IMG/VR virus record: IMGVR_UViG_3300026483_000026
Span: 1-29,808 of that record
Direction: 5' to 3' (one strand)
Source: a virus
DNA length: 29,808 nt
Part shown: positions 1-29,808 of the stretch, in pieces
Numbering within the stretch: position 1 is the stretch's first letter
Layout of the letters: each line of letters opens with the position of its first letter
Made by a program: the position numbers and the translations under genes
The notes under the pieces: generated by a model
What the model was told of the DNA's origin: nothing
Database searches by the model: none
Seen by the model: only the letters and a program-made list of their open reading frames with translations

Positions 1-1423
1 TATTCGTAAAGATACCGTAGAATACTATGGTGTCAGGTTAGCTTTAAGCGAAGTAGACGGCACTACGATAACAGAACACTACTACCCTGACCATAACAAC
101 GGTGAGCTAATAGGCTATGAAGTTAGGGATTGTATAAATAAAAACTTTAAAGCAGTTGGTAATAGAAAGGGTGAGTTTGATTTATGGGGACAAAGTATAG
201 TACCCCTCTCCCGTAAACTATTTATAACTGAGGGTAGGCTAGATGCTATGGCCTTACATCAAGTTATACTAGACAACACCCCGCCTAAGTATGCACAGTA
301 TAAACCTGCGGTTGTATCTCTTACTCGTGGTGCAACATCTGCTAGTAAAGACTTACTGCACAACAGAGATTTTATAAATAAATATCAGGAAGTTATCTTA
401 TGTTTCGATAACGATAGTGCAGGAAAGAAAGCAACGAAAGATGCACTAAAGATTATACCACTAGCAAAGGTAGCTATACTCTCAGAGAAAGATGCTAGTG
501 ATATGTTAGTAAAAGGTAAAGGAAAGGAATTATATCAAGCTACTGTTTGGAATGCTCAAGTTTTAAGACAGGGTGAAGTAGTAGATGTGTCTGACTTTAT
601 AGATAAGGCTATGGAGAAACCCCAGATGGGTTTAACATTCCCTTGGGCTACTGTTACTAGGGCTTGTTTTGGTATTAGACCACATACAATTCATGTGGTT
701 GGAGCAGCACCTAAGATTGGTAAGAGTGACCATTGCTATCAGTTAGTACATCATCTCGTATACAATGAGAAAGTAAAGGTAGGCATATTTGATTTAGAAA
801 ACTCACCCGTAAAAACTGCTAAGAAGTTAGCAAGTAAAGAAGCTAAGTTAGATTTTACTAGACCTGATAAAGAATACTCAGACGAATTACTAAGGGATAC
901 TTTAGAATCATTAGAGGGTAAAGTTAGATTTTACGATAGGTCAGGTAGTAGGGATTGGGAAGATATAAGAGTAGCAATAGAGGAAATGCATTTGTTAGAT
1001 GGTATTAATATATTTATACTAGACCCGTTGACTGCATTGGTCAGTCGCTTTGACTCTAGTACTGCCAATGATAAGCTCAATGAAATATGTACTGATATGG
1101 CAGACCTAGTACAGAATTACCCTATTACTATATTCTGTTATTCTCATGTTAACCCTAAACCAAAAGGTGCTAAGACCCATGAGCAAGGGGCTAAAGTTTT
1201 AAGTTCTGAATTTACTGGAAGTAGGGCAATGGAAAAGTGGTTTCACTATGGCCATGGTATTATGAGGGATAGAACGGAAGAGTGTTCACCGGAAAGAAAG
1301 AATATGTCCACCTTTCAGATGTTGTATGACCGAGACTTTGGACAAAGCTATAGCTGTGATGTATACTTTGATGAAGAGACAGTAACTTATTTAGAGCCGG
1401 ACAGGTGGGGTAAAGCAAGATGA
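1..1423 (+). CDS. DNA primase-helicase, T7 gp4-like (5' end missing)
   Basis: Makes RNA primers and unwinds DNA at the phage fork. The reading frame is open from base 2 with no stop, so the gene begins before the window and the ATG at 248 is internal. A TOPRIM primase core is visible: ITEGRLDAM at 224-250 and FDNDSAG at 404-424. Counting from the ATG at 248, the RecA/DnaB-type helicase follows. It has Walker A GAAPKIGKS (152-160), closer to the DnaB form than to T7, a catalytic Glu in FDLENS (181-186), Walker B IFILDP (255-260), the FCYSH motif (296-300), and a C-terminal HEQG...TGSRAMEK segment matching T7 gp4. The N-terminal zinc-binding region would lie outside the window. The stop overlaps the polymerase start as ATGA, which suggests coupled translation. 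Confidence 0.93.
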   Translation, partial: IRKDTVEYYGVRLALSEVDGTTITEHYYPDHNNGELIGYEVRDCINKNFKAVGNRKGEFDLWGQSIVPLSRKLFITEGRLDAMALHQVILDNTPPKYAQYKPAVVSLTRGATSASKDLLHNRDFINKYQEVILCFDNDSAGKKATKDALKIIPLAKVAILSEKDASDMLVKGKGKELYQATVWNAQVLRQGEVVDVSDFIDKAMEKPQMGLTFPWATVTRACFGIRPHTIHVVGAAPKIGKSDHCYQLVHHLVYNEKVKVGIFDLENSPVKTAKKLASKEAKLDFTRPDKEYSDELLRDTLESLEGKVRFYDRSGSRDWEDIRVAIEEMHLLDGINIFILDPLTALVSRFDSSTANDKLNEICTDMADLVQNYPITIFCYSHVNPKPKGAKTHEQGAKVLSSEFTGSRAMEKWFHYGHGIMRDRTEECSPERKNMSTFQMLYDRDFGQSYSCDVYFDEETVTYLEPDRWGKAR

Positions 1424-3270
1424 CAGATTATGTATGCGATATAGAAACGGATGGACTTAAACCTAGTCTTATACATTGTGCATCCATTTATAATATGGAC
1501 ACAAAAGAATTATACACACTAACTAACTACCCAGAAATGACAGAGTTCTTTTACACTTTAACTAGTGAAGACAGATTAATAGGTCATAACTTTATTCGTT
1601 ACGATAAACCTGTTATAGAAAGAATACTTGATATTAAATTACAAGCTCACATTGTAGATACAACTGCTCTTAGTTGGTATCTCACCCCTGAAATTGGTAA
1701 GCATGGACTTAAATTTTGGGGAGAAAGATTAGGGGTAGCTAAACCTGTAGTGGAAGATTGGGAGAACCTAGCCCTAGAAGTTTATGTAGAAAGATGTGAG
1801 GAAGATGTAAAGATTAATACCTTACTCTGGGAAAAACAAAGTTCTATGTTAGAAAAACTTTATGAGGGTAAAGATAGTAATAAATTAATTAGATACTTAG
1901 AACATAAGATGAGTTGTGCTGCAATGCAAGAGGCTAGTCAATGGCAACTTGATATAGACAAGGCTCATAAATTACATAAAGAATTAACAACTAACTATCA
2001 AGTAGCGGTTGATGCATTGGCTAGTGTTATGCCACAAGTACCTAAGATGGCAAAGCGTACCCGCCCTGCTAAACCCTATAAAAAAGATGGTAGCCTATCC
2101 GCTACTGGTATTAAGTGGGATGAGTTAACGAAAGAGAAAAACTTACCGTTTGATTATGACGGTGATATAACTGTAGTGACTGGTTACAATGAGCCTAACC
2201 CTAGTAGTGTACCTCAAATAAAGGATTGGTTAGAATCATTAGGTTGGCAACCCGCTACTTATTCTTATAACGGTGATGGTAAAAGCATACCTCAAATTAA
2301 AAAACCAGATGGTAACTTGTGTGAATCGATAGACATTTTAATTAAGGATAATCCAGAGTTAGAACATCTAAGAACTATGACTGTAGTTAAACATAGGATA
2401 GGTGCAGTACAGGGTCTATTAGAAAATGCTAATGATGATGGTTTTGTTGAGGCCAGAATACAAGGCTTTACTAATACACTAAGATTTAAGCATGCAGTCT
2501 GTGTTAACTTACCATCTGACCGTAAACCGTACGGTAAAGAGTTACGTTCTTTATTTACAGTAAGAAAAGATAACCATACATTATGTGGTTCTGATATGGC
2601 TAGTTTAGAGGATAGAACTAAACAGCATTACATGTGGCAGTACGACCCAGAATATGTAACAGCTATGACAACGGAGGGCTTTGACCCACATTTAGATTTA
2701 GCATTGTCAGCAGGTGCAGTAACACAAGAACAAGTTGATAAATATAAATCCGGTAACAAGACTGATGAAGTATCACAACTCAGACATAACTACAAAGGTG
2801 GTAACTATGCCTGTACTTATGGAGCAGGTGTTACTACTTTATCAAGACAGTTAGGTATTAGTGAGGGTGAAGCTACTAAAATACACAAAGCATATTGGAA
2901 AAGAAACTGGTCATTAAAAGAGATAGCAAAGGATTGTGAAGTTAAAATAGTGGATGAAAAAATGTGGCTTTGGAATCCTGTATCTGAATTATATTATTAT
3001 CTTAAAGCAGATAAAGATAAGTTCTCTACCCTGAATCAAGGTACAGGTACATATTGCTTTGATATGTGGTTAGCCTTTATCGTAAGGAAAAGAAAGCAAT
3101 TAACAGCTCAGTTCCATGATGAAGTTATCCTAGAATTACAGGAAAATAAACAACAGGAAGTAACAGCAATATTAAAAGAATCTATACAAAATGTGAACAA
3201 GCTTCTGAAACTAAACAGAGACTTGGATTGTGATATTTCTTTTGGAAAAGACTATTCACAAATACATTGA
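1420..3270 (+). CDS. DNA polymerase, family A, with 3'-5' exonuclease domain
   Basis: Replicative polymerase of the phage, 616 aa against about 704 in T7. The exonuclease domain carries D7 and E9 (CDIETDG), N57 and D62 (GHNFIRYD) and D129 (RCEEDV), so all four metal-binding carboxylates are present. The Tyr usually four residues before the last Asp is Arg125. The polymerase domain has motif A around D392 (SDMASLEDR), motif B R455-K459-Y463-Y467 (RHNYKGGNYACTYG) and motif C HDE at 566-568. The residue matching E. coli Phe762/T7 Tyr526 is Tyr463. The region between exonuclease and polymerase looks shorter than in T7, so a thioredoxin-binding loop like that of T7 may be absent (inference). It starts within the primase stop (ATGA), behind a G-rich ribosome site (AGGTGGGG). 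Confidence 0.95.
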   Translation: MTDYVCDIETDGLKPSLIHCASIYNMDTKELYTLTNYPEMTEFFYTLTSEDRLIGHNFIRYDKPVIERILDIKLQAHIVDTTALSWYLTPEIGKHGLKFWGERLGVAKPVVEDWENLALEVYVERCEEDVKINTLLWEKQSSMLEKLYEGKDSNKLIRYLEHKMSCAAMQEASQWQLDIDKAHKLHKELTTNYQVAVDALASVMPQVPKMAKRTRPAKPYKKDGSLSATGIKWDELTKEKNLPFDYDGDITVVTGYNEPNPSSVPQIKDWLESLGWQPATYSYNGDGKSIPQIKKPDGNLCESIDILIKDNPELEHLRTMTVVKHRIGAVQGLLENANDDGFVEARIQGFTNTLRFKHAVCVNLPSDRKPYGKELRSLFTVRKDNHTLCGSDMASLEDRTKQHYMWQYDPEYVTAMTTEGFDPHLDLALSAGAVTQEQVDKYKSGNKTDEVSQLRHNYKGGNYACTYGAGVTTLSRQLGISEGEATKIHKAYWKRNWSLKEIAKDCEVKIVDEKMWLWNPVSELYYYLKADKDKFSTLNQGTGTYCFDMWLAFIVRKRKQLTAQFHDEVILELQENKQQEVTAILKESIQNVNKLLKLNRDLDCDISFGKDYSQIH

Positions 3271-3282
3271 GTATGATATACT
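3255..3282 (+). promoter_or_regulatory. Sigma70-like promoter before the SSB gene
   Basis: The sequence reads TTCACA (3255-3260), a 16-base spacer, then TATACT (3277-3282), with an extended -10 TG at 3274-3275. Initiation would fall near 3289-3290, leaving a leader of about 25 bases with a GGAG ribosome site (3303-3306) before the ATG at 3315. It overlaps the last codons of the polymerase gene. The same TGATATA core occurs in the late promoter at 25303-25331. The call rests on motif match only. Confidence 0.5.
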
Positions 3283-3314
3283 GAAGTAGTATTAACAACA
3301 ATGGAGATTAAACT

Positions 3315-3965
3315 ATGGCAATAAATAGAGTATCACCCCAAGCAGAGAAGAGTACTTCTACTATAGAGTACACTAATGTGCCAGAAGGTGAACATGAAGG
3401 TCGTTTAGTTTATGTTGCTGACTTAGGCTTACAGGAAAGAAACTTTGCGGGTGAGGAAAAACCACCAGCTCAACAGCTTTCTTTAGGTATTGAGTTAGTA
3501 GGACAGGAGCAGACTTTATCAGATGGCGGTACATTACCAAGAATCTTATGGTCTAAACCTTTCAACATATTCCAAACTATGAATGAACGTGGTAACGAAT
3601 ATAAGTATTACAAAATGTTTGTACCCACAGCCAGAGATGGTGAGGTAGCAGATTGGGATAAGGTATTAGGTATGCCAATCAATGTTGTCGTTTCTCATAG
3701 CAAGTCTGGGGATAGAACTTATGATAATATAAGTAGCATGTCCGCTATACCTGCTAAATATCAAGACCAAGTACCACCCGCAGCAACTGCTCAAATGTCA
3801 GTAGGAGATGCGGAAGACGAAAACAATATAGCCACTAAAGCTATGTTTGGTTTAGTTAAATACTTGCATGATAAAAGAGTTAATGGCTCAGTAGTTGAAA
3901 AAAGTACGCCTGTTAAAGCAAAGGCAGTAGCAGACACAGAGTTTGCAGAAGAAATACCCTTTTAA
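3315..3965 (+). CDS. Single-stranded DNA-binding protein (probable)
   Basis: 216 aa, probably coats single-stranded DNA at the fork and recruits partners, as T7 gp2.5 does. The best evidence is the C-terminus: a Pro/Ala/Lys linker followed by the acidic tip EFAEEIPF, very like the DDDIPF tip of bacterial SSB that binds partner proteins. The N-terminal 140 residues are beta-rich in appearance (EGEHEGRLVYVADLG, LPRILWSKPFNIF), which is compatible with an OB fold, but no family signature is certain. It lies between the polymerase and exonuclease genes, where T7-like phages keep replication accessory genes, and has its own candidate promoter and a GGAG ribosome site. Confidence 0.7.
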   Translation: MAINRVSPQAEKSTSTIEYTNVPEGEHEGRLVYVADLGLQERNFAGEEKPPAQQLSLGIELVGQEQTLSDGGTLPRILWSKPFNIFQTMNERGNEYKYYKMFVPTARDGEVADWDKVLGMPINVVVSHSKSGDRTYDNISSMSAIPAKYQDQVPPAATAQMSVGDAEDENNIATKAMFGLVKYLHDKRVNGSVVEKSTPVKAKAVADTEFAEEIPF

Positions 3966-3967
3966 CT

Positions 3968-4705
3968 ATGAAGTTGTTAATAGACGGAGACCCAATAGTT
4001 TATAGAATTGGGTTTGCATGTCAGAAAAAGGATAAGGAAACAGGTGAAGTTACGGCAGAGCCTGTTCCTTATACCCTTTACTCTTGTAAGACATTTGTAA
4101 ATAATATTTTAAATAATACAGAGTGTGATACTTACAAAATTTTCTTATCTGGTAAAAATAATTTCAGATATAAAATTAGAGAAGATTATAAAGCTAATAG
4201 GTCTGGTGTAGATAAACCAGTTCACTATCAGCTTGTTAAAGACTATCTAGTAACACAATACAAAGCTCAGATAGTTAACGGCATGGAAGCTGATGATGCA
4301 TTATCTTTATCTCAAACGGAAGATACAGTAATAGCTACTATTGATAAAGATTTATTAATGGTGGAGGGTAAGCATTATAATTATGTCAAGGAAACTTGGC
4401 AAGATGTTACAGCTCAAGACGGAGAACAATTCTTTTATAAGCAAATGTTAACGGGTGATAAAGTTGATAACATTATTGGTATACATGGTATAGGTGAGAA
4501 GAAGGCTACCAAACTTCTTAATAATACTCCTAGGGAAGAATGGGATAAAGTAGTGCTAGACCTATATCAAAAAGAGTTTGCTCCTGACGGTTTTCAAAGA
4601 GCCGTAGAAAATGCACAGTTACTATGGATGCTGCAGAAAAACAAACAAATCCCCTTGGATTTTGTTAAGGAGTTAACAAGTGAAAGTAAGACAAAAAAGA
4701 AATAA
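3968..4705 (+). CDS. 5'-3' exonuclease, FEN/T7 gp6 type
   Basis: 245 aa metal-dependent exonuclease, expected to remove RNA primers and digest DNA from 5' ends during replication and host DNA recycling. Acidic metal-site motifs are in the family order: LIDGDP (D6, D8), EADD at 107-110, DKD at 126-128 and GDKVDN at 163-168. The last leads into the helix-hairpin-helix GIHGIGEKKA (171-180). The segment FRYKIREDYKANR (67-79) matches the basic arch region of the family. It starts 2 bases after the SSB stop with only a weak ribosome site, so it may rely on coupling. Its 3' end overlaps the next gene by 26 bases. Confidence 0.92.
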   Translation: MKLLIDGDPIVYRIGFACQKKDKETGEVTAEPVPYTLYSCKTFVNNILNNTECDTYKIFLSGKNNFRYKIREDYKANRSGVDKPVHYQLVKDYLVTQYKAQIVNGMEADDALSLSQTEDTVIATIDKDLLMVEGKHYNYVKETWQDVTAQDGEQFFYKQMLTGDKVDNIIGIHGIGEKKATKLLNNTPREEWDKVVLDLYQKEFAPDGFQRAVENAQLLWMLQKNKQIPLDFVKELTSESKTKKK

Positions 4706-5108
4706 AAACATATACAGAAGTGGATTAGAAAGTACCTTCGCAGCAAAGACAAAAGGGATGGGTTTTGTTTTTGAACCGGAGAGAATGCCCTATATAGTTC
4801 ACCGTAAGTATGTACCTGATTTCGTTAAAGGTAACGTACTGATAGAATGTAAAGGTTTTTTTAGGGCAGGAGATACACTTAAGTATAAATCAGTTAAGAA
4901 ACATTACCCCGACAAAGAACTAATATTTATTTTATCCGACCCCTTTAAAAAAGTTAGGAAAGGTAGTAAATTAAATATGGGTCAATGGTGTTTTAAGGAA
5001 GAGTTCGCTTTCTTTACAGTTAAAGAATGTGATAAACTAAAAAAATATATGTCATTGAATGAAGAAGATAAATACAAATATAGGCAGGAACATTTAAGAG
5101 GTGTGTGA
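4680..5108 (+). CDS. Endonuclease I-like Holliday junction resolvase (T7 gp3 family)
   Basis: 142 aa, close to the T7 gp3 length (149). It cleaves branched DNA, and in T7 it also helps break down host DNA. The PD-(D/E)XK catalytic set is visible as E17 (SGLEST), D47 (YVPDF), E56 and K58 (LIECKG), with spacing close to T7 E20/D55/E65/K67. The start is GTG at 4680, supported by AAGGAG at 4667-4672 seven bases upstream. That places it 26 bases inside the exonuclease gene. It ends in TGATG shared with the next gene. With the exonuclease it forms the DNA-processing pair of the operon. Confidence 0.92.
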   Translation: MKVRQKRNKNIYRSGLESTFAAKTKGMGFVFEPERMPYIVHRKYVPDFVKGNVLIECKGFFRAGDTLKYKSVKKHYPDKELIFILSDPFKKVRKGSKLNMGQWCFKEEFAFFTVKECDKLKKYMSLNEEDKYKYRQEHLRGV

Positions 5109-5323
5109 TGGGTGATATATTAAACTTTCTTGATTACAAACATGGCCAAGAAGAACAAAAATTTGGAATGACATTTGAAGAACTATGTATAAAATTAAAA
5201 GATATAGATGAAATTACTTTGATGGAAGTACTAGAAATAAGTTCAGAAGATTTAGTGGAAAGGTTTGAAGACAAGATAGAAATAAAAATAAGTCAAATTA
5301 AAAAAGATTTAAGGGGAGAATAA
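5108..5323 (+). CDS. Small conserved phage protein of unknown function
   Basis: 71 aa, mostly helical and acidic in the middle (DIDEITLMEVLEISSEDLVERF), with a Lys-rich tail. I do not recognise a catalytic motif. The middle segment resembles short uncharacterised proteins found beside replication genes in other marine podoviruses (recollection, not a search). The ATG at 5108 overlaps the previous stop as TGATG and sits six bases after AGAGG. An upstream in-frame GTG at 5105 is too close to that site to be preferred. It lies between the nuclease and ribonucleotide reductase genes and is probably an accessory of replication or nucleotide metabolism. Confidence 0.7.
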   Translation: MGDILNFLDYKHGQEEQKFGMTFEELCIKLKDIDEITLMEVLEISSEDLVERFEDKIEIKISQIKKDLRGE

Positions 5324-5324
5324 A

Positions 5325-6287
5325 ATGAGTTTATTAATTAATGATAACAACTATGTAACAGAATACAAAGAAGCTGATATATTTACTAAGCAACAACAAG
5401 ATATTTTTTGGACACCCCACGAAATAGAAATGGAAAAAGACCTACATGATTTAAAAACTAAACTAACACCCCAAGAGTTGCATGGTGTTACGACTGTCCT
5501 AAAACTTTTTACTATGTATGAGTTAGAAGTAGGTGAGAATTATTGGGGTGGTTTTATTAGAGATACTTTTCCAAGACACGAAGTACAAGCTATGAGTAGT
5601 AGTTTTGCAACAGTTGAACTAGCAGTACATGCTAAATTTTATCGTAAGATAAATGAAGTATTAGGAATAGATACAGATAATTTCTACTCTGGATATGCTA
5701 AAGATAAAACATTAAAGGATAGAATGGATTGGATAGGTAGGCAGTTTAAAGATAAAGACCCATTGTACATTACTGCTATTGGTAGTATTGCTGAAGGTGC
5801 AATATTGTACAGTAACTTTGCTTTCCTAAAACATTTCCAAGCGGAAGGTAAAAACAAACTAATGAATATGACTGCTGGTATTAACTTCTCAGTTAGAGAT
5901 GAGAACTTACACAGCGAGGCTGGGGCTTGGTTACACAGAGAGTTAAAGAAAGAAACTAATGTTAGTGACAAAGACTATCAAAAGCTTGTAGTAAAAATTA
6001 AAAAAACTTGTGAACAAATATACGAACATGAATGTAGAATAATAGATATGATATTTGAACAAGGAGATATCAAGGGTATTACTGCTAAACAAATGAAAAA
6101 CTTTATACAATCAAGATTAAATATTTGTTTATCACAATTAGATATAAAACCTATGTACAATGTAGAGTATGACCCTATTAGTAGTTGGTTTTATAAAAAT
6201 ATTAATAGTGGTTCTTTACACGACTTCTTTGCAAAGCAAGGAAACAATTACACAAGAGATTGGGTGGAGGGTAAGTTTGCATGGTAG
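5325..6287 (+). CDS. nrdB: Ribonucleotide reductase class I, beta subunit
   Basis: 320 aa ferritin-like subunit that houses the metal/radical cofactor and passes the radical to NrdA for making deoxyribonucleotides. By alignment with E. coli the visible ligands are E66 (Asp84 position), E98, H102, E157 (IAEGAILY), E193 and H196 (RDENLH), with Y106 at the radical Tyr122 position. Two features are unusual: the first ligand is Glu rather than Asp, and E98 to H102 has one more residue than the usual ExxH. The segment GINFSVRDENLHSEAGAW is typical of the viral NrdB group. A strong AAGGGGAG ribosome site lies before the ATG, which is 1 base past the previous stop. No nrdI-like gene is visible. Confidence 0.94.
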   Translation: MSLLINDNNYVTEYKEADIFTKQQQDIFWTPHEIEMEKDLHDLKTKLTPQELHGVTTVLKLFTMYELEVGENYWGGFIRDTFPRHEVQAMSSSFATVELAVHAKFYRKINEVLGIDTDNFYSGYAKDKTLKDRMDWIGRQFKDKDPLYITAIGSIAEGAILYSNFAFLKHFQAEGKNKLMNMTAGINFSVRDENLHSEAGAWLHRELKKETNVSDKDYQKLVVKIKKTCEQIYEHECRIIDMIFEQGDIKGITAKQMKNFIQSRLNICLSQLDIKPMYNVEYDPISSWFYKNINSGSLHDFFAKQGNNYTRDWVEGKFAW

Positions 6288-6706
6288 ATAATACAAAACC
6301 TAAAAAGGAAGATAGGAAAAAGTTTGATATTGATTTAGCATACGGGGAAGTTAAAGAAGAACAAGTAGCATCTATGCTGCAAGATAAAAAGATAGAAGTT
6401 AAAAGTGAACGTGGTATGTGGATGAGGACAGGTAACATTTGTATTGAGTATGAATGTTGGAAGAAACCATCCGGTATTAATGCTACTGAATCTGATTATT
6501 GGTTTCATAATTTATGTATTGATGATAATATATTCTGTACATTAGTATTTGAAACAAAGAGTTTAAAGAAAATAATAAGAACAATGAAGGGGAAGAAGTC
6601 AGTTATGGGTGGTGATAATAATGCATCTAAGATGTGGTTGTTACCTATAAAGAAACTGTTTGACCCAGAAACATTTGAGGGATTTAAAAATGGTACAAAA
6701 ACATAA
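6281..6706 (+). CDS. Nuclease-fold-like protein between nrdB and nrdA
   Basis: 141 aa, function not established. The layout resembles small PD-(D/E)XK-type phage proteins. A Glu-rich helix (GEVKEEQVASML, 22-33) leads into a strand IEVKSE (38-43), a TGN turn (50-52), a second strand ICIEYE (53-58), then PSGINATESDYW (63-74). E39, K41 and E56 are candidate metal-site residues, but a clear Pro-Asp motif is missing. It overlaps nrdB by 7 bases and nrdA by 17, with GGAGG at 6266-6270 ahead of its ATG, so it is a real member of the operon. It could process DNA, or simply share the fold. Confidence 0.65.
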   Translation: MVDNTKPKKEDRKKFDIDLAYGEVKEEQVASMLQDKKIEVKSERGMWMRTGNICIEYECWKKPSGINATESDYWFHNLCIDDNIFCTLVFETKSLKKIIRTMKGKKSVMGGDNNASKMWLLPIKKLFDPETFEGFKNGTKT

Positions 6707-8399
6707 ATCAATTTATGATGAACTAGGGGATGAACGTAAGAGGTTACAAGCAGAGGGTAAACTACCCCTATGGGTTACTACCCCATCTTGGCAGATATTA
6801 AAAGATAAATATACTAGCCCTGAATACCCTGACTTATATTCTATTTATAAAAGAATCTCAACTGCGGCAGCAAGTCATATGGGAAGCGAAGAAGAACACT
6901 ACAGAAAAGTATTCTTTAATCTTATGTGGAACGGATGGCTTGCCTGCTCTACCCCTATACTAGCTAACATGGGTTCTAAAAAAGGTTGTCCTGTATCTTG
7001 TAGTGGTAATTATGTGGGTGATAATGTCTATGACTTTTATGATTCACAAAAAGAAACAGCAGTTCTTAGTAAGAATGGTTTTGGTACTTCAAGTTATCTT
7101 GGTGAAATACGGGAGAGAGGTATGCCGATTTCCGCTGGAGGAGTGGCAAGTGGTATACTTCCCGTACTCAAAGACTTTGTACAGTTATCTCGTGATGTAT
7201 CTCAAGGTAATACTAGAAGAGGTGCATGGGCGGGTTACTTAGAAATGGAGCATGGTGATTTCTGGGAGATAGCTGACTATGTTATTAACCACCCTGATGA
7301 TTGTAATATAGGTTGGTTAGTAACTGAAGATTTTATTACTAGATTAGACAGTAAAGATGAAGATGCTATGTCTCGTTATCAGAAAGCTATGAAGGTTAAG
7401 ATGTTAACAGGTAAAGGTTACTTTGTTTTTATTGATAAGATGAACAGCCAGAATCCACCTATGTATGCGGAGCATGGTCTAAAAGTTAAAGCTAGTAATT
7501 TATGTACAGAGATTACATTACATAGTGACGAGTTCCATACCTTTACTTGTGTATTATCGTCTATGAATTTAGCTAAGTATGATGAATGGAAAGATACAGA
7601 TGCAGTACATGATGCTATCGTATTCCTAGATTGTGTTGCGGAAGAGTTTATACAGATGGGTAGGGGTATAAAAGGTTTAGAAAGTGCAGTTAGATTTACT
7701 GAATCTGGTAGGGCATTGGGGCTAGGAACACTAGGATTCCATACCTACCTACAACAAAATATGATTGACATTGAATCACTTGAAGCTCATACTTTAAATA
7801 TGAATATGTTTAAGGATATAAAGAAAGACGCTGTAAAAGCTACTCAGATGTTAGCTAAGACTAAGGGTGAACCTAAGTGGTGTAAAGGGCATGGAGTCCG
7901 TAATACTCACTTACTGGCCATAGCCCCTAATAGTTCTAGTGCATTAGTTTGCGGTAGTGTATCACAAGGAATCGAACCAGTTTATAAAAATGTATTCGTA
8001 CAAGGAAGCCCAGCTGGTGAGATAAACCGCATCAACCCTGTACTGATAGAGTTAATGAAGTCTAAAGACGTATACAATGACGAGACCATTAATCAAATCA
8101 TTAAGGATAATGGTTCAGTACAGTTAGTTGATTGGCTTACGGATGAAGAGAAAGCTGTATTTAAAACTAGCTTTGAGATTAATCAAGAGGTGTTAGTTAG
8201 ATTAGCTAGTGCAAGACAAAGAAGTATATGTCAGGCACAGTCCTTAAACTTATTCTTTCCCTCTGACACCCCTGAAGAAGAAATATCTAGGGTGCATAAA
8301 CTAGCTTTTAAAGACAAATATATAAAGTCATTATACTATTTAAGAAGTGAGGCTGGAGTAAGAGGTAGTAGTGGTGAATGTGTAGCATGTGAAGGTTAA
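6690..8399 (+). CDS. nrdA: Ribonucleotide reductase class I, alpha (catalytic) subunit
   Basis: 569 aa catalytic subunit that reduces ribonucleoside diphosphates with NrdB. Key residues are visible: C104 (redox pair), the N270-x-C272-x-E274 active-site triad, C287 as second redox Cys (TFTCVLS), and Y549-Y550 of the radical pathway. The C-terminal CVAC tail is for thiol exchange. The tyrosine pair and adjacent nrdB make it class I rather than class II. It is much shorter than E. coli NrdA (761 aa) and no N-terminal ATP-cone is apparent, so dATP feedback inhibition may be absent (inference). I chose the ATG at 6690 behind GAGGG; an in-frame TTG at 6660 lacks a site and would lengthen the overlap. 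It is the last gene before the terminator. Confidence 0.94.
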   Translation: MVQKHKSIYDELGDERKRLQAEGKLPLWVTTPSWQILKDKYTSPEYPDLYSIYKRISTAAASHMGSEEEHYRKVFFNLMWNGWLACSTPILANMGSKKGCPVSCSGNYVGDNVYDFYDSQKETAVLSKNGFGTSSYLGEIRERGMPISAGGVASGILPVLKDFVQLSRDVSQGNTRRGAWAGYLEMEHGDFWEIADYVINHPDDCNIGWLVTEDFITRLDSKDEDAMSRYQKAMKVKMLTGKGYFVFIDKMNSQNPPMYAEHGLKVKASNLCTEITLHSDEFHTFTCVLSSMNLAKYDEWKDTDAVHDAIVFLDCVAEEFIQMGRGIKGLESAVRFTESGRALGLGTLGFHTYLQQNMIDIESLEAHTLNMNMFKDIKKDAVKATQMLAKTKGEPKWCKGHGVRNTHLLAIAPNSSSALVCGSVSQGIEPVYKNVFVQGSPAGEINRINPVLIELMKSKDVYNDETINQIIKDNGSVQLVDWLTDEEKAVFKTSFEINQEVLVRLASARQRSICQAQSLNLFFPSDTPEEEISRVHKLAFKDKYIKSLYYLRSEAGVRGSSGECVACEG

Positions 8400-8413
8400 T
8401 CCCCAAAGTAATC

Positions 8414-8449
8414 GGTGGTGTCTTTCCTCGCACCACCTTTTATTTTTTC
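8414..8449 (+). terminator. Intrinsic terminator of the replication operon
   Basis: A 7-bp perfect stem GGTGGTG/CACCACC (8414-8420 with 8431-8437) and a 10-base loop are followed by a T-rich run (8438-8449). It lies 14 bases after the nrdA stop. The T-run is only on the + strand side, so it should stop rightward transcription only. Confidence 0.85.
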
Positions 8450-8616
8450 TTATTTTTTAATTTTGCTTGTACTGTCTTTGACAAATCTTTTAAGTGATAA
8501 AGCCTTTTACTAGTTTTTGAGTGTTTAGCTCCGGAATGTAAATGCCCATTAGGCATTTTGTGAGTACCACCCTTATGTACTTTACCATCTCTTGTGTAAT
8601 GTTTTACGTTCTTCAT
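8440..8616 (-). CDS. Small basic His/Lys-rich protein (58 aa)
   Basis: This 58-residue gene is read leftward and is very rich in Lys and His (HYTRDGKVHKGGTHKMPNGH at 6-25, then HSGAKHSK). Similar short proteins with GG-HKMPNG-LH occur in other marine phages by recollection; none has a known role. The ATG lies 1 base after the stop of the upstream gene, with GGAAAA about 8 bases before it, so it is probably translated by coupling. Its stop sits inside the T-run of the opposing terminator, making it the last gene of the leftward operon. A virion or nucleic-acid-binding role is possible but unproven. Confidence 0.65.
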   Translation of the reverse strand: MKNVKHYTRDGKVHKGGTHKMPNGHLHSGAKHSKTSKRLYHLKDLSKTVQAKLKNKKK

Positions 8617-8617
8617 A

Positions 8618-8872
8618 TTAATTTTCCATTGGTAGCTTGTTAAGTCTTAAATGTATTTTACCCAGTTCTCTCTCTATCCAACTAGCTAAATTATCTTCTA
8701 TATCTCCAACCATTGTATCTTGTTTTTGTAATATATTATATACTTCTCCAATCATATTATTATTTAATAATACTCGTTCTTCTAAACTATTTAATTTAGA
8801 TAAAAAGTTATTTACTAACCAAATTAAAATACATATTCCAGTTATTAATAGTAATAAAAGTTTTTTATTCAT
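8618..8872 (-). CDS. Small membrane-anchored coiled-coil protein
   Basis: 84 aa. Residues 4-22 form one very hydrophobic segment (LLLLLITGICILIWLV) behind an N-terminal Lys pair, followed by a helical, heptad-like region (LSKLNSLEERVLLNNNMIGEV). The predicted topology is an inner-membrane anchor with the rest in the periplasm. That layout fits an inner-membrane spanin or another envelope protein, but no lipoprotein partner with a lipobox is visible nearby. It lies 1 base from both neighbours in the distal part of the late operon. Confidence 0.65.
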   Translation of the reverse strand: MNKKLLLLLITGICILIWLVNNFLSKLNSLEERVLLNNNMIGEVYNILQKQDTMVGDIEDNLASWIERELGKIHLRLNKLPMEN

Positions 8873-8873
8873 A

Positions 8874-9209
8874 TTAATTACCCAATGAAAGAGGGTTGGA
8901 GTTGATTGTTGAACTTATTTTCTCAAAGCTCTTATCAACATGCTCAACGATTTTATCTATATCTGCATCAATTTTATCAATAAATGTTTTGTTGCTAGTT
9001 GCATTTATTTCTACAGCAGTTATTCTTTCAACAATAGCTGAGTTATCTCCACTAGGAATACTAGCAACGCTATCTTCTAAACTGCTCAAGCGTGATGACA
9101 GGTCTGCTATTAGCCACACCCCACTCCCCATTGGAGCTGCTACTGATATTAAAAAAATCAGAATTAGCTTGGGCGTAATCTTGATTGTTGAATCCGTCTT
9201 GTTTGTCAT
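8874..9209 (-). CDS. Membrane-anchored coiled-coil protein overlapping the secreted-protein gene
   Basis: 111 aa with a single hydrophobic segment at about 13-36 (KLILIFLISVAAPMGSGVWLIA), then a long Ser/Asp/Ile-rich helical region that looks like a coiled coil. The probable topology is an N-terminal anchor with a periplasmic stalk. The ATG at 9209 has GGAGA about 10 bases upstream. The first 140 bases of the gene lie, in another frame, within the 3' end of the gene at 9070-10428. With the 84-aa neighbour it gives two similar anchor-plus-stalk proteins in a row. A spanin or exclusion function is possible; nothing here decides it. Confidence 0.65.
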   Translation of the reverse strand: MTNKTDSTIKITPKLILIFLISVAAPMGSGVWLIADLSSRLSSLEDSVASIPSGDNSAIVERITAVEINATSNKTFIDKIDADIDKIVEHVDKSFEKISSTINSNPLSLGN

Positions 9210-10428
9210 AAAAATCTATCTCCGTTGTTGTTAGGTCTATCGTATCTTTGTATGTGTTTTCAAAATATCCTTTGTTAAAAGATATTATGGTAGGTACATC
9301 AACAGTTTGTACCTTTACATCTGATACAGGTTTATCTAATACATTTTTTTCTTTGTGTACCCTTTGCTTTTCTTCTTCTTTTTGTTGTTTACTTTCATCT
9401 TCTTTACTGGTTTCTTTTTGTAATTCATTACTTTCTCCTTTAGCTTTTTCCGATTGTTCTTTAATTTCTAATTTTAAATCTTCTTCCATAGTAGTTTCTT
9501 CTATCTCAGAAGGTACTTCCTCACTTCTAATTTTCTCTAATGTTTCTGGTTCAGGTTCTGCAACTGGTTCAGATATTTGTTCTATCGGTTGTACTTCCGC
9601 TATATCCATTTGCATATCTAAAACAGGTATATCCACTACTAATAAATTTTCAGGGGGTGGTTTTATATCAATGATACCAGCTGATATAGTATTTGCTATA
9701 GATGTTGCATCTAACGACCCTATTTGTACAGTTTCTTCTACCTTTGGAACAACAATTGCTACAGGAGGCTCTGGTTTAACGATAACAGGGACTTGTATAG
9801 GCTGGGCCACTACTAGGTCAGAGAGTGTTAAAGTAAGGCTTAAATCGTCAATGATAGAGCCAAATTTTCCTTCCCAGTCCCCAGCATCATCACCAAAGAC
9901 ATTTACACTTACTGTTGTATTATTTATATTAAATTCTTTTTGCAACTCAATATTAAAAGTGGAAGTAATAACACCATCATTATAATCACTAGTAAAATTA
10001 TAGTTTAAAGTTTCTGTCTGAGTGCCATCATTAAATACGATAGTTGTTTTAACTGTATCTAAATTATCTACTGTACCTTCAGTTGAACACCAAGCTCCAG
10101 TTGCTTCATTATTACAACCTATGGATAAAATACTGCCATGAGCTTTATCAATAATCTTTTCTTTTGATTCTACTAATATTTTTAAATCAATATCTTGTGA
10201 TATAGAACCACCTTCAGCACCACTAAATCTAACTGACTGATTTAATTCTCCGTAATCATTACCATCATAAGTAGCAGTACCATCTAATTCCCACCCCTCA
10301 GTTTCATTATCAAATGAACCGTTATTTAGGAGATTTGATGTTTCCGTTGCTCTGACTGTTTGAGTTGCTGTAATTACTAACATTGTAGTCAGTACCCAAG
10401 TAGTCAGGATAACGTAAAATTTGCCCAT
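9070..10428 (-). CDS. Secreted protein with lectin-like N-terminal domain and acidic stalk
   Basis: 452 aa. Residues 1-27 form a signal peptide (hydrophobic VILTTWVLTTMLVI, cleavage likely after TVRA). Residues 30-200 look like a beta-sandwich of the carbohydrate-binding kind (LLNNGSFDNETEGWELDG, SVRFSGAEGGSISQDI, GSIIDDLSL). A Pro/Val-rich stretch follows (about 205-290), then a Glu/Lys-rich one (290-360) and a tail rich in Asp, Asn and aromatic residues. Uncharacterised proteins with this N-terminal pattern occur in other marine phages, including cyanophages (recollection). It overlaps both neighbours out of frame, by 140 and 107 bases. Its ribosome site is weak. Surface attachment, cell-wall or glycan binding is inferred only. 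Confidence 0.7.
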   Translation of the reverse strand: MGKFYVILTTWVLTTMLVITATQTVRATETSNLLNNGSFDNETEGWELDGTATYDGNDYGELNQSVRFSGAEGGSISQDIDLKILVESKEKIIDKAHGSILSIGCNNEATGAWCSTEGTVDNLDTVKTTIVFNDGTQTETLNYNFTSDYNDGVITSTFNIELQKEFNINNTTVSVNVFGDDAGDWEGKFGSIIDDLSLTLTLSDLVVAQPIQVPVIVKPEPPVAIVVPKVEETVQIGSLDATSIANTISAGIIDIKPPPENLLVVDIPVLDMQMDIAEVQPIEQISEPVAEPEPETLEKIRSEEVPSEIEETTMEEDLKLEIKEQSEKAKGESNELQKETSKEDESKQQKEEEKQRVHKEKNVLDKPVSDVKVQTVDVPTIISFNKGYFENTYKDTIDLTTTEIDFYDKQDGFNNQDYAQANSDFFNISSSSNGEWGVANSRPVITLEQFRR

Positions 10429-10861
10429 AATCGTTTATATACCCCATCATTTTATAATGCTTAATTGCTTCTTGTCCAATTAGTGCTTTTTTACCATTCC
10501 AGATACTACAAGGTGTTCCAGAATGTAGCATAGCTGACCATACTGCTTTTGAATCAGCACACAAAATACTGACACTTGCAACCTTAAGCCCACTTTTTGC
10601 TAATGCCATACTCAAGGCACGATTTTCACACCGAAAATCTGTAAAAGTTGTACCTGTGGATATACCAACAACAGAAGTTTGCACAGCACCAACAACAGGA
10701 AAGCTGCATATCATTTGGCTATAGCTTTGCACACCTGCAGAGATTGCAGAGGGTGGGGGTTGGTTTTTGTAATTTACTGTACTATCTGCTGCATAACTGT
10801 TTATGGTTGTTATGATAGCTACTATGGTTGCTAGTAATAAAAATATAAATTTATCAATCAT
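10322..10861 (-). CDS. Secreted four-cysteine phage protein, unknown function
   Basis: 179 aa from the ATG at 10861. The N-terminus is a signal peptide (FIFLLLATIVAIITTI, cleavage near SYAA). The mature part has a PPPSAIS motif (35-41) and four Cys (52, 78, 101, 118) that could form two disulphides in the periplasm. The core VGAVQTSVVGIS ... RCENRALSMALAKSGLKVA resembles a conserved family seen near structural genes of marine T4-like and T7-like phages (recollection); no function is known. An in-frame GTG at 10873 lacks a ribosome site, while the ATG follows GAAAGAAGAA. It overlaps the upstream gene by 8 bases and the next by 107. Confidence 0.72.
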   Translation of the reverse strand: MIDKFIFLLLATIVAIITTINSYAADSTVNYKNQPPPSAISAGVQSYSQMICSFPVVGAVQTSVVGISTGTTFTDFRCENRALSMALAKSGLKVASVSILCADSKAVWSAMLHSGTPCSIWNGKKALIGQEAIKHYKMMGYINDYGQILRYPDYLGTDYNVSNYSNSNSQSNGNIKSPK

Positions 10862-13679
10862 TTCTTCTTTCACTTTTTTGTCTTTTTAATGCATTTTCTA
10901 ACCCACCACCAAAAAAGTTATACCATAGTTTACCAAATACAGGTAAATTTTTAATAGTTTTTTCTGGTAAAACATCACCTTCTGTAGCTAAATTATGAAT
11001 ATCTTTACCTATGTCTGTAAGTAAACTTAAAGGGGGTGTTACAGTGTTAACTATAGCTCCTTCAATATCTCCTTGTGATAAATATCTTTCCTGTATATAT
11101 TGACTTGCAAACATAATTGACCATAAATGATTTATAGAATTGTCTGATATATCTTCAACATTAAAACCCTTACCCATAACCCAATCTTTAGTTTCTTTAA
11201 CTGTACCATTCATGCCACCTACTAAAACCATATAACCTGCAAGATTTCTACCTGCTTTTAATTTGTTACCTGCTTTGTATTCTTGTATAACATTTTTACG
11301 AAGTAAATCTATTTGTTTTATTGTAAAAGATTTAAGGGCATAAAATATACGACCATTAGGAGCATTTAAATATGCTTGTGGCATTTCAGACATTGATATA
11401 GGCTGTGCATCTGATAGCTCATTCCATAAATAAAATTTAACCCTATCTGTTATTTCACCATTTTTTAACTCAGCCACTAACATATTAAATTCATCATCTC
11501 CAAATACTTCTTTATATTTTTTTGCTAAAGATTTAGTACCTGCTTCAGACTGCACTGCTTTTGTAGCTTTTTTATAACCAGCCTTTAATAAAACATTTTT
11601 ACCGTATCTATCTGCCATTCTAAACCCAGATATTTTTAATACCCCACCTAATATTCTTGAAGTATCTATGGCATTATTTAACTCGTGTGACATTATGTCA
11701 TCTAAACCTAATTCTTTCATAGACACTTTAGCTTTACCAAATAAAGCAGATATAGTATTTCTATTACCTTGAATCCAAGCAGAAACTCCAACATCACCTA
11801 ATTGAATCATTGCAGATAATGGATTACCCAAAGTAACACCATAACCTATATCCCTAACATATTTAAGAACTTTATTGGGTGATTTTTCTCCCATACCAAA
11901 TCTAGTAGTTAATAATTTTGTTACATCATCAACATCATCTATTTTAATATTACCAGCTTTTAATTCTTGATTAATATAATTCCCTACTGATTCTTCAATA
12001 TTTTCATCATAAGGTTTAATTTTTTTATCTTTACTAACTCTACCTAAAAATGTTCTACGTTCAATATCATTAACTGATTGTCTAATATAATTTGTTAAAG
12101 CTACAGAAGGTTCATCATAAAATTTCATCATGTCTTCTGTGACTGTGTCTATTTTTCTTGACTTAGTAAAACCCAAACCTGCACCATCTACTTGACGATT
12201 AAAACCTCGAATTGATTTATTAAGAATATCTACTACTTCATCATCTGGTAAATCCTTTGCTGATTTTAATCCTAATTCTCTTGCCCTATTATACAAGGCA
12301 TTGTTTATCACACCCCTTTGTTCTGAATTTAAAAGATTTTTTATACCGTCTAAATCTTTTACTTTTCTAGGAAAATAATTAGCAATTACGTTTATATCGT
12401 AGCCTACATCCGATAAATCTTTTTGTTTTTTATTTAATAAATTTCTAACATTAGTTATATCTTTTTGAATATTAGGGTTTTTAGGTTTTAATATTTTTAC
12501 TACGCTACCATAGTTACCATTATTTAAATGCATACCTATTAATTTACGAGTTTTTTTATTTTCCCTATTAATTGCTCTAGTAAAATTTTTAATTAATTGT
12601 AATTCACTGTGTGTTCTTGTAGACACATTAAACTCATGTTTTCTTAATCTACCAAATATTCTTGGTGCAACATTTTTTATTCTTGTAGATATGTTACCAA
12701 TTATTTCATCAGTAAATAAACTTACTTTACCTTGAGAGCCTTTATTATGTATTTTAAGTAATTCTTGCTCTACCCTTGCTTGAGGCAATGTTAAATTTTT
12801 TAAAGGTACAGATGTATTATTAATTGTTTTTGTTAAATCTTCCGCAGACATTCCTAATTCTTTTTGTACAAAATTAGGTATATCTTTTGCAGCTACATTT
12901 TTAGATTTAGCTAAAGATACTGCATCATTAATAAATTCCATTTTTAAATTAGCATCTTGTATTTCTTCTTTTTTTATTTTCCTACCCCTTAACACATTTA
13001 AACCTTTAACAATAACACCACCAGCTACTCCACTAAATGTTGTATATAAAGCTAATTTTTCTTTATCAATTTCAGCATCAACTGTAGCTAAATCTTCTGT
13101 AACAGAAAATAAACCACCTATACCTGCACTAGTAGCAATACCCGCTTTTACTGTCTGCCCAACTGGAAGAAGTATAGTAGGGTCAACAAGTATTTTTGAA
13201 ATTGAACCTAGAGTTTCTGCAAAGCCAGTACTTCCCTCTTTACTTAGTGCAGACATAATTGGATATTCTTGTTTTAGTTCTTTTTGTCTATGCTTAATTA
13301 AAACTTCACGTCTTTTATCTTCCGGTAAGTCAGTAAAACCCTCCCCATATAATTCATCAGGGGATGTATAAAATGTACCGTTCCTACCGAAAGTACCCAT
13401 AGGAAATTTACTTTCTAAATACAAAGAAGAATTAGTAAGAATATTATTAGTACTATCTAAACCGTAGTTAAACTTTTTAAAAGCACTTATTTCATCCAGA
13501 GCTTCTTTCCTTTCTTTTTCTTTTTTTTGTTTTTTTATTTGTTCAGGGGTAGATTCTTTAAAAACTGAATTAAGAATACTAAGGTCAACAGAACTTGTAG
13601 ATTTTTTATCCACATCATTAGTTTCACTATCTTTAATAGGGCTAGATATTATTTCATTAATTAAATTTAAATCTGCCAT
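10854..13679 (-). CDS. Large internal virion / DNA-ejection protein (probable)
   Basis: 941 aa, the largest protein in the window. The N-terminal 70 residues are polar and Lys-rich. Two glycine-rich hydrophobic stretches follow at about 160-195 and 206-230, and the remainder is charged and mostly helical. This size, position (last of the virion genes) and amphipathic make-up fit the long internal proteins that podoviruses eject into the cell envelope with the DNA, such as T7 gp16. No transglycosylase motif is visible. A clear AAGGAGAC ribosome site precedes the ATG. The role is inferred from context. Confidence 0.6.
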   Translation of the reverse strand: MADLNLINEIISSPIKDSETNDVDKKSTSSVDLSILNSVFKESTPEQIKKQKKEKERKEALDEISAFKKFNYGLDSTNNILTNSSLYLESKFPMGTFGRNGTFYTSPDELYGEGFTDLPEDKRREVLIKHRQKELKQEYPIMSALSKEGSTGFAETLGSISKILVDPTILLPVGQTVKAGIATSAGIGGLFSVTEDLATVDAEIDKEKLALYTTFSGVAGGVIVKGLNVLRGRKIKKEEIQDANLKMEFINDAVSLAKSKNVAAKDIPNFVQKELGMSAEDLTKTINNTSVPLKNLTLPQARVEQELLKIHNKGSQGKVSLFTDEIIGNISTRIKNVAPRIFGRLRKHEFNVSTRTHSELQLIKNFTRAINRENKKTRKLIGMHLNNGNYGSVVKILKPKNPNIQKDITNVRNLLNKKQKDLSDVGYDINVIANYFPRKVKDLDGIKNLLNSEQRGVINNALYNRARELGLKSAKDLPDDEVVDILNKSIRGFNRQVDGAGLGFTKSRKIDTVTEDMMKFYDEPSVALTNYIRQSVNDIERRTFLGRVSKDKKIKPYDENIEESVGNYINQELKAGNIKIDDVDDVTKLLTTRFGMGEKSPNKVLKYVRDIGYGVTLGNPLSAMIQLGDVGVSAWIQGNRNTISALFGKAKVSMKELGLDDIMSHELNNAIDTSRILGGVLKISGFRMADRYGKNVLLKAGYKKATKAVQSEAGTKSLAKKYKEVFGDDEFNMLVAELKNGEITDRVKFYLWNELSDAQPISMSEMPQAYLNAPNGRIFYALKSFTIKQIDLLRKNVIQEYKAGNKLKAGRNLAGYMVLVGGMNGTVKETKDWVMGKGFNVEDISDNSINHLWSIMFASQYIQERYLSQGDIEGAIVNTVTPPLSLLTDIGKDIHNLATEGDVLPEKTIKNLPVFGKLWYNFFGGGLENALKRQKSERRND

Positions 13680-13688
13680 TTAGTCTCC

Positions 13689-14426
13689 TTATTTTTTAAA
13701 TTCCCACTTATTTGTAAAAGGTATATTCATACCGTCTATCAAATCACTATCTTTTTCTATTAAACCACTATTTTTATACTGGTTAAGAATTGCTAATACA
13801 GCATCTTTATCACCTCCCCAAGTATCTTCACGCCCCTCTTTCTTCTGTTTCTTTTTCCACTTGTCTTTATAATTTTCTAAATCATTATGTATTCTAGTTA
13901 TAAGTTCATCTTTATTATTTATACCTGAAAAATCTGAATCATCTATAATACTAGAATATAAATCATTTTCTGCTTTAGTTGCTAACGAGGGAACAAAAGG
14001 TTTACCTCTATCTTCTTTTTCTTTTTCTTTTATTTCTTTTTCTTTTTTAAGATTTCTAGCATCAATAGATTGAGCTATACCAAGCATTGCTGCTCCTCTT
14101 TGATAATCGTTATTAGTTAAAAATGCTTCCGCTATCCTATTGTAATAATCTGAACTTGTCTTATCAAGCTTTGCTAAATCTTCCTGTAACTCTTTTTGTA
14201 AAGCTTCATTTTTTTTTGCCTTAGACATTTCAGGGTCTTCATACCCTAGCTTTTTCATTAAGCCACGCCCTAACATATCACCAAACTGTTGACCTAGTAT
14301 AGCTACCGTAGGGTCTATATTACCAGCTTTTATTCTTGCTAGTGCTTTTTTTCTATTTTCTTCTGCTCTTTTTTCTAATATAGATGCAGTATCTAACCCA
14401 AATATATTTTTAATCATCCCTGCCAT
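13689..14426 (-). CDS. Virion-associated helical protein (probable internal protein)
   Basis: 245 aa, Lys/Glu-rich and strongly helical, with coiled-coil-like stretches (KKNEALQKELQEDLAKLDK; KKEKEIKEKEKEDRG). The short hydrophobic start MAGMIKNIFGL could touch membrane. No enzyme motif is visible. It overlaps the preceding gene by one base (TAATG), with GGAGG just inside that gene, and is followed after 9 bases by the 941-aa candidate ejection protein. By position it is a candidate internal core or ejection protein. Confidence 0.55.
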   Translation of the reverse strand: MAGMIKNIFGLDTASILEKRAEENRKKALARIKAGNIDPTVAILGQQFGDMLGRGLMKKLGYEDPEMSKAKKNEALQKELQEDLAKLDKTSSDYYNRIAEAFLTNNDYQRGAAMLGIAQSIDARNLKKEKEIKEKEKEDRGKPFVPSLATKAENDLYSSIIDDSDFSGINNKDELITRIHNDLENYKDKWKKKQKKEGREDTWGGDKDAVLAILNQYKNSGLIEKDSDLIDGMNIPFTNKWEFKK

Positions 14427-15250
14427 TATGCACCTCCATAAGCTTTACCAGCAGAACCTGCAGCTGCTACTAACATTTGTTCGAATAATCCCGGCTTACG
14501 CCCTGTAGCTGGTGTACCTGCTTGGAATGCTCCAGCAGTTGCAGCAGCACGAGCTTGTTCTAATCCAGAAGCTTGACCAATTAAACCTTGCTCTATACCT
14601 AATACATCTTTAAATGTACCCATACTAGCCCCTAGACCACCTAGTAAGTTAACTAGTTGTTGTTGTCTTGCTTCTTGATTTATATTATATAGCTCAGATT
14701 GTAAACCAAAGTCTTGTAATCTTTCTGCGGAAGCTAGTTGTCTTGCTTGTGGCCCTAACTCAGCTAATGCCCTAGATTGTGCTAAACCTAATCCGTAAGC
14801 ATCAGGGCTAACCATTCCTGTACCTTCCCCAGCACCTACTGCTTCTCCTGACACTTGTAATCCTAAACGACCTGACCCAAACAAATCACTTCTTAATTGT
14901 TGTCTTTGTCTTTCTAGTTCAGGTGTTAATAAAGCAGTTTGCTCTTGTAATATTTGTTGCTCCCTTGCTCTTAAATCATCACCCGTAAAATCAAATGTAG
15001 GGATAGGGGCTTGTGCCTGTTCTAAGTATTGAGAAAGTAAGGGGCTAGTTGCAGCAATACCTTGCCCATACAACGCTTGTAATTCAGGGGTTAGTTCTTG
15101 TTCAAACCTAAATCCTAAATCACCTTCTTTTCTTCCTGTTGCTGTACCCGCTAAACCTGTATATGTAAACGGTTCAAACCTAGCTCCGGGTGCAGCTTTA
15201 GCTGGCTGTGCTTTTTCTCCACCTAATATTTTTCCTATACTACTACCCAT
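14426..15250 (-). CDS. Virion structural protein, Gln/Ala/Gly-rich (possible gp14-like internal protein)
   Basis: 274 aa. The N-terminal MGSSIGKILGG is followed by long Gln/Glu/Leu/Ala helices (QEQTALLTPELERQRQQLRS; ELYNINQEARQQQLVNLLGG) and a Gly/Ala-rich tail. Proteins with this composition sit among the internal or injection proteins of many marine podoviruses, in the place of T7 gp14, so a role in genome ejection is plausible (inference). It has an AAGGAGATAA ribosome site and overlaps the upstream gene by 8 bases. Confidence 0.55.
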   Translation of the reverse strand: MGSSIGKILGGEKAQPAKAAPGARFEPFTYTGLAGTATGRKEGDLGFRFEQELTPELQALYGQGIAATSPLLSQYLEQAQAPIPTFDFTGDDLRAREQQILQEQTALLTPELERQRQQLRSDLFGSGRLGLQVSGEAVGAGEGTGMVSPDAYGLGLAQSRALAELGPQARQLASAERLQDFGLQSELYNINQEARQQQLVNLLGGLGASMGTFKDVLGIEQGLIGQASGLEQARAAATAGAFQAGTPATGRKPGLFEQMLVAAAGSAGKAYGGA

Positions 15251-15557
15251 TTTTTATCTCCTTAGTTTTATTTCGTTTTCTCCAGACCTGATGTAACAAA
15301 CCATCTAGGCCCATCTCTGTGCTATATAATTCAAATTTGTACATTTCTAAAAATTTCCTATGTTTGTTATCATCAGTGTTTTCATGTAAAGCATATACAT
15401 CTTGTTTGTATAATCTTAGTATTAAATCTAAACTATGTTGTAAACTTTTCTTTGTTTCTTTATTCCATTTGTAAACATCACAATGTAAAAATAATTTGTC
15501 CTCGTACTGTTCTGTAAATATTGTATAATCTTTATAAAGTATTACAGGTGTTTTCAT
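15243..15557 (-). CDS. Small protein with weak acetyltransferase-like pattern
   Basis: 104 aa from the ATG at 15557, which overlaps the upstream stop as TAATG. An earlier GTG at 15575 is possible but poorly placed. The middle and end (CDVYKWNKETKKSLQHSLDL, then KFLEMYKFELYST and HQVWRK) resemble the C-terminal half of GNAT-like phage proteins found beside tail genes, but no full acetyl-CoA-binding site is evident. It lies between the collar-domain protein and the internal-protein genes. It could be a tail-associated accessory or chaperone; no function can be assigned. Confidence 0.55.
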   Translation of the reverse strand: MKTPVILYKDYTIFTEQYEDKLFLHCDVYKWNKETKKSLQHSLDLILRLYKQDVYALHENTDDNKHRKFLEMYKFELYSTEMGLDGLLHQVWRKRNKTKEIKNG

Positions 15558-16270
15558 TAAGCAGTTCTTTTCCACATATATACAACTATGTAAGGTTGTA
15601 AGTTAGCATCTGTACCACTAGAACCAGCTGATGCTATAGATGTAGCAACAGTAACTCCTGTTGTTTTAGTTTCTGTAAAACCATGCGGGTCTCCACTTCT
15701 TAAACCATTAGGGCCATCAGCAGTTCCAGATGACCCATAACTTGGGAACTCTGTACCTTGAGCAGATAAATGTTTGTGTCCGGAGTCAGTTACTGTAGAA
15801 GTTGCTGTATGTGTATGACTTACTACAATAGCATCTGCACTACCACCTGTTTCTTCTAATGTATCAAATGCTGTATCACTACCATCTATACCTACCATAA
15901 CACGACCTGCACCAAATGATACCCAAGTACCAAAACCTAATAAGGTTGCGGGGTTAGTAGCTACTGCTGCTTGTGTGTATATAGTCCCTACTGGAAATAA
16001 AGCTGCTTTAGCTGCAGCAACTGCAGTAGTGATAGCAGATGTTACATAAGCTGTAGTGCCTATTTGTGTTGAATTAGTAGCAGCACTAGCTGTTGGAGCT
16101 GTTGGTGTACCTGTTAAAGCAGCATTATTAGTATCAGCTTTACTGTTTACTGCTGTCTGTATGGCATCAAATTCATCATCTATCTCTGTACCTTTTACAA
16201 TCTTATTTGCATTACCTGTAGATAACGCATCCTTTGCTGCAAAGTCTGTTGTTTTTGAATAATTACTCAT
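15557..16270 (-). CDS. Tail fibre/collar-domain receptor-binding protein
   Basis: 237 aa. An N-terminal helical region (ANKIVKGTEIDDEFDAIQTA) is followed by Ala/Thr linkers of fibre type (ALTGTPTAPTASAATNSTQI). A collar-type domain comes next (FPVGTIYTQAAVATNPATLL, GFGTWVSFGAGRVMVG). Its His-rich SHTHTATSTVTDSGHKH recalls metal-binding phage fibre tips, and it ends in LQPYIVVYMWKRTA, common at the tips of marine phage fibres. It likely binds the host surface. It overlaps both neighbours by a single base. Confidence 0.82.
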   Translation of the reverse strand: MSNYSKTTDFAAKDALSTGNANKIVKGTEIDDEFDAIQTAVNSKADTNNAALTGTPTAPTASAATNSTQIGTTAYVTSAITTAVAAAKAALFPVGTIYTQAAVATNPATLLGFGTWVSFGAGRVMVGIDGSDTAFDTLEETGGSADAIVVSHTHTATSTVTDSGHKHLSAQGTEFPSYGSSGTADGPNGLRSGDPHGFTETKTTGVTVATSIASAGSSGTDANLQPYIVVYMWKRTA

Positions 16271-17832
16271 TATATAATCCTACCCTGTTTAGTGTAAATG
16301 TCTAGTTTTTGAACGCTTAATAACGCCCCATCTATTGTTGTTTCAATACCAAGTTGTACTATTGAACCTGAACCTGATATAGAAGAATCAAGTCTTTCCA
16401 AAGAAATACCTGAATGATACTCTGCTATTGTTGCTGCATTACTTCCGTACTCAGCTATACCGTACTCTGATACTGCTGATTGACTTAAAGTAAATGGAAA
16501 ACTAAAATAATTAGTTGTATAATCAAAACCACACTTTAAAGTAAAAGGTTGTGATGAACTTCCAATAGCTGTAACTGCTGCTCTCTTTATTAATTTAAGT
16601 ATATTAGGTTTATTAAAATCAAAATGATTAGTAAAGTATGACATGGTATATGCACTACCATTATCGTTATAACCACTATACTCAGCTATACCATCTGTTT
16701 GTGTTAGATACATAACTTTACTAGTAGCATCATAAACATAATCAGTATGACTTAAATTATTCCAAGTAGTTACTCTTAATGAAGCATCTTCTAAAGTACC
16801 CCTAGTATCAAATAAAAATACTTGTGCTGCTTCCGGTAAACTAATTAAATAAAAAGCTTCTTCAGGAAAGTAACAAGATTTAACTAAACCTAGGTCACTT
16901 TCTCTATTAACTATATCCATAAATGTATCTCTTACATTTTTAGATAAATCATTTAATGGTTGAGATTTTTCTTGTATTGTTCTACCTAATGAACGTAATC
17001 CAGTTGCCGATAAAAATACAATATCAGTTCCTGTATTTTGAATACTATCTCTAGCTATACACCCTACCCCTGAAATAACCTCAACTAAAGTTAAAGAAGT
17101 TGTACTAATAGTAGATGCAAAGTTATCTCCATCTGAATATATAATAATATGGTTTTTACAAAATATAATTAAGTTACCATTCATTTCACCTAAACCAGTA
17201 ATTACATCTTGACCTTTAGGTAAAACTCCAGCTATGTTTAAAGAACCAGAACTACCTCCACCCCATTTATATCCATGTAATAAATCAGTAAAGTATACTG
17301 TAGTTTTATTAGTTGTAGTATCAGCAGCCCATAAACGACCAAAGGCTGACATAACTATATTAGCTTCTGGTGGTGTTCCTGAACTTCCTGTGTGTTGGTC
17401 TATACTTTTAAATTCATTAGGTGTAGTTTCATTTGTGTAATATAAAGGTTTATAATCTCTTTGGAAGAAATATGCTATATCGTTTAGTGTTGCACTACTC
17501 CAATTACCAGCACTAATAGTATCAGTAGTAGTAGGGGTGCGTTCTGTTAATGTAGCCAGTCCTGTATAAAATTTAGTACTAGACCAAGACACTAAAGTAT
17601 TAGTTCCTGCTATATCTAAAAAGGGGTGCATACCTTTTAAGTTAACACCTGTACCACCGGAAGTAGTACGATATAACCAACCTTTTCTTGCACCTAATCT
17701 ACCAAATTCATCTATAATACAGTTATTAGCTTCTAAAGCAAAGCTAGGGTCATTAGCTACACTAGACTCTTGGGTATTTAAACCTAAGAATGCTGGGGCT
17801 ACTAATGATGCTGTTAATATTTGTTTTGACAT
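16270..17832 (-). CDS. Tail hub / packaged-DNA stabilisation protein
   Basis: 520 aa, beta-rich with repeated blade-like segments (FGRLWAADTTTNKTTVYFTD; LGEMNGNLIIFCKNHIIIYS; DIVFLSATGLRSL), which suggests a propeller-like ring protein. The start SLVAPAFLGLNTQESSVAND, then LEANNCIIDEFGRLGARKGW, is typical of marine podovirus proteins annotated as stabilisation (P22 gp10-like) or tail tubular B-like. It would close the portal channel and form the short tail nozzle. It follows the adaptor gene after 21 bases, with a TTAGGA ribosome site. Confidence 0.72.
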   Translation of the reverse strand: MSKQILTASLVAPAFLGLNTQESSVANDPSFALEANNCIIDEFGRLGARKGWLYRTTSGGTGVNLKGMHPFLDIAGTNTLVSWSSTKFYTGLATLTERTPTTTDTISAGNWSSATLNDIAYFFQRDYKPLYYTNETTPNEFKSIDQHTGSSGTPPEANIVMSAFGRLWAADTTTNKTTVYFTDLLHGYKWGGGSSGSLNIAGVLPKGQDVITGLGEMNGNLIIFCKNHIIIYSDGDNFASTISTTSLTLVEVISGVGCIARDSIQNTGTDIVFLSATGLRSLGRTIQEKSQPLNDLSKNVRDTFMDIVNRESDLGLVKSCYFPEEAFYLISLPEAAQVFLFDTRGTLEDASLRVTTWNNLSHTDYVYDATSKVMYLTQTDGIAEYSGYNDNGSAYTMSYFTNHFDFNKPNILKLIKRAAVTAIGSSSQPFTLKCGFDYTTNYFSFPFTLSQSAVSEYGIAEYGSNAATIAEYHSGISLERLDSSISGSGSIVQLGIETTIDGALLSVQKLDIYTKQGRII

Positions 17833-17853
17833 TATTTAATAATTCCTAAGTAA

Positions 17854-18501
17854 TTAAGCTTCATACCAAATACTTTCTTCTGGGTGTTTAGCTGCATCTA
17901 AAGCTATAGCATCTTGTAAGGCATTGTTTGCTCTAGCATATGCACTTGTTGTAGTAGCACCACCATCTTCTCCACGTTCTTCTACAGCTAGTGCATAAGC
18001 TAATAGTTCAATAGGTTTAGTTGGTACGCTAAAAGTATCTGCATCACTTTCTAATTCTGCACTTCTTAATATTACATTAAAGTAAATCGTATAAGCTTTA
18101 TCAGGTATTGGATATAAATCAACTTGTGTATCCCCGTCAGAACTTATACCGTTAAAACAATAGTAATAGGGTGAGCCTGTTGCTGGTTCTGTATTTAAAA
18201 ATAAATTATTAAAATCATGTGAACTTTTTTGTTTTAAGAAAAAATCATCAGTTTCATTTATAACATCTAATACTGTTAATCTATTCTGTGTACCATTAAG
18301 TTCATAATTAAATATACCATTGGAAGTGGTAGCTGTTAGTGTATTACGAAGTCCTGACCAATGCCAAGCATTCTCTACATCTATTAAAGCATCATTAACT
18401 AACACCCCTATTAATTTAGAGTATGTTGTTTCATTTACAGATGCTACAGTTCTTTCCCTTAATCGTTTTAAAATATTGTTTACTACTTGTAAGTATGTCA
18501 T
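17854..18501 (-). CDS. Head-tail adaptor (tail tubular A-like)
   Basis: 215 aa. The helical start MTYLQVVNNILKRLRE, the VNDALIDVENAWHWSGLRNT segment and the beta-rich middle (LYPIPDKAYTIYFNVIL) match the short-tailed phage adaptor family that sits beneath the portal (T7 gp11/P22 gp4-like). The end has an Ala-rich helix. It lies directly before the hub protein gene, as expected for neighbouring tail layers. GGAAT sits just ahead of the ATG. Confidence 0.8.
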   Translation of the reverse strand: MTYLQVVNNILKRLRERTVASVNETTYSKLIGVLVNDALIDVENAWHWSGLRNTLTATTSNGIFNYELNGTQNRLTVLDVINETDDFFLKQKSSHDFNNLFLNTEPATGSPYYYCFNGISSDGDTQVDLYPIPDKAYTIYFNVILRSAELESDADTFSVPTKPIELLAYALAVEERGEDGGATTTSAYARANNALQDAIALDAAKHPEESIWYEA

Positions 18502-18510
18502 TTTATATTC

Positions 18511-18756
18511 CTATGTTGTACGGTACTTTTTTACTTTCTTTGCTACCTTTTTAGGTTGTGCTACAAACTGTTTACCTTTTCTATTACCTTTTGCTTTAGC
18601 AGCATTAGTAGCTCTTTTCTCAGCGGGTGTTAAAGCATTCCAAGCTGCATCCGGTAAGTATCTTCTTTTACCATTACTAGGTTTACCACTAGATGTTCTC
18701 CACTTTTGATTAGTCCAATCAGTTAAACTTTGTTGTCTTTTAGTTTTATTAGACAT
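18511..18756 (-). CDS. Small basic protein with WRTSSGKPS/RRYLP motif
   Basis: 81 aa from the ATG at 18756, chosen because AAGGTGG lies just upstream; an earlier in-frame GTG at 18765 lies inside that site. It is strongly basic. The motifs LTDWTNQKWRTSSGKPS, KRRYLPDAAWNALTPAEKRA and GKQFVAQPKKVAKKVKKYR recur in small uncharacterised proteins of phages and some large viruses (recollection). It overlaps its upstream neighbour by 8 bases and belongs to a stack of four small basic proteins. Nucleic-acid binding or virion packing is a guess from charge. Confidence 0.7.
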   Translation of the reverse strand: MSNKTKRQQSLTDWTNQKWRTSSGKPSNGKRRYLPDAAWNALTPAEKRATNAAKAKGNRKGKQFVAQPKKVAKKVKKYRTT

Positions 18757-18937
18757 AACCACCACCTTTAGCTTTATATTGTTTAGCTAACATTTGAGCT
18801 TTACGAGCTGACCATTGTCCGGGCTTACCACCCTTACTACCTGCTTTAATTTTGTTAAAAAGATTTTTACGCATAGTAGGTTTAGTATAATTACCTGCTT
18901 TATTTACTGTACTTTTTTTTGTTTTCTTTTTTACCAT
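18749..18937 (-). CDS. Small basic protein with KPGQWSARKAQ motif
   Basis: 62 aa, about one third Lys or Arg, ending in GKPGQWSARKAQMLAKQYKA and a Gly-rich tip. The NYTKPTMRKNLFNKIKAGSK segment and this ending are a recognisable pattern of short marine phage proteins without known function. It overlaps the preceding gene by 7 bases and the next by 8. Its tight packing among structural genes argues for a real, probably virion-related protein. Confidence 0.72.
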   Translation of the reverse strand: MVKKKTKKSTVNKAGNYTKPTMRKNLFNKIKAGSKGGKPGQWSARKAQMLAKQYKAKGGGYV

Positions 18938-19224
18938 TTTACTTTATTCGCCCAATAAGCTGCTGACATTTTTCCTTTAGCTATATTTTTACCATGTCTA
19001 GCTTTAAATGATTTTCTTTTTGCTTTCATTTTAGCTGACTCCCCTGATTTAGGTTTACCTGCTGTACTAGCTCCTTGCTCTCCAAACCTAATAGTTTTTA
19101 TTTTATCACCTTGTTTAGCAACTACTACATGAGATTTCTTAGGATGGTTAGGGGTACGTTTAGGTTTATTATAACAACATACACCTGCTTTTTTTAACCT
19201 GCTGTCTTTTTTCTTATCTGTCAT
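18931..19224 (-). CDS. Small basic protein with SHVVVAKQGDKIKTIRFGEQG motif
   Basis: 97 aa, basic. SHVVVAKQGDKIKTIRFGEQ looks like a short beta-hairpin domain. It is followed by AKMKAKRKSFKARHGKNIAK and a final SAAYWANKVKW. The arrangement is a recurrent phage family of unknown function (recollection). Two adjacent Cys (CCYNKPKRTPNHP) lie near the N-terminus. Its ATG overlaps the stop of the 33-aa gene as ATGA. Part of the small basic protein stack. Confidence 0.74.
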   Translation of the reverse strand: MTDKKKDSRLKKAGVCCYNKPKRTPNHPKKSHVVVAKQGDKIKTIRFGEQGASTAGKPKSGESAKMKAKRKSFKARHGKNIAKGKMSAAYWANKVKW

Positions 19225-19322
19225 AATTTATGTGGCATCCTTCCACGATAGTACAATCTTCTGTACTGACCATTGATTTTCCTATTTGGATGTGCCGCCA
19301 TTATTTTTGCAAGTTTATACAT
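19221..19322 (-). CDS. 33-residue basic microprotein
   Basis: A very short gene supported by signals rather than homology. It has a full AAGGAGG ribosome site (bases 19327-19333 on the complementary strand) four bases before the ATG, and it ends in an ATGA overlap with the next gene. It fills an otherwise empty gap. The peptide is basic and aromatic (MYKLAKIMAAHPNRK, then QYRRLYYRGRMPHKL). Three of its four flanking neighbours are also small and basic. Function unknown. Confidence 0.62.
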   Translation of the reverse strand: MYKLAKIMAAHPNRKINGQYRRLYYRGRMPHKL

Positions 19323-19331
19323 ATTGCCTCC

Positions 19332-19526
19332 TTATAACTTAGTTATACCACCAAAGCTAGATAGCCATACTATTAAACTTATAGATACAACACCCATAAT
19401 CCACATTAGTTTTTTAGATACACTTTTACCAACTTCAGCATATACTTTTTCTAATGCTCTTCCAGCTGCTTTTTCTGCTATTCTATCTATGTCAGCTTCC
19501 GTTAAAAATTTTTGTTTTTCATTCAT
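19332..19526 (-). CDS. Small C-terminally anchored membrane protein
   Basis: 64 aa. A charged helix (FLTEADIDRIAEKAAGRALEKVYAEVG in two turns of similar pattern) precedes one membrane segment at about 41-60 (MWIMGVVSISLIVWLSS). The predicted topology is cytoplasmic N-terminus with a C-terminal anchor. Similar short proteins beginning FLTEADIDRIAE occur in phages; the role is unknown. A holin-like or injection role is possible. It overlaps the cupin-like gene by 4 bases (ATGA), and its stop codon is adjoined by the ribosome site of the 33-aa gene. Confidence 0.65.
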   Translation of the reverse strand: MNEKQKFLTEADIDRIAEKAAGRALEKVYAEVGKSVSKKLMWIMGVVSISLIVWLSSFGGITKL

Positions 19527-19921
19527 TTGTATCCCCTTACAATTTTATTTGATGGTATTACTTTATTATTAACAATACCAGATGTTATTTTATTTTTAAT
19601 AACACCCATAAACATTAATGTATATACAGGTTTATTTGCTTTTATTTCGTGAAACTGATTATGCGATAACTTATTAATCCATTTCTTTTTTGTTGCAATA
19701 CCATTTACAACTTCTGTATATGAACCCCACAATAAAAAAGATATAAAAGAACCTTCGTGATTATGTGGTATTTGTTTAATTGCAAATATTTTAGAAAATA
19801 ATACAGTAAAATATGGTGTCCAAATACCCCACCGTTTTAACATGGGATTGCCAGTTCTAGTAATCACATGGCTAGAACCAATACCACATTGATTATAAAT
19901 CTTTGAGAAGAACTTTATCAT
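19523..19921 (-). CDS. Cupin-like protein
   Basis: 132 aa from the ATG at 19921, behind GGTGG; an earlier start at 19936 is less likely. The layout matches a small beta-barrel cupin: RWGIWTPYFTVLFSKIF, then a His-containing metal-site strand IPHNHEGSFISFLLWGSYTE, then KPVYTLMFMGVIKNK. The HNH...E set could bind a metal. Similar proteins appear in phages and bacteria and are sometimes called cysteine-dioxygenase-like, but no reaction can be assigned. It overlaps the upstream gene by 29 bases and sits in the fibre/tail block. Confidence 0.6.
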   Translation of the reverse strand: MIKFFSKIYNQCGIGSSHVITRTGNPMLKRWGIWTPYFTVLFSKIFAIKQIPHNHEGSFISFLLWGSYTEVVNGIATKKKWINKLSHNQFHEIKANKPVYTLMFMGVIKNKITSGIVNNKVIPSNKIVRGYK

Positions 19922-20708
19922 AGCCACCACTTCCATCTTCTTTAGGAATCATTATATATTCTTTAATATCTTCTTTATTAACTTCTTGTGCAATTCTGTT
20001 GCCGTGATTATCATAGTTAGGTATAACAATCTCTGTATCAGCAAGATTAGTTAATTCATCTGCAAAATCACAGGTATATTCAACAAACAAGTTTTCTCCT
20101 TTTCCATACACCATATATCTTTCTAGGTGTGCAAACAATTGAACTGACTGCAATTCACCAGCACTATTAAATTGAAATTTATATGAATCTTTCTCGTGTA
20201 ATGTTTTATCTTTAGAAATAGGCATAACTACATCAGATTTTAATGATGTAGCCCACGCCCATATATCATCATTTGTGCCTTGAACATATAAGGCTTGAGT
20301 GTTTTGTAATTCAAAGTTTGCATTACATATATCTGATATACGATATACAGTAATCCCAGCACCTAAATCTACAACAGGTGTTGCTTGATTATGCTTATAA
20401 AATATTTCAATCGTCTTAGTTTGTGTATCAAGATTATAGATATATCTCATAAAATCTGCATCAAGTAATAAACTGTTTTGGAATTTACTGCTGTCTTTAT
20501 GGTCTTGTTCTACTGAACATTGATGGAAAGTAATTACATTGTCGTCCATATTGACACCCCATATCATAATAGGAAATGGGAATGTTTCGTTGGTAAATAC
20601 ATCAGTAACTCTTTTCTTAACTGCTACTGTTTCTGCATCTTCACTACCAGCCCAATAAACTCTGTTGACTACTTTTTTATTATTTATAAATGCTCTAAAT
20701 AAAATCAC
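19893..20708 (-). CDS. Unrecognised protein in the tail-fibre block
   Basis: 271 aa, start GTG at 20708, supported by GGAG seven bases upstream and a GTGA overlap with the previous stop. I do not recognise a family. The sequence alternates beta-like and polar segments (TFPFPIMIWGVNMDDNVITF; SYKFQFNSAGELQSVQLFAH; NLFVEYTCDFADEL), without signal peptide, membrane segment or clear catalytic motif. It directly follows the glycine-rich adhesin-like gene, so it may be a fibre part, a fibre chaperone or a host-modifying protein. Confidence 0.6.
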   Translation of the reverse strand: MILFRAFINNKKVVNRVYWAGSEDAETVAVKKRVTDVFTNETFPFPIMIWGVNMDDNVITFHQCSVEQDHKDSSKFQNSLLLDADFMRYIYNLDTQTKTIEIFYKHNQATPVVDLGAGITVYRISDICNANFELQNTQALYVQGTNDDIWAWATSLKSDVVMPISKDKTLHEKDSYKFQFNSAGELQSVQLFAHLERYMVYGKGENLFVEYTCDFADELTNLADTEIVIPNYDNHGNRIAQEVNKEDIKEYIMIPKEDGSGGYDKVLLKDL

Positions 20709-21676
20709 GATACCGCTCCATAAATTGTTCCTGTTGCTGTATATGTTATAGAATTACCATTCAGATTAACAGCTTTTCCACCAGCTCCACCTGTACCACC
20801 AGAAGATGCACTAGTACCACTACCACCAGCACCATTTGCACCAGCACTTGCAGTATTAGCTCCACCATTACCACCAGCTCCACCTGTTGCTGTACCCCAA
20901 GCTGTGTTTGTTGTGCCAGCTCCACCTGTACCTAGATTTGTAATACTTGAAGCATTACCATTATTACCCTGTGTTGTGCTATTTTGTGCAGTACCTGTAC
21001 CCTTAGAGCCACCACTAGCAGAAGCACGACCAGCACCACCTCCACTACCTGTGCAACCACCATAATTTGTGCCACCTTTTACAGCTTGACCTGAAACACC
21101 AGAACCACCACCACCACCACCACCAGAACCACCTGAGATAGTTCCACCTGTGTTGTCTAAAGTAATGTTATATTGTAAATTAAATGCTGTGCTTCCAGCT
21201 CCACCATTTGTTCCATTTGAACTTGCGTGTGTTGAGTTTAAATTCCCACCATTACCACCATCACCACCGTGTCCAACAATTAAAGCATTGTTATCAATTG
21301 TAATAGTATCACCAGCAGTCCAACCTGTTCCTGTATCTAAAGCAACACCAGATGTACTATAAATATTTGCATTATTAACAAGAGTTATGTCAGATTGCCC
21401 AGCAACATATGTACCACCTCTGTTATTAAAGATGTTATATCCATTTGTATCAGCACTTGTAGTTAATGTAATTGTCACCCTTGTAACCGCTGCTGCTCCA
21501 TAAAAATCTCCAATAGATATTTCACCAGATGTAGGTATAGCACCATTATCTCCTGTTGTACCAGATGCTACATAAGCACCACTAGCATAATATTCTGATA
21601 TTGATATAGGATTACTACCACCAAACTCAGTTTGTATTTCGCTAAGGCTTATTGCACCTGATGATTGTAACGCCAT
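20705..21676 (-). CDS. Glycine-rich adhesin-like tail protein
   Basis: 323 aa. The N-terminal domain (SGAISLSEIQTEFGGSNPIS, then EYYASGAYV and GEISIGDFYGA) is a common marine phage structural start. A beta region (65-130) follows. Residues about 134-300 are extremely rich in Gly, Ala, Ser, Thr and Asn with runs such as GGSGGGGGGGSG, ending in a short beta tail. This composition resembles the polyglycine-sandwich receptor-binding tips of phage adhesins such as T-even gp38; equivalence is inferred. It begins one base inside the fibre gene stop and probably assembles with that fibre. Confidence 0.72.
   Translation of the reverse strand: MALQSSGAISLSEIQTEFGGSNPISISEYYASGAYVASGTTGDNGAIPTSGEISIGDFYGAAAVTRVTITLTTSADTNGYNIFNNRGGTYVAGQSDITLVNNANIYSTSGVALDTGTGWTAGDTITIDNNALIVGHGGDGGNGGNLNSTHASSNGTNGGAGSTAFNLQYNITLDNTGGTISGGSGGGGGGGSGVSGQAVKGGTNYGGCTGSGGGAGRASASGGSKGTGTAQNSTTQGNNGNASSITNLGTGGAGTTNTAWGTATGGAGGNGGANTASAGANGAGGSGTSASSGGTGGAGGKAVNLNGNSITYTATGTIYGAVS
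21104..21124 (-). repeat. Seven-unit triplet microsatellite in the adhesin-like gene
   Basis: Seven exact GGT triplets on the coding strand (ACC on the + strand) encode seven consecutive Gly. Pure triplet runs are prone to strand slippage, which would change the length in frame. Confidence 0.85.
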
Positions 21677-22869
21677 TAAACTGTACCATAAGCTGTGATG
21701 TCTCCGACTACAGTAAGATTACCAGAAGCATCTAGTTTCATTTTATTTGTACCAGATGTAGCAAAATATAATACACCTGATGATTCAGTTACAGTCCAGT
21801 TACCTAAGTCTACTGTTGTAGCATTAAGGGTTACAAAAGTAGGACTTGCACTTGATGTTACACTTTGGTTTAATGCTTTTACATCTGCCAATGATGTACA
21901 TTCACTATCCATTAATGCACCTGCTGCTGTTACATTAGCTGTATCAGTTACATCTGCACTTGCTTCAATACCATCTAATTTTGTACCATCTGTAGATACA
22001 TCTCTACCATCTACGGTAAATGATTGTGTATCTAAATTACCACCGAGTTGAGGGGTGGTATCTTCTACTATATTTTGTAAAGCACTATCTGCTGTAGTAC
22101 CTTGTGCTGCTGTAGCATAAGCTGTACTAGCAGTTGTTGCTGCTGTACCTAATCCTAAATTTGTTCTCGCTGTACTTGCACTTGCTAAATCTGATAAGTT
22201 ATTTGCTTTAAGTGCTGCTGTGCTTAATTCAGCTGCTGCTGCTGTTGCACTAGCCGCTGCTGCGGTTGCAGATGTTGCTGCATTGGTTGCACTAGTAGCC
22301 GCTGCTGTCGCAGAGTTACTGGCATTAGTTGCTTGTGTAGAAGCTGTAGTAGCTGAGGTAGCTGCATTACTAGCAGATGTACTAGCTTCTGAAGCTTTGG
22401 TTGTAGCTGTTGTAGCACTTGTGGCTGCATTAGTAGCTGATGTAGATGCTTCACTCGCTTTAGTAGTTGCTGTGGTAGCACTTGCTGCAGCATTAGTTTC
22501 TGCAGTTTCAGCATTTGTTTCTGCTGTTTCTGCTGCTGTCTTAGCTGTCTCTGCTGCTGTTTGTGCAGTTGATGCTGCAGTTGCAGAAGTAGATGCATTA
22601 GACGCTTGAGTTGATGCTGTACTTGCTGAAGTACTAGCATTGGTTGCTGAAGTAGCTGCACTAGTAGCAGACGAGGCTGCTGCTGTGGCTGAATTACTTG
22701 CGTTTGTTTCTGATGTACTAGCGTTGCTAGCTGAAGTGGAAGCTGATGTTGCACTTGAAGCTGCGGCTGTTGCGGAGGCAGAGGCTTCACTTGCTTTTTC
22801 TGTGACTTGGTTAATTGTTATATCTGAATTTGCATCACCTGCACCACCATCACCTCTATATATTGCCAT
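21676..22869 (-). CDS. Tail fibre with long Ala/Ser/Thr coiled shaft
   Basis: 397 aa. The N-terminal segment MAIYRGDGGAGDANSDITIN is typical of marine phage fibre attachment ends. Residues 24-218 are almost only Ala, Ser, Thr and Asn with periodic Glu/Lys/Gln, as in trimeric fibre shafts. The C-terminal part (NNLSDLASASTARTNLGLGT; GNLDTQSFTVDGRDVSTDG; LKLDASGNLTVVGDI-like ending) is a usual fibre module. It follows the capsid terminator, with GAGGTTTAA before the ATG, and is followed directly by the glycine-rich protein, its likely partner. Confidence 0.85.
   Translation of the reverse strand: MAIYRGDGGAGDANSDITINQVTEKASEASASATAAASSATSASTSASNASTSETNASNSATAAASSATSAATSATNASTSASTASTQASNASTSATAASTAQTAAETAKTAAETAETNAETAETNAAASATTATTKASEASTSATNAATSATTATTKASEASTSASNAATSATTASTQATNASNSATAAATSATNAATSATAAAASATAAAAELSTAALKANNLSDLASASTARTNLGLGTAATTASTAYATAAQGTTADSALQNIVEDTTPQLGGNLDTQSFTVDGRDVSTDGTKLDGIEASADVTDTANVTAAGALMDSECTSLADVKALNQSVTSSASPTFVTLNATTVDLGNWTVTESSGVLYFATSGTNKMKLDASGNLTVVGDITAYGTV
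22216..22800 (-). repeat. Degenerate Ala/Ser/Thr shaft repeat region
   Basis: Encodes fibre residues 24-218. Units such as KASEAS(T/A)SAT recur at residues 25, 137 and 158. The clearest tandem pair is 21 residues apart (TTATTKASEASTS at 133-145 and 154-166), with an internal ETAETNA doublet near 114-127. The bias creates long open frames on all other frames, which are not genes. Confidence 0.8.
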
Positions 22870-22893
22870 TTAAACCTCTATGTATTTATAATT

Positions 22894-22930
22894 AAAAAAA
22901 GGAAAAGGGAGACTACGAATGTAGTCCCCC
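22894..22930 (-). terminator. Intrinsic terminator after the major capsid gene
   Basis: Read leftward: a 10-bp stem GGGGGACTAC/GTAGTCTCCC with one G-U pair and a four-base loop (stem arms 22921-22930 and 22907-22916). It is followed by a T-rich tract of TTTTCC plus seven T (22906-22894). It begins 12 bases after the capsid stop. It should lower transcription into the fibre genes, comparable in position to the T7 terminator after gene 10. Confidence 0.85.
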
Positions 22931-22941
22931 GATTTGTTTCC

Positions 22942-23889
22942 TTATTTAGAAACAGCGATTACTAAACCTGATTCAGGTCTAACAGTTTTAACACCATAAA
23001 GTGTATCAGCTGTCATTAAATCACCAAGATACTCTTGTTTGTATTGAGTTTGAGTTCTAACGCCCATTTGCTCAACTAAAACCATAGCATCTCTTTGAGA
23101 CATAATTGCACCAACTGTGTCAACAGCAGAAGCTGAGTTAGCTGCAGCTGTTTCAACTACTGGTAAGTTGTTAGATACATAGATATCTACACCATATAGT
23201 TGACCAATTAAGCCGTTTTGTACTGGACTAGAACTTACAAAGTCTGCAGATACATAACGGTCAATGCCCATTATTGTGCTACGAACTGATGGAGGAATTA
23301 CTAAGAATCTACCATCCATTGGAGTATCGTTATCGTCTAGTTCTTTTACTAACTCTCTGAAAGCCAAATCAGTAAATACGTCTGTTACTGCAACTGTATC
23401 AACTGCATAAGCAGCAATACCGTTAGAGCCATCAACATAAAAACTGTTTGAGTGAACAAAGTCAGAACCAGAACCATTATCATCACCAAAAGTTTTACAT
23501 AGTAAACCTAAGTCAGAATCAACTTGTTTGCCTAATGCATAACCAGCATCTTCTGTGTAAAATCTTCTTAGTGAAGGTTGTGCTTGAACATCTGTAATAT
23601 CCTCAATTAAACGAGAATACTCATAATGTTTATCTATTGAAACTTGAACTTCGCTTTCTGTAGCTGCAATCAATGTTACTTGAGTTGAAGCTGCTTTAGC
23701 AGAAGCAGAGCCACGAGTTGGTTTAGGAATGTGAATTGTATCACCTTTCTTTCCAACATGTGACATTTTGTTTACAGCGTTAGCTAATACAAGATTATTC
23801 TTGTAAGCTGCTATGATTTCATCACTCCAAATTTCAGGGATGAATGTAGCTGCTGTAGTATTTGTTACATGGTTTGAACCTAGTGCCAT
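22942..23889 (-). CDS. Major capsid protein (HK97 fold)
   Basis: 315 aa head shell protein. The segments FIPEIWSDEIIAAYKNNLVL, then HVGKKGDTIHIPKPTRG, then RRFYTEDAGYALGKQVDSDL, and GQLYGVDIYVSNNLP are characteristic of capsid proteins of short-tailed and some long-tailed marine phages. It ends VKTVRPESGLVIAVSK. No long N-terminal scaffold (delta) domain is present, which agrees with the separate scaffold gene 30 bases upstream. Strong AAAGGTGG ribosome site; promoter upstream at 25303-25331 and terminator immediately downstream, fitting high expression. Confidence 0.93.
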   Translation of the reverse strand: MALGSNHVTNTTAATFIPEIWSDEIIAAYKNNLVLANAVNKMSHVGKKGDTIHIPKPTRGSASAKAASTQVTLIAATESEVQVSIDKHYEYSRLIEDITDVQAQPSLRRFYTEDAGYALGKQVDSDLGLLCKTFGDDNGSGSDFVHSNSFYVDGSNGIAAYAVDTVAVTDVFTDLAFRELVKELDDNDTPMDGRFLVIPPSVRSTIMGIDRYVSADFVSSSPVQNGLIGQLYGVDIYVSNNLPVVETAAANSASAVDTVGAIMSQRDAMVLVEQMGVRTQTQYKQEYLGDLMTADTLYGVKTVRPESGLVIAVSK

Positions 23890-23919
23890 TTTATACCACC
23901 TTTAAATTAAAAGTTAAAA

Positions 23920-24783
23920 TTATCTAACTCTTCCTTCTTCATAAGCTTTTTGTATTTCATTAATATTAGCTCTATATTTTTCAGGATTGTTAGTCATTAA
24001 ATTGACTATGTCTGAACGCTTATAGATTTTACGAGATACAGGTTCTCCTGAACCCTTACCACCGGTAGAAGCTGCTTTACGCTGCTGCTTACGGTCTTCA
24101 TCATTAATAGCTTTAGTCTGCTCAACGATACCTTTGCGTTCCTTCCAAAATGAAAGTAACTCATCAGCAGCATCAAAATCATACTTATCTGCTCTTTCTA
24201 ATAACTCTACTCGTACTTTTGAACTTTTCACCCAATCACCAAATGCAGGGTCTTGTATAATATCTACATAGTCAGGGTGTTTAGTTGTTAGCTTCCCAAG
24301 AACTTCTTGCTCATTTTGCTTAACAAGTAATTCTTTTATCTGCTTCATTTCCTCAGAGCCAGATACTGCTTTAGCTACTGCCTCTTTTGGATTATCAAAA
24401 AAATCTGGTTCAGCATTGTCATTGTTGCTTAAGTTTTCTTTAGTTTCGCTAACCTTATTCTTAATAAATTCATCTACAATTTTACGAAGTTCACCAACTT
24501 CTGCACCTTGTCTACCTACTAATTTTTCAGCTTCTTGGTGCATCTGTACAACTTCTTCAATACTTTTACCAGAATACTTACCTTCAAGTTTTGGTTTTTC
24601 TGTATTTTCTACTTCTTCAGTTGCTTCAGCTACTTCTTCTGTTTCAGCAGTTTCCTGATTATTATCAGCTGCTTTTGATTCTTCTTCTGGTTTATTATCA
24701 AGCTCTGTTAATAAGTCTACCAGCTCCTCATTTTCTTGTAAATTTACTTCACTTTTATCAAGTGGGTTTGCTACTTTAGTCAT
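23920..24783 (-). CDS. Capsid scaffolding protein
   Basis: 287 aa. Very acidic N-terminal half (residues 10-65, mostly Glu/Asp/Asn), a helical, coiled-coil-like middle (IEEVVQMHQEAEKLVGRQGA) and a basic C-terminus (RSDIVNLMTNNPEKY, EGRVR) that would contact the shell. Composition and position between portal and capsid genes fit an assembly scaffold that is removed before DNA packaging. The ATG follows GGAGACATTAA. Confidence 0.85.
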   Translation of the reverse strand: MTKVANPLDKSEVNLQENEELVDLLTELDNKPEEESKAADNNQETAETEEVAEATEEVENTEKPKLEGKYSGKSIEEVVQMHQEAEKLVGRQGAEVGELRKIVDEFIKNKVSETKENLSNNDNAEPDFFDNPKEAVAKAVSGSEEMKQIKELLVKQNEQEVLGKLTTKHPDYVDIIQDPAFGDWVKSSKVRVELLERADKYDFDAADELLSFWKERKGIVEQTKAINDEDRKQQRKAASTGGKGSGEPVSRKIYKRSDIVNLMTNNPEKYRANINEIQKAYEEGRVR

Positions 24784-24817
24784 TTAATGTCTCCGTACTT
24801 AAAAGTATTGTGGGGTA

Positions 24818-25030
24818 TTAATTATTTTTAGCACCGGCTTTCTCATGTTCTCTCGCCCATTTATCGTGATATCCGGGAAAGGTATGGTCTAATTTAAACC
24901 TAACAGGTGAAATTATCCGATTACTCATTAAATCACAATCAGGGCATTGTACTTCCTTTACATTGGATTTGGTAAAATGCTCCGTTGTGTGTCCATTAGG
25001 GCAGGTAAAATCAAACAACATTAAGCTCAT
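24818..25030 (-). CDS. Zinc-ribbon protein
   Basis: 70 aa from the ATG at 25030, which overlaps the upstream stop as ATGA; a longer version from 25108 would overlap that gene by 82 bases and has no support. Two metal-binding knuckles, CPNGH (11-15) and CPDC (30-33), form a zinc ribbon of the FmdB-like kind. It ends in a basic tail (GYHDKWAREHEKAGAKNN). It lies between portal and scaffold genes. It may be a regulator, an assembly factor or a nucleic-acid binder. Confidence 0.72.
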   Translation of the reverse strand: MSLMLFDFTCPNGHTTEHFTKSNVKEVQCPDCDLMSNRIISPVRFKLDHTFPGYHDKWAREHEKAGAKNN

Positions 25031-25296
25031 TGAAAGTTTTCCTGTCCTTCTGTACTTATGGTTTCTGATTGTAAAGTCTCGTATGAATTTTTTACAGAGT
25101 TTTCCCAATCAAGAATCCAATTCAGTATTTCCATTTGTCCTTGTGCTAAATGCAATTGCTTTGCATCTTCAAGGTTTAATAGATTTATAGATTTCATAAC
25201 ATTTTCAGTATCTTCTTTAAACTGTTTCCAACCATCAGCCATAAAGAGTTCTAAGTAATTGTTATAATATTTTTCTAATTCAGGGTCTATTATCAT
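25027..25296 (-). CDS. Small conserved protein downstream of the portal gene
   Basis: 89 aa, acidic and helical (YYNNYLELFMADGWKQFKED, then AKQLHLAQGQMEILNWILDW). Proteins with this pattern often sit between portal and scaffold in marine podoviruses (recollection); their function is unknown, and an assembly role is possible. GG lies only two bases before the ATG, too close for normal pairing, and the predicted transcription start of the promoter at 25303-25331 coincides with the A of the ATG. Translation may therefore be leaderless. Confidence 0.72.
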   Translation of the reverse strand: MIIDPELEKYYNNYLELFMADGWKQFKEDTENVMKSINLLNLEDAKQLHLAQGQMEILNWILDWENSVKNSYETLQSETISTEGQENFQ

Positions 25297-25302
25297 TTCC
25301 TT

Positions 25303-25331
25303 ATTATATCATATTTATTTTATTTTGTCAA
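25303..25331 (-). promoter_or_regulatory. Perfect consensus sigma70 promoter for the head genes
   Basis: Read leftward: TTGACA (25331-25326), exactly 17 bases, then TATAAT (25308-25303) with an extended -10 TG. Both hexamers match the E. coli consensus in every base. The -35 box overlaps the portal stop codon. Initiation would be near 25296. It is expected to give high, host-polymerase-driven expression of scaffold and capsid. Confidence 0.8.
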
Positions 25332-27301
25332 GAGTTATTATCAGAAGCCATTTTTACTTGTGATTTAGATATTTTCTCTTTAACATCTAACTCTTTTTCT
25401 TTTAGTTCTAACTCAGCGTATTTAACAAGTTTTTCAAATTCATCTAATCCCACAGACTTAGCCAATGCTGCTATTCTTTTAGTTTCTTCCTCTATAGGTA
25501 GTAACTGAGTTTCAACATTGTTTTGTTGTATTCTGGATACAATCTCTGCAGTTTGAGCTTTAAGGTTTTCAATACTAGATTTAGCTTGCTCAATAGCCAT
25601 TTGTTGTTGCATTTGTTGCATTTGTTGTTGTTCAGGGTTAGGCTGATTAACTTGTCTTAGTTGTGCTATAATAGCTTCTCTATTAGCTAATCCCATATTA
25701 TCTACAATAGACTCAACTAACATTGGGTACATTGGAGATTCTGGTGACATTGTTTGTAGTAGCTGTACTAACTGAGTTACTTCATACTCACGAGCAATAA
25801 TACCTAACGAACTAGAAGCTACAAACTTATAATCTTTTGCAGGGTATAGTTCAGGTTCAAATTGCATATATCTACAAGCAGCTTTTTCAACTAACGGAAT
25901 TAAAAAGTTTTCTTGGAAGTTAATTAAAGTACGCTTATGTCTTTTAATAATAGCACCTAATCCCATAGATATACCAGCTGCTGTTGATTCTCCATTAATA
26001 GAGCCGGGAATACCAGCTGAATCAATAGCACCTGTAGCTTGTTGTATCATAGTTTGTAGTTGTGATGCTTGACTAAAAGTTACTTGGTCTAGTTGTCCAA
26101 AGTTCATAGGTGTTAAAACTTCTTTAGGATTACCATTAGTTAAAATAGTTTTTCCCGGTCTAACATCTAACTTAGCACCTCTAGGCATACGAGAAGCATC
26201 TATACCCATCATAGGGTGTACAGTTAGTGCTAAAGCATCTATTCTTGCTCTCATTTCTGTGTCTAATGCTTTTTGTGAGTTGTAAGCTTTTTCACAAATA
26301 CCACGCCCCCAGAATTTAAATGGTACAGTATCCCAAGAAAATGCAATAACTGGTCTATCTTTTTTCATGTATGGATTGCGTTCTACTTTTAAAACTGTAT
26401 CGTCATTAGCTATAACTACAATAGCTTCTGTGTAAGTTGTTTTATTACCTTCTTCATCTTCAATCATTGTTGGAAACTCTACAACTTCATTTTCATCTGC
26501 TTCAGGCATATCTTCATCTTCTAATAAATCTGTTGGTACTAAGCCATAATATTTAGTTAGCTTAATCATATCCTGTGTATCTAACATACTAACTTTACTA
26601 GCATCTTCTAAATCAGAATCACTAGTAATACTTTCTATTTCTACATCACGATAAATACCGGAATCAATACCTTGTTGTATGCTATGCATTGATACCATTT
26701 TTTCTATAGCCACACCTAATGCATCATCTACGTTAGTAGCTAGGGGGTCTATTAAAAAGTTTTGTGGCATGATAGGGTCTATACGAACTATAACTCTTTC
26801 CTTTTTCTCTACACCAACTGCTGTTAAGCCCATCTCAGGTTGAGGTTGACTAGTAGTTTTTAATTCTGTCATTTCATCTAGTATTAGTTCACCAATACCA
26901 TTACCAAAGATAGCAGAGTTTAATAAACATTCTGCAATAGAACTACGAGCTTTTGCAAAATGCATATCTTCTTCTAATTGATTTCTTATGATTGCTACAT
27001 CCGCTGGATTATTATCTTGGAAGTCATCTTTAATATCAAAGAACTTACCACGACCAAAAGTAGCTTCTTCTATTTCTGCTACTGCTGACTCTACAGCTTG
27101 TTGGGTTGCAGGGCTAATTAATCTTGAACGCTCTGACTCTCTCATACTGTCAGATTTATCCCATATACCACGCCATATACGGTAATATTCATCATGTTTT
27201 TCTTGATAATTGCTTTGATAGTGGTCTCTCCACATCATACATTTATCACTAATCCAATCTTTTAAACTCATTTTAGTGTACATTTCATTATCATTATTCA
27301 T
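25328..27301 (-). CDS. Portal protein
   Basis: 657 aa, P22-like size. It forms the ring at the capsid vertex through which DNA enters and leaves. Typical segments are RLISPATQQAVESAVAEIEE, the PIMPQNFLIDPLA region, FKFWGRGICEKAYNSQKALD, and the stem/crown helices ending in a Gln/Met-rich barrel-like coiled coil (PEQQQMQQMQQQMAIEQA, then EEETKRIAALAKSVGL). It lies between terminase and scaffold, as usual. Ribosome site GGGA about 8 bases before the ATG, 2 bases from the terminase gene. Confidence 0.92.
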   Translation of the reverse strand: MNNDNEMYTKMSLKDWISDKCMMWRDHYQSNYQEKHDEYYRIWRGIWDKSDSMRESERSRLISPATQQAVESAVAEIEEATFGRGKFFDIKDDFQDNNPADVAIIRNQLEEDMHFAKARSSIAECLLNSAIFGNGIGELILDEMTELKTTSQPQPEMGLTAVGVEKKERVIVRIDPIMPQNFLIDPLATNVDDALGVAIEKMVSMHSIQQGIDSGIYRDVEIESITSDSDLEDASKVSMLDTQDMIKLTKYYGLVPTDLLEDEDMPEADENEVVEFPTMIEDEEGNKTTYTEAIVVIANDDTVLKVERNPYMKKDRPVIAFSWDTVPFKFWGRGICEKAYNSQKALDTEMRARIDALALTVHPMMGIDASRMPRGAKLDVRPGKTILTNGNPKEVLTPMNFGQLDQVTFSQASQLQTMIQQATGAIDSAGIPGSINGESTAAGISMGLGAIIKRHKRTLINFQENFLIPLVEKAACRYMQFEPELYPAKDYKFVASSSLGIIAREYEVTQLVQLLQTMSPESPMYPMLVESIVDNMGLANREAIIAQLRQVNQPNPEQQQMQQMQQQMAIEQAKSSIENLKAQTAEIVSRIQQNNVETQLLPIEEETKRIAALAKSVGLDEFEKLVKYAELELKEKELDVKEKISKSQVKMASDNNS

Positions 27302-27303
27302 AT

Positions 27304-28557
27304 TTAGTATCCCGCTATAGTGTCAAGTGCTTCAAAATTATCTTCTTCAAAATCATAATAGTATGTTATTTGTGCTAATTGGTCAATGTAAGCTAGTGAA
27401 TCAACCAAGTCATCATGCACTTGTGGGTTAGGAAATTGAAACAGCTCATCTAAAAATTTTATATTCCATTCACCCTTGTTAATTGTTATTGTACCATGTT
27501 CAAACCTACCTTGTAATGCTGCAACAATCCTATCCACTTTACGTTTATTACCATGTGTTAATTCTTGTATGGTAAAAAACATATTTCTTTGTCGCATCAT
27601 ATCAGTAAGGGGTGACATAATAGCTTGTTTACTTATACCTTTTTCAATACCTATACCTAATGGTTGATATCTTTCTACTGCTTCAAATATCCTTTCGGCA
27701 GTTTCTTCAAAAGTCCAACGACCATGTATAATCTCGTCTACCCACCAACCTGATTCACTTACTTTAACACAAGCAATAGATGTACTATCTAGCTTGGTTT
27801 TCTTTTTCTTCTTAGCTGTAGCTTCTTCAAAGCCTGCCATATCAATAGCTATATAATAACTACCTTCATTAGGTTCTTCCGTACCTACTTGTATCCATTC
27901 TTCTTTAAACAAGTCAGAGCCTTGTGCTTCAAAGGAAGCCATAAACTCTTGTCTAAATGCAAAAGAGGACATACTTTTTTTAGCTTCATCTATTTCACTT
28001 GCATCCAATAATGGATTGTCATACGAAGTAAAATGCCAAGCGTTCCAAGTATCATTATCCATTTCAGCAAACTTATATAAATCATAAAAATGGTTACGAC
28101 CCATTGGTGTACCGATAAATAAAGCTCCGCCTTTTTGGTCAGCTAGGGCAGGCCTTAATATTTGTTCCCACACTTCCGGTTTCATATCTGCGTACTCATC
28201 CATTACTAAGTACTTAAGGGATACACCCCTCATGGTTTCCGGTCTGTCAGCACCTTTTAATGATATAGTAGCACCATTAATTAAGGTTACTTGTAAATTA
28301 TTTATATGTGAATTTTTAATTACTGGATTGCCTATACTCAGTAATACTTGCCACATAATATCTCTAGCTTGTCCTTGTGTTGGGGCAACATAAAACACAT
28401 GTCCAGCTTTTGCTTGTAGGGCATAATATAATAATAAATATACAGCTAGTAATGTTTTACCTGTACGTCTACCAGCAGCTACTACTTTAAATCTACATTT
28501 ACTATTCCAAACTTTTTGTTGCCAGCTCAATAGTTTTATATTTAAGTCAGTACTCAA
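27304..28557 (-). CDS. terL: Terminase large subunit
   Basis: 417 aa packaging motor. ATPase: Walker A AGRRTGKT (28-35), Walker B YLVMDEYAD (116-124, D120-E121) and coupling motif FIGTPMGRN (148-156). Nuclease: first acidic strand YYIAIDMAG (D239) and the C-terminal HDDLVDSLAY (381-390), which cut concatemers. The start is a TTG at 28557 behind GAGGGTAAAGC, overlapping the lysozyme stop as TTGA; no ATG lies between it and the Walker A. The low-efficiency start probably depends on coupling. Confidence 0.95.
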   Translation of the reverse strand: MSTDLNIKLLSWQQKVWNSKCRFKVVAAGRRTGKTLLAVYLLLYYALQAKAGHVFYVAPTQGQARDIMWQVLLSIGNPVIKNSHINNLQVTLINGATISLKGADRPETMRGVSLKYLVMDEYADMKPEVWEQILRPALADQKGGALFIGTPMGRNHFYDLYKFAEMDNDTWNAWHFTSYDNPLLDASEIDEAKKSMSSFAFRQEFMASFEAQGSDLFKEEWIQVGTEEPNEGSYYIAIDMAGFEEATAKKKKKTKLDSTSIACVKVSESGWWVDEIIHGRWTFEETAERIFEAVERYQPLGIGIEKGISKQAIMSPLTDMMRQRNMFFTIQELTHGNKRKVDRIVAALQGRFEHGTITINKGEWNIKFLDELFQFPNPQVHDDLVDSLAYIDQLAQITYYYDFEEDNFEALDTIAGY

Positions 28558-29063
28558 GCTTTACCCTCGTATAGTCCTATTGCTTTTGCTGTAGCTACCA
28601 TCCTATCTTTTATTTGTTTAGGGGTATCTTCATCTTCATATTCAGCATTACTCAAAAACTCTTGTGCTGATAATATATATTTACCCTTATTAAATAAAGC
28701 TACTGCACTAGGGCTACCACCTAAGTCACCACGATAAGTGGATTGTACTAACTCAGCTTGTAGTATTTCTGGCAGTTCATTATAACTAGGTATTAATTTC
28801 TTGGTTAAATCTTCGTGATACTTAAAAGATTCCTTAAAAGTTTTAGTTAACCATTTACCTGTTTGTCCTACCCCTGTGGTCTTTATACCTTTAGTGCAGG
28901 TATAGATACCGTCTACATAACCTTCTAACTCAACTACTCTTTTTTCTTTGTAACTTAACTTTCTTTTTTCTTTCTTTTCTATAGCAGTTATGGCTTGTTT
29001 ACCATGTAGTACTTTATAAGTTTTTTTCTTAACTACTTTCTTTTTCTTCTTTACTACCGTCAT
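28554..29063 (-). CDS. Endolysin, GH24 lysozyme (T4-lysozyme family)
   Basis: 169 aa muramidase that cuts peptidoglycan at lysis. The catalytic pattern is E47-8aa-C56-5aa-T62 (ELEGYVDGIYTCTKGIKT), the Asp/Cys variant of the E-D/C-T triad known in GH24 endolysins. GVGQTG and YRGDLGGSP further on fit the family. The N-terminus is a strongly basic, Lys-rich extension (KKKKKVVKKK) without a signal or anchor sequence, so export would need a holin. GGAGG lies about 9 bases before the ATG, inside the small-terminase gene, which it overlaps by 35 bases. Confidence 0.9.
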   Translation of the reverse strand: MTVVKKKKKVVKKKTYKVLHGKQAITAIEKKEKRKLSYKEKRVVELEGYVDGIYTCTKGIKTTGVGQTGKWLTKTFKESFKYHEDLTKKLIPSYNELPEILQAELVQSTYRGDLGGSPSAVALFNKGKYILSAQEFLSNAEYEDEDTPKQIKDRMVATAKAIGLYEGKA

Positions 29064-29466
29064 GGTCAGTAACCTCCACTACATCAGTTATATCAGTTAT
29101 ATCTGTGGGTTCTTCTCCATTACCAATGATAGTTGTTTCACCACCCACACCGGTAATGGTAATGTTTACTGCAGCTTTACCACCCATGTTTTTATCTTTG
29201 TCAAAGTACGATAAAGGCATAATACGGTCTATTAGTAACTTCCAAGCAGCTGATTGTGATTTATGATTATCATCCAATGCTGCATTCATTATGCTATCAA
29301 TAACTTTTCTGGACTTAGGGCTGGCTAGCAATCTAGCTTTGTATTCCCTAATTGCATCAGCATCCCCTTTGGGTCTACCTACTGCACCTCTATTACCTTT
29401 CTTTTTAGATTTTATTAAATCTTTTTTAGGTCTACCTTTTTTCTTTACTATAGCTTTATCCGTCAT
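29029..29466 (-). CDS. Small terminase subunit candidate (DNA-binding)
   Basis: 145 aa. The basic N-terminus has two AT-hook-like motifs (GRPKK at 11-15, GRPKG at 30-34). A helical core follows (EYKARLLASPKSRKVIDSIM, then AALDDNHKSQSAAWKLLIDR), and then an acidic, flexible tail. Proteins of this layout directly precede the large terminase in marine podoviruses and are taken as the DNA-recognising packaging subunit. Here the lysozyme gene lies between it and terL. GAGGT sits 8 bases before the ATG. Confidence 0.6.
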   Translation of the reverse strand: MTDKAIVKKKGRPKKDLIKSKKKGNRGAVGRPKGDADAIREYKARLLASPKSRKVIDSIMNAALDDNHKSQSAAWKLLIDRIMPLSYFDKDKNMGGKAAVNITITGVGGETTIIGNGEEPTDITDITDVVEVTDHDGSKEEKESS

Positions 29467-29484
29467 CAGGAGCTACCTCATTAG

Positions 29485-29808
29485 TTATTTTTTAAACATC
29501 TTAGTCATTTGTTGTACACCAAAGGATGCAGCAAATACAACACCTACTGCAGTTTTATAGAAATCAGGCATGGACTCAAGGGCAGCAAAGCCACGTGTGA
29601 CAATGTCAGCGTGACCCGTAAATGCTAGTATTAGGGGAATGGATACCAGAATTGTTAGCCACTCGTCCTTCCAAGAGTTATTACTAGCTTGAGCCATAGT
29701 TTGATTCCACTCTAGTTCACCAGCTGCTACTTTGCGTGATATTTCGGCTTGAGCCTTAGTGGTGACTAGTTGTGCCTCTTGCTTTGCTTTACTAAGCTCT
29801 TGCTTACC
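29485..29808 (-). CDS. Holin-like membrane protein (5' end outside window)
   Basis: The frame is open from the right edge through 37 codons ahead of the ATG at 29697, so the start is off the window. The upstream part is a charged, Gln/Lys/Ala-rich helix (SKAKQEAQLVTTKAQAEI, then AAGELEWNQT). Two membrane segments follow (WLTILVSIPLILAFTG and YKTAVGVVFAASFGVQQM), with a short basic tail. A cytoplasmic helix plus two membrane spans and the SWKDEWLTI motif are typical of phage holin-like proteins that release the lysozyme. It sits two genes from the lysozyme. Confidence 0.65.
   Translation of the reverse strand, partial: GKQELSKAKQEAQLVTTKAQAEISRKVAAGELEWNQTMAQASNNSWKDEWLTILVSIPLILAFTGHADIVTRGFAALESMPDFYKTAVGVVFAASFGVQQMTKMFKK

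Follow-up and report, generated by a model that had tools for sequence, protein, structure and literature searches.

A conserved host-type promoter ahead of the capsid genes of an uncultured phage lineage, and the predicted loss of its leader in one clade

In the viral record IMGVR_UViG_3300026483_000026 (here called the window, meaning the whole stretch of 29,808 nucleotides analysed), a sigma70 promoter with every consensus element lies next to a start codon, which raises the question of whether it is a genuine promoter and whether its message would lack a leader. Replication genes of the 29.8 kb record lie on the plus strand; its minus strand carries the late genes, in the order terminase, portal, p89 (an 89-residue protein), a zinc-ribbon gene, scaffold, major capsid, and fibre and tail genes. 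On the minus strand, positions 25331-25294 read TTGACA-AAATAAAATAAATATGA-TATAAT-AAGGAA-ATG. The promoter (TTGACA-N14-TG-A-TATAAT, 25303..25331) comprises a -35 box at 25331-25326, a 17-nt spacer ending in TG-A and a -10 box at 25308-25303, directly followed by AAGGAA (25302-25297) and the p89 ATG (25296-25294). All 12 hexamer positions match, the spacer falls within the 16-18 nt expected of sigma70 extended -10 promoters, and the TGn element precedes the -10 box as TGA-TATAAT. The -35 box overlaps the stop codon of the portal gene (TCT TGA CA). Natural extended -10 sigma70/sigmaA promoters seldom have every element. As in the model of this class, TTGACA-17-TRTGnTATAAT, the window site is at consensus throughout, including the TRTG motif; what sets it apart from extended -10 promoters in general is that the complete set is retained across a phage lineage. 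The sequence-only reading had described a perfect promoter abutting an ATG, and this is borne out, with the addition that it lies on the minus strand: TTGACA-(15-19)-TATAAT occurs once in the whole window, as the sole full match, where shuffled sequence yields 0.07. Under a first-order Markov model, the expectation per window is 0.021 for a spacer of 17, 0.0013 when TG is included and 0.00002 when N6-ATG is also included.

Conservation of the site was assessed by applying a rule of at least 11 of 12 matches, a spacer of 17 and the presence of TG to regions upstream of p89. A promoter was found in the portal-p89 gap of 57 of 83 distinct relatives from IMG/VR, 43 of the 57 being complete (12/12), while the same rule found none in 237 control upstream regions (terL 0/33, portal 0/60, p96 0/11, scaffold 0/22, MCP 0/111). 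When p89 was clustered at 70% identity, 25 of 35 clusters had the promoter. Absence is seen mainly in more distant relatives, those whose p89 abuts or overlaps portal. Sixty-six sites were aligned by means of TTGAC and TGnTA anchors, whose bases are hence fixed by choice; outside these anchors, spacer position 18 was T and position 19 was A or G in 65 of 66 sites each, corresponding to the TRTG extended motif, and a C before TTGACA was kept in 64. A chance match in AT-rich DNA might be suspected in a window of 35% GC with many weak promoter-like sites, albeit fewer than in shuffles. The expectation of 0.0013 per window speaks against it, and recurrence at a single location (57/83 relatives, 0/237 controls) already refutes it, so that chance can be practically dismissed. 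The sequence-only reading had itself proposed looking for relatives lacking the boxes, and in that comparison the promoter held up strongly. The site is very likely a genuine conserved promoter, judging from its sequence. Searches of the literature turned up no description of the promoter in this phage group. Its individual elements are of known kinds; new are its conservation across the lineage, a T7-like module run by host polymerase and the leader loss described below.

The genes behind the promoter form, as read from their arrangement, one transcription unit consisting of promoter, p89, zinc-ribbon gene, scaffold gene, capsid gene and terminator. The portal gene (25328..27301, minus strand; phrog_1216, SU10_portal) lies immediately upstream, with no terminator before p89. 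Following p89 on the minus strand are a 70-residue zinc-ribbon-like protein (24818..25030; a weak Zn_ribbon_8 match below the cut-off), a putative scaffold protein (23920..24783; phrog_19777 head scaffolding, E 1.6e-4), the major capsid protein (22942..23889; phrog_267, E 1e-55; Phage_capsid_2) and an intrinsic terminator, GGGGGACTACATTCGTAGTCTCCC-TTTT (22907..22930). The probable start of the zinc-ribbon gene is ATG 25030, within the p89 stop codon, rather than an upstream TTG. This ATGA overlap suggests coupled translation, and the zinc-ribbon gene is probably coupled to p89. A hairpin-plus-T terminator within 100 nt behind the capsid gene is present in 57 of 93 relatives, compared with 0-4% behind other genes (terL 1/61, portal 2/79, p96 0/85, scaffold 4/100); among the matches listed, most capsid genes lacking a full terminator have the hairpin with a poorer T run. 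The sequence-only reading had taken p89 for the first gene, which does not stand as worded: p89 is mid-operon, behind terminase and portal and reachable by read-through, although it does open the capsid unit. A second perfect promoter copy was observed at the head of the late operon (L002:65, L005:1855, L006:2268, L010:593, L028:587, L033:218), approximately 1-2.5 kb before terL in close relatives; its leader spans roughly 100 nt or more. The window ends short of this position; in a near-complete relative (33.8 kb), these two copies, at the operon head and at p89, are the only ones.

This layout resembles the phi9/phi10-Tphi module of T7, where a promoter likewise separates gene 8 (portal) from gene 9 (scaffold), and a terminator (Tphi) stands just past capsid gene 10. 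However, T7 employs its own RNA polymerase and leadered messages, whereas here the promoter is of the host sigma70 type, two small genes are added and, in the window's clade, the leader is missing. A search for T7-type RNA polymerase (PF00940) found none in 17 relative contigs, which are possibly incomplete; the same search detects that of T7. By this analogy the unit appears to work like the T7 capsid module, sharing its promoter and terminator layout without being a member of that class.

The p89 gene (25027..25296, minus strand) encodes a predicted three-helix protein (AlphaFold pLDDT 90) of a family present in 121 loci. An ELEKYY segment right behind the start is conserved in the family and, from this alignment, the protein begins at ATG 25296-25294. 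No match to p89 was found among phage records, and a fold search returned only uncharacterised phage proteins as significant matches. Most of the 66 promoter-bearing relatives have 22-58 nt between the -10 box and the start codon, as a rule including a normally spaced SD-like motif. The six distinct sequences of the window's clade have gaps of 6, 6, 7, 7, 7 and 9 nt. With the predicted +1 placed about 7 bases past the -10 box, the start codon lies 0-4 nt from it in all six, within the limit of about 5 nt for a leaderless gene. Sequence comparison indicates that the clade has lost its leader while retaining the p89 N-terminus. Gaps of 11-14 nt were found in four sequences outside the clade, and the capsid tree needs three or more changes to account for short gaps, with the caveat that capsid and portal trees may conflict through recombination. 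Clade members differ by a single codon in where p89 starts (ATG-ATA in the window, AAG-ATG in L006, ATG-ATG in L007) against a fixed -10 box and AAGG, so that conservation of an exact 5' AUG is not strict. In a separate subgroup (L164:3029, L168:3049, L178:3032, L181:3054), the leader between promoter and p89 contains ACTCTCCTTGTCAAGGAaaaAGAGT, possibly a hairpin over the ribosome site.

A broader survey sampled perfect extended promoters across IMG/VR at fixed gaps between -10 box and ATG. Among the matches listed, the ATG opened a reading frame of at least 50 residues in 73/125 cases (58%) at gap 6 and 73/106 (69%) at gap 26, and in 29/104 (28%) at gap 3, 49/104 (47%) at gap 9 and 26/100 (26%) at gap 12; on these same matches, gap 6 differs from gap 3 with p 5e-6 and from gap 12 with p 1e-6. 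Two favoured gaps with a trough between them are what two distinct initiation modes predict. The trough also agrees with ribosome profiling in Lactococcus, which detected leaders either shorter than 5 nt or near 40 nt in length, but none of 4-14 nt (PMC10986495). Two further markers were set aside. A pyrimidine just before the start occurs in 89% of the gap-6 set, where the window has an A at -1, in the all-purine AAGGAA; it was rejected as a leaderless marker, at 89% of real reading frames and 79% of short ones (p 0.14). Missing SD motifs at gap 6 were dropped as evidence since the -10 box forces their absence. Many unrelated viral genes in loci L237-L314, with ligase-like and exonuclease-like N-termini among them, start 6 nt past a perfect -10 box. 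We tentatively suggest, at somewhat less than even confidence, that near-perfect host promoters set against start codons constitute a common, distinct leaderless class in phages, the capsid unit being a case of repeated leader shortening (gap of at most 14 nt, reached three or more times on the capsid tree). The survey indicates that such layouts are perhaps common enough to affect phage gene calling.

Taking these observations together, the reading we favour, and hold to be reasonably probable, is that a host-RNA-polymerase promoter drives an internal capsid-unit transcript whose p89 message is leaderless in the clade. Host RNA polymerase with its housekeeping sigma factor would start a strong internal late transcript at this site, spanning p89, the zinc-ribbon gene, scaffold and major capsid and stopping at the terminator behind the capsid gene. 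Scaffold and capsid output would thereby be raised above that of terminase and portal, which would be read solely from the operon-head promoter; more transcript for scaffold and capsid than for portal would fit their copy numbers. In the clade, the RNA would start 0-3 nt ahead of the p89 ATG, and 70S ribosomes would read p89 as a leaderless mRNA, with the next gene coupled through the ATGA overlap. Promoter activity, start position, leaderless translation and the dosage role are all inferred here from sequence. Leaderless expression of p89 in the clade is nonetheless likely. The sequence-only reading had put initiation seven bases downstream, on the A of the ATG. The leaderless part of that proposal is strengthened by the conserved N-terminus at the ATG, the clade-wide gap of 6-9 nt and the gap preference in IMG/VR; the exact +1 is not, as the all-purine AAGGAA lacks the usual pyrimidine and +1 may fall 1-2 nt earlier. 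Leaderless mRNAs have been reported to be rare in enterobacteria (PMC9031893), which would make this an odd start for a high-output unit unless the host copes well with such messages.

Known systems offer partial parallels. The cI message of lambda, transcribed from PRM, is a model leaderless mRNA (PMC9031893) and, like the predicted p89 message, a phage message starting at AUG. It differs in encoding a repressor from a weak, activated promoter, whereas the p89 unit is structural and has a near-perfect promoter with a predicted start at the AUG. An accepted mark of TA-led leaderless bacterial genes is a -10 box lying some 10-12 bp ahead of the start codon (Zheng et al., 2011; PMC3160421), and the second base of the window's TATAAT is at -11. 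Those genes were described in cellular genomes (PMC3160421), while the window case is a phage.

The scarcity of terminators between portal and p89 (2/79) opens an alternative route, in which RNA reading through from portal carries UAAGGA. The promoter would then drive scaffold and capsid, while p89 would come mainly from read-through RNA, made by ribosomes that have just completed portal and reach it by 70S scanning across the 31-nt gap, with UAAGGA. In the transcript begun at the promoter, p89 would serve only as an untranslated leader, and the lost leader would be a by-product. The hexamer AAGGAA (25297..25302, minus strand) is nearly invariant in the clade and lies upstream of the predicted +1, where it would act as a DNA discriminator; on read-through RNA, UAAGGA would be a Shine-Dalgarno placed too close. 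The sequence-only reading had held the GG pair too near the ATG for a ribosome site. The spacing agrees with this, being 1 nt in the window and in L005, where most SD-like sites of the window's remaining genes have 4-10 nt, but UAAGGA does match the anti-Shine-Dalgarno. Retention of TAAGGA through the clade, 4-5 nt from an in-frame ATG in L006-L008, would suit the read-through route. It is opposed by the 1-nt spacing, by the general enrichment of reading-frame starts at gap 6 among the IMG/VR matches listed, and by the loss that the ATGA-coupled gene would incur if p89 went untranslated; we regard it as unlikely, though deserving some weight. More improbable still is a start upstream of the assumed +1, or at an overlapping weak promoter, leaving a short leader. 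Overlapping 9/12 matches do occur at 25344-25317 and 25364-25337, and the purine run makes +1 uncertain, yet these sites are weak, their conservation was not seen in clade or family alignments, and the perfect box pins +1 to a few bases.

On the favoured reading, an uncultured phage lineage uses the host polymerase for a portal-capsid dosage step that T7 makes with its own enzyme. Relatives with and without a leader would form natural pairs in which leaderless translation can be tested directly for a phage structural unit.

With respect to the lineage itself, cultured phages are related only remotely (24% identity for portal, chiefly to HMO-2011-type phages; 29% for capsid), and Blastn against cultured phages gave no match. 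Host assignment from capsid matches in GTDB genomes was rejected, the matching contigs being binned with unrelated phyla. One relative, L022, has a capsid protein 92% identical to that of the window with a portal merely 72% identical, which probably reflects recombination between portal and capsid modules. HMO-2011, from the group of distant portal relatives (24% identity), likewise carries the perfect promoter twice on its late strand; these copies differ in place, lying at 31726 and 53368 of its record and not between portal and capsid. In the HMO-2011-like contigs L075:6688, L076:6315 and L078:6929, the same perfect promoter lies approximately 190 nt ahead of the capsid gene.
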